NCBI RefSeq assembly: GCF_011801125.1
Contig: NZ_CP046171.1
Coordinates: forward strand, 4,960,001-5,024,000
Source of the DNA: Nocardia brasiliensis
GTDB taxonomy: Bacteria; Actinomycetota; Actinomycetes; Mycobacteriales; Mycobacteriaceae
Direction: 5' to 3'
DNA length: 64,000 nucleotides
This document shows positions 1 through 64,000 of this stretch, one piece after another (the first letter of the stretch is position 1; each line of letters starts with the position of its first letter). A program made the position numbers and the translations under genes. Under the pieces are notes generated by a model, which was not told the origin of the DNA, did not search any database, and saw only the letters and a program-made list of their open reading frames with translations.

Positions 1-741
1 CTCCTGCAACCGGGCCGCCGCCTTGCCCGTCGGCGCGGCCAGCGCGATACGCAACGCGGGCAGTTTGGGATTGGCTTTGCGATGCGCGTCGAGCAGGCCG
101 ATGATGCGCGCGATGGTGTGCGTCTTGCCGGTGCCGGGACCGCCCGCCACCACGGTGGTCCAGTGCGTCGCGGCGAGCGCGGCGGCCAGCCGCTGCCGGT
201 CCGGCGCCCCGTCCACCGGAGCGTCGAACAGCCGATCCAGTTCGCGCCGAACGATGTTCGGGTCGACCACCGGATGATCGCCGCTGCGCTCGGTGAGCAC
301 CCGGCGCACCGTCTGTTCCTGCTGGTAGTACCGATCGAGATAGAGCAGCGGGCCCGAATCACCGCCCGGTGACTCGACCAGCCGCAGCGGACGCAAGGGG
401 CCGGCGGGCCCGCCGGTCACCAGCGGGCTCGCCCGCAGCGCGGAGACCACCGCCTCGATATCGGGCCACGGCAAGGTCGCCGGGTCGATCCGTTCACCGG
501 TGTCCCAGGTCTCGTCGGCATCGATGCCGATCTCGCGCATCCGGTGCAGCTCGAGGCACACCGAGCCGGACCGCACCGCGCGCACCGCCAGTGCCGCCGC
601 GAACAGCACCTCGCCGTTCTGTTCGCGCCCCAGACGGCCGAGCCGCACCGCGACGTGCACGTCCGCGGCCGACAGCACGCCCGCCTCGTTGAACGTGCGC
701 AACAGCCCGGTTCCCCGCTGCGCCAACTGGATCGAGGTCAT
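1..741 (-). CDS. recD: RecD, exodeoxyribonuclease V alpha subunit (partial, C-terminus beyond left edge)
   Basis: Helicase subunit of the RecBCD double-strand-break repair nuclease; it works in the cytoplasm on DNA ends as the 5'-3' motor. The visible 247 residues cover the N-terminal domain and the Walker A loop (VAGGPGTGKTHT, about residue 200), followed by a helicase Ia-type segment (LAAPTGKAAARLQ) at the window edge. The ATG at 741 has a GGAGGA ribosome binding site just upstream. It lies 88 bp downstream of recB in the order recC-recB-recD, all on the minus strand, consistent with one operon. The rest of the motor domains lie outside the window, so completeness cannot be judged. Confidence 0.93.
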   Translation of the reverse strand, partial: MTSIQLAQRGTGLLRTFNEAGVLSAADVHVAVRLGRLGREQNGEVLFAAALAVRAVRSGSVCLELHRMREIGIDADETWDTGERIDPATLPWPDIEAVVSALRASPLVTGGPAGPLRPLRLVESPGGDSGPLLYLDRYYQQEQTVRRVLTERSGDHPVVDPNIVRRELDRLFDAPVDGAPDRQRLAAALAATHWTTVVAGGPGTGKTHTIARIIGLLDAHRKANPKLPALRIALAAPTGKAAARLQE

Positions 742-829
742 CGCGTCCTCCGCTCACCGCGCGCGCACCACGTCCGCACGCCCGTGCCGACACGCGCCGG
801 CGGGCGCGGCGAGCCAGAAACCGTACCGC

Positions 830-3800
830 TCACCGCACGTCCCCTGCCAGCAGCGCGGACAACGCGACGATCAGCGACGCGGGCGGATCCCAGTCGAAAA
901 CGCCGTGGCCCGGCGGGGTCTCGGGACCGACCATGCCGCGGACGAACAGGTAGCGGGCGCCGCCGAGGTGACGGGCCGGGTCGTAACCGGGCAACCGCCA
1001 TCGCAGATAACGGTGCAGCGCAACCGAATACAGCAGTGCCTGCAACGGGTAATGGGAGCGGATCATCTCGGCGGCCATCCGCTCGCGGGTGTAGTGCTCG
1101 ACGGTGAGATCGCCGGTGCCGAGCCGGTTGGTCTTGTAGTCGACGATCACGTAGCGGGTGTCGGCGCCGTCGGCGACCCGAAGGACGGCGTCGATGCTGC
1201 CGGTGAGGTAGCCGCGCAGCGGCAGGTCCTCCAGGGTGGCCAGGTGCTCGGCGTAGTCGAAAAGGACATCACCGGAAGGCAAATGGGTACCTAGCAGCTC
1301 GGCGATCCGGCGCAGCGTGGCCGACGTGGCGCTCGGCGCGTCACCGCCCGCCAGTGGCAACTCGAATTCCAGCTCGTTCAACCGATCCCGGCTGGAGATG
1401 TCGGCGAGCGCGCCGATGCCCAGCGGGGTGCGCAGCACGGCGAGCAGCGCGGTTGCGAGCACCTCTGGGTCCACTTCGGCCATGATCTCACCGATCACGG
1501 CACGACACCGCGTGCGCACCTCGGCGGCCAGATCCGGTGTGTCGGTGTCGATCAGCTCCAGCACGCCGTGCACCAGCGTGCCGAACTCCGCGCCGTAGGG
1601 CAGGGCGTTCATCAGTGACGGCGCGCCACCGAACACCTCGGCGAGCGCCTCGACCGGTGCGCCGTCCGGCTCGTCGCCGAGGCCGCGGCTGTCCTCGGGC
1701 TCGAGCGCCTCGACCGCGGCCGGACCGTGTGCGGCGGCGGTCAGCGCCGAATACGAAGTCCGGCGCCACTGTTGGTCGAGGGTGCGGTCGAACCGCGCGG
1801 TGGCGAGCTCGCCGGTGACCTGCTCGGTCCGCACTCGGCGGATCGCCACATCCTCGGCCCCGGCCACCGCGGTCACCGAGACCGCGGCCGCCGCGCCCGC
1901 GGCCCACGCCGAAAGCAGCCCCGGCGCAACGGCATCCGCGGGGACCGCGGCCCGTGGCGGCACGACGTCGCCGCCGTCGGGCCTGCCGAGCACCATCCGG
2001 TGCAGCGGCGAGGCGGCCGTGGTGATCGCGGGCGCCCACCACGCGACGACCTGGCACATGGCCCTGGTCAACGCGACATACAGCAGGCGGAGCTCCTCGC
2101 CCGCCTCCTCGGTTTCGCTGCGCAGCTTGCGTTCGGCGTAGCCGGGCGCGTCCGGCCCGCCGACATCGAGCACGCGCGCCCCGTCGTCGTCGTGGAACAG
2201 CAGCGTCGCCGGGTAGGGGTTCTTCGCGTTGTCCCAGGCGAAAGGCAAATAGACGATCGGGAATTCGAGCCCCTTGCTGGCGTGCACGGTGGCGATCTGC
2301 ACGGCCGCGGCGTCCCGGTCGAGCCTGCGGCTGCGGTCGGCGACCGTGCCGGAGGCGGGATCGCGCACCCGGTCGGCCAGCCAGCGGGACAGCGCGGTGA
2401 GCCCGAGCGACTCGGTGAGCGCCACCTGATCGAGCAACTGCGCGACGTGGCGCAGATCGGTGAGCTGACGTTCGCCGTTCTCCACCGCGAGCAGCCGCTG
2501 CGCCAGATCCGCCTCGGCCGAGATCTTCTCGAAGACGGCCGCGAACCCCGCGCGCGCGAACAAACGGGCCGCGTCGCGCAGCTGCGCGCTCACCCGGCCG
2601 ACCAGATCCGCACCGCCGCTGTCGATCTCGGCGGCGGTGACACCGATCAACGGGGTACACGCGGCCAGGCGCACCCGGTCGGCGCGGTGCGGCTGTTCGA
2701 GTGCGCGCAGCACCCACAGCCAGTCGGTGGCGCTGCTTGTCGCGAACACGCTGGTGCCACCGGCGAGCACCGAGGCGACGCCGACCCGGTCCAGCGCCGC
2801 GCGCACCACATCGATCTGCGAACGGGTCCGGACCAGCACGGCGATATCACCCGGACCGATCAGCCGGTGCTGCGGCGGTTCGGCGTCATCGGCGCTGTCC
2901 GCCGTATCCGGCTGCCGCGCAGGGGCATTCGAAGTCTTGGGACGGTGCGGCGCGGTGACCAGCAGCATCCCGGACTCGAGCAGCCGGACGATATCGGCGG
3001 CCAGGTCGTCGGCCACCTTCGCCCGCATCCGGCCGACCGCCGGGAACCCGGACTTGTTCAGCGGGCCCGCACCGGTGCGGGTGAGGCAGCGCACGCGCAG
3101 CGGGGTGCGCAGCTCCTGCGGCCCGCTCAGCCGCGACCACGGCCGGGTGGCGGCGACCGGGTAGACGTTGATCTCCTTGTGCCCCAACGCCGCACCGCCT
3201 TGCAGGTGGTCCAGCGCGGCGATCAGCCCGGCGTCGCTGCGCCAATTGGTGGTGAGCTCCTTGCGCGTGTCGGCGTGCGCGACCGCGTCCAGGTAGCTGA
3301 GCACCTCCGCGCCGCGGAAGGCGTAGATGGCCTGCTTCGGGTCACCGACGAGCACCATCGTGGTGTGGCCGTGAAAGGCCCGGCGCAGGATGTCCCACTG
3401 CAGCGGGTCGGTGTCCTGGAACTCGTCGACCAGCGCGACCCGGTAGCGCGCCCTGATGCGACGGCAGGCGCGCGGCCCGTGCTCGGGATCGGCGAGCACG
3501 TCGTGCAGCAGCACCAGCAGATCGTCGAAATCGCGCAGCCCGGCCAGGCGCTTGCGGCGTTCGGTTTCGGCCCGCACCGCGGTCGCGAACGCCACCCGTT
3601 CGCCCGACGCGGACGCACCGGCGGGCACCAGCACGGCGTGGCGATCCCGCACCGCGGCCAGCGCGAGAATGTGCGCCTCCTTGACCGTGAACGGCGGTTC
3701 GCCGCGGGCGTACCGATGCAGGTACAGGTCGTCGGCCACGGTGGCGACCAACTCGTCGACGGATTCGACCAGCCGCGCGCCGGGGTCGTGCTCCCCCGCG

Positions 3801-4249
3801 AGGCCGAGCTCGTCGAGCATCCGCTGACAGAAGCTGTGCGTGGTCGCGATGGTGCCCGCGTCGAAATCCGACAGCGCGGCCAGCAGGCGGGCGCGGCGGC
3901 GCCGCACCTCGTCCGGATCGGCCTGCGCCAGCTGGCGAATCAGGTCGTCGGCGTGCGCGCGCGCCAGTTCCGGGTCCGCCAAACCCGCTGCCACCAGCAC
4001 GAACCGATCCCTGGTCCGCTCGCGCAGCTCCTGGGTCGCGGCCCGGCTGAACGTGACGAGCAGCAATTCGGAGATGTCGATGCCCGCCTCGGCCACGTAC
4101 CGCACCGCGAGCCCGACGATGGCGTGTGTCTTGCCCGTCCCGGCGCTGGCCTCGAGCACGGTCGTCCCGGTGGGCAGCGGGCCGTATGGCTCGAAGGCAT
4201 CGGGCCCGTCGACCTCGGGCACCACGAACGAGGTGTCTTGCACGGTCAC
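830..4249 (-). CDS. recB: RecB, exodeoxyribonuclease V beta subunit
   Basis: 3'-5' UvrD-type helicase and nuclease subunit of RecBCD, about 1139 residues from the chosen GTG start. Visible motifs in order: Walker A (LEASAGTGKTHA, near residue 35), motif II (VDEFQDTDPLQW), motif III (VGDPKQAIYAFRGAE), motif V (TVHASKGLEFP), motif VI (LLYVALTRA), and the C-terminal PD-(D/E)XK nuclease core (VIVDYKTNR, near residue 1050). The frame is open upstream to an ATG at 4336, but that extension (Arg/Ala/Cys-rich) does not look like RecB, whereas the GTG at 4249 begins just before the conserved N-terminal region. It sits between recC and recD on the same strand. The family assignment is secure; the start is inferred. 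Confidence 0.93.
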   Translation of the reverse strand: MTVQDTSFVVPEVDGPDAFEPYGPLPTGTTVLEASAGTGKTHAIVGLAVRYVAEAGIDISELLLVTFSRAATQELRERTRDRFVLVAAGLADPELARAHADDLIRQLAQADPDEVRRRRARLLAALSDFDAGTIATTHSFCQRMLDELGLAGEHDPGARLVESVDELVATVADDLYLHRYARGEPPFTVKEAHILALAAVRDRHAVLVPAGASASGERVAFATAVRAETERRKRLAGLRDFDDLLVLLHDVLADPEHGPRACRRIRARYRVALVDEFQDTDPLQWDILRRAFHGHTTMVLVGDPKQAIYAFRGAEVLSYLDAVAHADTRKELTTNWRSDAGLIAALDHLQGGAALGHKEINVYPVAATRPWSRLSGPQELRTPLRVRCLTRTGAGPLNKSGFPAVGRMRAKVADDLAADIVRLLESGMLLVTAPHRPKTSNAPARQPDTADSADDAEPPQHRLIGPGDIAVLVRTRSQIDVVRAALDRVGVASVLAGGTSVFATSSATDWLWVLRALEQPHRADRVRLAACTPLIGVTAAEIDSGGADLVGRVSAQLRDAARLFARAGFAAVFEKISAEADLAQRLLAVENGERQLTDLRHVAQLLDQVALTESLGLTALSRWLADRVRDPASGTVADRSRRLDRDAAAVQIATVHASKGLEFPIVYLPFAWDNAKNPYPATLLFHDDDGARVLDVGGPDAPGYAERKLRSETEEAGEELRLLYVALTRAMCQVVAWWAPAITTAASPLHRMVLGRPDGGDVVPPRAAVPADAVAPGLLSAWAAGAAAAVSVTAVAGAEDVAIRRVRTEQVTGELATARFDRTLDQQWRRTSYSALTAAAHGPAAVEALEPEDSRGLGDEPDGAPVEALAEVFGGAPSLMNALPYGAEFGTLVHGVLELIDTDTPDLAAEVRTRCRAVIGEIMAEVDPEVLATALLAVLRTPLGIGALADISSRDRLNELEFELPLAGGDAPSATSATLRRIAELLGTHLPSGDVLFDYAEHLATLEDLPLRGYLTGSIDAVLRVADGADTRYVIVDYKTNRLGTGDLTVEHYTRERMAAEMIRSHYPLQALLYSVALHRYLRWRLPGYDPARHLGGARYLFVRGMVGPETPPGHGVFDWDPPASLIVALSALLAGDVR

Positions 4250-4418
4250 GCGAACACCCGCCTCTCGACCCGCCGAAACCGCCATTCTGCCCGGTAGACA
4301 CGCGAATCCGGCCCACCGACACGCGTGTGCCGCCACACTCGTGCACCACTCACGACCGCACCTCGGCGACGTTCGGCGCCGCGCACGCGCGCGGCGCGCT
4401 GTGACCTGATTCCCTCTC

Positions 4419-7400
4419 TCATGGCTGGCCCTGGCTCTCCGCGGTCAGCAGCGGCGCCCACAGCCTGCGCGCGAGCGCGCCGAAGCGCGTGGTCTCGCCC
4501 GGTTCGCCGGCCTGGGCGGGAATCGCCATGAGGTGTTCTAGACGGGGCGCAGGCCCCCACACGTAGCGCAGGTGCCGGTCGGTGTGGTCGCCGAACGGGC
4601 CGGGGCCGTTCGGGCCGCCGTTGAACTCGCGTTCCGCGGCGACGACGGCCTCCTCGACGGTCGCGCCGCGGAAGCGGCGTTCGGCGTAGGCGGCGGTGGC
4701 GCCGGGCGTGATCGGCAGCGGCTCGGTGAGCCCGGCATCGCGCAAGGCGACGAGCTCACGCAGGATCGTGCGGGCGGCGGGCATTTCGGGTGCGGTGATC
4801 TCCGAACGCCAGGCGGGACGGCCGAATTGGCCGCGACCGGTGGTGACGGCCCGCCAGGTTCGATCCTCGGTGACCGCGAGGGCGAGCAGGGAAACCCACG
4901 CCGCCAGCCGGTGTTTCGGGGCCAGCCGGGAAAACGTGGTGCGCACCAGGGTTTCTCCGCGCACCTCGGGGACGGTGCCGGTGAGCCTGCGGCCGTTGCC
5001 GAGATCGACCGCGACATCGACCGCGCGCGCCGGGCCCTCGTAGTCGGCCCGCGAGGCGCGCACCAGCTTGTCCACCGTGTGCTCGACCTCGTCCAGCACC
5101 GCGGCGCCGAAACCGAAGGGCGGCAAGGTTCCCCGGCGCCACTCGGCCGCGCGCAGGGCCGCCGGATCCGCCCCGTTCAAGCGGGCGGCGAGCAGGCGCT
5201 CCCCCAGCTCCCACTTGGCCAACCCGTCGAGTTCGATGGGCAGCCGGTCGGCGATGTCCTCGTCGTGTTCTGGCACGCGCAACCCGAGCCGCTGCCACAG
5301 AAACGCGCGCACCGGATGCTCGACGAACGAGATCAGGTCGGCCAGTGCGACATCGGTGAGCTCCGGAGTCGACAGCGGCTCGGGCAGGAACGCGGGCCGC
5401 GGCCGCGCCGGCTGCCCCGCGGCCACGGCGCCGGTCAGCGCCACCGTGTCGAAACTGAACGGCGCGTCGGCCCGGAAATTGCGACGATCGAAACCCTGCA
5501 ACGGATGCCGGGTCACCACCGCGTCCATCCCCGCCGCGCCGACGTGGGCCCGCAGCACGTCGAGCAGCTCGGCGACCGGGATCGCGGGCGGACGGTGCGC
5601 GCCGGTCACCGGGTCGGCGCCGGTGTGCAACACCAGCAGCCGCTGCTCGGCCGCGAGAACGGCGTCGAGCAACAGCTGACGGTCCTCGCTGCGCGGATCG
5701 CGTTCGCCCAGCAGCGGATCGCGCGCGAGCACGTCGTCACCGTCCACGCCGCCCGCGCGCGGGAACACGTCGTCGTCCAGGCCGAGCAGCACCACCACCC
5801 GGTGCGGCACCGAACGCATGGGTGTCAGGCCGCACACAGTCAGCTCGCCGGTGCGGAAGTTGGCGCGGGCGGGGCGCGCGGCCAGGCGCGTGTGCAGCAG
5901 CACCGCGACATCGGCCAGGCGCAGGTCGACCTCGTCCGCGCGTTCGAGGGCGGCGGCGAGTTCGGTGCGCGCCTCGGTTCGTATCCAGGACTGCGCGCTC
6001 GGCACGTCGGTCAGCAGATCCAGCGCGCGGCCCAGCACCTCCGCCCACTCGTGTGCGGGGCGGGGACCACGCAGATCGCGCAGGCACACCGCGAGCCGAT
6101 CGATGAATTCGGCGAATCGGCCCGCCAGATCGACATCGTTGCTGTCCACGTCGTCCAGCGGCAGGGCGAGATCGAGCCAGTCCTCGGAGGTTTCGCCCGC
6201 GGTCACACCGAGCAGGATCCGATCCACCGCGCTGTTCAAGGTGTTCTGCGCGAAGTCGGCAAGGCCGAAGGCCTGCCGCTGGCGCTGGCCGATCCCCCAG
6301 CGCGCACCCGACTCGGCGGCCCACTCGCGCAACCGCTCGATATCGTCGTCGTCGAATCCGCAACGCCGCCGGACGGTTTCGGCCGCCGCCAGATCGAGCA
6401 CCTGGGTGACCGTGACGCGTCCGTCGGCCAGCTCGAGCAGCACGCCGATCACCGCGAGCAGCGGATTGGTGACACCACGACCGCGGTCGGCGAGACGCAC
6501 CCGCAGCTGGTGCGCCGGATGGGCCGAATCCGTTACGGGCCCAGCCGATCCCGTGCCCTGCTGCCCGAAGGCCGCCCGCACCAGCGGGGCGTAGGTCTCC
6601 ACCTCCGGGCACAGCACCAGCACGTCACGCGGTTCCAGGGTGTGGTCCGCGGCGAACAGGCCGAGCAGGCACTCGCGCAGCACCTCGACCTGGCGCGCGG
6701 GTCCGTGGCAGGCGTGCACCCGCACCGTCCCGTCACCGGCGTGCCGGGTATCGGGCGGCCACCGGTCGTCCCGGACACCCGCCTGCACCGCTTCCAGCAG
6801 CGTCGCGGCGCGCGGCGCCGCGGGGTCGGCCGCGACCGGGTGATAGGTGTCGGTATCGGCCACACCGGCCAAGCGCTGCTGCAACTCCCGCACGTCACGG
6901 GCGAGCCCCGCGAGCAACGGATGGTGCGGCACCACCGCGCTGTTGTGCGCGGCGCGGGTGCCGGAATTCGCGACGGCGGCGGCGAGATCCGTTGTGCGGG
7001 TACCGGACTCTGCCGCACCGGCGCTCGGGGCGGATGCCTCGGCCACGGCGCGCCACATGGCCGGGCTCGGGTGCGGGAGCCACAGGTGGATGTCCCGGGA
7101 TCGGGCCAGGGCGCTCAGGACGGCGAGTTGATCGGTCGACATCCGGGCCGCGCCGAAGAGCGAGAAGCGTTCAGGCAGGGGCACGAGTTCCGGCTCTGCG
7201 CGCAACCGGGCGCAGGCGGCTTCGAGTCGTTCCGCCGGGCTGGGAGTGCCGACCTCGGCGCGCAACCGCCGCCACAGCTGCGGCTGCCACAGCAGGTCCT
7301 CCGGCACTGGGTGGCCGGCGCCGTCGGTGTCCGACTCCGCGGCCCACGCGGCGATCAGGCCGGGCCGTTGACTCGCGTAGCTGTCGAACAGCGCGGCCAG

Positions 7401-7871
7401 GTGCGCGGCGGTGGCGTAGCGGCGACCGATCCGGTGCTCGCCGCCGGTGCCGTCCTGGCCGCCTAGGTGCCGGGTCAGCACCGCGCACCACGGTTGCCCG
7501 AGCGAGGCGTCGATCACCCGCAGCAAGGTCCACACCAGCTGCTCCGGCGCCCACGGGTCGTCCTCGGGCCGAATCCCGCTCGCCGCGGCCAACGCGGTGG
7601 CGACCAGTGCGGCGGGCGTGGGGAACTCGATGTTCGCGGCGACGCCGTCGGTCGCCGGGGTGCCGGTCGACGGGGCGAAGGCCATCGCGCCCGACCCCGC
7701 GGCGACACCGAGCATCGTGGACAGCCGCTGGGTCAGCCACCGCTGCACGCCCTTCGCGGGCACCGCGACCACCTCCGCCGCGAACGGGTCCGGCAGCGGC
7801 GTGGCCAGCAGCCCGGCCAGTTCGTCCGCCAGCACGCCGGCGCGCTCGGCACGGTGGATGTGCAACGGCAT
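4419..7871 (-). CDS. recC: RecC, exodeoxyribonuclease V gamma subunit
   Basis: Scaffold subunit of RecBCD, 1150 residues, near the usual RecC length. It starts MPLHIHRAERAGVLADEL and carries the RecC-type N-terminal PAKGVQRWLTQRLS segment, a degenerate helicase body without a functional Walker A (as expected for RecC, which recognises Chi rather than hydrolysing ATP), and a C-terminal nuclease-like domain. It is first in the recC-recB-recD order on the minus strand. In mycobacteria RecBCD mainly serves end resection and single-strand annealing rather than RecA-dependent recombination; whether that holds here is inference. The region upstream of its start holds a 34-bp tandem repeat, annotated separately. 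Confidence 0.92.
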   Translation of the reverse strand: MPLHIHRAERAGVLADELAGLLATPLPDPFAAEVVAVPAKGVQRWLTQRLSTMLGVAAGSGAMAFAPSTGTPATDGVAANIEFPTPAALVATALAAASGIRPEDDPWAPEQLVWTLLRVIDASLGQPWCAVLTRHLGGQDGTGGEHRIGRRYATAAHLAALFDSYASQRPGLIAAWAAESDTDGAGHPVPEDLLWQPQLWRRLRAEVGTPSPAERLEAACARLRAEPELVPLPERFSLFGAARMSTDQLAVLSALARSRDIHLWLPHPSPAMWRAVAEASAPSAGAAESGTRTTDLAAAVANSGTRAAHNSAVVPHHPLLAGLARDVRELQQRLAGVADTDTYHPVAADPAAPRAATLLEAVQAGVRDDRWPPDTRHAGDGTVRVHACHGPARQVEVLRECLLGLFAADHTLEPRDVLVLCPEVETYAPLVRAAFGQQGTGSAGPVTDSAHPAHQLRVRLADRGRGVTNPLLAVIGVLLELADGRVTVTQVLDLAAAETVRRRCGFDDDDIERLREWAAESGARWGIGQRQRQAFGLADFAQNTLNSAVDRILLGVTAGETSEDWLDLALPLDDVDSNDVDLAGRFAEFIDRLAVCLRDLRGPRPAHEWAEVLGRALDLLTDVPSAQSWIRTEARTELAAALERADEVDLRLADVAVLLHTRLAARPARANFRTGELTVCGLTPMRSVPHRVVVLLGLDDDVFPRAGGVDGDDVLARDPLLGERDPRSEDRQLLLDAVLAAEQRLLVLHTGADPVTGAHRPPAIPVAELLDVLRAHVGAAGMDAVVTRHPLQGFDRRNFRADAPFSFDTVALTGAVAAGQPARPRPAFLPEPLSTPELTDVALADLISFVEHPVRAFLWQRLGLRVPEHDEDIADRLPIELDGLAKWELGERLLAARLNGADPAALRAAEWRRGTLPPFGFGAAVLDEVEHTVDKLVRASRADYEGPARAVDVAVDLGNGRRLTGTVPEVRGETLVRTTFSRLAPKHRLAAWVSLLALAVTEDRTWRAVTTGRGQFGRPAWRSEITAPEMPAARTILRELVALRDAGLTEPLPITPGATAAYAERRFRGATVEEAVVAAEREFNGGPNGPGPFGDHTDRHLRYVWGPAPRLEHLMAIPAQAGEPGETTRFGALARRLWAPLLTAESQGQP

Positions 7872-7987
7872 CTGCGCCCTCTCGGTCGGTCGGGTGTCGG
7901 ACTGCGGGTGGCTTGCGCGCGGCTGCTCGCTCGCGCACGAACCACGCGATGTCCCGCACGTTTATACGCCCAACCCGCACAAGACGG

Positions 7988-8172
7988 CCGCGCTACCCGC
8001 TGAACCCCACCCGCGCGCCGGTCGAACGGCCCGCCGAACCCCACCCCCATGCCGGCCGCACTACCCGCCGAGCCCCAGCCCCGCACCGGTCGAACGGCTC
8101 ACAGAGCCCCACCCCCGTTCCGGTCGCACTATCCGCAGAACCGCACCCCGCACCGACCGAACCGCCCGGCAC
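7988..8172. repeat. 34-bp tandem repeat (higher-order 68-bp unit)
   Basis: A degenerate minisatellite fills most of the 313-bp gap between recC and the SGNH hydrolase gene. The anchor G-A-A/G-C-C-C-C recurs at 8002, 8036, 8070, 8104 and 8138 (exact 34-bp steps), and the alternating halves make a 68-bp period (CTACCC / CTATCC anchors at 7994, 8062, 8130). Units contain CCGGTCGAACGG or close variants. It lies upstream of recC and just beyond the 3' end of the SGNH gene. No function is evident. Confidence 0.85.
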
Positions 8173-8184
8173 CGCCCCACCGCT

Positions 8185-9036
8185 TCACCCACGCAGTGCG
8201 GCCACGACGAGGTCGGCGACACCGCGCGCCCCGCGCGTGTTCGGATGGAACGGAGTGGTGGGTGCGGCGGGAATCAGCGGCTCGACCCACCGGACGCCGG
8301 GCGGTCGGCACATATCGTGTCCGAGCACGTCGTAGGCGTTGACTCCGACACCGCCGACGGCCGTCGCCTCTTCCAGCAACGCCTGCACCAACCGGCGCAT
8401 CGTGTCGTACAGGTAGCCGACGTCACCGGCCGCGACGGGCACCGCGGGGAAGCAGCCCTCGGACGGCGGCAACGGTGCGAGATAACCGACCGCGACGATC
8501 GTCGCGTGCGGTGACCGGGCGCGGATCTCGCGCAGCACCGCGGCGAGCGCGGGGCGGATCTCGGTCTCGATCCGGTGCGCCGCCCGGTCGACATCGTCGC
8601 GCACGGAGCGCCGCGGGCACGGGTCACCGCCCGGTGCGCTCGGCTCCCCCGCCGCACACGCATCCGCTGTCTCGGGGAGCTGGAGGTCGTTGCCGCCGAG
8701 GGTGATCGTGACGAGATCGGTGTCGGCGGAGAGCGCGTCCAACTGCGGCGGGTTCACACCCACACCGAGTTCCTGCGGCCGGGTCATGTGCTGGGTTTGC
8801 GCATTGCCGCACGAGACGTCGCGGAAATGCGCGGGGGTGAGAGCGGCGGCGACCAGCGCGGGGTAGTTCGATCGGGAGCGGAAGCAGCCCGGCGTGCCGT
8901 ACAGGTCGGTGAGGTCCGCCACTGCCACGAACGAATCCCCCAGCGCGACATAGGTATCCACCGCGGGCGCGGCCACGGCGGGCCCGGACCACGGCGGCGC
9001 GACCATGAGTGCGATTACCACCAGGAGCTTGCGCAT
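8185..9036 (-). CDS. Secreted SGNH/GDSL-family hydrolase (lipase/esterase)
   Basis: Predicted secreted serine hydrolase of 283 residues. It has a short basic N-terminus and a hydrophobic signal segment ending near PAVAAPAVD (cleavage about residue 23). Family blocks are visible: block I YVALGDSFVA with the nucleophile Ser near residue 35, an Asn-containing block III (ITLGGNDLQLP), and a C-terminal PFHPNTRG segment that supplies the catalytic His. Several Cys residues suggest disulfides, as in the actinomycete SGNH lipases. The substrate is unknown; an acyl ester or lipid is likely. It follows the GGDEF gene on the same strand with a 111-bp gap containing a palindrome, so it may have its own promoter. 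Confidence 0.88.
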   Translation of the reverse strand: MRKLLVVIALMVAPPWSGPAVAAPAVDTYVALGDSFVAVADLTDLYGTPGCFRSRSNYPALVAAALTPAHFRDVSCGNAQTQHMTRPQELGVGVNPPQLDALSADTDLVTITLGGNDLQLPETADACAAGEPSAPGGDPCPRRSVRDDVDRAAHRIETEIRPALAAVLREIRARSPHATIVAVGYLAPLPPSEGCFPAVPVAAGDVGYLYDTMRRLVQALLEEATAVGGVGVNAYDVLGHDMCRPPGVRWVEPLIPAAPTTPFHPNTRGARGVADLVVAALRG

Positions 9037-9105
9037 CAGCGGGTTCCTCTCGGCGCTGCCGATGATCGGGGCGTCGGCCGCCTGGACCGATCATCGAGGA
9101 TTCCT

Positions 9106-9135
9106 CCGAGTTTAAGCGAACATGCTTAAATTCGG
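9106..9135. promoter_or_regulatory. 12-bp inverted repeat between GGDEF and SGNH genes
   Basis: CCGAGTTTAAGC, a 6-bp spacer, then GCTTAAATTCGG: 11 of 12 arm positions pair. It is conspicuously AT-rich for this genome. It lies 70-100 bp upstream of the SGNH hydrolase start and just past the GGDEF stop, so it could be an operator for the hydrolase or a terminator of the GGDEF transcript. No poly-T tract follows, which slightly favours an operator. Confidence 0.5.
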
Positions 9136-9147
9136 AAGGTAATGCGC

Positions 9148-10254
9148 TCAGTCCGTGACTCGCTGTGGAGACGCGCCGGTCTGCCCGGCGACGACCGTGT
9201 TGCCGCCCAGCTGTTTCGCGCGGTACATCGCGGAATCGGCGTGCCGGAACAGGTCTCGCACCGTCGCGGCCGCGCGGCACACCGATACCGCGGTGCCGAT
9301 GCTCGCGGTGATCGGGATCGGCAGCGCGGCGATCGCGCGCCGCACGCGCTCGGCGAGCTCGCCGACGGCCTGCTCGCCCAGCTTGCCGACCACCACGAAC
9401 TCGTCGCCGCCGGTGCGCGCGATGACCGCGTCGGGCGGCACCGCGGCGCGCAGGCAGTCCGCGGTCCGCACCAGCACCTCGTCGCCGAGCGAATGCCCGG
9501 CGGTGTCGTTGACGGACTTGAAACGGTCCAGATCGATGATCACGACGTAGATCGGATCCTTGCGCCGCGCGTTGGTGTATTGCGCGAGACGGGAATCGAG
9601 GCCGCGCCGGTTCAGCAGGCGGGTCAGCGGGTCCGACAGCGCGTCGAGGCGCAGCAGCCAGTGACAGAACTGCACCACCGGCAGCACCACACCGGTCACC
9701 GCGATATTGGCGAGCACCACCCCGACCGCCAGCGCCGGATCCCCGGTGGCGTGCGTGTCGCCGCCCGGCATCCCGAGCACCAGCAGCACGGCGAGCAGCA
9801 CGATCGACAGCAGCGACCAGCCGAGATGCCAGGCCAGGATCCGGGGACCGTGGAAGATCGTCACGTAGCCCCCGGTGGTGGCCAGCAGCACAATGCCGAG
9901 GGCGCCGAGCAGCCGATCCTGGACCAGGATGTTGTTCGCGGTGATGCCGACATCGATGGCCGCGACCCACACCAGGGATTCGCGCTCGGACGGCCACGGC
10001 AGCAGCCACCAGCGCACGGTCCACAGCCCGGCCAGCACGCTCACCGCGACCGCCTGGGTGACGCCGATCGGTCCGCTCTGCCCGGCCCGCGAGGCCAACG
10101 CCAGCAGGGTGATCGCCATCATCACCAGACCGGCCGTGCCGACCATCAGCTTCAGCGCCGCGAGCGCGGAGTGCGAGGCGAAAGTCTCGACCAGCCAGCG
10201 ATAGTCGACCCGCTCGCGCCACCAGGCCCGCAGGATCCGTCGGATGTCGGTCAT
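9148..10254 (-). CDS. Membrane-anchored GGDEF diguanylate cyclase
   Basis: Putative cyclic-di-GMP synthase of 368 residues. The N-terminal half has about six hydrophobic segments (for example around LVMMAITLLALA and ILLVLG-type stretches) that form a membrane sensor region; the C-terminal half is a GGDEF domain with an intact signature (ARTGGDEFVVVG) and the substrate-binding region DLDRFKSVNDTAGH upstream. The usual RxxD inhibitory I-site five residues before GGDEF is not present (the local sequence is AVPPDAVIART), so product feedback inhibition may be lost. The ATG at 10254 was chosen because the upstream extension is Arg-rich and unlike a membrane protein N-terminus. The signal it senses is unknown. 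Confidence 0.88.
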   Translation of the reverse strand: MTDIRRILRAWWRERVDYRWLVETFASHSALAALKLMVGTAGLVMMAITLLALASRAGQSGPIGVTQAVAVSVLAGLWTVRWWLLPWPSERESLVWVAAIDVGITANNILVQDRLLGALGIVLLATTGGYVTIFHGPRILAWHLGWSLLSIVLLAVLLVLGMPGGDTHATGDPALAVGVVLANIAVTGVVLPVVQFCHWLLRLDALSDPLTRLLNRRGLDSRLAQYTNARRKDPIYVVIIDLDRFKSVNDTAGHSLGDEVLVRTADCLRAAVPPDAVIARTGGDEFVVVGKLGEQAVGELAERVRRAIAALPIPITASIGTAVSVCRAAATVRDLFRHADSAMYRAKQLGGNTVVAGQTGASPQRVTD

Positions 10255-10329
10255 GGTCACCGCCTCGCGTCGCCTTCGAGCGTCCGGCCGGTTGTGCGCC
10301 TGCCCACAACGGCGCCGCACAGTTGCGGC

Positions 10330-10353
10330 ATATTAACTGTAACCGAATGTAAC
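10330..10353 (-). promoter_or_regulatory. Possible activator site: GTTAC direct repeat upstream of GGDEF gene
   Basis: On the minus strand GTTAC-N5-GTTAC (plus-strand TGTAAC at 10338 and 10348, exactly 10 bp apart) precedes a TAATAT sequence (10330-10335) that could serve as a -10 box about 75 bp upstream of the GGDEF start. Direct repeats one helical turn apart are typical of response-regulator or SARP binding. No good -35 hexamer is seen. Tentative. Confidence 0.3.
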
Positions 10354-10605
10354 ATCATGATTCGCGCGCCGCCCGCCCCGAACGTGTTCACTCCCCCGCA
10401 TCACCCCCGGCCACCTGCGTCGATACCGAACGGCCGCCCGTCAGGCAGGCAAAGCGACCAAAAGGTCTACCCACCAACGAGAGTGAGTTAAACCACACCA
10501 GAACACGTTCCTTCGCCGTGTCCGCTCGGATCCGCGCCGCCGATGTGCGACAGTGCTCATCCGGGGAGGAACGAGAGAGCTGCACCGAAAGGCTGGTTCG
10601 CGTTC
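10354..10605. other. Intergenic region between divergent genes
   Basis: Remainder of the 351-bp gap between the GGDEF gene and the small ORF at 10606. No coding signal, RNA gene or long repeat is recognised. It presumably holds the promoter of the plus-strand small gene; a GGGGAGGAACGA stretch near 10562 could be an upstream ribosome binding site but is not placed for the chosen start. Confidence 0.5.
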
Positions 10606-10812
10606 ATGGATGCGATGGTGATTCCCCTGGTCCCGAGGGGCGGGTTCACAGTCCGCCGCGTGGGTGACCGCTGGGAGCTCGTCAACTCGCGAGGCTACGG
10701 CCGCACCGTCGTCCTACATTCCTGGCCGCGCGATCAACACTCCGAGGCGTTCGCCCACTGCTACCGGCTCAACGGCCGCACCGTAGAGGAACTACAGGCC
10801 GCGTTCCGGTGA
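10606..10812 (+). CDS. Small hypothetical protein
   Basis: A 68-residue protein (MDAMVIPLVPRGGFTVRRVG...) with no recognised family. It reads as a plausible small folded protein (RVGDRWELVNSRGYGRTVVL, then a C-terminal NGRTVEELQAAFR), with no signal peptide or membrane segment. The ATG at 10606 was chosen over an in-frame ATG at 10543 because the upstream extension is of poor composition; an ATG at 10615 is also possible. It precedes the beta-lactamase-like gene on the same strand by about 100 bp. Function unknown; its reality rests on coding-like composition only. Confidence 0.5.
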   Translation: MDAMVIPLVPRGGFTVRRVGDRWELVNSRGYGRTVVLHSWPRDQHSEAFAHCYRLNGRTVEELQAAFR

Positions 10813-10912
10813 ACGGCCGGCGGGTGACCGAAACCCGCTGGGGCACAAGCGCGCAACGACCCCGATAGCACAAGCCGCACCGGAGCTCAAGACGTGCGTC
10901 CTGGGCTCCGAT

Positions 10913-11821
10913 GTGCGATCGTGTTCCACCGTGCGTTACCCGTCGCCCGCCACCCGTGCCGTTCCCCGCGTGGCCGCCTCCGCCTGTGTCCTCGCCGCCG
11001 CGGCGATCCTCATCCCGAGCGCGCCCGGCCTGCTCCCGAACGCGGCCGCCGTGCCGGTGCCGCTGGCGCATGCCGATGCGTGCCGATCCGGCTTCGACTG
11101 CGATATGAGCAACCGGATCACCAAGGTCGACAACTATCTGAAGGGGCGCCCCGGCGTCACCGGTTATGTTGTGCGCGACCGGGTTTCCGGCGGCGTGTAC
11201 GCCAACGAGAACGCGGAGAACGCGGTGTGGACCGCGTCGACCATCAAGCTGGCCATCGCCGAGGATCTGCTGAACCGGGCCAGGGTCGGCGCGATCAACC
11301 TGACGCCGGAAGACCGCGGCCTGATGGAATCCATGCTGGCCACCTCCAACGACCGCGCGGCCGACGTGCTCTGGGCCAAGTACGCGGGCCTGGACCGGAT
11401 GGCGTTCAACAACGCCTTCCGCGCCAACGGCATGGCCACCCTGGTCCCGCAGCCGACCAACACCGCGCTGTTCCCGGACTGGTCGTTCCAGAAGTGCACC
11501 GCCGCCGACCTGGACCGGCTGATGGACAACATCCTGACCCAGATGCACCCCGACGACCGCGCCTACCTGCTGGACCGGATGCGCTCGGTGGACAGCAACC
11601 AGCACTGGGGCGTGTGGGGCGCGGGCGCGCCGATGCGGCCGGGCCTGAAGAACGGCTGGTCCGCCGAACAGGGCGGCTGGGTGGTGAACTCGGTCGGCTT
11701 CGCGGGGCCCGGCGAGCGCTACACCCTGTCGATCATGACCGCGCTCGGCGATGCGGGCGGCTACGAGGACGGTGCCGCCACCGACACCAAGGTCGCGGAG
11801 ATGCTGTTCGCCGGACGCTGA
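10913..11821 (+). CDS. Secreted class A beta-lactamase-like serine hydrolase
   Basis: A 302-residue exported protein related to class A beta-lactamases and D-Ala-D-Ala peptidases. A hydrophobic signal segment (VAASACVLAAAAILIP) is followed by the three active-site motifs in order: S-x-x-K (ASTIK, about residue 105), S-D-N equivalent (TSNDR, about 140) and K-T/S-G equivalent (LKNGW, about 245). No clear Omega-loop E-x-x-L-N motif is seen, so beta-lactam hydrolysis may be weak and a peptidoglycan role is possible. Start is uncertain: GTG at 10913 is used, and GTG at 10931 would shorten the signal peptide. It converges on the P450 gene across a hairpin terminator. Confidence 0.8.
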   Translation: MRSCSTVRYPSPATRAVPRVAASACVLAAAAILIPSAPGLLPNAAAVPVPLAHADACRSGFDCDMSNRITKVDNYLKGRPGVTGYVVRDRVSGGVYANENAENAVWTASTIKLAIAEDLLNRARVGAINLTPEDRGLMESMLATSNDRAADVLWAKYAGLDRMAFNNAFRANGMATLVPQPTNTALFPDWSFQKCTAADLDRLMDNILTQMHPDDRAYLLDRMRSVDSNQHWGVWGAGAPMRPGLKNGWSAEQGGWVVNSVGFAGPGERYTLSIMTALGDAGGYEDGAATDTKVAEMLFAGR

Positions 11822-11830
11822 CTCCCGCTG

Positions 11831-11856
11831 CCCCGCACCGGCATTCGGGTGCGGGG
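11831..11856. terminator. Bidirectional hairpin terminator
   Basis: CCCCGCACC (11831-11839) pairs perfectly with GGTGCGGGG (11848-11856) around an 8-nt loop, between the stops of the convergent serine hydrolase and P450 genes. There is no U-tract, as is common in actinomycetes. Confidence 0.75.
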
Positions 11857-11872
11857 CGGAGGCGTCCCGGAT

Positions 11873-13378
11873 TCAACGGCGGCACAGGGTGATCGGCGCG
11901 CCGTCCCTGGGGAACGGAATACTGGTGAAGCCCCATGGCATTCGATAGTCCTCGGGGATCTGCCAGGTGTACGCACGCACCAGCGCGGCGATCACCGTCT
12001 TCACCTCGAACGTGCCGAAATGCATGCCGATGCACTTGTGCGCGCCCGCGCCGAACGGCAGGAACGCCAGCCGGTGCGATTTGTCCTCGTGCCGTTGCTC
12101 GTTGAAGCGTTCGGGATCGAATCGCTGCGGCTCGGTCCACAATTCGTCGAGCAGATGGTTGACCTGGTAGGCGAGGTCGATCTGGGTGCCCGCCGGAATG
12201 TAGTGACCGGCGATCTCGGTGTCGCGCACCGCGCGCCGGCACAGACCGGGCACCGGCGGCATCAGCCGCAGGCTCTCCTTGACCACCAGATCCAGGTCGC
12301 GCATGCCCTCCAGGTCGGCGATGGTCGGTGCGGCACCGTCGGTTTCGGCGTCGAGCGCGAGCACCTCGGCGCGCACCCGCCGCTGCCAGTCCGGATGCTT
12401 GCCCAGGTAGTAGGTGACGGCGGTGGCCGCGGTCGTGGTGGTGTCGTGCGCGGCCATGATCAGAAAGATCATGTGGTTCACCACGTCCGCGTCGCCGAAC
12501 ACGCCGCCGTCCTCGCTGCGCGCGTGACACAGGCCGGAGAACAGATCCCCGCCCTCGGTCCGTCGCTTGTCCGGCAGCATCGCCCGGAAATAGTCCTCCA
12601 GCACACGCCTGCCGCGCAGCCCGGCCCGCCAGTTGCCGCCGGGCACCGGATGTCGGATCAGCGCGAGCGCCGCGTGGGTGCAGTCGAGGAACGCCTCGAT
12701 CAACTCGCGCCGCCGCGCACCGACATCGGCGGCCATGAACATCTCCCCCGCGATGTCGAGGGTCAGTTCCTTGAAGGTCGGATAGAGCCGCACGGTCCGT
12801 TCGGCGTTGCCGCCCTGCGGAACCCAGCGTTCGATGCTGGTGCGCACCACCGGGGTCAGCGCCGCCAGGTGCGCGGCCAGCCGGTCCCTGGTGAAGGCCT
12901 GCTGCATGATCCGGCGATGGAATTTGTGCTCGTCGAACTCGAGCAGTAACAGACCGCGCCGGAAGAACGGGCCGATGAAATAATCCCAGCCCTGGCCGAA
13001 ATCGCGGCGCCGCCTGCCGAGCACCTCGTCGATCGCCTCCGGCCCCGCGACCAGCACCCGATCGACGCCGAGCGAGGTATTCATCGAGACCGGTCCGTAT
13101 TTTCGATATCGGCCCATCATTTCCGCGGGCCCCCAGCGCATGTACTGCAGCATGCGGCCCAGATAGGGCAGGCCCGCGTCGCCGTGCACCGCGGTGGTCG
13201 CGCTGTCACTCGGCGGCTCGGCGAGAATATGGTGGCGTTCCGGAATCAGATCGAGTGCGCGATCGAGCAGATGATCGTGCGGAATTTCGATCAAACCGAT
13301 GTTCTCCGAATCGGGTGGTATTCCGGATTTCCCGCGCACGCTGGGCTTTCTGCCAACGATGCGGTCCCCGGCGACCAT
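11873..13378 (-). CDS. Cytochrome P450 (CYP136-like)
   Basis: Heme-thiolate monooxygenase of 501 residues. Signature elements in order: I-helix oxygen-activation motif (MAAHDTTTTAA), K-helix ExxR (KESLRLMPP), the PERF-type meander (FDPERFNEQRH) and the heme-ligand loop FLPFGAGAHKCIGMHFG with the axial Cys. The N-terminus is longer than in small soluble bacterial P450s, and overall it resembles the mycobacterial CYP136 group; that sub-assignment is from memory of the family and is less certain. The ATG at 13378 follows a GGAGG ribosome binding site. No ferredoxin or reductase gene is adjacent. Substrate unknown. Confidence 0.9.
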   Translation of the reverse strand: MVAGDRIVGRKPSVRGKSGIPPDSENIGLIEIPHDHLLDRALDLIPERHHILAEPPSDSATTAVHGDAGLPYLGRMLQYMRWGPAEMMGRYRKYGPVSMNTSLGVDRVLVAGPEAIDEVLGRRRRDFGQGWDYFIGPFFRRGLLLLEFDEHKFHRRIMQQAFTRDRLAAHLAALTPVVRTSIERWVPQGGNAERTVRLYPTFKELTLDIAGEMFMAADVGARRRELIEAFLDCTHAALALIRHPVPGGNWRAGLRGRRVLEDYFRAMLPDKRRTEGGDLFSGLCHARSEDGGVFGDADVVNHMIFLIMAAHDTTTTAATAVTYYLGKHPDWQRRVRAEVLALDAETDGAAPTIADLEGMRDLDLVVKESLRLMPPVPGLCRRAVRDTEIAGHYIPAGTQIDLAYQVNHLLDELWTEPQRFDPERFNEQRHEDKSHRLAFLPFGAGAHKCIGMHFGTFEVKTVIAALVRAYTWQIPEDYRMPWGFTSIPFPRDGAPITLCRR

Positions 13379-13599
13379 GGCAAACCTCCCTGAACGACCG
13401 TATTCATCGTATTCTCTTTCGCATATTCCCAAGGTCGGTTCGCCGCAACGCACTACGGCCCGGGCGGGTCGGCGTCCGCGCGCGACACACCCGGAACAGG
13501 GATGTCGTCGCGACGGCGAAGATGGACCCGACTACGGTTGAGCCCTGTCAGCAACCGTTCTCGGGGGACGAACACCCCGGTCTGTCGAGGAGCAGGACG

Positions 13600-15081
13600 A
13601 TGAACACAGCATCGCGCGGCGATTCGGTGCGGGGTGATGCTCCCGCGACGGGAGCACACGAGAAGCGGCGGCACCAGGTGGTGGTGATCGGTTCGGGCTT
13701 CGGCGGCCTGTTCGGCACCAAACACCTCAAGCGCGCCGACGTCGATGTCACGCTGATCTCCAAGACCACCTCCCACCTGTTCCAGCCGCTGCTCTACCAG
13801 GTCGCGACCGGCATTCTCTCGGTCGGCGAGATCGCGCCCGCGACCCGGCTGGTGCTGCGCAAGCAGAAGAACGCGCAGGTGCTGCTCGGCGATGTCATCG
13901 ACATCGATCTGGCGGCGAAGACCGTCACGTCCCGGTTACTCAATTCGAACACGGTCACCCCGTTCGACAGCCTGATCGTGGCCACCGGCGCGCAGCAGTC
14001 CTATTTCGGCAACGACCATTTCGCGACCTACGCGCCGGGCATGAAGTCCATCGATGACGCGCTGGAATTGCGCGCGCGCATTCTCGGTTCGTTCGAGGGC
14101 GCCGAGCTGGCCACCACCCAGGAGATGCGCGACCGGCTGCTCACCTTCGTGGTGGTCGGCGCCGGGCCGACCGGTGTCGAATTGGCCGGGCAGATCGCCG
14201 AACTCGCCGACCGCACGCTCGAGGGCACCTTCCACAACATCGATCCGCGCGACGCGCGGGTGGTGCTGCTGGAGGGTGCGGGCGCGGTGCTCGGCCCGAT
14301 GGGCCCCAAGCTCGGCAACAAGGCCAGGAAGCGGCTGGAGAAGATGGGCGTCGAGATCCAGCTCAACGCCATGGTCACCGATATCGACGCGCTCGGCGTC
14401 ACGGTCAAGGATCCCGACGGCACGATCCGCCGGATCGAGTCCTCGTGCAAGGTGTGGTCGGCGGGCGTGCAGGCCAGTCCGCTGGGCAAGATGCTCGCCG
14501 AGCGCTCCGACGGCACCGAGGTGGACCGGGCCGGGCGGGTCATCGTCGAACCGGACCTGACGATCAAGGGCCACCCGAACGTCTTCGTGGTCGGCGACCT
14601 GATGTCGGTGCCGAACGTGCCAGGCCAGGCGCAGGGCGCCATCCAGGGCGCGACCTACGCCGCCAAGCAGATCAAGGCGGGCCTGCGCGGCCAGTCGCCG
14701 CAGGAACGCAAGCCGTTCAAGTACTTCAACAAGGGCAGCATGGCGACCGTGTCGCGGTTCAACGCCGTGTGCCAGATCGGCAAGCTGGAGTTCAGCGGGT
14801 TCTTCGCCTGGCTGGCCTGGCTCGCGCTGCACCTGTATTACCTGATCGGCTACCGCAGCCGGATCGTCACCGTCATCCAATGGTTCGTCACGTTCCTCGG
14901 CCGCAGCCGCGGTCAGATGGCGGCCACCGAGCAGTGGGTGTTCGCCCGGCTCGCGCTCGAGCAGGTCAATGCCGACGAGGAGGAGGCCGACGAGCTCGCG
15001 GCCGCGCTCGGCGCACCGCCCGCGGACAGCCGCAAGCTGGTCGAGAAGGCCAAGGCCGCGGTGGAGGGCCGGGTCAGCTGA
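13600..15081 (+). CDS. ndh: Type II NADH dehydrogenase (NDH-2)
   Basis: Single-subunit, non-proton-pumping NADH:menaquinone oxidoreductase of the respiratory chain, 493 residues. There are two Rossmann dinucleotide-binding motifs: FAD site VVVIGSGFGGLFG near residue 30 and NADH site FVVVGAGPTGVELAGQIAEL near residue 185, plus the C-terminal FAD motif (VFVVGDLMSV) and the amphipathic membrane-anchoring tail (FFAWLAWLALHLYYLIGYRS). The ATG at 13600 has a GAGGAG site upstream; the open frame extends further but without family similarity. It is divergent from the P450 across 221 bp that must hold both promoters. Confidence 0.95.
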   Translation: MNTASRGDSVRGDAPATGAHEKRRHQVVVIGSGFGGLFGTKHLKRADVDVTLISKTTSHLFQPLLYQVATGILSVGEIAPATRLVLRKQKNAQVLLGDVIDIDLAAKTVTSRLLNSNTVTPFDSLIVATGAQQSYFGNDHFATYAPGMKSIDDALELRARILGSFEGAELATTQEMRDRLLTFVVVGAGPTGVELAGQIAELADRTLEGTFHNIDPRDARVVLLEGAGAVLGPMGPKLGNKARKRLEKMGVEIQLNAMVTDIDALGVTVKDPDGTIRRIESSCKVWSAGVQASPLGKMLAERSDGTEVDRAGRVIVEPDLTIKGHPNVFVVGDLMSVPNVPGQAQGAIQGATYAAKQIKAGLRGQSPQERKPFKYFNKGSMATVSRFNAVCQIGKLEFSGFFAWLAWLALHLYYLIGYRSRIVTVIQWFVTFLGRSRGQMAATEQWVFARLALEQVNADEEEADELAAALGAPPADSRKLVEKAKAAVEGRVS

Positions 15082-15210
15082 CTCATCGGTAGCTATTTCC
15101 AGGCAACGCGAAAGCTGTTGTGGCGCCCCCAATTCGACCCATCCAGGTGCCCGGTGGGTCCGAATGTCGGGCGTCGAACCTGACAGCTATTCCGACCTGA
15201 CGAAAGGCGA
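15082..15210 (+). promoter_or_regulatory. Probable c-di-AMP (ydaO/yuaA-type) riboswitch leader
   Basis: The 136-nt leader of the secreted-protein gene contains CGAACCTGACAGCTATTCCG (15175-15194), close to the conserved 3' core of actinomycete ydaO riboswitches (GAACCCGACAGCTAACCCG), an ACGCGAAAGC block near the 5' end and a GGTGGGTCC block in the middle resembling the conserved GGGTGAATCC. Known actinomycete members sit upstream of secreted cell-wall proteins, which fits. Assigned by memory of the consensus; the pairing was not modelled. Confidence 0.5.
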
Positions 15211-15217
15211 TCTACCT

Positions 15218-15991
15218 ATGGGCACAGGCAAGCACAGAGCCCCCAACCCGCAGCGGCAGAAGGTGGGCTCGATGGTCGCGGCCGGTGCGGTTCCGCTGGT
15301 CCTCGCACTGGTCGGCACCGGCACCGCGAATGCCGAGCCTGCACACCCCGCCCCCGCCACCCAGCCCGACCAGCCCGCGCAGTGGCCGGCCGCCGAGCCG
15401 CCCAACGCGGTGCCCTACGAGGGTTTGAACATCCCGGACAACACCTACAGCTCGCTGCAGTGGTCGCGCCCGATGCCGGAGAAGAAGTACCTCGCGCCGG
15501 TCGGCGTGCTGCACGCGCCGGTCCCGGTCGCCCCGGTGCCCCCGATCGCGCCGCCGTCGGGCAAGTTCCGCTTCGGTGACGTGCAGGTGGACGCGCCGGC
15601 CTGGATGGACCAGGAACAGGCGATCCAGATCAACGACAACGCGGCCATGGCCGAGGCCAACCTGGCCACGTTCCTCGACTCGATCGGCATGGAGCGCAGC
15701 CGCTCCGACCGGATCGCGGGCCAGACCGTCGGCACCGCCGCCATGGGCGCGGTCGCCGGTGCCGCAGCGGCCGTGCCGGTGGCCGCGACCTCCGCGCTCG
15801 TCGGCGGCGCGGTGGGCCTGGTGCTCGGGCTGCCGCTGCTGCCGGTCGGCGTGGTCGCGGGCCCGATGCTCGGCGCGAGCGTCGGCGCGGCCGTGATCAC
15901 CGTGCCCGCCGCCGCGATCGGCGCGGCGGCCGGTGCGGCCGTCGGCGCGGTCAACGCGTTCAATGCCCCCTCGCGGGTCGTCGGCGACTGA
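15218..15991 (+). CDS. Secreted Ala/Gly/Pro-rich protein of unknown function
   Basis: A 257-residue exported protein. Basic N-terminus, hydrophobic signal segment (MVAAGAVPLVLALVGTG) and a likely cleavage after TANA. Next comes a Pro-rich stretch with PNAVPYEGLNIPDN, a central part (about residues 120-160, FRFGDVQVDAPAWMDQEQA), and a C-terminal run of about 90 residues of small hydrophobic/Gly residues (AAAVPVAATSALVGGAVGLV...) that resembles glycine-zipper segments able to insert in the envelope. This architecture is common in Nocardia and Rhodococcus but I know no assigned role. The riboswitch-like leader suggests control by c-di-AMP, as for cell-wall remodelling proteins. A hairpin terminator follows. 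Confidence 0.8.
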   Translation: MGTGKHRAPNPQRQKVGSMVAAGAVPLVLALVGTGTANAEPAHPAPATQPDQPAQWPAAEPPNAVPYEGLNIPDNTYSSLQWSRPMPEKKYLAPVGVLHAPVPVAPVPPIAPPSGKFRFGDVQVDAPAWMDQEQAIQINDNAAMAEANLATFLDSIGMERSRSDRIAGQTVGTAAMGAVAGAAAAVPVAATSALVGGAVGLVLGLPLLPVGVVAGPMLGASVGAAVITVPAAAIGAAAGAAVGAVNAFNAPSRVVGD

Positions 15992-16018
15992 TCGTCGGCT
16001 AGTGCGCGACCCCCACTC

Positions 16019-16067
16019 AGGGTGGGAACCCGACCACGCTGTCGAGTTCCCACCCTTCCCTTTTGTC
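16019..16067 (+). terminator. Rho-independent-type terminator
   Basis: AGGGTGGGAACCCGAC pairs with GTCGAGTTCCCACCCT (imperfect by a bulge/mismatch) around CACGCT, followed by TCCCTTTT. It ends the secreted-protein transcript. Confidence 0.8.
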
Positions 16068-16300
16068 CCGATCCGGGTGCGCTAACCCTCGAGGTGACGT
16101 GCGCCACTCCCCCATCGGCGCGCCGCGCGAGTCGGGCTCTGGCGAGTCGCCTTACCGTACGGCGTCGTGCAACACAACAGCAAACGCCGGGCAGCGACCG
16201 AATGGAAACCGGCGCGCACACAGGAACACGTGCGCGAGTCCGACGGTCAGCAGCAGACGCGCACCCGTGCCGCGGTCAGCGGTTCCGTCGAGGCGCGGAC
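16068..16300. other. Intergenic region, nothing recognised
   Basis: About 230 bp between the terminator and the 3' end of ureD. The reading frames that cross it are antisense shadows of the urease genes or have poor composition. No RNA gene or repeat is seen. Confidence 0.5.
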
Positions 16301-16957
16301 TCAGCGATCGGCGGCGAGGACGCCGCTGGTGCGGGTGCGCAGGGTGCCGCCCGCGGCAAGCGGGAGGCGAGATTCGGTGAGTCCCACGGTTTCCGCCGGT
16401 CGATCATCCGGATAGCACAGCTCGCTGGCGAGGGCGCGCGGGGCGTCGATGGGGTCGTCGACGGCGGTGCCCAGCCCCAGTTCCAGGCGATGGCGCAGCA
16501 GCGGCGTCGGGCCGATATCGGCGATCAGGTCGCCGCGCCAGCCGCCGTGCGCCTCGCCGGAACGACCGATCTGCACGCGCTCGCGCAGCCGCAGCCTGGC
16601 GTCGGGCGCGAGCCGGACCGTGCTGACGGTGTGGTGCCGCGCGCCGCCTGCGACAATGGTCGGCTCGGGATCGAAGTCCAGTTCACCGCCGCTGCCCACC
16701 TCGAACCGCCAGTGCGCCAACGACATCGGCGTCGACGCACTGGGCAGCGCGATGGTCGCCGCGACCGAGCGCACGACCAGGCGCGCCCCGGGCCCGACCA
16801 CCAGGGTGACCTCGATCTCGTCACCGCCGAGCGGCGTCGCGGCGGTACCGATCAGATGGACCGTGTCGGGCCCGGTGCGGCGGGCCGAGAGCCCGCCGCT
16901 GGCGTGGATCTCGGGCAGCGTCGCGGCCCGCGCGACAATCCGGACCTCAGTGCGCAA
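16301..16957 (-). CDS. ureD: UreD, urease accessory protein
   Basis: 218 residues, short for UreD but typical of actinobacterial versions. UreD (UreH) forms the UreDFG chaperone complex that loads nickel and carbamylates the active-site Lys of apo-urease in the cytoplasm. The sequence begins [20 protein letters not shown] and has the beta-rich pattern of the family, with [20 protein letters not shown] and a central [11 protein letters not shown]. It overlaps the end of ureG by 11 bp, so it is translationally coupled. It is the last gene of a ureF-ureG-ureD order on the minus strand; the structural genes ureABC are not in the window. Confidence 0.88.
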
Positions 16958-17663
16958 CAGCGGCTTCGGCGTCGGCGCGGTCCTGCTCGGCGAGCAGTCG
17001 CAGTTGCTCGCGCACCCAGGCGAGCACCGGGGTGGCGGCCGGGTCGTCGGTCAGCGAGATCAGCGCGGTCGGGCGGCCCTCGCGCACCTTGGCCGCGTCG
17101 CGCTCCATCACCGCGAGATCCGCGCCGACCAGCGGGGCCAGGTCGGTCTTGTTGACCACCAGCAGATCCGAGAAGGTCACGCCCGGCCCGCCTTTGCGCG
17201 GCACCTTGTCCCCGCCCGCCACGTCGACCACGAAGATCTGCACGTCGATCAGGCCGGAGGAGAAGGTCGCGGTGAGGTTGTCGCCGCCGGATTCCACCAG
17301 GATCAGATCCAGCGGCGGATTCGCCGCGATCAGATCGTCGATCGCGTCCAGGTTGGCGGTGATGTCGTCGCGGATGGCGGTGTGCGGGCAGCCACCGGTC
17401 TGCACCGCGGTGATCCGCTCGTCCGGCAGCACCGCGTGCTTGCGCAGGAAGTCCGCGTCCTCGGTGGTGTAGATGTCGTTGGTCAGCACGGCCAGCGACA
17501 GCTCGTCGCGCAGCTGCCTGCACAGCGCCGCGACCAGCGCGGTCTTGCCGGAGCCGACCGGACCGCCGATGCCGACGCGCAGCGCCTCGCCGGCGGTGCG
17601 CTCGCGCTTGGGCCGATCGTGCGAATGGTCGTGCGGTTCACCGTCGATCAGGTGCGGTGGCAT
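16947..17663 (-). CDS. ureG: UreG, urease accessory GTPase
   Basis: SIMIBI-class GTPase of 238 residues that powers nickel delivery to urease. Visible: an N-terminal His-rich stretch ([10 protein letters not shown], possible metal binding), P-loop [12 protein letters not shown] near residue 33, the metal-binding CPH motif in [13 protein letters not shown], the switch region [12 protein letters not shown], and the guanine-specificity NKTD ([11 protein letters not shown]). It starts 24 bp after the ureF stop and overlaps ureD by 11 bp, consistent with one transcript. All functional motifs are intact. Confidence 0.95.
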
Positions 17664-17687
17664 GGTGAGCTCTCCTTCTTCCGGGAT

Positions 17688-18338
17688 TCAACTGGCGAAC
17701 AGCGGCATGTCGCGACACAGGTGACGTTGCGCGAGCACATCTTGCAGCGGGTCGGACAGGCAGGCGAGGCCGTCGATCGCGTCGGCGGCGGTGCGGTCGC
17801 ACAGGTCGGCGAGGCGGACCGTGCAGGCGGCGATGGCCGCCGGATCGAGCGCGAGCAGCCGTTGCGCGGCGGTCGCGGCGCCGGTCAGCGTGGTGTAGAC
17901 GACCACGCCCGCGATCTCCTGCGGCGTCACCAGGCAGGCGGCGCCCACCATGCCGAACACCGTGGACAGGTGCGGGCGCGGACCCACCGCGGCCCAATCA
18001 TGATGCGGCCACAGTTGTTTCGACAGCCGCAGCAGGCCACGCCCCTGCGCCCGGGACGCGGTGCGCGCGGCGGGCGCCGGGGTGCGCGCGTCGGCCTCGG
18101 CCTCGGCCCGCTCCGGTGTCAGCGCGCCCGCGCAGACCGCGGCCGCCAGCGACGCCGCGACCAATCCCGACGTCCGGATGCGCCGCCGCAGGTACAGCTC
18201 GACCGTCGTCACATCCCGCACCACGCCCGCGGCGATCGCCTCCTCGACCCCGCCGGAGTGCACGTGCCCGCCGATCGGCAACCGCGAATCCGCCAACGCG
18301 AACAGCGTCGCCAGACTCGCCGAACCGATTTCACCCAC
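17688..18338 (-). CDS. ureF: UreF, urease accessory protein
   Basis: 216 residues, all-helical UreF family; acts as the GTPase regulator of UreG in the urease activation complex. Family features include ALADSRLPIGGHVHSGGVEE near the N-terminus and the SDPLQDVLAQRHLCRDMPLF C-terminal segment. It is the first gene of the ureFGD run. Immediately upstream is a divergent SDR gene rather than ureC, which is unusual because ureABC normally precede ureF in actinobacteria. The start at 18338 fits the family N-terminus. Confidence 0.93.
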   Translation of the reverse strand: MGEIGSASLATLFALADSRLPIGGHVHSGGVEEAIAAGVVRDVTTVELYLRRRIRTSGLVAASLAAAVCAGALTPERAEAEADARTPAPAARTASRAQGRGLLRLSKQLWPHHDWAAVGPRPHLSTVFGMVGAACLVTPQEIAGVVVYTTLTGAATAAQRLLALDPAAIAACTVRLADLCDRTAADAIDGLACLSDPLQDVLAQRHLCRDMPLFAS

Positions 18339-18458
18339 CGACGGATCTTATGCCCGGCGTGTCGCGCGGGCGTGTCCCGGTCACCCGAGTGAGCTCGGGC
18401 ACGACCGCGATTCCGATACCGACCGCCGAATTGACGCTGCGCTAATAAAGTCGGAGGG

Positions 18459-19328
18459 GTGACTGAGACTCCGGCCAAGAGCAACGGCCGGCCGATCGCC
18501 GAGCGAGTGGCCAGCCGCCTGTTGTATCCGACCACCCGCCCGCGCGAACAGACGTTGCGCGCGGCGGTCGCGGGCAAGGTCGTGCTGGTGACCGGCGCGT
18601 CGCACGGCATCGGCAAGGCGAGCGCGCGCAAGCTCGGCGCGGCGGGTGCGATCGTGCTACTGGTCGCCCGCTCGGCCGAGGATCTGCACCGGGTCGCCGC
18701 CGAGATCACCGCCGAGGGCGGCACCGCGCACGTCTACCCCACCGACCTCACCGACATGGACGCGGTCGAGCTGCTGGCGCGCGGGCTGCTCGCCGAGCAC
18801 GGACACCTGGACGTGGTGATCAACAACGCGGGCAAGTCGATTCGCAGGCCGATCGAGGAGTCCTACGACCGTTTCCACGATTTCACCCGCACCATCGACA
18901 TCAACTATCTCGGCCCGGTGCGGTTGCTGCTCACGCTCCTACCGGACATGCGCGAGCGCGGGCAGGGCCACATCGTCAACATCTCCACCTGGGGCGTGCT
19001 CATGCCGCCCGCGCCGCAGTGGGCGGCCTACGGCGCGTCGAAGTCCGCCTTCGACGTCTGGCTGCGCAGCGTCGCCGCCGAGGTGTCCGGCGACGGGATC
19101 ACCACCACGTCGATCTACATGCCGCTGGTGCACACCAGGATGAGCGCGCCCACCGACTTCAGCCGGGTCCCCGGCCTCACCGTCGACGAGGCCGCCGACC
19201 TGGTCTGTCACGCGGTGACGGCGAAGCCGCGCGAGATCGCGCCCTGGTGGTCCAGCCCCGTCCAGGCCTGGACCAACCTGACCCGCAATCAAGTTCAGCG
19301 CTTCTTCGAACGCGCCTTCCGCCGCTGA
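18459..19328 (+). CDS. Short-chain dehydrogenase/reductase
   Basis: Classical SDR of 289 residues. It has an N-terminal extension of about 40 residues, then the NAD(P)-binding motif VTGASHGIGKAS, the NNAG motif (VINNAGKSIRRP), the catalytic Ser region (VNISTWGV) and the Tyr-x-x-x-Lys pair (AAYGASKSAF). The extension, the region after YxxxK and the C-terminal aromatic tail resemble mycobacterial long-chain acyl or mycolate-pathway-type reductases, but substrate is unknown. GTG start with GGAGGG unusually close upstream. Divergent from ureF; converges with the MFS gene with only a 4-bp gap between stops. Confidence 0.88.
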   Translation: MTETPAKSNGRPIAERVASRLLYPTTRPREQTLRAAVAGKVVLVTGASHGIGKASARKLGAAGAIVLLVARSAEDLHRVAAEITAEGGTAHVYPTDLTDMDAVELLARGLLAEHGHLDVVINNAGKSIRRPIEESYDRFHDFTRTIDINYLGPVRLLLTLLPDMRERGQGHIVNISTWGVLMPPAPQWAAYGASKSAFDVWLRSVAAEVSGDGITTTSIYMPLVHTRMSAPTDFSRVPGLTVDEAADLVCHAVTAKPREIAPWWSSPVQAWTNLTRNQVQRFFERAFRR

Positions 19329-19332
19329 GCGC

Positions 19333-20832
19333 TCAGTGCGCCGCACCGCCGCCGGCTCGCAGCCCGCGCGGCGAGGCGAAGAACGCGATCAGCGCCATGG
19401 CGACCAGGATCGTCGCGCCCACCGCGGTCGCGATATGCATTCCGGCGACGAAGGATTCGCGCGCGGACTCGATGAGCGCGGCATTGCCGTTCGCCTCCTG
19501 GATGGTCTCCCCGATCGTGGCCGCGTAGTCGCCGCCGGAGCGGAAGATCAGCGCCGCGAGCGATCCGAGCAGCGCCAGGCCCAGCGAGTTACCGAGTTCG
19601 AAGCTGGTCTCGGAGATCCCGACGGCCGAGCCGGCCCGCTCGGGCGGCACCGAGGACACCGCGACATCGGAGACCAGGGTGAAGGCGATGCCGTAACCGA
19701 CACCGGCGACGGTGGATCCGACCAGATACCACCAGATTCCGCCGTGCACACCGACGCCGAGCAGCATCAGGTTGCCGATCGCCGCGGCGACCAGCGCGAA
19801 GGTGAAGCTGTTGCGGGCGCCGAAGCGTTGCCCGACCCGCGCCCCGCTCATCGAGAAGATGAACACCGCCACCGCCATCGGGATGCCGAGCAGCGCCGCG
19901 GCGAGCGGATCGCGTCCGGTCACCGATTGCAGGTAGATGCTGGTGAGGTAGCTCAACGCGGCCAGCGACATCATGCCGACGAGGCTGGAGCCGATCGCCA
20001 CCGAGAACCCGGCGCGGGTGAACAGCCGCAGATCCAGCAGCGGGTCGGCGAGCTTGCGCTGCCTGCGCACGAAGACCGTCAGCACCACGACACCGACCAG
20101 CGCGATGACGATCGATTCGGCGTCGATCCCTTCGGCCGCGGCGTGTTTGATGCCGTAGACCAGCGGCAGGATGCCGCCGATCGACAGCGCGACGCTGGGC
20201 AGATCCAGCGGTCCGCGCACGCCGGCGCGGTGCTCGGGCAGCACGAACGGACCGAGCGCGAGCAGCACCAGCAGCACCGGAATGTTGATGAGAAATACCG
20301 AGCCCCACCAGAATTGGTGCAGCAGCAGGCCGCCGATGATCGGGCCGACCGCCGAGCCGCCCGCGAAGAACGCGGTCCACACGCCGATGGCCGCGGCCCG
20401 CTCCTTGGCCTCGGGGAACAGGCTCGAGATCAGCGCGAGGCTGGACGGCAGCAGGGTCGCGCCGCCGACGCCCATCAACGCGCGCGCCGCGATCAGCACC
20501 GCGGAGCTGGGCGCCAACGCGGCGAGCACCGAGGCGATGCCGAAGATGGTGGCGCCCGCGAGCAGGATGTTGCGCCTGCCGATCCGGTCGCCGAGGTTGC
20601 CCATGGTGATCAGCAGGCCCGCGATGAGGAACCCGTAGATGTCGAGGATCCACAGCTGCTGCGCGGCCGACGGATCGAGGTCCGCGGTGAGCGTCGGCAT
20701 AGCCAGGAACAGCACTGAGATGTCCATCGACACCAGCAGCACCGGTAGCAGCAATACCGCCAGGCCCAGCCAGGCACGGCGCGACCCGACGGGCTGCGCC
20801 TGCGCGGCGCGCGCGGCCTCGACGTCTGTCAT
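19333..20832 (-). CDS. MFS drug efflux transporter, DHA2 (14-TM) family
   Basis: 499-residue inner-membrane proton-drug antiporter of the EmrB/QacA type. The N-terminal segments (AWLGLAVLLLPVLLVSMDIS...) include motif A GNLGDRIGRRN between TM2 and TM3, and motif C-like GGSAVGPIIGG in TM5; the length and number of hydrophobic stretches fit 14 TMs. The ATG at 20832 has a GAGGAAG site. It is divergent from a TetR regulator; two palindromes in the intergenic region are likely shared operators, implying substrate-inducible export. Actual substrates cannot be told from sequence. Confidence 0.92.
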   Translation of the reverse strand: MTDVEAARAAQAQPVGSRRAWLGLAVLLLPVLLVSMDISVLFLAMPTLTADLDPSAAQQLWILDIYGFLIAGLLITMGNLGDRIGRRNILLAGATIFGIASVLAALAPSSAVLIAARALMGVGGATLLPSSLALISSLFPEAKERAAAIGVWTAFFAGGSAVGPIIGGLLLHQFWWGSVFLINIPVLLVLLALGPFVLPEHRAGVRGPLDLPSVALSIGGILPLVYGIKHAAAEGIDAESIVIALVGVVVLTVFVRRQRKLADPLLDLRLFTRAGFSVAIGSSLVGMMSLAALSYLTSIYLQSVTGRDPLAAALLGIPMAVAVFIFSMSGARVGQRFGARNSFTFALVAAAIGNLMLLGVGVHGGIWWYLVGSTVAGVGYGIAFTLVSDVAVSSVPPERAGSAVGISETSFELGNSLGLALLGSLAALIFRSGGDYAATIGETIQEANGNAALIESARESFVAGMHIATAVGATILVAMALIAFFASPRGLRAGGGAAH

Positions 20833-20854
20833 TCTGTAACTTCCTCTCCATCTC

Positions 20855-20890
20855 GCGTACGCCGTACGCACAAGGTCGGGTACAGTGTAC
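20855..20890. promoter_or_regulatory. Two tandem palindromic operators between MFS and TetR genes
   Basis: GCGTACGCCGTACGC (20855-20869) is a perfect 6-bp inverted repeat with a 3-bp spacer; GTACAGTGTAC (20880-20890) repeats the GTAC-N3-GTAC core. The centres are 23 bp apart, about two helical turns, suited to two TetR dimers on one DNA face. They lie between the divergent starts at 20832 and 20925. Confidence 0.7.
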
Positions 20891-20924
20891 GCAACCTCCC
20901 CCGGAAGTGAAAGTGAGTCATGGG

Positions 20925-21605
20925 ATGACTGAGCTCAAGCTCAATCGGGCCGCCATCATCGACACCGCCATCACGCTTGCCGACGAGGAGGGACTCGACG
21001 CCCTGTCGATGCGCCGGATCGCCGACACCATGGGCGTCGGCGCCATGTCGCTGTACCGGCACGTCGCGAACAAGGACGAACTGCTCGCGGCGATGACCGA
21101 CGAGGTCGCGCGGCGCAATCCGTATCCGTCGCCGGAGGGACAGCAGTGGACCTGGCGCGACCGGGTACGCATCGCCGCCGAGGTCGATTGGGCGCTCTAT
21201 CTGCAACATCCGTGGGTCCTGCTCACCTTCGCCACGCCGCGCTACAGCTTCGGCCCGCAGAGTCTGGCCTGCCTGGCATGGATGGTCGAGGGGTTGTCCG
21301 AACTGAATGTTTCCACGCGCGAGGCCACGACGATGGCGTTCACGATCTGGAACTACATCTCCGGCGCGACGCTGCCGCACATCAGCGCCACGCTGATGGC
21401 GCGCAAGGGCATGAACCCCGAAGGCGACAACGGGCTGCGCACCATGCTGAAAGGAGAATCACAGTATCCGGTGCCGCCCGCGCTCGCCGATTTGGAGGGC
21501 ACCGGGGTCAGCGACCTCACCCAGGAGGAACTGCTCTACATCGGGCTGTCGGCGCTCTGCGACGGTTTCGAGGCCAGGGCGAAGCTGCACGCAGCTTCGT
21601 CCTGA
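20925..21605 (+). CDS. TetR family transcriptional regulator
   Basis: 226-residue regulator. The N-terminal HTH (LNRAAIIDTAITLADEEG ... SMRRIADTMGVGAMSLYRHV) matches TetR, and the C-terminal ligand-binding region matches the tetracyclin-repressor-type C-terminal domain (TetR_C), with WALYLQHPWVLLTFATPRYS. It is divergently transcribed from the DHA2 exporter and probably represses it through the tandem GTAC-N3-GTAC sites. The ATG at 20925 is preferred; an in-frame ATG at 20907 would add six residues. The inducer is unknown. Confidence 0.9.
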   Translation: MTELKLNRAAIIDTAITLADEEGLDALSMRRIADTMGVGAMSLYRHVANKDELLAAMTDEVARRNPYPSPEGQQWTWRDRVRIAAEVDWALYLQHPWVLLTFATPRYSFGPQSLACLAWMVEGLSELNVSTREATTMAFTIWNYISGATLPHISATLMARKGMNPEGDNGLRTMLKGESQYPVPPALADLEGTGVSDLTQEELLYIGLSALCDGFEARAKLHAASS

Positions 21606-21687
21606 CCAAAGCCGTACCCGGGGATTGACCTGAACCCAACTTGATGTTGCACGGTGGTGGAGATCTACACCACGAACAGGAGCCACC

Positions 21688-22683
21688 GTGCACGCGATTC
21701 GTCTTCACGCCTTCGGCCCGGCCGAAAACCTGCGCTACGAAACCGTTTCCGACCCGGCACCGGCACCGGGCCAGGTGCGCATCGCCGTGGCGGCGGCGGG
21801 CGTCCACCTCATCGACACCACCCTGCGCCGGGGCGTGGCCGGGCCGTATCCGGTGCCCGAACTGCCGACGGTGCCGGGGCGTGAGGTGGCCGGAACCATC
21901 GATCGGGTCGGCGCCGACGTCGACCCGAGCTGGCTCGGCAAGCAGGTGGTGGCGCATCTCGGCACGGCGCCCGGCGGCTACGCCGAGCTCGCCGTGACCG
22001 AAGTCGCTCGGCTGCACGAGATTCCGGACGCGCTCGGGCCGGACACCGCGGTGGCGATGATCGGCACCGGGCGCACCGTGCTGGGCGTGCTGCTGTTCGC
22101 CGACCTCGGCCCGGACAGCGTCGCGATCGTGACGGCGGCCGCAGGCGGCCTCGGCACGCTGCTGGTGCAGGCCGCGAAGAACGCCGGCGCGACGGTCATC
22201 GGCCTGGCCGGCGGTCCCGCGAAAGTCGAACTGGTGCAGGACAATGGGGCCGACCTCGCGGTCGACTACCTGCGCCCCGACTGGCCCGAGCAGGTCCGCG
22301 CCTTCCTCGGCGAGCGCGCCGCGACCATCCTGTTCGACTCGGTCGGCGGCGACATCGCCCGCGCCGCCCTCGACCTCGTCGGCAAGGGCGGGCAGCACCT
22401 GGTGTACGGCGCGTCCGGCGGCGACCCCAAAGATGCTGCCACGCCGCCCCTTTCCGAGGACGAGCTGGCGGCGCGCGGGATAACCTCGCAACTGGTGGTC
22501 GGTCCCGCCATGCTGCGGCGCACCGGTGGCGACACCCGGCCGCTCGAAACATCGGCCCTGGCCGCCGCCGCGGCGGGCCGGCTGCGCCCCGCCGTGCACC
22601 GCTTCGCCCTCGCCGAGGCCGCGGCCGCGCACCGCGCCCTGGAACAGCGTGGCACCACCGGCAAGGTCGTGCTCATCCCCTGA
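21688..22683 (+). CDS. Zinc-type alcohol dehydrogenase-like / quinone oxidoreductase (MDR superfamily)
   Basis: 331-residue NADPH-dependent medium-chain reductase. GroES-like N-terminal domain, then a Rossmann domain with VTAAAGGLGTLLVQAAKNAG (the QOR-type AAxGGxG motif). Catalytic-zinc Cys/His ligands are absent (GVHLIDTTLRRG replaces the zinc site), so it belongs to the quinone-oxidoreductase branch. The GTG at 21688 follows an AGGAG site. It probably reduces quinones or enones. Expressed alone or with the upstream tetR (82-bp gap); a hairpin separates it from the convergent methyltransferase. Confidence 0.88.
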   Translation: MHAIRLHAFGPAENLRYETVSDPAPAPGQVRIAVAAAGVHLIDTTLRRGVAGPYPVPELPTVPGREVAGTIDRVGADVDPSWLGKQVVAHLGTAPGGYAELAVTEVARLHEIPDALGPDTAVAMIGTGRTVLGVLLFADLGPDSVAIVTAAAGGLGTLLVQAAKNAGATVIGLAGGPAKVELVQDNGADLAVDYLRPDWPEQVRAFLGERAATILFDSVGGDIARAALDLVGKGGQHLVYGASGGDPKDAATPPLSEDELAARGITSQLVVGPAMLRRTGGDTRPLETSALAAAAAGRLRPAVHRFALAEAAAAHRALEQRGTTGKVVLIP

Positions 22684-22700
22684 CCCGAACTCGCGACCGA

Positions 22701-22733
22701 TGCCGCCGCGGATCGCCGTGATCCGCGACGGCA
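22701..22733. terminator. Bidirectional hairpin terminator
   Basis: TGCCGCCGCGGATC pairs with GATCCGCGACGGCA (one mismatch) around a 5-nt loop, between the convergent oxidoreductase and O-methyltransferase genes. Confidence 0.7.
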
Positions 22734-22742
22734 TCACGAAAC

Positions 22743-23420
22743 TCAGTCGTGCGCTTCGTCTTTCACGACGGCGTAGGCGAAGCCGTCCCAGCCCTTACCA
22801 CCCACGGTCTGCACCACGGTGGCCTCGAGGGTCGGTTCCGCGGCGAGCAGCGCGATGACCTCGCGGCTGGCCTTGATGGCCGGGTCGTCGGAGTTCGCGT
22901 CGGCCACGCCGCCCTGGCGCACGACGTTGTCCACGATGATCACCGAGCCAGGACCGGTCAGCCGCAGCGCCCACTGCACATAGTTCGCGTTGTTGACCTT
23001 GTCGGCGTCGATGAACACCAGATCGAACGGCTCGGGGTGCTCCGCGGCCAGTCCGGGCAGGTTGTCCAGTGCCGCACCGACCCTGATCTCGACGCGCTCG
23101 CCGACCCCGGCACGGTCCAGATTCCGCCTGGCCACCTCGGCGTGCTTCGGCTGGTATTCGAAGGTGATCACCTGCCCCTTCGCACCGACGGCGCGAGCCA
23201 GCCAGATCGTGCTGTACCCGCCGAGCGTGCCGATCTCGAGCACCCGCCGCGCCCGCGCGGACTTCGCCAGCAGATACAAGAACTTGCCCTGCGGCGGGGA
23301 CACGTCGATCGCGGGCAGCTCCGCGGCGGCATTGGCGGTCAACGCCGCCGCCGTCGCCCCGTCCTGCACCAGCGAGTCCACCAAGTACCGATCCACCTCG
23401 GCCCATTCACCTGTCGTCAT
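22743..23420 (-). CDS. SAM-dependent O-methyltransferase (class I, catechol-type)
   Basis: 225-residue cytosolic methyltransferase of the Methyltransf_3 / caffeoyl-CoA-like family, similar to mycobacterial Rv0187. SAM-binding motif I is VLEIGTLGGYSTIWLARAV near residue 65; the metal/substrate region includes DLVFIDADKVNNANYVQWA with the DxD-type acidic residues, and VIIVDNVVRQGGV. The ATG at 23420 begins MTTGEWAEVDRYLV, the normal family start; the longer frame upstream is discarded. Substrate unknown; likely a small catechol-like compound. Confidence 0.9.
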   Translation of the reverse strand: MTTGEWAEVDRYLVDSLVQDGATAAALTANAAAELPAIDVSPPQGKFLYLLAKSARARRVLEIGTLGGYSTIWLARAVGAKGQVITFEYQPKHAEVARRNLDRAGVGERVEIRVGAALDNLPGLAAEHPEPFDLVFIDADKVNNANYVQWALRLTGPGSVIIVDNVVRQGGVADANSDDPAIKASREVIALLAAEPTLEATVVQTVGGKGWDGFAYAVVKDEAHD

Positions 23421-23490
23421 ACCGCAGAGTCTGCCACCGCCCCGCGGCCCCCGCGGTGCGCGCTGTCGCGCACCCGTCCCGGGCACGGTG

Positions 23491-25191
23491 TCAGTCGGGC
23501 GGGTCGGTGGCGGGGAGGGGCCAGCGGTCGATCTCGGTCAAGGGGGCGTGCGATGGGGTGCGGTCGAGGAGCGCGCGCAGGCCAGTGCGGCGGGTGCCCC
23601 CGAGTTGGGCCTCGGCTTGTGCCGCATAGTGTTCGGCGTAACGCAGGTCGCGGTGCAGGCGGCGGGCCGTGGCGAGCCAGCCGGTGACCTGACGGGTCAC
23701 CTCCAGGCGAGACAGGCCGGGTCCGAGCAGCGTCTCGGCATGGCCGGGGTCCTCGAGCAGGGCCGAGCCGAGGTGTTGCAGGCAGCGGGCGATGCCGTGA
23801 TCGTCGGCCATGACGCGATATTCGCCGAGCGCCTGTTGCCAGCGGTGCAGCGCCTTGGCCGCGTCGCCGCGCACCCACCAGACCAGGCCCATGGTCTCGT
23901 GCACGTGCGCGCGACCGTCCGGGTCGCGGCCGGTGCGGGTGAGCGCGTCGGCCAGGTCGAGGCGGTCCTTGGCGGCGTCGAGGCGCCCCTGCCACAGGTG
24001 CGCGACGGCAAGATTTATCAACGCGCACACCTCACCGGCCACGTCCTCTCTCGGCAGCAGCCACCACGACGCCTCCAGCTGCGCGACCACGGCGGGCAGT
24101 TCCCGCGGCCCGGGCCGCTCCAGCCTGCGCAGCGCCGCACGATGCTCCCAGCGCGCGGCCAAACCGGTGGACAGGCTGCGCGGCCGATACCGTCCTGGCC
24201 GTTCGCGCAGCCGGTCCGCCCGCAAGCGGGCCAGATCCCGGTGCAGCACATGGTCGTTCAGTCCCGGTAGCGCACACAAGTCGGCCGCGAGGCCCGCGTG
24301 GTTCTCCTCCAACCCGATTCGGGCGTACCAGACGTCCAGCGCGTCACCGATGCGCGCCAGCTCCGGCACCACGGCCGCCGGGAGCTCGGCGCCGAGTTCG
24401 GCGCACCGGTGGACGAGGGTGCACAGATACGGTTCCTCGGCCTCGAACCAGCGCCGGGCTCCTGCCGCGAAACGCACCGTCTCCAGCGCGGTCGCCCAGC
24501 GCGCGGAGCGATCGGCGTAGTGGTGCACCAGCGCGGTCAGCGCCGCGGGCCAGCGCGCGCCCCCGCGCACGTCCGCGCGGTCGGGCAGCACGGGCACCTT
24601 GCGCAGACAATAGCGTTGCGCGCCCGCGGTATTCACGATGCCGTCCCGGCGCAGCTCGCCGAGCAGCACCGCGGCCGTCGGCGGCGCGGCCAACCGCTCC
24701 ACCGGCAATCGCGCGGGCGCGTCGAGCGCCGCGTCCAGGACGGCGAGCAGCGCCGCGGTCTCGAAGTCGCGCACCGGCAGCTCGCGCAGCACCGCGACGA
24801 TGATCCGATCGTTCAAGGCCGCGGTACTGCGCGGCGGGCCCGAACACCGGTGCGCGGTGGCCCGCTGCGGCGCAGGCTCGATCAGATCCGCGAGCAACGC
24901 GAGTTCCTCGGTGACGCGCACCTTTTCGCGATACCACTGGACGAACCGGTAGCCGACGTACACGGCCGCGGCGACGATCACGAGCACCGACAACCAGCGC
25001 AGGGTGCCCGCGAGCACCTTCACCCCCGTGCTGTCGCCGAGGGAGTTGATCACCAGGCTGCGCGCCAGTTCGAACAGCAGCGCGTACGCCACCACCGAGG
25101 CGGTGCCAAGAAACCCTTGCCAGACGGTCGATCTCGGGGTGCTCGGCGCAGCGGGATCGTCGGGGCGCGCCTGTTCGTCCGGATTACGCAC
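23491..25191 (-). CDS. Membrane-anchored TPR-like protein of unknown function, ABC-importer associated
   Basis: 566 residues, no family recognised. Two N-terminal membrane segments (VAYALLFELARSLVINSL and WLSVLVIVAAAVYVGYRFV) are followed by a large cytosolic part. Residues about 120-200 look like a small alpha/beta winged-helix-like domain (FETAALLAVLDAALDAPARL ... LLGELRRDGIV), and the rest is helical repeats of TPR type (AVAHLWQGRLDAAKDRLDLA; GDAAKALHRWQQALGEYRV). The GTG at 25191 has a GGAGG site. It is the last gene of an apparent operon with a solute-binding protein and a fused permease, 48 bp after the permease stop, suggesting a linked regulatory or scaffold role. That link is inference from position. 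Confidence 0.7.
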   Translation of the reverse strand: MRNPDEQARPDDPAAPSTPRSTVWQGFLGTASVVAYALLFELARSLVINSLGDSTGVKVLAGTLRWLSVLVIVAAAVYVGYRFVQWYREKVRVTEELALLADLIEPAPQRATAHRCSGPPRSTAALNDRIIVAVLRELPVRDFETAALLAVLDAALDAPARLPVERLAAPPTAAVLLGELRRDGIVNTAGAQRYCLRKVPVLPDRADVRGGARWPAALTALVHHYADRSARWATALETVRFAAGARRWFEAEEPYLCTLVHRCAELGAELPAAVVPELARIGDALDVWYARIGLEENHAGLAADLCALPGLNDHVLHRDLARLRADRLRERPGRYRPRSLSTGLAARWEHRAALRRLERPGPRELPAVVAQLEASWWLLPREDVAGEVCALINLAVAHLWQGRLDAAKDRLDLADALTRTGRDPDGRAHVHETMGLVWWVRGDAAKALHRWQQALGEYRVMADDHGIARCLQHLGSALLEDPGHAETLLGPGLSRLEVTRQVTGWLATARRLHRDLRYAEHYAAQAEAQLGGTRRTGLRALLDRTPSHAPLTEIDRWPLPATDPPD

Positions 25192-25239
25192 GGGCAGGCC
25201 TCCGCTCGCTCGGCACCGCCGCACGCCATGACCCGACGC

Positions 25240-27147
25240 TCACCGCAACGCTCCCCCGGTGAGTCCGGGAACCAGCCAGCGCCGCCAGGTGACCAGCAGC
25301 AATGCGACCGGCAGCACCGCCGAGATCAGCGCGCCCGCGGCCAATTGCGCCGAGTTCTCACCGAATTGGCGCGCCTCACCCCACAGCAGCAGCGACCACG
25401 GTGTCGCGCCCGCGCCGCTGATCAGCAGGCCGATCACGAAATCGTTCCACACCTGGATGAATTCGAGCGCGGCCACCGCGCCGAGCGCGGGCCCCGCGGA
25501 GACGAGCACACGGCGCGCGATGGTGCCGGGACCGGCCAGCCCGTGCAGCGCGTCAGCGGCGGGACTGCCCGGCGGCGCGAGCAGCGCACCGCGCAGCACC
25601 AGGATCGCGATCGGCAGCCCAGCGGCGGCATGCAGCAGGATCAACGGTATTCGGGTGCCGGACAGCCCGTAGGCATCGATGAAGGCGTCCACCGGCCCCA
25701 GATAGCTCTGCACCGGCAGCACCGAGAGCACGACCAGCGCCACCACCGCGCCGGTCGCGGCGGGCCGGTTCGGGCGCAGCGCGGCGAGCCGATACGCCAC
25801 CGGCACCGCCGCGGCGACCACCACCAGAGTGGCCAAACCCGCCACCCACACGGTGGTTTCGAGCGCGCGCGGCAGGGCGGGGTCGCGCCACACCCTGGTG
25901 AGCGCGCCCGTGCCGTACCCGTCCCGATCCCGCAGGCAGGCGTGCACCAGCCAACCGATCGGCACCAGCGCGAGCACCGACACCGCGACGATGCCCAACA
26001 GCCGCAACGGTTTCCGCGGCGACCGTGCCACCGCCCCGGTCACCGCCGCCCGCCCGGACCAGCTGGTCCGATGCCTGCGGATGTCGGTCTGCAGCAGCCA
26101 GGCCAGGAATCCGACGAGCACCGCGAGCGGCAGGCCGTAGGCCGCGGCCTCGCCCGGGTCGGTCGCGGTGTCGACGGCCATCCGCCACCAGTGCACGGTC
26201 GCGCTGTCCAGCTCGTACTGCATCGAACCGGGCACCCCGATCAGCACCACGTCGAACACGCGCGCGGCGGCGACGCCGACGGCGAGCCCGACGATCAGCA
26301 CCACCGGACGCAGTAAGCCGAACAGCCGCAACGGAAATCGTCCCGGGCCGTGGTGCAGGAAGCCCGAGCGGACCGAGTCGGTCTCGATGGCCCGGATGCC
26401 CGCGCGGAACAGTCCGGTCACGAACCCGAACCAGGTCCACACGAAGGCCGAGCACAGCATCAGGGCGTACCAGATCCGATAGCCCACCACGCTGTCGATG
26501 CCGAGCAGGTCGCCAAGGTATTCGAAGATCAGCCGGAACGCCACGCCCGACACCACCGCCGAGATGCCGAACGACACGATGAGCGGGCGCCACAGCCACT
26601 GTGAATCGCGCGCCCACCACGCCACGCACAGCGCCGCCGCCAGCATCAGCACCCCCACCAGCAGCCAGCCGAGCGTGCGCAGATAGGCCAGCCCGCCGTC
26701 GCGGCCGAGCGCGGTGCCGAGCAGCCACGATCCGCCACCGACGAGCGCCAGCGCCGCCGCCAACAGCACGAGCGCGACCGCGCGCGGCACCACTCGAATC
26801 AGCCACCGCGGCAACGGCACTCGACGCCGCGCGAGCCACCGCCGACCCCTGATCACCGGCCGCGCCCCCACCGCGCGCCGCTGCCTGGCCAGCAGTGTGA
26901 GACCCACCCCGCCGAGCGCCGCGAGCAGACAGGAACCGACCAGCAGCGGTCGCGCCCGCGCCGCGCTCACCACGGTCCATACCACCGGCGCCACGACCAG
27001 CGACACGGTCAGCACCGTCGCGGGCAGCGCGGCGGCGACCCCCGTCCAGCGGCGCGGGTGACTCCCTGGGACGAGCGGGCCGCGCATGCGCCGGGTGGCG
27101 AGCTCGAGCAGCAGGCCGTGTGCCTGATAGTCCTGCCGTCCGGTCAC
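25240..27147 (-). CDS. Fused two-domain ABC sugar-type permease
   Basis: 635-residue integral membrane protein that joins both permease halves of a family-1 (carbohydrate-type) importer in one chain. The N-terminal half ends with SFGISAVVSGVAFRLIFEYL and an EAA-like loop (GIRAIETDSVRSGFLHH); the C-terminal half has the MalG-like IPLILLHAAAGLPIAILVLR and EAA-type ADALHGLAGPGTIARRVL, then FIQVWNDFVIGLLI. About 12-14 hydrophobic segments are visible. Its GTG start overlaps the TGA of the upstream solute-binding gene (GTGA), so translation is coupled. No ATPase gene is adjacent; a shared MsiK-like ATPase elsewhere is the likely energiser. Confidence 0.8.
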   Translation of the reverse strand: MTGRQDYQAHGLLLELATRRMRGPLVPGSHPRRWTGVAAALPATVLTVSLVVAPVVWTVVSAARARPLLVGSCLLAALGGVGLTLLARQRRAVGARPVIRGRRWLARRRVPLPRWLIRVVPRAVALVLLAAALALVGGGSWLLGTALGRDGGLAYLRTLGWLLVGVLMLAAALCVAWWARDSQWLWRPLIVSFGISAVVSGVAFRLIFEYLGDLLGIDSVVGYRIWYALMLCSAFVWTWFGFVTGLFRAGIRAIETDSVRSGFLHHGPGRFPLRLFGLLRPVVLIVGLAVGVAAARVFDVVLIGVPGSMQYELDSATVHWWRMAVDTATDPGEAAAYGLPLAVLVGFLAWLLQTDIRRHRTSWSGRAAVTGAVARSPRKPLRLLGIVAVSVLALVPIGWLVHACLRDRDGYGTGALTRVWRDPALPRALETTVWVAGLATLVVVAAAVPVAYRLAALRPNRPAATGAVVALVVLSVLPVQSYLGPVDAFIDAYGLSGTRIPLILLHAAAGLPIAILVLRGALLAPPGSPAADALHGLAGPGTIARRVLVSAGPALGAVAALEFIQVWNDFVIGLLISGAGATPWSLLLWGEARQFGENSAQLAAGALISAVLPVALLLVTWRRWLVPGLTGGALR

Positions 27148-28439
27148 CGCCGCCGCCGATCCACCGCGTCCAGGGCGGCGATCGCGCGATCGGTCGCCTC
27201 GTCCAGACGCTCGGTCGCCCCGTTGCCCACCGTGGTCAGGAAGTCGGTGAGGATGCGCCACAGGCCGTTGCGGCCGCCGACCGCGCCGATCCGGTCGGAC
27301 AGGTCGAACGCGGTGCGCGTGCGCAGGGTGCGCGCCGACGGTTCCAGCAGCGGCGAATACCGGGCCTCGGTGCGCAGATTCGGCGCGATGAACCCGCCGT
27401 AGCCGTCGATCCATGGCAGCGGGGCGTTCGGCGCGGCCAGTGCCTCGACGAGCGCGATCGCCCGATCGCCGGCCGACTCGGTCACCACTATCACGTCACC
27501 GCCGACGATGCGCGGCGCGGCCACCGCCGCCGTCACGGCGGGAAACGCGGCAACGCCGACCGCGTCGGGCACCCGCCGTCCGGACCGGCGCACCGCCGCA
27601 CGCACGATCGGCTCGGCGAAATCCGGGGCCACCACCATCACCGCGCGCCGCTGCTCGAACACCGTGCGCACGGCGTCCGGGAACTGCTGGGTCAGGGCCA
27701 CCGCGATGCCGCCGGGGAACGCGTGCCGGTGCCCCCACAGCGAGCCAAGATGCCCGAATGCCGCCCGCACCGCCGGACTCGCCCAGGTCCGGTTGGCCCG
27801 GCCCGCGGCGACCTCGTCGTAGATCCGCGGGGACTCGGCGAGCAGCGCGTTCTCGAACACGTCGGTGAGCACCCAGCCGTCGGCCGCGCCGAGCGCGAGC
27901 AAGCGCACGGGCGCGTCGGCGAGAAACTCCATCCGGTCCAGCCAGTCCGCCAGCGTCCAGCCCGCCGGGTCGCCGAGCCGGTACCGTTCGACCAGTTGCC
28001 GGTCGTACCAGACCAGCGATTTGTCGGCGGCCTTGAACGGCACTGCGTACGGTTTTCCGTTGTGCTGCAACAACTGTCGCCAGATTTCGGGATAGGCCGG
28101 GTCCGCGCCGTCGGACCACAGCCGCTGCGGCAGCGCCCGCAGTTTGCCACGCTCGGCCAGCGGGCGCACCCGGCCCGCCTGCGGCAGCAGCACGAGGTCG
28201 GGCGCCGAACGCCCGCCCGCGGTGAACGCGGTCTCGATCTCGTCGCCGAGCGGCACCACGTCCACCGGATGGGGGTAGCGCAGGCGAGCCAGCACCGCGC
28301 GAAATGCGCTCAGTTCGGTCCCACTCCAAGACACCCCGACCCGCACCGCATCGGGATTCCCGAGCAGCAGGTCGGGGGCGCATGCGGCGGCAAGCGGCGC
28401 GACGAGCGCCACCTGCAAAAGTTCGCGCCTGGTTCGCAT
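27144..28439 (-). CDS. ABC transporter solute-binding lipoprotein (family 1, sugar-type)
   Basis: 431-residue extracellular binding protein. Short twin-Arg-like N-terminus (MRTRRELLQVALVAP) and a lipobox-like LAAAC near residue 20, predicting lipid anchoring to the membrane. The body shows the type-1 SBP pattern: GVSWSGTELSAFRAVLARL, PDLVLLPQAG, YAVPFKAADKSLVWYDRQLV and the C-terminal helical region. The ATG at 28439 follows a GGGGGG stretch. It is the first gene of the SBP-permease-TPR operon and its stop overlaps the permease start by four bases. Ligand unknown; carbohydrates or polyols are likely by family. Confidence 0.85.
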   Translation of the reverse strand: MRTRRELLQVALVAPLAAACAPDLLLGNPDAVRVGVSWSGTELSAFRAVLARLRYPHPVDVVPLGDEIETAFTAGGRSAPDLVLLPQAGRVRPLAERGKLRALPQRLWSDGADPAYPEIWRQLLQHNGKPYAVPFKAADKSLVWYDRQLVERYRLGDPAGWTLADWLDRMEFLADAPVRLLALGAADGWVLTDVFENALLAESPRIYDEVAAGRANRTWASPAVRAAFGHLGSLWGHRHAFPGGIAVALTQQFPDAVRTVFEQRRAVMVVAPDFAEPIVRAAVRRSGRRVPDAVGVAAFPAVTAAVAAPRIVGGDVIVVTESAGDRAIALVEALAAPNAPLPWIDGYGGFIAPNLRTEARYSPLLEPSARTLRTRTAFDLSDRIGAVGGRNGLWRILTDFLTTVGNGATERLDEATDRAIAALDAVDRRRR

Positions 28440-28474
28440 CGCCCCCCGAAGCCGCCTCGCTGTCGCGAATTCGC

Positions 28475-29773
28475 CTACTTGGCGAAGTTCTCCGGCGGCT
28501 GCCACGGCCTGCCGTGCGGGTCCTCCGGTCGATAGGCGGGTGGCTGCGGCGGTTGCGGTTGCTGCGGCTGCGGTTGCTGCGGCTGCTGCTGTTGTAACGC
28601 CGGGGGCTGCTGCTCCTGCGGCAGCACCGGCTGGTGCGGCGCGGGCTGGTGCGGCGCGGCGGGCGGCGCGGACATCAGACCCTCCACCGGCGTGCGCGCG
28701 GTGGCCTCGGCGGCGCGGACCGCGCGTTCGATGTTCGGGTCCGATGCCGTATCGAACCAGCCCGCGACATCGGAGTCGTCCTCGACCTTGACCTGTTCGC
28801 TGTCGGAAGACGGTGGCTCGTAACGGAATACGCCGTCCTCGCCCTTGGTGCCGAAGCTGGTCGCGAAGCCCTCCAGCGCCTTGCCGAAGTCGCTCGGCAC
28901 CAGCCACACCTTGTTGGCGTCACCGCGCGCGACCATGGGCAGGGTCTGCATGTATTGGTAGGCAAGCAGTTCCGGCGTCGGCTTGCCGTTCTTGATGGCG
29001 GCGAAGACCTTTTCGATGGCCTTGGCCTGACCTTGCGCCTGCAGATAGGACGCGGCCCGTTCACCCTGCGCGCGCAGGATGCGGCTCTGCCGTTCACCCT
29101 CGGCGGCGAGGATGGCCGACTGCTTGGCGCCCTCGGCGGACAGGATCTGGGCCTGCTTGGAACCCTCGGCGGTCTTGATCTGCGATTCGCGGGTGCCCTC
29201 CGCGGTGAGGATCATGGCGCGCTTCTCGCGGTCGGCCTTCATCTGCTTTTCCATCGACTCCTGGATCGACGGCGGCGGGTCGATGCTCTTCAGCTCGACC
29301 CGGGCCACCCGCAGGCCCCAGCGGCCGGTCGCCTCGTCGAGCACGCCGCGCAGCTGGCCGTTGATCTGATCGCGGGAGGTCAGCGTCTGTTCCAGGGTCA
29401 TACCGCCGACCACGTTGCGCAGCGTGGTGACGGTGAGCTGCTCGACCGCGGCGATGTAGTTGCTGATCTCGTAGACCGCCGCCTGCGGGCTGGTGACCTG
29501 GAAGTACACCACCGTGTCGATGTGCAGGGTCAGATTGTCCTCGGTGATCACCGGCTGCGGCGGGAAGGAGACCACCCGCTCGCGCAGGTCGACCTTGGCA
29601 CGGATGCGATCGGCGAACGGCACGAGGAAGGTCAGCTGGCCGGACACGGTGCGCGAATACCGGCCGAGCCGTTCGATCACCGCCGCCTCCGCCTGCGGTA
29701 CCAGCGCGATCGACTTGAAGACCACCACCACGACCAAAAGGACGAGTACGGCGGCAACGATCAGTACACCCAT
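28475..29773 (-). CDS. SPFH/Band 7 (stomatin/QmcA-like) membrane protein
   Basis: 432-residue membrane-microdomain scaffold, homologue of M. tuberculosis Rv1488. N-terminal membrane anchor (VLIVAAVLVLLVVVVVF), SPFH domain (about residues 30-190, with VVYFQVTSPQAAVYEISNY), then a long coiled coil of repeated Ala-Glu-Gly units (AEGTRES, AEGSKQA, AEGAKQS, AEGERQS). The C-terminus (last about 70 residues) is Pro/Gln-rich low complexity. It overlaps the NfeD gene stop (TGATG), so the pair is translationally coupled. Such pairs organise membrane proteases or lipid domains. Confidence 0.92.
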   Translation of the reverse strand: MGVLIVAAVLVLLVVVVVFKSIALVPQAEAAVIERLGRYSRTVSGQLTFLVPFADRIRAKVDLRERVVSFPPQPVITEDNLTLHIDTVVYFQVTSPQAAVYEISNYIAAVEQLTVTTLRNVVGGMTLEQTLTSRDQINGQLRGVLDEATGRWGLRVARVELKSIDPPPSIQESMEKQMKADREKRAMILTAEGTRESQIKTAEGSKQAQILSAEGAKQSAILAAEGERQSRILRAQGERAASYLQAQGQAKAIEKVFAAIKNGKPTPELLAYQYMQTLPMVARGDANKVWLVPSDFGKALEGFATSFGTKGEDGVFRYEPPSSDSEQVKVEDDSDVAGWFDTASDPNIERAVRAAEATARTPVEGLMSAPPAAPHQPAPHQPVLPQEQQPPALQQQQPQQPQPQQPQPPQPPAYRPEDPHGRPWQPPENFAK

Positions 29774-30204
29774 CACGGCCCCTTCCAGACGACGGCGGTC
29801 GCGCCGTCGATCCTCATGACGAACACCTTCGTGCCCGGTTCATACACCTCGGACTCGTCCATCGGACGCGCCGTCCATACCTCCCCGGCCAGCTTCACCT
29901 GACCGGCGTGCGCACCGACCTGCTCCAGCACCACCGCCGACTTACCTTGCAGGGCATCGACATTCGTCGGAATCGGCGGCGGGTTGCCGAAGCGGCGACG
30001 CAGCACCGGCCGCACCCCGAGGAACAACACCAGCGTCATCACGCCGAACACGATCGCGTCCACCACCAGCGAGGTGTCCGCGACCGAACTCACACCCGCG
30101 GTGCCGAGCGCGGCGACGCCGAGCATGAGCAAGGTCAGGTCCCCGACGAGCATCTCCGCTGCCGCGAGCAGGATCCCCGCGACCAGCCAAACTATTGCGG
30201 CCAC
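29773..30204 (-). CDS. NfeD-family membrane protein
   Basis: 143 residues, homologue of Rv1487. Three N-terminal membrane segments (IVWLVAGILLAAAEMLVG; LTLLMLGVAALGTAGV; VVDAIVFGVMTLVLFLGV) precede a C-terminal soluble OB-fold typical of short NfeD proteins (LQGKSAVVLEQVGAHAGQVK ... VWTARPMDESEVYEPGTKV). NfeD proteins pair with SPFH proteins, here the next gene. The GTG at 30204 was chosen because the long frame upstream runs antisense to the DUF3097 gene. Divergent from that gene. Confidence 0.88.
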   Translation of the reverse strand: MAAIVWLVAGILLAAAEMLVGDLTLLMLGVAALGTAGVSSVADTSLVVDAIVFGVMTLVLFLGVRPVLRRRFGNPPPIPTNVDALQGKSAVVLEQVGAHAGQVKLAGEVWTARPMDESEVYEPGTKVFVMRIDGATAVVWKGP

Positions 30205-30354
30205 GCTGCCCACTCTAGTGCGCCGCCACCGGTCGACGCGCTGGTTGACGATCATGTGTGCCTGGAATGTTGCATCCGCCTGGTCAGGCACGGCACCACC
30301 ACCCCCGCGATTCGCGGAACCGAATGCGGATGTCCGCCTGCTATCTTCGGGCGG

Positions 30355-31182
30355 ATGAGCGGGCATGACAGGTACGGCGGCGACATCTTCTCCGGGCACT
30401 CCCGGGCGAAAAAGCGGGCGGTACCGCAGGTCACCGCCGAGCGCGACCTCGTCGTCGAGGACGCCGCCAGCGGATTCTGCGGCGCCGTGGTGGGTTTCGA
30501 CCGCAGCTACGACGGCGAGTTCGTGAAGCTGGAGGACGCGCGCGGCGCGGTGCGGTTGTTCGCGCTGCGCGAGGCCGCGTTCCTGATCGACGGCAAGCCG
30601 GTCACGCTGGTCCGGCCCCGAGCAGCGGCCCCGAAGCAACAGACCCGCTCGGCCTCCGGCTCGACCAAGGTGACAGGCCTGCGCGCCCGGGTTGCCAGGA
30701 CCAGCCGCATCTGGGTCGAGGGCGTGCACGACGCCGCGCTGGTCGAGCGGGTCTGGGGCCACGATCTGCGGGTCGAGGGCGTGGTCGTCGAGCATCTGGA
30801 GGGGCTGGACAACCTGGCCGAGCGGCTGGTGGAGTTCGAGCCCGGTCCGGGCAGACGGGTCGGCGTGCTGGTCGACCACCTGGTCACCGGCTCGAAGGAA
30901 ACCCAGCTCACCACCGGGCTCGGCCCGCACGTGCTGGTCACCGGTCATCCGTTCATCGACGTGTGGCAGGCGGTGCGGCCCGCCACGGTCGGCATCGACG
31001 CGTGGCCGCAAGTACCGCGCGGCGAGGACTGGAAGACCGGCATCTGCACCCGGCTCGGCTGGGGCACCCCACAGGACGGGTGGCGGCGGGTCTACGGCGC
31101 GGTCGAGTCCTTCCGGGATCTCGAGGCGCCGCTGATCGGGGCGGTGGAACGACTCATCGACTTCGTCACCGAACCGGCATGA
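30355..31182 (+). CDS. DUF3097 family protein
   Basis: 275-residue cytosolic protein of the actinobacterial DUF3097 family, function unknown. Begins MSGHDRYGGDIFSGHSR, a typical start; a TOPRIM-like middle region is suggested by TSRIWVEGVHDAALVERVWG and VGVLVDHLVTGSKETQLTTG, followed by HVLVTGHPFIDVWQAVRP. The acidic residues of these segments resemble a primase/topoisomerase-type fold, but that is my inference. Its TGA stop overlaps the ATG of the first 77-bp repeat unit (ATGA), so ribosomes could continue into the repeat. Confidence 0.85.
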   Translation: MSGHDRYGGDIFSGHSRAKKRAVPQVTAERDLVVEDAASGFCGAVVGFDRSYDGEFVKLEDARGAVRLFALREAAFLIDGKPVTLVRPRAAAPKQQTRSASGSTKVTGLRARVARTSRIWVEGVHDAALVERVWGHDLRVEGVVVEHLEGLDNLAERLVEFEPGPGRRVGVLVDHLVTGSKETQLTTGLGPHVLVTGHPFIDVWQAVRPATVGIDAWPQVPRGEDWKTGICTRLGWGTPQDGWRRVYGAVESFRDLEAPLIGAVERLIDFVTEPA

Positions 31183-31255
31183 GCGAACGAAGTGAGCGAA
31201 TCATGACACAGCGCGCATCGCGCATGACGGAGCCGAGCGCCAGCGAGGCGGAGTC
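31179..31255 (+). repeat. MIRU-like 77-bp repeat, copy 1
   Basis: First of two identical tandem copies. It encodes a 26-codon ORF (MSERSERIMTQRASRMTEPS...) whose ATG overlaps the DUF3097 stop and whose stop overlaps the ATG of copy 2. Internal ATGAC repeats are visible. Coding ends overlapping neighbouring genes are the hallmark of mycobacterial MIRUs. Confidence 0.9.
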
Positions 31256-31332
31256 ATGAGCGAACGAAGTGAGCGAATCATGACACAGCGCGCATCGCGC
31301 ATGACGGAGCCGAGCGCCAGCGAGGCGGAGTC
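31256..31332 (+). repeat. MIRU-like 77-bp repeat, copy 2
   Basis: Identical in sequence to copy 1. Its 26-codon ORF runs from 31256 and its TGA overlaps the ATG at 31333. A third, diverged copy is at 53385. Confidence 0.9.
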
Positions 31333-31413
31333 ATGAGCGGTACTCCCGACGCAGCTCAGGAATGCCTCTCGCGGGAATGCCCGGGAATAACGGTCACCCT
31401 TTATGCTCGATAA
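31333..31413 (+). CDS. Short relay ORF (26 codons) after MIRU-like repeats
   Basis: ATG overlapping the stop of repeat copy 2; encodes MSGTPDAAQECLSRECPGIT plus six residues, then TAA two bases before the ATG of the next gene at 31416. It is probably not a functional protein, but it completes an unbroken chain of stop-start junctions between two genes. It may be the remnant of the original start region of the downstream gene. Confidence 0.4.
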   Translation: MSGTPDAAQECLSRECPGITVTLYAR

Positions 31414-31415
31414 TT

Positions 31416-32228
31416 ATGTGCTCTCCTAGTGCCACGCTGACGGTGTGGGCCGGCTCCTGGCTGGCCGGCCGCAGCGCGCCCGACGACGTATTGGAGGCCC
31501 TGCACGCCTGGGCGGGCAGCCACACCATCGCGGCAGGCGACCCGGTCACCGGCGGCCGCTCCGACCTACCCTGGTCCTCGCGCGGCAACCTGCCCGGCAC
31601 GGGGATGATGGCGCTGCTCAAGGTGATTCGCGAGGCGACGGCGCAGCCCGGCGCGCGGATCCGGCTCGTGCTGCCAGTGCCGGGCGACGTGCGCGGACTA
31701 CCGGTCGGCACCGCCTTCGCCGCCGACGCGATCGAGGCGCAGGAGGGTCTGCTCGTCGGCGCGCCGGGCACGGAGGGTACCGGACTGATCCCGCAGTGGA
31801 CCGATGACGACACCCTGCAGTGGTCGGTGTACAGCACGCCGATTCCGGCCGAGCCCGGCCCCGACATGTCGCTCGGTGAGGCGGAATTCGCTATGCGCGA
31901 AGCGGTTCGCGACGCCGCCGACGCCCTGATGCAGCTGCACACCACCTCGGTCGGCTCGGCCGATTCGGACCCGCGCGAGCTCATCGAGGCCGAGCTCGCG
32001 GACTACTCCAGGCACGACTACCCGGACTCGATTCCGTTGCGGGCCAGGAAGATTCTCGACACCGCCGACCATGTCGCCGCGATTCTCACGGTGGCGCAAC
32101 GGGAACCGGCGTCCTCGCCGACCTCGGCGACCGCGATCGGCGCCCAGGAGTCGCTGCTGCGCCCGCTGTGGGACGCGATCCGCGCGGCGCGGTTGGTCGC
32201 GGTGCACGCGGCGGCCCGCGGCGCCTGA
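31416..32228 (+). CDS. Conserved hypothetical protein (positional equivalent of Rv1486c)
   Basis: 270 residues, family not recognised with confidence. No signal peptide or membrane segment; N-terminal alpha/beta-like region (TLTVWAGSWLAGRSAPDDVL, then HAWAGSHTIAAGDPVTGG) and an all-helical C-terminal half (EAEFAMREAVRDAADALMQL). Position opposite in strand to hemH and next to the NfeD/SPFH pair matches Rv1486c in M. tuberculosis, but I cannot confirm sequence homology. The ATG at 31416 has no obvious ribosome binding site, so translation may depend on coupling with the upstream relay ORFs. Confidence 0.65.
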   Translation: MCSPSATLTVWAGSWLAGRSAPDDVLEALHAWAGSHTIAAGDPVTGGRSDLPWSSRGNLPGTGMMALLKVIREATAQPGARIRLVLPVPGDVRGLPVGTAFAADAIEAQEGLLVGAPGTEGTGLIPQWTDDDTLQWSVYSTPIPAEPGPDMSLGEAEFAMREAVRDAADALMQLHTTSVGSADSDPRELIEAELADYSRHDYPDSIPLRARKILDTADHVAAILTVAQREPASSPTSATAIGAQESLLRPLWDAIRAARLVAVHAAARGA

Positions 32229-32332
32229 GCGCCCGCTTCGCGGCGTTCGCCGCACTGCGCCGCAAGGCGGTCCGGCACCGGTCGCACGCGGCGCGATCAC
32301 GCAATAGTGTGCGTCGAGTAAGGAGGTGCGCG

Positions 32333-33076
32333 ATGCGTGCTACGGCGATACTCGCGGCCGCCGTCACCGCGGCGGCGATCGGCCTCGGCCCGCCCGCGAC
32401 GCCGCGGGCGCAGGCGGTGGTCGGCGGGCAACCGGCCGACGCGTCCGCGTATCCGTGGCTGGTCGCCATCGGCACCCCGCTGCTCCCGCCGCGCCCGAGC
32501 GGGCAGTTCTGCGCGGGCGCGCTGATCGCGCCCGACCGGGTGGTCACCGCGGCCCACTGCGCGGTGTTCACCGGCGGGACAGCCGCCGCGCTGCGTGTCA
32601 CCTTCGACCGCTCCGACCTGCGCACCGACGCGGGCATCTCGGTCGGTGTCACCGAGGTCAGGGTGCATCCCGACTTCGGGGTCACCGTGTTCGACACCGA
32701 CCTCGCCTATCACCATGATCTGGCGATCCTCACCCTCGACCATCCGATGCGACGCCCCACGGTGCGGATCGCCCCGGCCAACGGCGCCTCCGGCACCGTC
32801 CTCGGCTGGGGCGCCACCACGGCCGACGACTGGACGAACCCGCTGCTGCACGCCGCCACCGTCCCGCTCGACGCCGACTGCTCGGCCTACCACGAGGCCT
32901 TCGATCCCCGAGAAGCCTTGTGCGCCGGTTCGACCGACGCCGATACCGCCCAATTCGACAGTGGCGGGCCACTTCTCGTCGACGGCGAACTAGTCGGGCT
33001 CACCTCGTGGGGCAAGGGCGCCGGCGAACCCGGTTACCCCGGCGTCTACACGCGCGTGTCGTCCACCCTGTTCTGA
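32333..33076 (+). CDS. Secreted trypsin-like serine protease (S1 family)
   Basis: 247-residue exported protease. Signal peptide ends AQA and the mature chain would begin VVGGQPADASAYPW, i.e. signal cleavage itself would create the S1 N-terminus without a propeptide. Triad: His in VTAAHCAVF, Asp in HHDLAILTL, Ser in FDSGGPLLV. The residue six before the Ser is Asp (DTAQFDS), the position that gives trypsin Arg/Lys specificity. Unusual: the Gly before Asp-Ser is Phe, and the usual Cys191 is Ala, so that disulfide is missing. The ATG at 32333 follows AAGGAGG. A strong hairpin terminator follows. Confidence 0.88.
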   Translation: MRATAILAAAVTAAAIGLGPPATPRAQAVVGGQPADASAYPWLVAIGTPLLPPRPSGQFCAGALIAPDRVVTAAHCAVFTGGTAAALRVTFDRSDLRTDAGISVGVTEVRVHPDFGVTVFDTDLAYHHDLAILTLDHPMRRPTVRIAPANGASGTVLGWGATTADDWTNPLLHAATVPLDADCSAYHEAFDPREALCAGSTDADTAQFDSGGPLLVDGELVGLTSWGKGAGEPGYPGVYTRVSSTLF

Positions 33077-33077
33077 A

Positions 33078-33149
33078 CCGACGCCCCCGCACCCTGGCTG
33101 TCACTGGACACGTTGTGTCACAAAGCAAGCCAGGATGCGGGGGCGTCGG
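33078..33149. terminator. Long hairpin, bidirectional terminator
   Basis: CCGACGCCCCCGCACCCTGG (33078-33097) continues to GCT and pairs with the complementary arm ending at 33149: 21 of 22 positions match. The 28-nt loop contains a smaller GACAC/GTGTC hairpin. It separates the convergent protease and Pro/Gln-rich genes. Confidence 0.8.
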
Positions 33150-33169
33150 ATAGCGGATGCTGATCCGGG

Positions 33170-33667
33170 TCAGCGCTGCGGCGGATACGGCGCCTGCTGG
33201 GGGTACTGCTGCCCCTGCGGCGGGTAGGGCTGCTGGTACGGCTGCCCCTGGCAGGGCTGCTGGCCTTGATAAGGCTGTGCCTGATACGGCTGCTGCCCTT
33301 GCTGATACGGCTGCTGGCCCTGCTGATACGGCTGTGGGTAGCCCTGCTGCTGGCCCGGATACGCCTGTTGCTGCGGATACTGCTGCCCGGGATACTGCTG
33401 CTGCGGATACTGCTGCGCGCCATTACCCTGCTGCGGCAACTGATTCTGATTCTGTCTTCTGCTTCTACGGGAGAGCCAGATGATGACCGCCATGCCGGCG
33501 ACGACCAGACCGAGGCAGATCAGCCCCACGACCCAGGAACCACCCTTGCCACGGCTCCCCCGCCGTCGCGCCTCCGTGGCCTCCATCGCGGCCGTCCACA
33601 CCGTGTCGTCGGACCATGCCCCCAGGTCCAACTGTCCGGTTGCGGTCATCATGTCGATATATGTCAT
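33170..33667 (-). CDS. Pro/Gln-rich single-pass membrane protein
   Basis: 165 residues, function unknown. About 45 N-terminal residues (TGQLDLGAWSDDTVWTAAME) precede one membrane helix (VVGLICLGLVVAGMAVIIWL) with a strongly basic flank (SRRSRRQNQN). The rest is low-complexity repeats of YPQQQ, YQQGQQP and YPGQQ, likely disordered. Topology suggests an N-out or N-in type anchor with a long Pro/Gln tail; I cannot tell which. The ATG at 33667 follows AAGGTGAG; a TTG one codon upstream is possible. It lies 73 bp after hemH on the same strand and could be read through from it. Confidence 0.75.
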   Translation of the reverse strand: MTYIDMMTATGQLDLGAWSDDTVWTAAMEATEARRRGSRGKGGSWVVGLICLGLVVAGMAVIIWLSRRSRRQNQNQLPQQGNGAQQYPQQQYPGQQYPQQQAYPGQQQGYPQPYQQGQQPYQQGQQPYQAQPYQGQQPCQGQPYQQPYPPQGQQYPQQAPYPPQR

Positions 33668-33740
33668 CAATTCTCACCTTGCGCCCCGCTTCGGCTTCGT
33701 CCGAAGGCGACAGCGATGCTATCGCAGAGCTAACCGCGGG

Positions 33741-34802
33741 TCATCGCTGAACGGTGCCCCTACTTGGGAGGGCACAGCACCCGATGAAGCACGGTGCGCC
33801 GTCGGCCGTACAGCCGTAACCGGGTACCTCGCCGAGCCGCCGCGGGGCCGCGTCGGCCAGGTGCTCGCTGAGCAATTCGACGACCAGGCGCGCGAATCGG
33901 GGATCGGTGCCCGGGGTGCGCGCCCGCGCGAAGGCCATGCCGAGCTCGGCGGCCTTCTGCGCGGCCTCGTTGTCGAGATCCCAGATCACCTCCAGGTGAT
34001 CGGAGACGAAGCCGACCGGGCAGACGATGACCGCCTCGACCCGCTTGGCGCCCAGCTCGTCGAGGTGATCGACGATGTCGGGATCGAGCCATGGCACCTG
34101 CGGCGGACCGGAGCGGGACTGCCACACCACGTCGTAGTCGGTGAAACCGGTTGCGGCGGCGACCAGTCGGGCCGCCTCGGCGACCTGACGGCTGTACAGG
34201 TGCCCGCCGTCGGCGGCTGGACCCGCGGCGGCATCGGCCGCGATCGGGATGGAGTGCGCGGTGAAGACCAGCCGGGCCGCGGCGCGGCGCTCGGCCGGAA
34301 GCTCCTGCCGCGCCGCGGCGACGGCGTCGGCGAAGGCCGCGATCAGCAGCGGGTGATCGAAGTACTGGCGCAGCTTCACCAGCTCCGGCGCACCGTCGCC
34401 GAAAGCCGTTCGCGCCCTGGCGATGTCCTCGTGGTACTGCAGACAGCCCGAGTAACCGCCCCAGGCCGAGGTCGGAAACACCAGCGCGGAGCGCACACCG
34501 TCGGCGGCCATCCGCGCGACGGTGTCCGCCACCATCGGGGTCCAGTTCCGATTGCCGAAGTACACCGGCAGATCGATACCGGCCGCAGCCAATTCGCGTT
34601 CGACCGCCGCGATGATGTCGCGGTTGAGCGCGTTGATCGGCGAGACGCCGCCGAAATGCAGGTAGTGCTGGGCGACCTCGTCGAGCCGTGCGCGCGGCAC
34701 GCCCCGGCCCCTGGTGACGTTCTCCAGGAACGGCAGCACGTCTTCGGGGCGCTCCGGGCCGCCGAAGGACAGCAACAGCAGTGCGTCGGCGGCCCGTGCC
34801 AC
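33741..34802 (-). CDS. hemH: Coproporphyrin/protoporphyrin ferrochelatase HemH (CpfC)
   Basis: 353-residue cytosolic or membrane-associated iron insertase of heme biosynthesis. The start [20 protein letters not shown] is the family N-terminus; the catalytic His lies in [11 protein letters not shown] (near residue 180), and the second conserved region is [16 protein letters not shown]. The C-terminal segment [16 protein letters not shown] carries Cys residues as in [2Fe-2S] actinobacterial enzymes. In Actinobacteria this enzyme acts in the coproporphyrin-dependent pathway. GTG start with GGAGGAG upstream, 20 bp after inhA; third gene of mabA-inhA-hemH, the same order as M. tuberculosis hemZ. 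Confidence 0.95.
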
Positions 34803-34822
34803 GATCTCTCCTCCGGGATGAC

Positions 34823-35659
34823 TCAGTTGATCGACATGTCCTCGGGGAACCAGGTGTTGTGGCTGGCCCCGCCGTCGACGTAGATGATCGAGGCGGTGGT
34901 GCCGGGCAGCCAGTCCGAGAGCATCGCGACGATCGACTTGGCGACGACCGTCGGGTCGTCGACGTCCCAGCCGATCGGCGACGCGCCGTCCCAGTACTCG
35001 TTGAGCTGGTTGAGCTTGGCGGCATCGTCGGTCGCGGTGCCCGCGATGGCCTTGGCGGCGAGGGTCTTGATCGGACCCGCGGCGATCAGGTTGGAGCGAA
35101 TCTTCTTGGCCGCGCCCACCTCTCGCGCGACGTAGCGGTTCACCGACTCGAGCGCGGCCTTGGCCACACCCATCCAGTTGTAGAACGGCATCGCGGTGCG
35201 CGGATCGAAGTCCATGCCGACGATCGAGCCGCGCTCGTTCATCACCGGCAGCACCGCGCGCGCCAGCGAGGCGTAGCTCCACGCCGAGATCTCGAAGGCC
35301 TTGGCCGCGTCCGGGCCAGGACCGTCGAGGAACGGCAGCGCCTCGGGGCCCATCAGGGTGCGCGGCGCGAACGCGATGGAGTGCAACACGCCGTCGATGC
35401 CCTCGGGAGCCAGCTCACGCAGCTTGTCCGCGAGCTCGGCGAGGTTCTCCTCGCTGGTGACGTCGAGCGGGATAGCCGGGGGGACCTCCTGCGGCAGCCG
35501 CTTGGCGATGCGGTCGATCAACCGCAGCCGCTCCGGAATGCCGGTGATGATCACCTTCGCGCCCTGCTCCTGCGCGACCGCGGCCGCGTGGAACGCGATC
35601 GACGAGTCGGTGATGATGCCGGTCACCAGAATGGTCTTGCCTTCGAGCAGTCCGCCCAT
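34823..35659 (-). CDS. inhA: InhA, NADH-dependent enoyl-ACP reductase
   Basis: 278-residue FAS-II enzyme that reduces trans-2-enoyl-ACP during meromycolate elongation; the target of activated isoniazid in mycobacteria. Visible: [20 protein letters not shown] with the glycine-poor NAD-binding start, the Ser94-equivalent region [10 protein letters not shown], and the catalytic Tyr/Lys pair in [15 protein letters not shown] (Tyr158/Lys165 equivalents). The ATG at 35659 has AGGAG upstream. It is separated from mabA by 205 bp that contain a 162-bp palindromic element, unlike the short gap in mycobacteria, so inhA may have its own expression control. Confidence 0.96.
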
Positions 35660-35704
35660 GGGTTCTCGGTTCTCCTGATTTCGGGTTGTGTGGTGAAAAG
35701 ACCA

Positions 35705-35864
35705 AGGCTCTGTCTCGAAGTCCGGCCGGATGCATCCGCGGATCAGCTCGTCGCCTGGCAAGGCGGAGGAGAAGCCGATACCGGGGTGGTATCGGCGACG
35801 ACGACAACGCGGCCAGGCGGCGAGCTGAACCGTGGAGGCGCCGGATGGGACTTCGAGACAGAGC

Positions 35865-35866
<2 letters not shown>
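35705..35866. mobile_element. MITE-like palindromic element, copy 1 (between mabA and inhA)
   Basis: A 162-bp non-coding element with 19-bp perfect terminal inverted repeats, AGGCTCTGTCTCGAAGTCC at 35705-35723 and its complement at 35848-35866. The arms stay roughly complementary for about 55 bp each, sharing CAGCTCGTCGCCTGG with GCTG/CGAG complements. In the centre, GCCGATACC (35774-35782) pairs with GGTATCGGC (35788-35796). The last two bases form part of the mabA TAG stop codon. No transposase is present. A second copy is at 63139. Confidence 0.8.
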
Positions 35867-36686
<820 letters not shown>

Positions 36687-36812
36687 TCATCGGCCCGGTG
36701 CGGGACCCGCGCGAGCGCGCGGAACCGGCCCGTCACCCCGGCGTCGGCGCCCGCGGCAGCGGCCGAAACGTGCGTGGCGCCAGGGCGACTCGGCGGAGAC
36801 TTCCGAGAACGT

Positions 36813-37814
36813 CTAGGGCAGGCGCTGGCGGTACAGCAGCCCGGCGATCACACCGGCGGAGGTGATCAGCAGGCCGAGCAGCAACCACGGCCTGCTCGCG
36901 TCGCCCCTGGTCAGCTCGAAACCGATCTGCTGCTCGAGGGTGTCGTACACCTTGCTCAGTTCCTGCAGCGTGGACGCGGTGTAGAACTCGCCGCCGGACA
37001 GCCGCGCGAGCTCGCGCATCGCGTCGTCGTCGACCGGCACCGGCACGTCGTCGCTGGACCCGTCCTCGCGCGGGATGCTGACCTTGCCCCACCGGGTGCC
37101 GTAGGAGATCGTCGAGATCGGGACGTTCTTGTTCTTCGCCAGTCGCGCGGCGACGAATTCGTGCCGCGGGTTGTCCACGTCCTCGAACGCGGGCACGGTC
37201 TGCTTGCCGTCCGACATCAGCACGATCCGGGCCGGCGGCGGCTCCTGCGCGCCGCCGAGCACCGAGGCGAGGGTGTCGATCGCGTTGAGCGCGGTGAGGA
37301 TGCCCTCGCCGGTCGCGGTGCGCTCGGCCAGCTTGGCGTTGTCGATGGCGGCCTTCACCGATTCGTGGTTGGTCGTCGGCGAGACCATCACCGATGCGGT
37401 GCCCGCGAAGGTGATGAAGCCGATGTTGAGTCCGCTGGGCAGGCCGTCGACGAACTCCTTGCCCGCCTTCTTCGCGACCTCGATCCGGCTCGGTGGCACG
37501 TCGGTCGCCTCCATCGACAGCGACACGTCCATCACCAGCATGACGGTCGCGCGGTTGCGGGCCACCTTCTTCACCGCCGTCGGCCCGGCCGCCGCGATGG
37601 TCAGGAACACCAACCCGACCAGCATCAGCGCGATCGGCACGTGCCGTAACGGACTCGGACGCGCGGGCGCGACCTTCTCCAGCAGCTCCATGTTGCTGAA
37701 CCGCAGCATGTGCTTGTGCTTGCCGCGCTGTACCAGGACATAGCCCAGCGCGATCAGCGCGAGGACGGCGAGGAAGCCGAGCCAGAGCGCCGCGGTGAAA
37801 TGCGAAATACTCAC
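36813..37814 (-). CDS. VWA-domain membrane protein (Rv1481-like)
   Basis: 333 residues. Two N-terminal membrane segments (LWLGFLAVLALIALGYVLV; HVPIALMLVGLVFLTIAAAG), a von Willebrand A domain with intact MIDAS start DVSLSMEATD and TITFAG-like second motif, and a C-terminal membrane helix (WLLLGLLITSAGVIAGLLY). Together with MoxR ATPase and DUF58 proteins this forms the MoxR-VWA chaperone-like system of Rv1479-Rv1481. Its ATG overlaps the DUF58 stop (ATGA), so translation is coupled. Likely involved in cell-envelope protein maturation; that role is inferred from family and neighbours. Confidence 0.9.
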   Translation of the reverse strand: MSISHFTAALWLGFLAVLALIALGYVLVQRGKHKHMLRFSNMELLEKVAPARPSPLRHVPIALMLVGLVFLTIAAAGPTAVKKVARNRATVMLVMDVSLSMEATDVPPSRIEVAKKAGKEFVDGLPSGLNIGFITFAGTASVMVSPTTNHESVKAAIDNAKLAERTATGEGILTALNAIDTLASVLGGAQEPPPARIVLMSDGKQTVPAFEDVDNPRHEFVAARLAKNKNVPISTISYGTRWGKVSIPREDGSSDDVPVPVDDDAMRELARLSGGEFYTASTLQELSKVYDTLEQQIGFELTRGDASRPWLLLGLLITSAGVIAGLLYRQRLP

Positions 37815-38797
37815 TGACGTGGGACCCGCCCGCTCGGGGCGCCGAGGCTGTGGCGCCGGGTGGACACGAACCGGACCACGTCGGCGATCCAGTCCCTATC
37901 GGTGTGCAGGGTCAGGACCGGCGCGCCGCAGCTGCGCAGGGCCTGTTCGACCTGGGTGCGGTGGCGCTGGGCCGCGGCCGCGAAATCCGCGCGCAGCGTG
38001 GGCGTCACGCTGAACTCGCGGGTGCGCCCGGTCTCGGGGTCGTGCAGCACGACATCGCCGATATCGGGCAGCGCCAGATCGCGCGGATCGATGATCTCGA
38101 CCGCGAGCAGGTCGTGGCGCGCGGAGATGGCACGCAGCGAGCGCTGCCAGTCGATGTCGCCGAGGAAGTCGCTGATGATCACCGCGAGGCCGCGTTTGCG
38201 CTGCGGCCTGCGCAGCGACTCGATGCCGCCGCGCAGATCGCCGCGCACCCCGTCACGCGCGTGCGGCGTGGTCGCGATGCTGCGCAGCAGCGACTGCGCG
38301 TGCACCCGACCGCTGCGCGCTGGTACCCGGACCAGCCGCTCGCCGGTGGCGACGACCGCGCCGATCCGGTTGCCGCCGCCGCTGGTGAGATGGGTGATGG
38401 CGGCCGCGGCGGCGATCGCCAGGTCCCGCTTCTGGCACAGCGCGGTGCCGAAGTCCAGGCTCGCCGAGAGGTCGACGACCATCCAGGTCTCCAGCTCGCG
38501 GTCGGCGATCATCTGCCGCACGTGCGGGTGGGTGGTGCGGGCGGTGACCGACCAATCCATCTGCCGCACATCGTCACCCGGCTGGTAGGTGCGCGCCTCG
38601 CCCGGCTCCGAACCCGGGCCGGGAATGAGCCCGAGATGGTCACCGTGCAGTACGCCGTCGAGCCTGCGGCGCACCGTCAGCTCGAGTGTCTTCAGCGCCG
38701 CGGACAACCGAGGGTCGGTCAGCTCACCAGCCTGGAACGAGGGCGGCGCGTGCGGCGACGTGGCCACGCGGGGCAGCGGTTCTTGCGCCGCGGTCAC
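37811..38797 (-). CDS. DUF58 domain protein (Rv1480-like)
   Basis: 328 residues, cytosolic. N-terminal RRLDGVLHGDHLGLIPGPG precedes the DUF58 core (GEARTYQPGDDVRQMDWSVT, with Trp-Ser-Val-Thr), and the rest is a VWA-like domain (WMVVDLSASLDFGTA). It is a partner of MoxR AAA ATPases. Its GTG start overlaps the moxR stop (GTGA) and its stop overlaps the VWA gene start (ATGA), so three genes are chained. Exact role unknown, but the cluster is conserved across mycolata next to ripA. Confidence 0.92.
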   Translation of the reverse strand: MTAAQEPLPRVATSPHAPPSFQAGELTDPRLSAALKTLELTVRRRLDGVLHGDHLGLIPGPGSEPGEARTYQPGDDVRQMDWSVTARTTHPHVRQMIADRELETWMVVDLSASLDFGTALCQKRDLAIAAAAAITHLTSGGGNRIGAVVATGERLVRVPARSGRVHAQSLLRSIATTPHARDGVRGDLRGGIESLRRPQRKRGLAVIISDFLGDIDWQRSLRAISARHDLLAVEIIDPRDLALPDIGDVVLHDPETGRTREFSVTPTLRADFAAAAQRHRTQVEQALRSCGAPVLTLHTDRDWIADVVRFVSTRRHSLGAPSGRVPRQ

Positions 38798-39978
38798 TTG
38801 TTCTGGACGTTGCCGGCGGGCTGGGACTGCTGCCCGTTCGGCGGCTGCGGCACCGGCTGCGGCACACCCTGCTGCGCGCCGGCCTGCGGCGGCGGAAGCT
38901 GTTGCGGCGCGGGCGAACCGGCGCCCGGCGCGACGGCCTGCGGCGCGACCTGCGGCAGGCCGACGGTCTGCAGCACGCGCTTGATCACGTCCTCCGGGCT
39001 GACCTCGTCGGCGAGCGCGTCGTAGGACAGCACCAGGCGGTGGCGCAGCACGTCCGGGATCACCTCGACCACGTCCTGGGGCACCACGTAGTCGCGGCCG
39101 CGGATCAGCGCGACGGCGCGAGCCGCGGCGATGATGCCGAGGCTGGCGCGCGGCGACGCGCCGTAGGAGATCCAGCTGGCCACGTCCTGCATGCCGAAGT
39201 CGGCGGGCCTGCGGGTCGCCGCGATCACCCGGACCACGTAGTCGACCAGCGCGTGGTGCACGAAGACATTGGCCGCGACCTTCTGCAGCCGCACGATCTC
39301 CTCGGGTTCCAGGATGCGCGTGGCCTCCGGCGGGGTGACACCCATCCGGTAGATGATCTCGCGCTCCTCCTCCACCGAGGGGTAGTCGACGACGACCTTG
39401 AACAGGAAGCGGTCGCGCTGCGCCTCGGGCAGCGGGTACACGCCCTCGCTCTCGATCGGGTTCTGCGTCGCCATCACCAGGAACGGGTTCGGCATCGGGT
39501 AGGTCTTGCCGCCGATCGAGACGTGCCGCTCGGCCATCACCTCGAGCAGCGCGGACTGCACCTTGGCCGGCGCGCGGTTGATCTCGTCGGCGAGCACGAA
39601 GTTCGCCACGACCGGGCCGAGCTCGGTGTCGAATTCCTCGCGGCCCTGCCGGAAGATGCGGGTACCGATCAGGTCGGTGGGCACCAGGTCGGGGGTGAAC
39701 TGCACGCGGGAGAACGAGCCGCCGACCACCTTGGCGAAGGTCTCCACCGCCAGGGTCTTCGCGATGCCCGGCACGCCCTCGAGCAGGACGTGACCTCGCG
39801 CGAGCACGCCGACGAGCAGCCGCTCGACCAGTCGATCCTGGCCGACGATCACCCGCTTGACCTCGTAGATCGCCTTCTCCAGGGTCTGGACGTCTCGCTC
39901 CAGGGTGTTCGGCGTGGACGCAGGCGCATCTTTCGCCAATTTCGCCCCGCTGACACCGTCTGTCGAAGTCACCAACAT
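38794..39978 (-). CDS. moxR1: MoxR-family AAA+ ATPase (Rv1479/MoxR1-like)
   Basis: 394-residue chaperone-like ATPase. Walker A LEGVPGIAKTLAVE (near residue 75), Walker B VLADEINRAPAK, sensor-1-type ATQNPIESEG, arginine-finger region PEAQRDRFLFK, and the C-terminal AAA lid. The last about 50 residues are a Pro/Gln/Ala-rich tail (QQLPPPQAGAQQGVP...) not typical of MoxR and likely disordered. The ATG at 39978 (MLVTSTDG) was preferred over an in-frame ATG at 40059 as it follows GCGGGG and begins near the family start. It lies downstream of ripA on the same strand with a 159-bp gap. Confidence 0.93.
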   Translation of the reverse strand: MLVTSTDGVSGAKLAKDAPASTPNTLERDVQTLEKAIYEVKRVIVGQDRLVERLLVGVLARGHVLLEGVPGIAKTLAVETFAKVVGGSFSRVQFTPDLVPTDLIGTRIFRQGREEFDTELGPVVANFVLADEINRAPAKVQSALLEVMAERHVSIGGKTYPMPNPFLVMATQNPIESEGVYPLPEAQRDRFLFKVVVDYPSVEEEREIIYRMGVTPPEATRILEPEEIVRLQKVAANVFVHHALVDYVVRVIAATRRPADFGMQDVASWISYGASPRASLGIIAAARAVALIRGRDYVVPQDVVEVIPDVLRHRLVLSYDALADEVSPEDVIKRVLQTVGLPQVAPQAVAPGAGSPAPQQLPPPQAGAQQGVPQPVPQPPNGQQSQPAGNVQNK

Positions 39979-40137
39979 CCCCGCTTTCGCCTTGGTCCTG
40001 TGCGTGCTGCCACAACTATTCCAGGTAATGGCCGTATGTGCCGCAACCGGACCCGACATGAAGAGAATTCGAAGCTTCGCCTCGTCTCCGGGCGGCGAAT
40101 CCGGCGCTGCCGCGTGTTCGCCAGCTATGCAACCAGC

Positions 40138-41553
40138 TCAGCTGACGATCCGCACCGCGTAGGGCATGATGCCGCCCTCGCGCACCGGCGAAACCCGCAC
40201 CACCTCGCCCGATTGCGGCGCCTCGACCATCTGTCCGTCGCCCAGGTACAACGCGACGTGCTGGCTGGCGTTCGCACCCCAGAAGAGCATGTCGCCGCGG
40301 GCTCGTTCGGCCACCGGCACTCGGGTACCGGCGTTGTACTGATACCCGCTGTAGTGCGGCAGCGAAACCCCGATCCCGGCAAAGGCATAGATCATCAGGC
40401 CCGAACAATCGAAGCCGACCTTCTCGTAGTCGCCGAAGCTGTCGGCGACCCCGCCGTCGCGGATGCCGAGCGTCGGGCCGTTCGCGTCGCCGCCGCCCCA
40501 CGCGTAGATGACGCCCAGCTGCGACAGCGCGCGGTCGACCACCGTCTCCACCGCGGCCGAGCCGGTGATGGACGGAAACGACGGGCGCGGCGTCGAGCGC
40601 TTCGGCGGTGGTGTGTCCCCCAGCTGAGTGTGCGGGCGCTGCTCGGCGTTGAGCTGACCGGCGCGGCCCTGCGCGTTCTTGTCGGCGGCGGCCCTGGCCG
40701 CCGCGGCGGCGGCCGCGGCACGCACGGCGGCCTCCTCGGCCTTACGTTGTTGATCCCAAGCCAGATACGCGTCGCGCTGTCCTTGTAACCCGGCTACGTG
40801 CTGTCGCGCGAAATCCAAGCGCCCCTGCGCGTCTTGGCGCTGGCGGAGCAGGTCGTCGCGGCGCACGGTCTGCTGATCCAGTTCGGCCTTGGCGGCGGCG
40901 ACCGCGTGCTCGGCATCGATCTTCTTCTGCTCGGCGACCGCGGCCGCGGCGTCGGCCTCCGATTTCGCTTGGCGCGCACTGGAGTTCTTGTTGCCCTGAT
41001 CGATCTGGGCCCGACGTAGTCGATCGAGCACCTGCTGCTGGTTCTTCGAGACCAGCGATAGGAGCTGGGCTTGATCGAGCGCGGCGCCGGGCGTGGCGGC
41101 GGCCAGGTAGACCACCATCGAGTCGGCGACCGGTCGGGTGTAGGCCTGGGCCGCGAACTGGTCGAAGTTGCGCCTGGCCTGGTCGACCTGTGTTCCGGCA
41201 TCGGCCAATTGGCGCTGCGTGTCGAGCACGACGGCGGCGGCCGCGTCCGCGGCCTCGCGCGCGTCCTGCAGGTCGACCAGCGCCTTGTTGACGGCCTCCC
41301 GTTTGCGCGCGACCTCGTCGTCGAGCTGCTGCAACTGCTGGTCGACCGAGGCGACCTGGTTGATCAGCGCGCCGACCTCGCTGATGCTCGCGTCGACTTG
41401 CGCTCCGGCATCGGCGATTTCGCCGTCGCTCGGATTGGGCGGGGCGGGCGGCACGGCGACGGCGGGTCCGGCCAGCACCACGGCGACCGAAACCAGCAAC
41501 CCCAGAGCGATCCCCAGCGGCCGCCGATAGGCCGCCCTGCCGTTGTTGCGCAT
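40138..41553 (-). CDS. ripA: RipA-like NlpC/P60 peptidoglycan endopeptidase
   Basis: 471-residue secreted D-glutamyl-diaminopimelate endopeptidase needed for daughter-cell separation. Signal peptide (LGIALGLLVSVAVVLAG ... AVA), a long coiled-coil domain (about residues 50-300: LINQVASVDQQLQQLDDEVA...) as in RipA, then a C-terminal NlpC/P60 domain with the catalytic Cys in KVGFDCSGLMIYAF, His in ASQHVALYLG and the third polar residue in EAPQSGEV. The ATG at 41553 has GGAGG upstream. In the ripA-moxR1-DUF58-VWA order of mycobacteria. No RipB-like second gene lies between it and moxR. Confidence 0.93.
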   Translation of the reverse strand: MRNNGRAAYRRPLGIALGLLVSVAVVLAGPAVAVPPAPPNPSDGEIADAGAQVDASISEVGALINQVASVDQQLQQLDDEVARKREAVNKALVDLQDAREAADAAAAVVLDTQRQLADAGTQVDQARRNFDQFAAQAYTRPVADSMVVYLAAATPGAALDQAQLLSLVSKNQQQVLDRLRRAQIDQGNKNSSARQAKSEADAAAAVAEQKKIDAEHAVAAAKAELDQQTVRRDDLLRQRQDAQGRLDFARQHVAGLQGQRDAYLAWDQQRKAEEAAVRAAAAAAAARAAADKNAQGRAGQLNAEQRPHTQLGDTPPPKRSTPRPSFPSITGSAAVETVVDRALSQLGVIYAWGGGDANGPTLGIRDGGVADSFGDYEKVGFDCSGLMIYAFAGIGVSLPHYSGYQYNAGTRVPVAERARGDMLFWGANASQHVALYLGDGQMVEAPQSGEVVRVSPVREGGIMPYAVRIVS

Positions 41554-41843
41554 CGCACCTCCCAAAGGACCCGACTCCGGCAAACACCCCATGGGCATCA
41601 CCGGAACCATCCAGCCCAGCGGTCCGCAGACGCCCCTGACAACACTCTTTTCCCACAAGCAAGCACTCGAACCGTACGACACTTCTGTCCCCAAAGGAAC
41701 TTCAGCAACAGAATGACAATCGCGTAATTTGTCCATTGCCGGTTATTAGCCGGATGCGAACGAGGTTTCCAGGCGGAAAAACGAACCGGTCGTCAGGAAA
41801 AGTAGCTGGATCGAAACCAGCTATGCGGGAGCGGTCCCCAAGC

Positions 41844-42425
41844 TCAGCGAGATACGGATTGGTCGTCGGCCACGCTCGCCGCGGCCTCCGGCGTTTCGTC
41901 CTCGGCACGCCGACGGGACTTCACGACGTAGAGACCGACGACCACCACGGCGGTACCGGCCAGCAACACACTGGAAATCGCGGTCCAGGAGATGGGCTCC
42001 GGCTTCGTCAGCTGATCGACGAAAGCCTGTGCCGCCTCGGTGGTGTGGGCGCTGCCCTTGAACTTGGCCTTGTCCTCGGCCCACTCCAGCCGGACGCGGC
42101 TGATCGAGTCGCTGTAGGTACCCGCGAAGTCGTCGCTGAGCACCACGACGGTGCCGTGCTGGGTCTTGGCGACCTCGGTGGCCAGGTCGCGCAGGTTCGA
42201 GTCGCGGCCGGGATTACCCGGAACCACCACGATGCTCAGCGGAATGCCGTTCGCTCTCGCCTCGGCGGCGACCGCCGCCAACCCCGACTGATCCTTGCCC
42301 GGATCCACGGTCGCGACGTGATTGTCGGCCAGGTCGGCGTTGATGGTGGTGACGGTGTCCTCGGTGACGTTAGGCGGCAGTTCGGCGGCCATGGGCGAAA
42401 AAACCGAGGTGTGCGAGACGGTCAT
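41844..42425 (-). CDS. Rv1476-like single-pass membrane protein
   Basis: 193 residues. A soluble N-terminal domain (PPNVTEDTVTTINADLADNH ... LSIVVVPGNPGRDSNLRDLA, TVVVLSDDFAGTYSDSI) resembles the TPM-like fold, followed by a membrane helix (WTAISSVLLAGTAVVVVGLY) with a basic Lys-Ser-Arg-Arg-Arg stop and a short acidic tail. No clear signal peptide. It is divergent from acn and upstream of ripA, the same as Rv1476 between acn and ripA in M. tuberculosis. The ATG at 42425 (MTVSHTSVF) follows GGATGGAAG. Function unknown; the neighbourhood suggests the cell envelope. Confidence 0.88.
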   Translation of the reverse strand: MTVSHTSVFSPMAAELPPNVTEDTVTTINADLADNHVATVDPGKDQSGLAAVAAEARANGIPLSIVVVPGNPGRDSNLRDLATEVAKTQHGTVVVLSDDFAGTYSDSISRVRLEWAEDKAKFKGSAHTTEAAQAFVDQLTKPEPISWTAISSVLLAGTAVVVVGLYVVKSRRRAEDETPEAAASVADDQSVSR

Positions 42426-45677
<3,252 letters not shown>

Positions 45678-45704
45678 TCTCGCATCTGCCGTACGTCGAG
45701 GACC

Positions 45705-45732
45705 CCGCGCACCGCGTTTTCGCGGTGCGCGG
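45705..45732. terminator. Perfect hairpin after acn
   Basis: CCGCGCACCGCG, a TTTT loop, CGCGGTGCGCGG: a 12-bp perfect stem in the 88-bp gap between acn and acnR. It probably attenuates readthrough; acnR may still be partly cotranscribed. Confidence 0.75.
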
Positions 45733-45765
45733 AGTTCTCTCACCTCCTGGAGGAGCACGCCTGAC

Positions 45766-46332
45766 ATGCCCAAGGTCAGTGAAGATCATCTCGCCGCCCG
45801 GCGGAGCCAGATTCTCGACGGGGCGCGGCGTTGCTTTGCCGAATACGGGTACGAGGGCGCCACGGTGCGGCGCCTGGAGGAAGAGATCGGCCTGTCCCGG
45901 GGCGCCATCTTCCACCACTTCCGGGACAAGGACGCGCTGTTCCTCGCGCTCGCGCAGGAGGACGCCGAGCGCATGGCCGACGTCGCCGCCAATCAGGGCA
46001 TCGTCCAGGTCATGCGCGACATGCTCACCCACCCCGAACAATTCAACTGGCTCGGCACCCGGCTCGAGATCGCCCGGCGGCTGCGCACCGACCCCGAGTT
46101 CCGGGCGGGCTGGACCCAGCGCTCGGCCGAACTCACCGCCGCCACCCTGGCCCGCCTGGAACGCCGCAAGGCGGCGGGCGCGCTGCGCGACGACGTGCCG
46201 ACCGACGTGCTGCTCGGCTATCTCGACCTGGTGCTCGACGGTCTGATCGCGCGCATCGCCTCCGGTCACACCAACGAAAACCTCACCGCCGTACTGGATC
46301 TCGTCGAGGCCTCGGTGCGCCGCCGGGACTGA
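45766..46332 (+). CDS. acnR: AcnR, TetR-family repressor of aconitase
   Basis: 188 residues, homologue of Corynebacterium AcnR and M. tuberculosis Rv1474c. N-terminal HTH (ILDGARRCFAEYGYEGATVR, then IGLSRGAIFHHFRDKDALF) and a helical ligand-binding domain with the conserved QFNWLGTRLEIARRLRTDPE region. In C. glutamicum it represses acn and responds to citrate/Mg and iron status through RipA/DtxR. Start ATG follows a GGAGGAG site. Position directly downstream of acn and the operator match make the assignment firm. Confidence 0.93.
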   Translation: MPKVSEDHLAARRSQILDGARRCFAEYGYEGATVRRLEEEIGLSRGAIFHHFRDKDALFLALAQEDAERMADVAANQGIVQVMRDMLTHPEQFNWLGTRLEIARRLRTDPEFRAGWTQRSAELTAATLARLERRKAAGALRDDVPTDVLLGYLDLVLDGLIARIASGHTNENLTAVLDLVEASVRRRD

Positions 46333-46338
46333 GCCCGC

Positions 46339-47133
46339 TCAGAAGTTGTCGTCGATGTACTCGGCGGCATGCGTGGTCCACAGCACGTCGGTGCCCGGCA
46401 GCAGGTGGCTCGAGTACAGCACGTGCTCCCCCTCCGGCCACGGCGTCAGGTACCCGATCACCCCGTACATCGCGACGACGTAGCGAGTCAGGTTCGTCAG
46501 GGGATCACGCATCAGCCAGGCCAGCAGTTCCGCGAAGATCAGCGGGCCGACGTCACCGATCCGCGCGCCCTCGAGGAACGAGAACGGCGAGATGCCGACG
46601 TCGATGACGCGCAGCGGGGAATCCGCGGGCGCGGCGGTGATGATGTCGCCAGGATTGGCGTATTCGCGGATGGCAACGCCCGCGGGCCAGGGCCCCCGTT
46701 GACCGTGCAGGCCGAAGGTGTTCGACGGGCACAGCCCGCCCACCGATTCGCCCGCCTTGCGCAGCGGATTGGCGATGTTCACCGCGAAGGCGATCTCCAG
46801 CGGTGAGCCGTCCGCGTTCTTGTACTCGCCCGAGCGGACTCCATCGAGTATCCGGCTCGCACATATTCCGCCGAGCGAAAAGCTCAGCAACCCACACACA
46901 TTCGGTGAATCCTGGATCGCCTTGACGCCCGCTGCCGTGCCGAGGCGCACCGAGGTGTCCAGCGAAGGACCCCAGACATCCGGCGACGGACCGACCGAGG
47001 CGGGCCAGTCCGGTTCGAACGCGGAAAATCGCGTCGGGTCGAGCAGGTCGGTGACGGCTCGCAGCATGCCCGCCGGCTTTCCGTCGGAATTACGCGGTTC
47101 ACCGGTGCCGCGCAGGGTAATGATGTCGATCAT
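46339..47133 (-). CDS. Lysin B/cutinase-like alpha/beta hydrolase (phage-type esterase)
   Basis: 264 residues. The nucleophile elbow is GLLSFSLGGICASRI (about residue 85), with an upstream ITLRGTGEPRNSD block, a likely catalytic Asp in REYANPGDIITA and a C-terminal His (SSHLLPGTDV or TTHAAEYID). This pattern resembles mycobacteriophage Lysin B mycolyl-arabinogalactan esterases and actinobacterial cutinase-like proteins. No signal peptide or membrane segment is seen, which favours a phage-derived or cytosolic enzyme. No other phage genes are adjacent. GAGGAG site before the ATG. Alternative: a secreted cutinase with a missed start. Confidence 0.7.
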   Translation of the reverse strand: MIDIITLRGTGEPRNSDGKPAGMLRAVTDLLDPTRFSAFEPDWPASVGPSPDVWGPSLDTSVRLGTAAGVKAIQDSPNVCGLLSFSLGGICASRILDGVRSGEYKNADGSPLEIAFAVNIANPLRKAGESVGGLCPSNTFGLHGQRGPWPAGVAIREYANPGDIITAAPADSPLRVIDVGISPFSFLEGARIGDVGPLIFAELLAWLMRDPLTNLTRYVVAMYGVIGYLTPWPEGEHVLYSSHLLPGTDVLWTTHAAEYIDDNF

Positions 47134-47170
47134 CGTTGATCTCCTCGCACACGCGCCGATCCGATCGGCA

Positions 47171-47186
47171 CATACCCCACGGTATG
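47171..47186. promoter_or_regulatory. Short palindrome upstream of LysB-like gene
   Basis: CATACC-CCAC-GGTATG, 38-53 bp upstream of the LysB-like start, a plausible operator. Weak evidence. Confidence 0.3.
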
Positions 47187-47449
47187 CCCGCTGTGCAGCG
47201 AAAACGCGAGTACCGAACTACTCGACCAGGCGCACCGACCAGGCCCGACCACCCCGCCACCCCGACCGCCGGCAGCACCGTTGCGCGCCGCCGCCTTTGG
47301 CCGGGCCCGGCCAGTTCGCCACATCGACCGCGGGCAGGATCGCGGCTGCCTCTCGCCGCCGGGTACCGACCGCGCGACAGCATCGCATCTACCGGCGTCC
47401 GAGTGCGGCGGGGCAACAGAGAGAACGGATCAAGCTGGGCCGCAATGGC
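47187..47449. other. Intergenic region, nothing recognised
   Basis: Most of the 316-bp gap between the LysB-like gene and the 3' end of the marR gene. The frames crossing it (47136-47990 region) are antisense shadows. No repeat or RNA gene seen. Confidence 0.45.
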
Positions 47450-47962
47450 TTACGGCTCAGTCGGGGTGGGCTTCTCCAGGCTGGTGAGCAGTATCCGCAC
47501 GATCCGGTCGAGTTCGCGACGGTCGGCGGCGGACAGCACCGAGAGCATGCGGGTCTCGTTCTCGGTGTGCGCGGTGACGACCCGGTCCACCAGCTCACGC
47601 CCCGCGGCGGTGAGGGCGACCCGCACCGACCGCCGGTCCACCGCGTCCGCGATCCGGCGCACCAGTCCCGCCGACTCCAGCCGATCGAGGCGCCCGGTCA
47701 TGCCAGCCCGCGAGAGCATCAGCGTGTCGGCGAGCACCGACGGGTTGAGTTCGTACGGCTCGCCCGAACGCCGCAGCGCGGCAAGCACATCGAACTCGCC
47801 GCGCTGCAATCCGTGCGCGCCGAACACCTCCTCGATCACACGCTGCGCCACGACGAGCAGCCTGCCGAGGCGGCCGACGATCGCCATCGCCTCCAGCTCG
47901 AGGTCGGGTCGTTCGCGCTGCCACTGGCCGACGATCGCGTCGACCGGATCTGGTTCCGCCAT
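47450..47962 (-). CDS. MarR-family transcriptional regulator
   Basis: 170 residues. Winged-helix MarR domain with the recognition region LADTLMLSRAGMTGRLDRLE and the wing GLVRRIADAVDRRSVRVALT, flanked by dimerisation helices. It is divergent from a cupin gene with a 71-bp intergenic region containing ATTCGC/GCGAAT inverted repeats, so it probably controls the cupin gene and itself. The ATG at 47962 is chosen; 47968 is an alternative. Confidence 0.88.
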   Translation of the reverse strand: MAEPDPVDAIVGQWQRERPDLELEAMAIVGRLGRLLVVAQRVIEEVFGAHGLQRGEFDVLAALRRSGEPYELNPSVLADTLMLSRAGMTGRLDRLESAGLVRRIADAVDRRSVRVALTAAGRELVDRVVTAHTENETRMLSVLSAADRRELDRIVRILLTSLEKPTPTEP

Positions 47963-47974
47963 GGACACGATTCT

Positions 47975-48003
47975 ATTCGCCGGTATATAGTTCGGTAGCG
48001 AAT
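47975..48003. promoter_or_regulatory. Probable MarR operator
   Basis: ATTCGC (47975-47980) and GCGAAT (47998-48003) form an inverted repeat over 17 bp, and TTCG-GTAG-CGAA is nested at 47991-48002; another AGCGAATC follows at 48012. These AT-rich sequences sit between the divergent marR and cupin starts. Confidence 0.55.
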
Positions 48004-48033
48004 TATCAATCAGCGAATCAGTTGGAGAGCTTC

Positions 48034-48534
48034 ATGGACACCACCACCCGCACCGAAGCCGCGATCCGTCAGCCGCAGGACGCCGAGACACTGGGCACCG
48101 AGGCGGTCACCATGCGACTGCTGCTCGACGCCGCCGACACCGGCGGCACGCTCAGCACGCTCGAGGTGACCATGCGGCCGGGCGCCGATGGCGCGGCCCC
48201 GCACTATCACACCCGCTCGGACGAGCTGTTCTACGTCGCCGAGGGCGAGCTGCAAGTACTGGCGGGCGATCGCATCGTCACGGTCGGCGCGGGCGGCTCT
48301 ATCGTCGTACCGAAGCTGATGCCGCACGCCTTCGGCGCCACCCCCGACAGTTCCGCGCGCCTGATGATCGCGCTCATGCCCGGCGTGCAGCGCTTCGAAT
48401 ACTTCCGGCTGCTCGACCGCATCGCGAAGGGCGAGTCGCCCCTGTCCGACCTCGCCGCCGCGCAGGACGAGTTCGACAATCACTTCGTCGACGCGCCGCA
48501 CTGGTGGGCCGAGCGCACGGCCAACCGCCGCTGA
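48034..48534 (+). CDS. Cupin-domain protein
   Basis: 166-residue small beta-barrel protein. Cupin motif 1 is PHYHTRSDELFYVAEGELQV (His-x-His ... Glu) and motif 2 is VPKLMPHAFGATPDSS, so metal ligands His, His, Glu, His are present. Cupins of this size are often dioxygenases or isomerases, but the substrate is unknown. The ATG at 48034 follows GGAGAG; a TTG four codons upstream is less likely. It is divergent from marR and probably regulated by it. Confidence 0.88.
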   Translation: MDTTTRTEAAIRQPQDAETLGTEAVTMRLLLDAADTGGTLSTLEVTMRPGADGAAPHYHTRSDELFYVAEGELQVLAGDRIVTVGAGGSIVVPKLMPHAFGATPDSSARLMIALMPGVQRFEYFRLLDRIAKGESPLSDLAAAQDEFDNHFVDAPHWWAERTANRR

Positions 48535-48602
48535 CACTCGATGTGACGAACGCGTCGGCGCGGATCGGGAACAAGAGCATCGGACGCCGCGCTGGTCAGG
48601 AC

Positions 48603-49019
48603 ATGACCTTCACCATTGCGATCGTTGTGCGCGGCTACGAACTCGACACGCAGGGCCATCTGAATCAGGCGGTCTATCTGCAGTACACCGAGCACGCGCG
48701 GTGGGAGATGTTGCGCGCGGCCGGCCTGCCGCAGGACAAACTGATCACCGCGGGCGTCGGACCGGTCGTGCTGGAGACGAACATCAAATACCTGCGCGAG
48801 TTACGCGGCGGCGACGAAGTCACCGTCGACACCGACATCGAATACTCCGGCGGCAAGACCTTCACCTTCCGGCACGAGATCCGCAAACTCGACGGCACCG
48901 TCGCGGCCGAGGCGCGCGTGGTCGGTGGACTGCTCGACCTGCGCGAGCGCAAGCTGCTGCCCGCGCCCGCCGAGCGCTTCGGCGCCCTCGCAGAACGCCC
49001 CGACCTGCTCGGCCTGTGA
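48603..49019 (+). CDS. Acyl-CoA thioesterase, hot-dog fold (4HBT/FadM-like)
   Basis: 138 residues. The N-terminal hot-dog motif is GYELDTQGHLNQAVYLQYTE with the catalytic Asp of the 4HBT class (D-T-x-G-H-L-N), followed by WEMLRAAGL and a beta region LRELRGGDEVTVDTDIEYSG. Hydrolyses acyl-CoA thioesters in the cytosol; the chain length is not predictable. It lies 68 bp after the cupin gene on the same strand. The ATG at 48603 starts MTFTIAIVVRGY, where the family begins. Confidence 0.88.
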   Translation: MTFTIAIVVRGYELDTQGHLNQAVYLQYTEHARWEMLRAAGLPQDKLITAGVGPVVLETNIKYLRELRGGDEVTVDTDIEYSGGKTFTFRHEIRKLDGTVAAEARVVGGLLDLRERKLLPAPAERFGALAERPDLLGL

Positions 49020-49278
49020 AATCGCACGTACGAATGCACAGCCGCCAATCCGGGGCTATGCGATGGATATCTTGCCATTCGGAAGTAGCTCATTGATTGC
49101 GCCGGAACTATCGGTGCCCTGCCGAAAAACTTTCGGCCCTAGCGCATCCGGGATCGGAATCCGGTTTGCCACCGGCGGTTAAATCTGTCGATCCGAACCG
49201 GCGAAGGGCCTTCGCACGTTATGATCGGGCACACGCTCGGGGGTCGTGGCAAATCGCGAGCAGATCGGAGAAATGGCT

Positions 49279-49743
49279 ATGACCGACGCACTCCGCCTCC
49301 ACGGAACCGCGCCGAAGAGTGACCGCGTGCCTCCACTGCACGGATTGTTGGTGGCGGAGTCGGACAGAGATATCAGCGTTCGCGTGGCCGAGGGCACGTG
49401 GACGTTTCGCCGTTCCGATGTGCTGCGGGTGCTCGATTCGGCCGTGCCGGAAGGACTTCGCGCCGAACAGGGCGCGCGGCCGGTCCTGGTCGACATCCGG
49501 GTCGGGGCCACCGCGGATTTCACCCGCCGCCTGCGCATCGACGTGCTCGACCGACCGATGACGATGCAGCAGGCACCGTCGGCCGCACTCGGTGACGATC
49601 AGCTGCGCGCGCTCACCGAATCCTGGGCCGACCGCATGAATCTGGTCGACCTGCCCGGCACCAACGGCGCCACTTTCACCTACTGCCAGACCAAGTCGCT
49701 CGCCACCAGTGACGACGGTATCAACTGCGACAGTCTCGACTGA
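49279..49743 (+). CDS. Candidate graspetide (ATP-grasp RiPP) precursor
   Basis: 154 residues, no known family. The N-terminal about 100 residues form a folded-looking domain (HGLLVAESDRDISVRVAEGT ... PVLVDIRVGATADFTRRLRI) and the C-terminal 28 residues are a polar tail (GTNGATFTYCQTKSLATSDD plus eight) with five Thr, three Ser, one Lys, four Asp and two Cys: side chains that ATP-grasp ligases join into ester/amide macrocycles. It lies 11 bp upstream of an MvdC/MvdD-type ATP-grasp gene. The ATG at 49279 (GGAG upstream) was chosen; ATG at 49273 is alternative. The precursor role is inferred from context and tail composition; a protein partner of the ligase is possible. Confidence 0.6.
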   Translation: MTDALRLHGTAPKSDRVPPLHGLLVAESDRDISVRVAEGTWTFRRSDVLRVLDSAVPEGLRAEQGARPVLVDIRVGATADFTRRLRIDVLDRPMTMQQAPSAALGDDQLRALTESWADRMNLVDLPGTNGATFTYCQTKSLATSDDGINCDSLD

Positions 49744-49754
49744 GCGGCGCATTC

Positions 49755-50717
49755 ATGGCGGGACGCCGGACGGGTTCAGTCCTCATCGTGTCCGAATCCG
49801 ACGATCTGCACGCCACCGCCATGGCGGCGACGCTGCGAGAATTCCACGGGCTCAGTGCGATTCAGCTCGACCTGCGTGACTTTCCGCGGGAATCGGGCAG
49901 CTTCCGGCTGGACCGCTACGGTACGGCCCGATCGGTCTCGCACCTGATCGGCCTCGACGACGTGCGCTCGGTGTGGTGGCGCAGGCCGCACCCGACCCAG
50001 CCGCCCGCCGGAGTCCGCGTCTCCGACAACGACTTCCGCCAGGCCGAATGCGACGGCTTCATCCAGGGACTGCTGTGGTCCATTCCGGCGCACTGGGTCA
50101 ACGATCCCGGGGCCGACCGCACCGCCGCCCGCAAGATCGTCCAGTTGGAGACCGCGCTGCGGGCCGGCTTCGCGGTGCCAGAGACGCTGATCACCAACGA
50201 CCCGGACGAGGCCCGCAGCTTCGCCGAATCCCGGCCCGGCCCAGTCGTTTACAAGCGCACCGGGACCAGCCGCGCCGAATTCGCGGAGACCAGGATCATC
50301 ACCGAGCAGGACTACGACCGGCTGACCGGCATCCGCGCGGCGCCGACCACCTTCCAGGATTACGTCGACGCCGAGTGCGATCTGCGGGTGGTCTGGGTGG
50401 ACGGCGTCGAGTGGACGGTGCGCATCGACTCGCAGGCCGGCGTGGGCCGCGTCGATTCCCGGCTGGACACCTCGGTCGATTTCGTGCCGGAACATCTGCC
50501 CGCCTCGGTCAGCAAATCACTCGCGACCCTGATGGGCGCGCTGGGATTGTCGTTCGGCGTCTTGGACATTCGACTCGGCCTCGACGGCGAGTACTACTTC
50601 CTCGAGGTCAATCCGCAGGGACAGTTCGCCTACCTGGAGATCAAGACCGGGCTGCCGATCTTCCGCAGCCTCGCCAACCTGCTCGTCGACGGGGACGGCG
50701 CCGTCGAGGGCTACTGA
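49755..50717 (+). CDS. MvdC/MvdD-family ATP-grasp peptide ligase
   Basis: 320-residue ATP-grasp enzyme of the microviridin/graspetide ligase family, which installs side-chain ester or amide crosslinks in a ribosomal peptide. Pre-ATP-grasp domain with SVLIVSESDDLHATAMAATL and the diagnostic VWWRRPHPTQ motif; ATP-binding Lys in GPVVYKRTGTS; metal-binding residues in LDIRLGLDGEYYFLEVNPQG. It directly follows the precursor candidate on the same strand. No second ligase, methyltransferase, acetyltransferase or transporter is adjacent, so a minimal cluster. Its seven last bases overlap a convergent reductase remnant. Confidence 0.85.
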   Translation: MAGRRTGSVLIVSESDDLHATAMAATLREFHGLSAIQLDLRDFPRESGSFRLDRYGTARSVSHLIGLDDVRSVWWRRPHPTQPPAGVRVSDNDFRQAECDGFIQGLLWSIPAHWVNDPGADRTAARKIVQLETALRAGFAVPETLITNDPDEARSFAESRPGPVVYKRTGTSRAEFAETRIITEQDYDRLTGIRAAPTTFQDYVDAECDLRVVWVDGVEWTVRIDSQAGVGRVDSRLDTSVDFVPEHLPASVSKSLATLMGALGLSFGVLDIRLGLDGEYYFLEVNPQGQFAYLEIKTGLPIFRSLANLLVDGDGAVEGY

Positions 50718-51060
50718 CGCCGATACGTGCGCCGCACGACACCGGATTTCGGAAACGGGTGCGCGACGACCAGCCGCAGCCGCCGTGCGGGCACCCCGTC
50801 GAGCGGCCGCCGCCCGGCGCCGAGCAATACCGGAAACACCGGCAGCCGAAGCTCATCCACCACGTCCCGGCGCAGGAACTCCTGCGCGGTGCCGAGCCAG
50901 GCGCACACCACGATCGGCTCGCTGTCCGCGCGCCGCGGCTCGGTGATCTCCGTCGTGCGGTCCCCCCGCCGTTCCGGCTGCCGGGCAGCGCGACCTCGGG
51001 GCAGACAAGACCACGAGTTCAGGCAGCCCGTGCACCAGTGGTGCCGACCATCGTGTCACT
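50711..51060 (-). pseudogene. Decayed dihydrofolate-reductase-family (RibD_C) gene remnant
   Basis: The C-terminal frame (50711-about 50960) reads EPIVVCAWLGTAQEFLRR and continues DVVDELRLPVFPVLLGAGRR, the typical end of the DHFR-like RibD_C family. Upstream, similarity continues in another frame (LPELVVLSAP, then PEVALPGSRNG), pointing to a frameshift, and no N-terminal NADPH-binding region is found. The stop overlaps the ATP-grasp gene end by seven bases. Probably non-functional. Confidence 0.5.
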
Positions 51061-51225
51061 GGATCCTGTTGCGTCCGGCCCATACTGGGCCGACAGCTCG
51101 CAGGACACAGGTCCGTAGACCTGGACGCGCACGGTACGCAGTAGTCCGGCCAGGCAGCCGTCCGCCGTGCCGTCGACCTCGATCCGGTCGCGCGCGCCGT
51201 CGCGGCCTGCCGCGCGCGAACTCAC
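51019..51225 (-). CDS. Small ORF of uncertain reality
   Basis: 68 residues from a GTG, containing RDRIEVDGTADGCLAGLLRT and VQVYGPVSCELSAQYGPDA; reasonable codon bias but no recognised family. It may be a fragment related to the adjacent decayed gene or a real small protein. Included with low confidence to account for the stretch between 51060 and 51276. Confidence 0.25.
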   Translation of the reverse strand: MSSRAAGRDGARDRIEVDGTADGCLAGLLRTVRVQVYGPVSCELSAQYGPDATGSSDTMVGTTGARAA

Positions 51226-51276
51226 CGGCCCCGGCGAAAAGCGTTCCGCCGAAACCGGTTCGAGCCGGGTGCGGTG

Positions 51277-51510
51277 CTACTGACTCTTGCGGCGGTTGGC
51301 GCCGCCGCGGCTGCGGAGTTGCACATGCGACTCCACCAGTACGTTGTGGATGAAGCCGTAGGAGCGACCGGTTGCTCGCGCCAGCGAGCGGATGCTCGCA
51401 CCTGCTTCGTACTGCTTCTTCAACTGGGTCTGTAGGCGGTCACGGGACTTCCCCGTGACGCGTGTTCCCTTACCCAGGGTGGCTTTGACTTGTGCGGGCC
51501 TGTCGCTCAT
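51277..51510 (-). CDS. Small helix-turn-helix DNA-binding protein (Rv1473A-like)
   Basis: 77-residue basic protein with one HTH (QLKKQYEAGASIRSLARATG, then RSYGFIHNVLVESHVQLRSR) of the resolvase/Hin-like helix type. Both ends are Lys/Arg-rich. Its position beside the ABC-F gene matches M. tuberculosis Rv1473A, annotated as a possible transcriptional regulator. It lies 81 bp downstream of the ABC-F stop on the same strand. Targets unknown. Confidence 0.8.
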   Translation of the reverse strand: MSDRPAQVKATLGKGTRVTGKSRDRLQTQLKKQYEAGASIRSLARATGRSYGFIHNVLVESHVQLRSRGGANRRKSQ

Positions 51511-51591
51511 GGCTTCCTCCGAGTCGCCGAGCAGCGTCTTTCCAGGCTAAGCACTCGAGGGTCCGTGATCAACGGGTTCTTGTGATGAAAC

Positions 51592-53223
<1,632 letters not shown>

Positions 53224-53384
53224 AGTTTTCTCCTTGCGGATCGGTAGTGCTGGGCGGTTGCTACTCGATTGTGCGACGCGTAACACACAAGAACCACCGA
53301 TTTTACCCGTGATCGCAACGGCTCTTCACACCCCGCGATCGGTATGTGACGGCCGTAACTGAACGGCGGGTAACCTGCGGACAC

Positions 53385-53461
53385 ATGAGCGAGCGAAGAG
53401 AGCGAATCATGACACAGCGCGCATCGCGCATGACGGAACCGAGCGCCAGCGAGGTGCAGGC
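53385..53461 (+). repeat. MIRU-like 77-bp repeat, copy 3
   Basis: Diverged copy of the repeat at 31179. It encodes 26 codons (MSERRERIMTQRASRMTEPS...) whose TGA overlaps the ATG of the SDR gene at 53462. It differs from copies 1-2 at only a few positions, mainly at the 3' end (GTGCAGGC versus GCGGAGTC). Confidence 0.88.
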
Positions 53462-54247
53462 ATGAGCGAGCCAAACAACGGGACCGGGACCGATCTGGTC
53501 GGCAAGAGCGCTTTGGTCACCGGGGCCAGCCGGGGCATCGGCAAGGCGGTGGCGGCCGAGCTGGTCGCCCGCGGCGCCAACGTGTTGATCAGTGCCCGTA
53601 AGAAGGACCCGTTGGAGGAGGCCGCCGCCGAGCTGCGCGCGCTCGGCCATCAGGGCGAGGTGGTGGCGCTGGCCGCGAACTCCGGTAACGCCGAGGATCG
53701 CGCCGCCTCGATCGACCGGATGATGGCCGAGTTCGGGTCGGTGGACATCCTGATCAACAACACCGGCATCAATCCGGTGTTCGGCTCGCTGATGGAGGCC
53801 GACCTCGACGCGGTGCGCAAGATCTTCGACGTGAACGTCGTCGCCGCGCTCGGCTACGTGCAGCTGGCCCACCGGGCCTGGATGGGTGAGCACGGCGGCG
53901 CGGTGGTGAACGTGGCCAGCGTCGCGGGCATCCGCTCCTCCGGCGTGATCGCCGCCTACGGCGCGTCCAAGGCGGCGCTCATCCGGCTCACCGACGAACT
54001 GGCCTGGCAGCTGGGCCCGAAGATCCGGGTGAACGCCGTCGCGCCCGGCGTGATCAAGACGAGGTTCGCCGACGCGCTGTACTCCGCCGACGAGGAGCGG
54101 GCCGCGAGCGTCTACCCGATGAAGCGGCTCGGCACGCCGGAGGATGTCGCGCGGTTGATCGGCTTCCTGGTCTCCGACGACGCCGCGTGGATCACCGGCG
54201 AGACGGTCCGGGTGGACGGCGGCCTGCTCTCCACCGGCGGTATCTGA
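53462..54247 (+). CDS. SDR family oxidoreductase (FabG-like)
   Basis: 261 residues. NAD(P)-binding VTGASRGIGKAVAAELVARG, N-N-x-G variant INNTGINPVFGS (Thr replaces Ala), catalytic Ser in NVASVAGIRSS, Tyr/Lys in AAYGASKAALIRL, and C-terminal TVRVDGGLLSTGG. Probably a 3-ketoacyl or carbonyl reductase; substrate unknown. Its ATG overlaps the stop of the preceding MIRU-like repeat ORF, so the native ribosome site may come from the repeat. Followed 28 bp later by the lycopene cyclase gene. Confidence 0.9.
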   Translation: MSEPNNGTGTDLVGKSALVTGASRGIGKAVAAELVARGANVLISARKKDPLEEAAAELRALGHQGEVVALAANSGNAEDRAASIDRMMAEFGSVDILINNTGINPVFGSLMEADLDAVRKIFDVNVVAALGYVQLAHRAWMGEHGGAVVNVASVAGIRSSGVIAAYGASKAALIRLTDELAWQLGPKIRVNAVAPGVIKTRFADALYSADEERAASVYPMKRLGTPEDVARLIGFLVSDDAAWITGETVRVDGGLLSTGGI

Positions 54248-54275
54248 TTTCCCCGAATCTCCTTCGGGCGACCCG

Positions 54276-55388
54276 GTGAGCGTCGATGTCGTGGTGTGCG
54301 GCCTCGGCCCGGCCGGGCGCGCACTCGCCCACCGCTGCCTGGTCCGTGGCCTGACGGTGACGGTGGTGGACCCGGCGCCGCAGCGGCGGTGGCAGGCGAC
54401 CTATGCCGCCTGGGCCGACGAACTGCCGGACTGGCTGTCCGCCGACGCGGTCGCCGCCACGGTCGCGCGGCCGCTGGCCTGGGGCGTCCGCGCGCATCGG
54501 CTCGATCGGCCCTATGTCGTGTTCGATGCGGCACGCCTGCGGGATTCGCTCGACCTGACCGGCGCGCGGATCGTCGCCGACCGCGTGCTCGAGTGCGGCG
54601 CGGAGACCGCGGTGCTGGCGTCGGGCACCGTGCTGCGCGGTGACCGGGTGATCGATGCGCGCGGGATCGGCCGCTCCCCCGCGCTGGCCGAGCAGACGGC
54701 GTACGGACTGGTACTGGACGCGAAGCGCTGCGCCGAGACCGAGCCGACGTTCATGGACTGGCGGCCGGACAACGGCGCACCCGCCGACGCGCCGCGCTCG
54801 TTCCTCTACGCGGTGCCGCTCGACGGCGAAACGATGCTGCTCGAAGAGACCTGCCTGGTCGGGCGGCCCGCGCTCGACGGCGGCGCGCTGCGCGCCCGGC
54901 TGCGGCACCGATTGCGTTGCCGCGGTATCGAACTCACCGGTGCCGAACGGATCGAGCGGGTCCGTTTTCCGGTCGAGGGCGGCAGACCCGGACGGCACGC
55001 CTTCGGCGCGGCGGGCGGTTTCGCGCACCCGGCCACCGGCTACAGCGTGGCCGCCGCGCTCGCCGCCGCCGACGCCGTCGCCGCGGGCACCCCGGCGTGG
55101 CCGGTGACGGCACGGGCGGTCCACCACCTGCGCGCCGCCGGATTGCGCGCACTGCTCGCCCTGCCACCAACCGACCTACCGGTTTTTTTCGACGCATTTT
55201 TCGCGCTTCCCCCGGATGCCCAGCGCGCGTACCTCTCGGGTCGCGACGACTTGAACGGCACCGTCAGAGCCATGCTCGGCCTGTTCGGCGCACTGCCGCC
55301 GACGCTTCGTCGGCGCGTCGCCACCGCGACACTCGGGTGGCCCAATCGCTCGCGCCCGCGAATACCGTCGGCCATCATGGAGGAATGA
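54276..55388 (+). CDS. Lycopene cyclase family protein (CrtL type)
   Basis: 370-residue FAD-dependent enzyme of the lycopene beta-cyclase family. FAD-binding VVCGLGPAGRALAHRCLVRG at the N-terminus, the conserved cyclase block FLYAVPLDGETMLLEETCLV (EET-type), and the C-terminal GGFAHPATGYSVAAALA motif. It would cyclise lycopene ends to beta-rings in carotenoid synthesis. No other carotenoid genes are nearby, so partner genes must lie elsewhere or it acts on another isoprenoid. GTG start at 54276; it may be cotranscribed with the upstream SDR. Confidence 0.88.
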   Translation: MSVDVVVCGLGPAGRALAHRCLVRGLTVTVVDPAPQRRWQATYAAWADELPDWLSADAVAATVARPLAWGVRAHRLDRPYVVFDAARLRDSLDLTGARIVADRVLECGAETAVLASGTVLRGDRVIDARGIGRSPALAEQTAYGLVLDAKRCAETEPTFMDWRPDNGAPADAPRSFLYAVPLDGETMLLEETCLVGRPALDGGALRARLRHRLRCRGIELTGAERIERVRFPVEGGRPGRHAFGAAGGFAHPATGYSVAAALAAADAVAAGTPAWPVTARAVHHLRAAGLRALLALPPTDLPVFFDAFFALPPDAQRAYLSGRDDLNGTVRAMLGLFGALPPTLRRRVATATLGWPNRSRPRIPSAIMEE

Positions 55389-55476
55389 GTGGACCGTACC
55401 GTCCAGCACTCATCCGTCCCGGGCCCGCGGATCGTCGGGTTCGCGGACGCGGTACCCGCGTCGAGGGGATGCAGCA

Positions 55477-56406
55477 GTGAGGTCGATCTGGAAAGGCTCG
55501 ATCGCATTCGGGCTGGTGAACGTCCCGGTCAAGGTCTATACCGCCACCGAGGACCACGACATCCGATTCCACCAGGTGCACGCGAAGGACGGCGGCCGGA
55601 TCAAATACGACCGCGTCTGCACCGTCTGCGGCAAGTCCGTGCAGTACGCGGACATCGATAAGGCCTATGAATCCCCCGAGGGCGACAAGGTCATCCTGAC
55701 CGACGAGGACTTCGCCAAACTGCCCGCCGCCGAGAAACACGAGATCCCGGTATTGCAGTTCGTGCCGTCCGAGCAGATCGACCCGATCCTGTACGAGAAG
55801 AGCTACTACCTCGAGCCCGACTCCAGCACACCCAAGGCCTACGTGCTGCTGGCCACCACACTCGAGCGCATCGACCGCACCGCGCTGGTGCACTTCACGC
55901 TGCGCCAGAAGACCAGGCTCGCCGCGCTGCGCGTGCAGGACGGGGTACTGGTGCTGCAGACCCTGCTGTGGCCCGACGAGGTGCGCGCGGTGGAGTTCGA
56001 ATCCCTCGACGGCGTCGCCGAACCGAAGCCGCAAGAGATCAAGATGGCCGAGACGCTGGTCGAGACCATGTCCGACGACTTCGATCCGGACCAGTTCACC
56101 GATGAGTACCAGATCGAGCTGAAGCGACTGCTGGACGAGGCGATCGCCAGCGGCACCGGCAAGGTGCCCGAACAGCCCGAGTCGGCGCCTGCGGAGATGG
56201 ACGCGGAGGTGGTCGATCTGGTCGCCGCGCTGCAGCGCAGCCTGGAAGCCAGCGGGCGGCGCAGCACCGCCGCGGACAATGGGAAGCCCGCGCCCGCGAA
56301 GAAGACCGCCAAGAAGACCGCGGCGAAGAAGGCGCCCGCCAAGAAGACCGCGAAGAAGGCGGCCGACAAGCCGGCCAAGAAGACCGCGGCGCGTAAGGGC
56401 GCGTGA
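55477..56406 (+). CDS. ku: Ku protein (non-homologous end joining)
   Basis: 309-residue homodimeric DNA-end-binding protein of bacterial NHEJ. The start MRSIWKGSIAFGLVNVPVKV is diagnostic, and the CxxC pair in VCTVCGKSVQ is as expected. The body (PEGDKVILTDEDFAKLPAAE; LHFTLRQKTRLAALR-type) is typical. The last about 35 residues are a Lys/Ala-rich tail (KKTAKKTAAKKAPAKKTAKK) that promotes DNA binding and threading, as in mycobacterial Ku. No LigD is adjacent. GTG start with GAGGGG upstream; the stop overlaps the frame of the GNAT gene (GTGA). Confidence 0.96.
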   Translation: MRSIWKGSIAFGLVNVPVKVYTATEDHDIRFHQVHAKDGGRIKYDRVCTVCGKSVQYADIDKAYESPEGDKVILTDEDFAKLPAAEKHEIPVLQFVPSEQIDPILYEKSYYLEPDSSTPKAYVLLATTLERIDRTALVHFTLRQKTRLAALRVQDGVLVLQTLLWPDEVRAVEFESLDGVAEPKPQEIKMAETLVETMSDDFDPDQFTDEYQIELKRLLDEAIASGTGKVPEQPESAPAEMDAEVVDLVAALQRSLEASGRRSTAADNGKPAPAKKTAKKTAAKKAPAKKTAKKAADKPAKKTAARKGA

Positions 56407-56441
56407 CGGCAGCGACACGTCGTGCTGGCAGACTTGTCGGC

Positions 56442-56999
56442 ATGGATTCTGCCGTAGTGATCGTCCCGATGGGTCTCGGCCACCTGCGCCAGGTCCTCGA
56501 TCTCGGGCACGAAGTCTTCGACGTCACCACCAAGCCGTACACCTCGTGGTCGCTCACCTCGGTCGCCGAGCACCTGGACAGCCCCGACAACGCCTGCTGG
56601 GTCGCCCTGGACTCGGACCGTGTGGTCGGTTTCGTGCTCGGCTCGATGGAGTTCGAGAACCGCGACGACTGGGCCTACCTCGAATGGATCGCCGTCGCAC
56701 CGGACATGCAGGGGCTCGGCATCGCCCGCCGCCTCGTCGACGTCTGCTCCGAGGCGTTGTTCGCCCGCGGCGCACGGCGCATCGTCACCGATGTCGAAGA
56801 TCGCAACGCGGCCTCGACCGCACTGATGACCCGCAGCGGCTTCACCCCAGCCGCCACCGTCACCCTGTTCGTCCGCCCGAATCCCGATGACCCCGACCCG
56901 GATGCGCAGCTCGACGCCGCGGCCATCGCCCCGGGCACCAAGCGCGCGCTGATCCGTCGCGGTCGCCTGGCCGGCGACAATCACCGCGCCGCGCGCTAG
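56442..56999 (+). CDS. GNAT family N-acetyltransferase
   Basis: 185 residues from ATG at 56442. The acetyl-CoA-binding motif A is in WIAVAPDMQGLGIARRLVDV (Q/R-x-x-G-x-G/A); DVEDRNAASTALMTRSGF is motif B. The C-terminal extension after FVRPNPDD is not part of the fold. An in-frame GTG at 56403 overlaps the Ku stop (GTGA) and would add 13 residues with coupled translation; the ATG is preferred because the domain begins there. Substrate unknown; some GNATs near Ku are coincidental. Confidence 0.85.
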   Translation: MDSAVVIVPMGLGHLRQVLDLGHEVFDVTTKPYTSWSLTSVAEHLDSPDNACWVALDSDRVVGFVLGSMEFENRDDWAYLEWIAVAPDMQGLGIARRLVDVCSEALFARGARRIVTDVEDRNAASTALMTRSGFTPAATVTLFVRPNPDDPDPDAQLDAAAIAPGTKRALIRRGRLAGDNHRAAR

Positions 57000-57002
57000 C
57001 GT

Positions 57003-57674
57003 CTACTTCGCCGCCGCCGCGCGCCCTTCCTCGAAAAACGCCAACAGGCTTGCCGGCGAATCGAACTCGGCACTGGAGCGCAGCGCGCCGAACGGCGCGT
57101 TCCAGAACTCGCCTGTGCGCGGCGTCCACGGTCCCACGTACGCGTACGGCCCGGGATGCGTCGAATCCCCCGGCGACACACCGTAGTTCACCTCGCCGAG
57201 CGCGCTGGACAGGTCGAAATGCTCCGGCCACAGCACCGGCGTGCTGTCCGGGGCCAGACATCGTAACGCCTTGTCCCCCATGGCGAACCAATCGCTGATC
57301 TGCTGCGCCGCGACCGGATCGATGTCCATCGAGCTGTCCGGCGCCACACCGGTGGTGTCCTGATACGACCCGACCGGCGCGCCCGGTTCGATGTTCGCCA
57401 GGCGCCCGAGTTCCCGATACGTCCCGGCCAGCGCGGCGCGCCCCTCCGGCCAGACCAGTTCGGCGCCGACCACCGATACCGGCCACTGCACCCCGCCGAA
57501 CCCCTGGTGCACCACCCGCAGCCGGATGGTGCCGTACTGCCGATACTGCGGCCCGGCGATCAACAATTCCGCCACCGCATGCAACCCGCGCCGCGATCGC
57601 TCGTACAACTGTTCGTCCACATCGGCATCATTGCCGCTGCGGACCGAACCCGCAGCCGTTTCCGCGCACGGCAT
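57003..57674 (-). CDS. Conserved hypothetical protein
   Basis: 223 residues, family not recognised. No signal peptide or membrane helix. The middle is mixed alpha/beta (IRLRVVHQGFGGVQWPVSVV, then LADGTYRELG-type); a C-terminal Pro/Gly/Trp-rich region (YGVSPGDSTHPGPYAYVGPW) resembles a ligand-binding surface. Paired with the divergent dioxygenase gene across 125 bp. Composition is that of a real gene. Stop lies 3 bp after the convergent GNAT gene stop. Confidence 0.7.
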   Translation of the reverse strand: MPCAETAAGSVRSGNDADVDEQLYERSRRGLHAVAELLIAGPQYRQYGTIRLRVVHQGFGGVQWPVSVVGAELVWPEGRAALAGTYRELGRLANIEPGAPVGSYQDTTGVAPDSSMDIDPVAAQQISDWFAMGDKALRCLAPDSTPVLWPEHFDLSSALGEVNYGVSPGDSTHPGPYAYVGPWTPRTGEFWNAPFGALRSSAEFDSPASLLAFFEEGRAAAAK

Positions 57675-57799
57675 AGCGCCTCCGCCGTGCGGCGGACCCG
57701 GGCGCGAGGTTTACTCGAATGTGATCCGAACGAGCGCCCGGCACAGCGGGTACCGACCATGCTGGGAGCGGTTCACCGGCTACGGAAGGACGGCGCGTC

Positions 57800-58837
57800 G
57801 TGGAGTTCCACGTTCCCCTCATCGATATCTCGCCGTACGTCGACGGCACGGACCCCACGGCGCGGGCCGCGGTCGCACGTCAGGTGGACGAGGCGGCGAG
57901 CACGGTCGGGTTCATGCAGATCCGCGGGCACGGCATAGCGGCGCCGGTGCTCGACGAGTTCGCGGCCGCGCTGGACGAGTTCTTCGCGCTCGCGCCCGCG
58001 ACCAAGCAGCGCTACCGCACCGCGGTCGAATTCAACCGGGGCTATTCACCACCCAAGAGCGAGAGCCTGAGCGCGAGCCTCGGCGTCGCTGCGGCGAGCA
58101 GGATGAACGACTTCTTCGAGGCGTTCAACATCGGCACGACGACCGAGGACTATCCGGGACTCGAGCTCCCCGCGCAGGCCGGCTACGCCGACAACGTCTG
58201 GCCCGCAGAGCTTCCCGAGTTCCCCCGGCGCGTACGGGCGTACTACCGCGAGGCCGCGCGGGTGGCGAGCACCCTGACCACCGTCTTCGCCGACGCGCTC
58301 GAGCTCCCCGCCGGTTACTTCGACAGTTTCACCGATCACTCGCTGAATGTGTTGCGCATGAACAACTATGCGCTGCCGCCGGGCAGCGTGGACCTCGACG
58401 GCGAGCTCAAAGGGATGGGTGAGCATACCGACTACGGCATCGTCACCGTCCTGTGGGCCGACCAGGTGCCCGGACTGCAGGTGCTCGGCGCGGACGGCCG
58501 CTGGCACGACGTGCAACCCGCCGACGACGCGCTGCTGGTGAATCTCGGTGATCTCATAGCCCGCTGGACCAACGAGCGATGGCTCTCCACACTGCACCGG
58601 GTGATGCCGCCGATCGTCGACGGCGCCGTCGAACGCAGGCGCAGCGCCGCGTTCTTCCACGACGGCAACTTCGACGCGGTGATCGAGACGCTGCCCTCCT
58701 GCCGCGGCGCGGGCAGCAAGTACCCGCCGATCACCGTGTCCGAGCACGTGCAGGCCAAGCTCGCCGGTTCCCGTGCGCTGCAACCGAATACCACCGCGCA
58801 CCGGGAAGCGGCCAGGGTGCTCTCGGCGCGCGAGTGA
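57800..58837 (+). CDS. 2-oxoglutarate/Fe(II) dioxygenase, isopenicillin N synthase-like family
   Basis: 345-residue cytosolic non-heme iron oxygenase. N-terminal DIOX_N segment (PLIDISPYVDGTDPTARAAV ... GFMQIRGHGI), then the 2OG-Fe(II) core with metal ligands His-x-Asp in MGEHTDYGIV and the distal His in WLSTLHRVMPP; the 2OG-binding Arg-x-Ser is RRRSAAFF. Length fits the family. The GTG at 57800 follows GGAAGG. Substrate unknown; members modify amino acids, antibiotics and hormones. Divergent from the hypothetical gene at 57003. Confidence 0.9.
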   Translation: MEFHVPLIDISPYVDGTDPTARAAVARQVDEAASTVGFMQIRGHGIAAPVLDEFAAALDEFFALAPATKQRYRTAVEFNRGYSPPKSESLSASLGVAAASRMNDFFEAFNIGTTTEDYPGLELPAQAGYADNVWPAELPEFPRRVRAYYREAARVASTLTTVFADALELPAGYFDSFTDHSLNVLRMNNYALPPGSVDLDGELKGMGEHTDYGIVTVLWADQVPGLQVLGADGRWHDVQPADDALLVNLGDLIARWTNERWLSTLHRVMPPIVDGAVERRRSAAFFHDGNFDAVIETLPSCRGAGSKYPPITVSEHVQAKLAGSRALQPNTTAHREAARVLSARE

Positions 58838-58844
58838 GCCGGAA

Positions 58845-59711
58845 CTACTCGCGGAACTTCGCTTCCAGCTCGGTCGCCGTCGCCTGCAGATCGGCCGGGG
58901 TGTTCGTCTTGAAGATGCCCGCGTAACCGGTCTCGGCCCGCACCGCGGCCTCGACCTCCGGATCGTGGTACAGCTCGGCCAGTTTCAACAGGGTCGGGTT
59001 GTCCTTGTCCGCGGCACGGGCGGCGAAGATATTGATGTACTGCTTGAGCTCCGGACGTTCCGGATCGTCGGTGTAGATGGTGTCGTTCTTGGTCAGGCCG
59101 GCCGGGCGCGCGAAGGTGTCGTCGACGAACGCGGCGTCGACGCTGGCCAGCGACTGCGCGGTGAGGGTCGGGTCGATGGTCGTGAGCTCGACCTTCGACG
59201 CGGCCTTGTCCACGTCCTCGATCTTGGAGTCCCAGCTCGCACCGCCCTTCAGTACGATCAGGCCCGCCGCGGCAAGGCTGAGCAGCGGGCGCACCTGGTT
59301 GGCGGGATTGTTGCTCAACGTGATCTGACCGCCCTGCGGGATGTCGGCGACGGACTTGTGCTTACGCGAGTACAACGTCAGCGGGAAGATCTCGGTCGCG
59401 CCGATCGGCACCAGGGTGTCGTTGTTGCGCGCGTTGTAGTTGGCCAGATACCGCACGTGCTGGAACTTGTTGAGATCGATACGCCGTTGGGCCAGAGCCG
59501 GATTCGGCTGGTTGTAATCGGTGAAGTTGATGAACTCCACCCGGATGCCCTGCTCGGCGGCCTTCTTCTTGTATACGTCCCAGTGCGGTTGCGCGAGATC
59601 GTTCACACCGATGCGGATAGTCCCCTCGTCGTGCTCCGCGCCACACGAGATCGTCGTCAAAGCCAGGGCAAACAGGATCGGAATCACCAAAAAACGGTGC
59701 ATGAAGCGCAT
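58845..59711 (-). CDS. MetQ-like methionine-binding lipoprotein (second copy)
   Basis: 288-residue NlpA/MetQ-family lipoprotein. Signal segment with lipobox LTTISC near residue 23 and the family core (GVNDLAQPHWDVYKKKAAEQ ... VEFINFTDYNQPNPALAQ ... DLNKFQHVRYLANYN). It faces away from metQ-metN-metI (134-bp gap) and shows clear similarity to the MetQ at 59846, so it is an independently expressed paralogue. It may bind methionine, D-methionine or another amino acid. Confidence 0.9.
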   Translation of the reverse strand: MRFMHRFLVIPILFALALTTISCGAEHDEGTIRIGVNDLAQPHWDVYKKKAAEQGIRVEFINFTDYNQPNPALAQRRIDLNKFQHVRYLANYNARNNDTLVPIGATEIFPLTLYSRKHKSVADIPQGGQITLSNNPANQVRPLLSLAAAGLIVLKGGASWDSKIEDVDKAASKVELTTIDPTLTAQSLASVDAAFVDDTFARPAGLTKNDTIYTDDPERPELKQYINIFAARAADKDNPTLLKLAELYHDPEVEAAVRAETGYAGIFKTNTPADLQATATELEAKFRE

Positions 59712-59845
59712 TGCGAGCAAATTAGACGGTCGTCCAAGATCTGGGAAGGGTTTCGCTCACCACAATCCCAACCGTTGTCCGCGCCCGCGCCGGATCGCTT
59801 GGATTACCGGGTTCATATCGCGACAAGCTTTTCGGGAGCAACGAA

Positions 59846-60721
59846 GTGAAATTCCATCGGGTACTGGCGATCCCGGTCCTGGTAGCAACCGCGGCCCTCA
59901 CCATCACGGCGTGCGGTTCCGACGACAAGGCCTCCTCCGACACGGTAGTGCGGATCGGCACCACCGACAAGGACAAAGCCTGGGACGTCTTCGAGCAGCG
60001 GGCCAAGGACCAGGGCATCACGCTGAAGATCACCAACTTCTCCGACTACAAGCAGCCGAATCTCGCGCTGTCGCAGAAGCAGATCGACGTGAACCTCTTC
60101 CAGCACCTGCAGTTCCTCGGCGCGTACAACGTCGCCAACAAGGACACGCTGACCCCGATCGGCTCCACCTACATCGTGCCGCTCGGCCTGTACTCCAAGA
60201 AGCACAAGGCGCTCGCCGACCTCCCGCAGGGCGCCGAGATCGCCATTCCGAACGACCCGACCAATCAGGCGCGGGCGCTGTTCGTGCTGCAGGCGGCCGG
60301 GCTGCTGAAGCTGTCCGGCAGCTCCAGCGCGCCGACCGCGGCCGACGTCGACAAGGGCGCGTCCAAGGTCAAGGTGACCACGGTCGACGCCGCCCAGACC
60401 GCGCTCTCGCTGGCGTCGGTGGACGGCGCGGTGATCAACAACACCTTCCTCGACCGCTCCGGCATCGACCCCAATTCGGCGCTGTACAAGGATGATCCGA
60501 AGAACCCGTCGGCCGAGCCCTACATCAACGCGCTGGTGACCAGGGCCGAGGACAAGGACAACCCGAAGCTGCTGCAGCTGGTCGAGCTCTGGCACGACCC
60601 CGAGGTGCAGCGCGCGCACGCCGAGGTCACCAAGGGCACGGCCGTCGAGGTGCGCCGCACCGGCCCGGAACTGGAGCAGGTGCTGCAGCGGGTGCAGCAG
60701 AGCATCCGTGACGGCAAGTGA
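59846..60721 (+). CDS. metQ: MetQ, methionine ABC transporter substrate-binding lipoprotein
   Basis: 291 residues. Lipobox ITAC (LTITACGSDD, Cys near residue 23), NlpA family body: WDVFEQRAKDQGITLKITNF, DYKQPNLALSQKQID, VNLFQHLQFLGAYN. Extracellular, lipid-anchored. First gene of metQ-metN-metI; its TGA overlaps the metN GTG (GTGA). The GTG start at 59846 follows GGGAG. No S-box or other SAM riboswitch was recognised in the 134-bp upstream gap. Confidence 0.93.
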   Translation: MKFHRVLAIPVLVATAALTITACGSDDKASSDTVVRIGTTDKDKAWDVFEQRAKDQGITLKITNFSDYKQPNLALSQKQIDVNLFQHLQFLGAYNVANKDTLTPIGSTYIVPLGLYSKKHKALADLPQGAEIAIPNDPTNQARALFVLQAAGLLKLSGSSSAPTAADVDKGASKVKVTTVDAAQTALSLASVDGAVINNTFLDRSGIDPNSALYKDDPKNPSAEPYINALVTRAEDKDNPKLLQLVELWHDPEVQRAHAEVTKGTAVEVRRTGPELEQVLQRVQQSIRDGK

Positions 60722-61731
60722 GCGGTAATCCGCCCGCCGTCGAATTCCGTTCGGTCACCAAGGTTTTCGGCAAGGGCGCCAAGACCCATGTCGCGCTCGA
60801 CGCGATCGATCTGCGGATCGAGCAGGGCGAGATCTTCGGCGTGATCGGCTATTCCGGCGCGGGCAAGAGCACCCTGGTGCGCCTGATCAACGCCCTGGAG
60901 CGCCCGACAAGCGGCACCATCGAGATCGCGGGCACGCCCATCACCGGGGTGCGCGAGGCCGAGGTGCGCCGCCTGCGCCGCGATATCGGGATGGTGTTCC
61001 AGCAGTTCAATCTGTTCCGATCACGCACGGCCGCAGGCAATATCGAATACCCGCTCAAGGTGGCGGGCTGGCAGCGGGCCGCGCGCAAGGCACGGGTCGC
61101 CGAACTGCTCGACTTCGTCGGACTGGCCGACAAGGCGCGCAGCTACCCCGATCAGCTCTCCGGCGGCCAGAAGCAGCGGGTCGGCATCGCGCGTGCGCTG
61201 GCGACCTCGCCGTCGCTGCTGCTCGCCGACGAGTCGACCTCGGCCCTCGACCCGGAGACCACCGCGGAGGTGCTGCGGCTGCTGCAGAAGGTCAACCGGG
61301 AGCTCGGCGTCACCATCGTGGTGATCACCCACGAGATGGACGTGATCCGCGCGGTCGCCGACCGGGTCGCCGTGCTCGCCGAGGGCCGCGTCGTCGAACT
61401 CGCCAGCACCTTCGAGGTTTTCGCGACCCCGCAGGCCGCGCCGACCAAGTCGTTCGTGGCCACCGTGCTGCACAACCGGCCCTCCGCGGACGAATTGCGC
61501 AGGCTCGGCGAACTCCACGGCGGCAGGCTGGTCACGGTGGACGTCGACGACGAGCACGGCATCGGCGACGCGCTGACCACCGCGGCGCGGGCCGATGTCC
61601 GCTTCGAGGTGGTCTACGGCGGGGTCGCCACCTTGCAGAACAAGACCTTCGGCAGCGTCACCCTGGCGCTGCACGGACCGCAGGACGCCGTCGACAAGGT
61701 GGTCGCCGAACTCGGCCCGCACACGGCCTGA
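60718..61731 (+). CDS. metN: MetN, methionine ABC transporter ATPase
   Basis: 337-residue ATP-binding subunit. Walker A GYSGAGKSTLVRLIN, signature LSGGQKQRVGIARAL, Walker B LLLADESTSALDPETT, and H-loop VITHEMDVI. The C-terminal about 75 residues are the NIL domain (GGRLVTVDVDDEHGIGDAL...) that senses cytoplasmic methionine and inhibits transport. GTG start overlaps metQ; metI starts 11 bp after the stop. Operon is evident. Confidence 0.95.
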   Translation: MSGNPPAVEFRSVTKVFGKGAKTHVALDAIDLRIEQGEIFGVIGYSGAGKSTLVRLINALERPTSGTIEIAGTPITGVREAEVRRLRRDIGMVFQQFNLFRSRTAAGNIEYPLKVAGWQRAARKARVAELLDFVGLADKARSYPDQLSGGQKQRVGIARALATSPSLLLADESTSALDPETTAEVLRLLQKVNRELGVTIVVITHEMDVIRAVADRVAVLAEGRVVELASTFEVFATPQAAPTKSFVATVLHNRPSADELRRLGELHGGRLVTVDVDDEHGIGDALTTAARADVRFEVVYGGVATLQNKTFGSVTLALHGPQDAVDKVVAELGPHTA

Positions 61732-61742
61732 AAGGAGTACCG

Positions 61743-62405
61743 ATGCAAGCGGATTGGGACAAACTCCGGCCGTTGCTGACCGAGGCGATCGGCACCACCC
61801 TCTACCTGGTGCTGATCACCTTCGTGATCGGCGGCCTGATCGGGCTGTTCCTCGGCACCGTGCTCTACACCACCCGCAAGGGTGGGCTGCTCGCGAACGC
61901 CCCGATCAACCTGCTGCTCAACGTGATCGTGAACGTGGTCCGGCCGATCCCGTTCATCATCCTGCTCGCCGCGCTCGGGCCGGTGACGCTGGAGGTGGTC
62001 GGCACCACCATCGGCCGCGACGCCGCGGCGTTCGTCATGATCGTGGCGGCCTCGTTCGGTATCGCCCGGATCGTGGAGCAGAATCTCGTGACGGTCGACC
62101 CCGGCGTGATCGAGGCCGCGCGGGCGGTCGGCGCTGGACCGCTGCGAATCATCGTGACACTGTTGATTCCCGAGGCGCTCGGGCCGCTGATCCTCGGCTA
62201 CACGTTCGTGGTGATATCGATCGTCGACATCTCCGCGATGGCGGGCACCGTCGGCGGCGGCGGACTGGGCGATTTCGCGCTGGTCCACGGGTATCAGCAG
62301 TTCAACTGGCAGGTCACCTTCGTGGCCACGCTGATCATCGTGGCAGGCGTGCAGGGCATCCAGTTCTTCGGCAACTGGCTGGCCCGAAAAGTACTGCGCC
62401 GCTGA
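61743..62405 (+). CDS. metI: MetI, methionine ABC transporter permease
   Basis: 220-residue integral membrane protein with five hydrophobic segments (TLYLVLITFVIGGLIGLFLG; FIILLAALGPVTLEVVGT; etc.) and the EAA-type coupling loop EAARAVGAGPLRIIVTLLIPE. Ends with RKVLRR. The ATG at 61743 follows AAAGGAG. Last gene of the metQNI operon; a strong terminator follows. Confidence 0.95.
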   Translation: MQADWDKLRPLLTEAIGTTLYLVLITFVIGGLIGLFLGTVLYTTRKGGLLANAPINLLLNVIVNVVRPIPFIILLAALGPVTLEVVGTTIGRDAAAFVMIVAASFGIARIVEQNLVTVDPGVIEAARAVGAGPLRIIVTLLIPEALGPLILGYTFVVISIVDISAMAGTVGGGGLGDFALVHGYQQFNWQVTFVATLIIVAGVQGIQFFGNWLARKVLRR

Positions 62406-62407
62406 AT

Positions 62408-62441
62408 CACCGGGTGCCCGGACCGTTCCGGGCACCCGGTG
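62408..62441 (+). terminator. Perfect 14-bp stem terminator after metI
   Basis: CACCGGGTGCCCGG, loop ACCGTT, CCGGGCACCCGGTG, immediately after the metI stop. Confidence 0.85.
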
Positions 62442-62527
62442 GCCGCGCTTCTCGTGCCCGCCGCCGAGGCGGGCACGGTGCCGAAAGTCATCGGCGGCGA
62501 GGCTGTTTCGTCACGCGCCTGGCCCAC

Positions 62528-62953
62528 TCAGCCCGCGTTCGTCGTGCACGTGGACAGCACGACGCGCGCGGCACGCGGCACGGCGCTACCGAGATCGGGG
62601 AACGGCGGCGAGCTTTCGCCGAGCTTGGCCACGGCGAGCCGCTCGGCCTCCTCCTTGGTCACCGCCCAGTCCGCCGCGATCGCGCCGTCGGCGCCGCGTG
62701 CCGCAGCCGCACAGCCGTTGGCGAAGCGCACGAGGATCTTGCAGTCGTACACGCCGCAGTCCCGAATCGCCACCGCGTCGGCGGCCACCCAGGAGGGCTG
62801 ATCGACCGAGCCGACCACCGTGCCGGTGCTGGGCGAAAAGGCCAGCGTCCCATGATAATCAGGCGCCGCGCCGGCGGAGCCCGCGCCGACCGTGGTCAGC
62901 GCCGCGGTGCATGCCAGGACCGCACCGAAGGCGGCCCTACCCAGTTCGAACAA
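62528..62953 (-). CDS. Secreted DUF4189-type protein
   Basis: 141 residues. Signal peptide (LGRAAFGAVLACTAALTTVG, cleavage near SAGA) and one short DUF4189 domain (YHGTLAFSPSTGTVVGSVDQ ... ILVRFANGCAAAARGADGAI, then WAVTKEEAERLAVAKLG), with four Cys likely to form two disulfides. Function unknown. The start is a TTG at 62953 preceded by GGGAG; no better start lies in frame. Minus strand, convergent with metI. Confidence 0.75.
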   Translation of the reverse strand: MFELGRAAFGAVLACTAALTTVGAGSAGAAPDYHGTLAFSPSTGTVVGSVDQPSWVAADAVAIRDCGVYDCKILVRFANGCAAAARGADGAIAADWAVTKEEAERLAVAKLGESSPPFPDLGSAVPRAARVVLSTCTTNAG

Positions 62954-63100
62954 CAGATACTCCCGTTCAGAGAAGATGACGCGAGCTGATCATCGCCCAG
63001 GACCTCTCCCCTGTCCAGCACCGGGAAGGGTGCCGCCAGAACCCGGGGCATCGGTCGGCGCGGCACCGAATCCAGCAGCCGGGCATCGGATTTGGCCGTG

Positions 63101-63138
63101 CCGGGTCCTGGGCGCGGGGCCGGGTCCTGGGCGCGGGG
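63101..63138. repeat. 19-bp tandem repeat, two copies
   Basis: CCGGGTCCTGGGCGCGGGG occurs at 63101 and again at 63120, directly before the second MITE-like element. Part of the 339-bp gap between the DUF4189 gene and the partial gene at the right edge. Confidence 0.7.
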
Positions 63139-63295
63139 GTGGGACCGGTCTCATGAGTCCGGCTGGATGCGTCCGCGGTTCAGCTCGTCGCCTGGCAAGG
63201 CGGAGGCAGCGCCAGGGTTGCTTCCCGACGACACCGCGGCCAGGCGGCGAGCTGGACCGCGGAGACGCCGGATGAGAATTATCAGTCAGGGCCTA
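63139..63295. mobile_element. MITE-like palindromic element, copy 2
   Basis: Shares with copy 1 (35705-35866) the arms around GTCCGGCTGGATGCGTCCGC, CAGCTCGTCGCCTGGCAAGG and CCAGGCGGCGAGCTG, plus GCCGGATG near the end; the central hairpin is different and the terminal inverted repeats are decayed. Its end (CCTA) forms the TAG stop codon of the minus-strand gene at 63293, the same geometry as at mabA. 5' boundary approximate. Confidence 0.7.
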
Positions 63296-64000
63296 ACGCC
63301 GTGTGCGCAGGTATTCGTCGTGCTCGCGATCCTCGCGGTAGTACCGCTGGGTCAGCGTGGTGAGACGGCGGATCTCGGCCGCCATCGCGGCCGCGTCCAT
63401 CGGCTTGGCGATCACGGGATCACCGGTCTTCACGTAGTAGCGGCCGTCCGGGTAGTCCATCCACCAGAAGCCGCGGCCGAAGGTGGGGCGCGCGTCCACG
63501 GCCGGGCCGGGCAGTACCGTGATCTCACCCAGCGCCCTGCGCTCCCGCTTGAACAGCCGATCGAACCGCTGAGCCGGCCCCACCTCATAGGCGCCGCGTA
63601 CCGGGCGCTCCCGGTCCGCGGTGATCTCCGCCCGCCGCGCCTCGAACGTCGGGTGGGTGCCTGGCGGGGAATCCGGCAGCGCGGCAACCGCATAGGCGGC
63701 GGCTTTAGCGGCGGCGCAGTACCGCAAGGCCACCGCACCGCCGGTGTCCTCGGCGTCACCCGGCAGCTGCACCAGCGTCGCCGCGGCATCGTCGCGCACC
63801 GCGCCGTGGAAACGGTAGATCCGGGTCAGCTCCGGCGCACCGAAACCCTTGATCTCGATCCGGACCTCCGGCTCCAGCAGGATCCCCAGCGCCCGCTCCA
63901 ACTCGATCGAATGCCGGTCGAGCAGCGCGGCCGCCGCCGCGTCCCGCTGCGCCACCAGATCGGCGAAATCCACGGCCTGCGGGCGAAATCGCAGCGGATA
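63293..64000 (-). CDS. Hypothetical protein (N-terminus possibly beyond right edge)
   Basis: At least 226 residues, no family recognised. A GTG at 63973 (DFADLVAQRDAAAAALLDRH) is a possible start, but the frame stays open to the window edge (YPLRFRPQAVDFADL) and could begin outside. The body is helical with a C-terminal region WWMDYPDGRYYVKTGDPVIA resembling a small beta unit, ending LTQRYYREDREHDEYLRTRR. Its TAG stop is supplied by the end of the MITE-like element. Function unknown. Confidence 0.6.
   Translation of the reverse strand, partial: YPLRFRPQAVDFADLVAQRDAAAAALLDRHSIELERALGILLEPEVRIEIKGFGAPELTRIYRFHGAVRDDAAATLVQLPGDAEDTGGAVALRYCAAAKAAAYAVAALPDSPPGTHPTFEARRAEITADRERPVRGAYEVGPAQRFDRLFKRERRALGEITVLPGPAVDARPTFGRGFWWMDYPDGRYYVKTGDPVIAKPMDAAAMAAEIRRLTTLTQRYYREDREHDEYLRTRR

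Follow-up and report, generated by a model that had tools for sequence, protein, structure and literature searches.

What do two adjacent genes of Nocardia brasiliensis make, one encoding a protein of 154 residues and the other an ATP-grasp ligase, and is the first protein the substrate of the second? The pair lies in a 64,000-nucleotide stretch of DNA (the window) from a genome of 7.95 Mb in one contig. A preliminary description had read it as a minimal graspetide locus with an unusually long precursor, in which the ligase would join side chains of the precursor's C-terminal tail. Both open reading frames were found where that description placed them, as were the VWWRRP and FLEVNPQGQ motifs of the ligase and the tail of the precursor, GATFTYCQTKSLATSDDGINCDSLD. 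GGAG is found 8 nt upstream of the precursor gene, a GATCGGAG-like motif precedes the precursor start in the Nocardia loci listed, and a gap of 11 nt separates the two genes (Table 1). The pair is very probably a graspetide-type system of two genes, fixed in one genus and with a folded domain as its leader, for which ester crosslinks are predicted.

Table 1. Positions of the two genes and their proposed parts in the window.
Feature	Position	Strand	Basis
Putative precursor/substrate protein, 154 aa (ATG at 49279, stop codon ends at 49743)	49279..49743	+	ORF; relatives in 136/150 Nocardia genomes
Predicted folded beta-barrel domain, residues 14-96; proposed recognition (leader) domain	49318..49566	+	AlphaFold2
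Conserved tail, residues 131-154, proposed core	49669..49740	+	Counts in 162 and 195 unique sequences
Proposed core groups: hydroxyls T132, T134, T138; carboxylates D146, D151, D154	49669..49740	+	
ATP-grasp ligase, 320 aa, MvdC/MvdD/SAV_5884-like (ATG at 49755, stop codon ends at 50717)	49755..50717	+	TIGR04187, PDB relatives, 146/150 Nocardia genomes
Ribosome-binding region (GGAG) of the precursor gene	49266..49278	+	Sequence; GATCGGAG-like motif in Nocardia loci listed

The ligase belongs to the MvdC/MvdD family (PF21068/TIGR04184, TIGR04185, TIGR04187), despite scores under the curated cut-offs: TIGR04187 matched with 216.8 bits (E 3.9e-64; cut-off 350), TIGR04185 with E 3.9e-47, TIGR04184 with E 2.5e-40 and PF21068 with E 0.0025. 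PF21068 is precomputed for several of its Nocardia orthologues. Among solved chains, the ligase matched 5ig8 and 5ig9 (ATP grasp ligase), 9bou, 7m4s (AMdnB), 7mgv (CdnC) and 7drm with E values from 3e-29 to 2e-12, and its alignment to solved microviridin-type ligases and 9bou covers almost the full length. The catalytic-site residues are those of graspetide-type ligases, with K127, K167, R211, D234, R236, D271, E284 and N286 each kept in 40 or more of the 42 comparison ligases (49 were found, of which the 5 most divergent were left out, as were 2 by length) and in all 88 precursor-paired ligases.

In a tree of 72 ligases, a long stem leads to a single clade (100/100) that unites those from Nocardia, Phytomonospora and a Mycobacterium MAG. 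A separate clade holds 29 SAV_5884-type ligases from the TIGR04187 search, which have short precursors of the usual kind. The sister of the Nocardia-type clade (99/88) comprises L104, L105 and the long-branched L109. An astacin (M12A) metalloprotease gene lies directly before the ligase gene in L104 (2475-3695, minus strand) and L105 (2474-3787, minus strand), from genomes G706 and G639; the two astacins match PF01400 (E 1.6e-48 and 5.4e-48) and have tails with KDP and TxKE-type repeats. Each may be a large folded substrate that carries repeats in its tail, which gives only a hint that this branch of ligases may act on folded proteins. In L112 (genome G649), two similar short peptides (MDALGFDLA...) stand in tandem ahead of a distant ATP-grasp ligase, likely a multi-precursor graspetide-type locus.

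The precursor matched no Pfam or NCBIfam family above cut-off. The AlphaFold2 model of the whole protein (mean pLDDT 70.5) has six strands in residues 20-82, mostly at high confidence, followed by a helix (residues 106-119) and by a tail of low confidence; residues 14-96 alone again gave six strands, with a mean pLDDT of 89.5 and a pTM of 0.74. The precursor is thus confidently predicted to consist of a small beta-barrel domain, a linker and a tail. Since the domain had no convincing fold match among solved structures, we describe it as a small beta-barrel and claim no family. The leader motif Phhx(1,2)h, reported for about half of graspetide precursors (PMC8939145), was matched loosely (Ala counted as hydrophobic) in the first 30 residues of 66 of the 195 precursors and is absent from the protein of the window.

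The two genes travel together. Of 150 Nocardia genomes, 136 yielded the precursor and 146 the ligase, and the co-occurrence in Nocardia on which the preliminary description hung its proposal was borne out, with the ligase accompanying the precursor in 136/136 genomes and no precursor found without a ligase. Ten genomes carry the ligase alone, and both genes are missing in four (G053, G088, G109, G139), the G109 assembly being just 88% complete. These counts record matches that occur together in a genome; 88 loci were read for adjacency and active site, which represent 76 of the 136 genomes and 12 named records and include 40 loci chosen non-randomly from lower-scoring or odd cases. The gap between precursor and ligase is -1 to 30 nt in 88/88 loci. 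There is one ligase match per genome, with second, distant ATP-grasp matches only in G066 and G136.

A protein search with the precursor gave 102 homologues, all of whose named sources are Nocardia except for one Streptomyces gardneri record; the closest named relative, with 95% identity, is from Nocardia brasiliensis. The profile search yielded 138 relatives, 120 of which were listed. By the same approach 7 were detected among 298 genomes of the order (at most 13 candidates scored per genome) and 4 among 394 of the class (at most 9 per genome), all of them in Nocardia. With 102 homologues and 136 of 150 Nocardia genomes, this distribution is beyond chance. A search with the Phytomonospora ligase led to 12 loci, ten of them from Nocardia and the others from Phytomonospora endophytica and a Mycobacterium MAG. 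In these last two, the ligase is directly preceded by a related precursor (34% and 40% identity, respectively), in which the loop of the tail has diverged and the stem residues are kept.

Little else is shared among these loci. The other ten window genes tested have no counterparts in the Phytomonospora or Mycobacterium MAG loci, and Pfam analysis of ten neighbouring ORFs of those two loci revealed no common partner. Because no third gene is common to the Nocardia, Phytomonospora and Mycobacterium MAG loci, the conserved unit is the gene pair, and the word minimal was well chosen as far as the window genes tested are concerned. In the longer Nocardia loci, the pair is flanked by an aconitase-TetR block on one side and by an HTH/ABC-F pair on the other; MarR, cupin and thioesterase genes occur variably in its surroundings. 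In the window itself, Pfam identified a thioesterase, a cupin, TetR, HTH, a RibD_C-like stretch and one unmatched protein, while MarR and ABC-F were recognised by eye; no methyltransferase, such as the PIMT-type enzyme of the graspimiditides (group 13), was found among these neighbours. The RibD_C-like frame (50711-51300, minus strand) lies at the 3' end of the ligase gene; its part at 50711-50908 matches PF01872 (E 4.6e-7), and the frame looks broken because the longer stretch contains an internal stop. A 263-aa protein (46339-47133, minus strand), with no Pfam match at E 0.01, has relatives near the pair in L002, L003, L005, L032 and L047.

The tail is where the pattern of a graspetide core was sought. 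Among 162 unique sequences, residue 132 is Thr in 152, Ser in 5 and Ala in 5, residue 134 is Thr in 153 and Ser in 9, and Asp is found at positions 146, 151 and 154 in 160, 162 and 161 sequences, respectively. T138 is Thr in all 142 sequences that have the segment, 20 of the 162 being without residues 136-144. The most conserved part is D151-S152-x-D154, whose C-terminal position is almost fixed. Positions 141-143 are almost free, C136 is Cys in 107/142 and C150 in 152/162, and of 142 sequences, 88 keep Lys139 and 46 have Arg in its place. Thus, hydroxyls and aspartates are held while the loop, the cysteines and Lys139 drift, which is the pattern that ester stems predict. A lactam at Lys139 is unlikely given its exchange for Arg. 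At the invariant sites, codons vary (88 loci, with L114 misplaced by the aligner): S152 is AGT in 45 and AGC in 41, and T138 is ACC in 69, ACT in 12 and ACG in 4.

When 40 more loci were added, giving 195 unique precursors, 170 had the arrangement [T/S]xxxT-loop-Dx4Dx2D, 21 the shorter T.T..D....D..D, and four deviated, each at one acid site: P0069 (Tyr last), P0097 and P0099 (Arg/His at 146, Asp at 147) and L122 (Glu at 146). L122 is the only sequence of the 195 with Glu for a stem Asp, and Thr/Ser exchange occurs. The precursor adjacent to the ligase therefore has C-terminal Thr/Ser and Asp/Glu in conserved spacing, and a conserved Thr/Ser/Asp pattern is what the proposal of the preliminary description required. 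Other details of that description fared less well: with Lys139 so often Arg and no TxKxPSD present, the tail is not microviridin-like in its spacing, and neither of the two cysteines to which it drew attention is essential. Nor is the tail without a core class, as it fits the published TxxxT...D...D arrangement; the core signatures of Makarova et al. 2022 include TxxxTx(6-10)Dx(1-4)D and TxxxTxxDxxxxDD (PMC8939145).

The loop has 7 residues in 166 sequences, including L142 (3 by the shortest-register count); it is shorter in P0094 (3) and the Mycobacterium MAG (4) and longer in Phytomonospora (8 or 12, according to the register) and L114 (22). The precursor of L114 (genome G008), whose own tail has TRCQT, keeps both halves of the stem around this enlarged loop. 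The Mycobacterium MAG precursor has two additional residues beyond the last Asp, and Cys-free natural tails exist, for example in L060. In 46 sequences, pN/pS was 0.44 for the tail, 0.43 for the barrel, 0.64 for the N-terminus and 0.55 for the linker. The expectation that the whole tail would have a lower pN/pS than the barrel was rejected, and as the two values are equal, the constraint on the tail is residue-specific.

From these data we infer how the barrel, the ester chemistry and the ring topology might fit together. The ligase would recognise the folded N-terminal beta-barrel of the 154-aa protein and, at the expense of ATP, would activate the side-chain carboxylates of D146, D151 and possibly D154 as acyl phosphates, a step well established for ATP-grasp ligases. 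Esters would then form between these carboxylates and the hydroxyl groups on T138, T134 and possibly T132. The predicted connectivity is T138-D146 and T134-D151, with T132-D154 as a possible third ester, so that the product would contain two, perhaps three, nested omega-esters in a stem capped by a loop that varies in sequence and in length.

The same enzyme could instead add an amino acid or an amine to the C-terminal carboxylate of the tail or to an Asp side chain, in the manner of RimK, with the invariant DSLD as the recognition end. The strong conservation of D151-S152-x-D154 and its almost fixed terminal position would suit such a reaction, and the ligase does have a weak match to rimK_fam (E 2e-5, under cut-off). 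However, addition would leave the invariant T138, the restriction of residue 134 to Thr or Ser and the T-x3-T spacing unexplained, the Mycobacterium MAG protein continues for two residues after its last Asp, and the nearest characterised relatives by sequence are graspetide ligases; we regard this alternative as unlikely.

The ten genomes with a ligase and no precursor offer a view of the enzyme once its putative substrate is gone. Compared with 48 precursor-paired and 42 comparison ligases, the orphans have lost N286 in 10/10 cases (Asp in 9, Glu in 1), D234 in 9/10 and K127 in 8/10 (Arg in 6, Ala, His), with further losses at D271 (three), K167 (two), R211 (one) and E284 (one). N286, D234 and K127 are kept in 88/88 precursor-paired ligases, and in the 40 added later, partly odd cases, all eleven sites examined are kept. 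Among the ligases of the protein search, N286 is lost in 11/120; P0123 has R236H with the remaining sites, including N286, intact. Absence of the precursor is thus accompanied by loss of the catalytic site in a gene that is nevertheless retained. Judged from their sequences, these natural knockouts tie the chemistry of the ligase to the 154-aa precursor.

In 8/10 orphan loci, inspection by eye still shows the upstream GATCGGAG-like region, and a tiny ORF (17 to 35 aa among those read) follows it at the position of the precursor; L046 and L049 do not show this. The tiny ORF of G102 has 33 aa and is still rich in Thr, Ser and Asp. No second copy of the precursor was found in the 14 precursor-less genomes, where two weak matches had E values of 0.12 and 0.37. 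In 9/10 orphan ligases (L045-L054, of which L045 differs), the EVNPQGQFAY segment has been remodelled in a similar way, towards EVDP-G-(R/H/E)-FAH. In the orphan ligase of L047 (genome G028), short TPADFAD/G-like repeats are inserted in frame where the two halves of the ATP-grasp domain meet.

In a tree built without the active-site columns, the orphans fall into three groups on long branches. Three independent losses of the precursor, as in the best tree, is a weakened proposal: well-supported branches force two changes, and a single loss (one orphan clade) is not rejected (AU p 0.103). The orphans are not plain pseudogenes either, as their frames are uninterrupted and pN/pS between closely related orphans is 0.13-0.21; precursor-paired ligases at similar divergence have a median of about 0.10 and a maximum of 0.17-0.20. 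At larger distances, orphan pairs reach 0.35-0.75 and the maxima of paired ligases are 0.44-0.53. We therefore describe the orphans as having an altered active site in a retained gene; within close pairs they still show purifying selection, and the ligase may have a role beyond the precursor.

Retention of the ligase without the 154-aa protein would also be expected if that protein were a partner or adaptor, its tail a docking or inhibitory peptide, and the real substrate encoded elsewhere; partner-protein-dependent synthesis of a graspetide is known for rosaritide (MirC; PMC13097080). Such an arrangement is unlikely, since a loop of 3 to 22 residues with Thr and Asp kept fits ring closure better than docking, and loss of catalytic residues in the orphans would be unexpected had a separate substrate persisted. 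That the tail merely binds metal or forms a disulfide through its two Cys and its Asp, beside an unrelated ligase gene, is highly improbable: C150 is well kept, but C136 is not, Cys-free tails occur, and no precursor was found without the ligase in 136 genomes or in the two loci outside the genus.

Returning to the graspetide reading, several points were counted against it, namely the ligase scores under curated cut-offs and its clade apart from the 29 SAV_5884-type ligases, the lack of Phhx(1,2)h in the window's protein, a tail pN/pS not under that of the barrel, the four deviants among 195 and R236H in P0123. The system nonetheless works like a graspetide system in those defining features that could be tested.

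As to the product, no peptidase or transporter was found among the common neighbours of the loci, and a C39 peptidase was not found in 29 of the 30 Nocardia genomes searched, including that of the window; the product may for this reason be the protein itself in crosslinked form, not a peptide cut from it. A peptide freed by a general protease is the other candidate. C39-type double-glycine cleavage at G130-A131 (G in 135/162, A in 151/162) is disfavoured, the C39 peptidase that usually cuts at double-glycine sites being found in just 1/30 genomes; the motif itself may still be of this type. That the tail hardly varies across the genus, at one chromosomal site, suggests a conserved function and not the product of an arms race. 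Somewhat doubtfully, and as one joint proposal, we suggest that the ester-crosslinked tail is kept on the beta-barrel protein as a genus-core modification with a conserved cellular function in Nocardia, and is not a secreted natural product; that the precursor-less ligases were convergently remodelled into a retained pseudo-enzyme with another role; and that the astacin-adjacent sister ligases hint at a wider graspetide-type branch acting on the tails of folded proteins.

Literature searches found no published description of the Nocardia pair, and it may already be listed in supplements, above all that of PMC13097080, whose main text does not contain the word Nocardia. One paper contains both graspetide and Nocardia, in passages that are unrelated in the text available. 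Graspetides are usually seen as sporadic, diversifying natural products, and one near-invariant, genus-wide version argues for a physiological role. The ten precursor-less genomes are ready-made controls for which ligase residues go once the substrate is gone, and their altered ligases raise the question of what role remains. As a recognition module, a folded leader domain would differ from the short leaders described so far, and the pair is attractive for tests of peptide cyclisation because its natural loops span 3 to 22 residues.

Microviridins have ester-forming Thr and Asp near the C-terminus, within a TxKxPSD core, and are made with paired ligases and an acetyltransferase. The Nocardia ligase is homologous to theirs (MdnB/MdnC, acting with MdnA), but the Nocardia system has [T/S]xxxT...Dx4Dx2D and one ligase match per genome, without TxKxPSD, a conserved Lys, a second ligase or an acetyltransferase. 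Its precursor also lacks the PFFARFL leader segment (motif in PMC8939145). The candidate filter of Makarova et al. 2022 asked for most cluster members to be 150 aa or shorter (PMC8939145), which puts the 154-aa precursor family at its edge.

The unusually long precursor and the locus of just ligase and precursor stressed in the preliminary description are both real, though each has precedents in PMC13097080. In that paper (Carter et al. 2026), groups 27, 28 and 35 likewise have loci that consist of synthetase and precursor only. Corallotide (group 15, Corallococcus; PMC13097080) resembles the Nocardia system in its unusually large precursor (His6-CorA, about 22 kDa), its restriction to one genus and its conserved locus architecture; it combines five KxxxD lactam motifs with an oxygenase and a beta-lactamase-like protein, whereas the Nocardia pair has one Thr/Asp tail and no third common gene. 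These large precursors, genus-restricted loci and synthetase-plus-precursor groups reduce the surprise of the Nocardia pair.

Fuscimiditide (ThfA/ThfB, Thermobifida; graspimiditides, group 13) is likewise actinobacterial, with one ATP-grasp ligase, a stem-loop of Thr-x3-Thr and two Asp, and a long leader (67 aa, for a core of 22 aa). Its nested esters are an inner Thr7-Asp18 and an outer Thr3-Asp22 (PMC12291112). The Nocardia system differs in its predicted folded beta-barrel leader, its Asp spacing of x4 with a third Asp after x2, a locus without an adjacent PIMT methyltransferase, a tail near-invariant across the genus, and a ligase clade apart from the SAV_5884-type set (ThfB is not knowingly in our tree). 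According to the published account, ThfB tolerates Thr to Ser and large changes of the loop and does not tolerate Asp to Glu (PMC12291112). All three of these tendencies, Ser for Thr, hardly any Glu for Asp (one sequence of 195) and an elastic loop, are seen in the natural variation of the Nocardia precursors.
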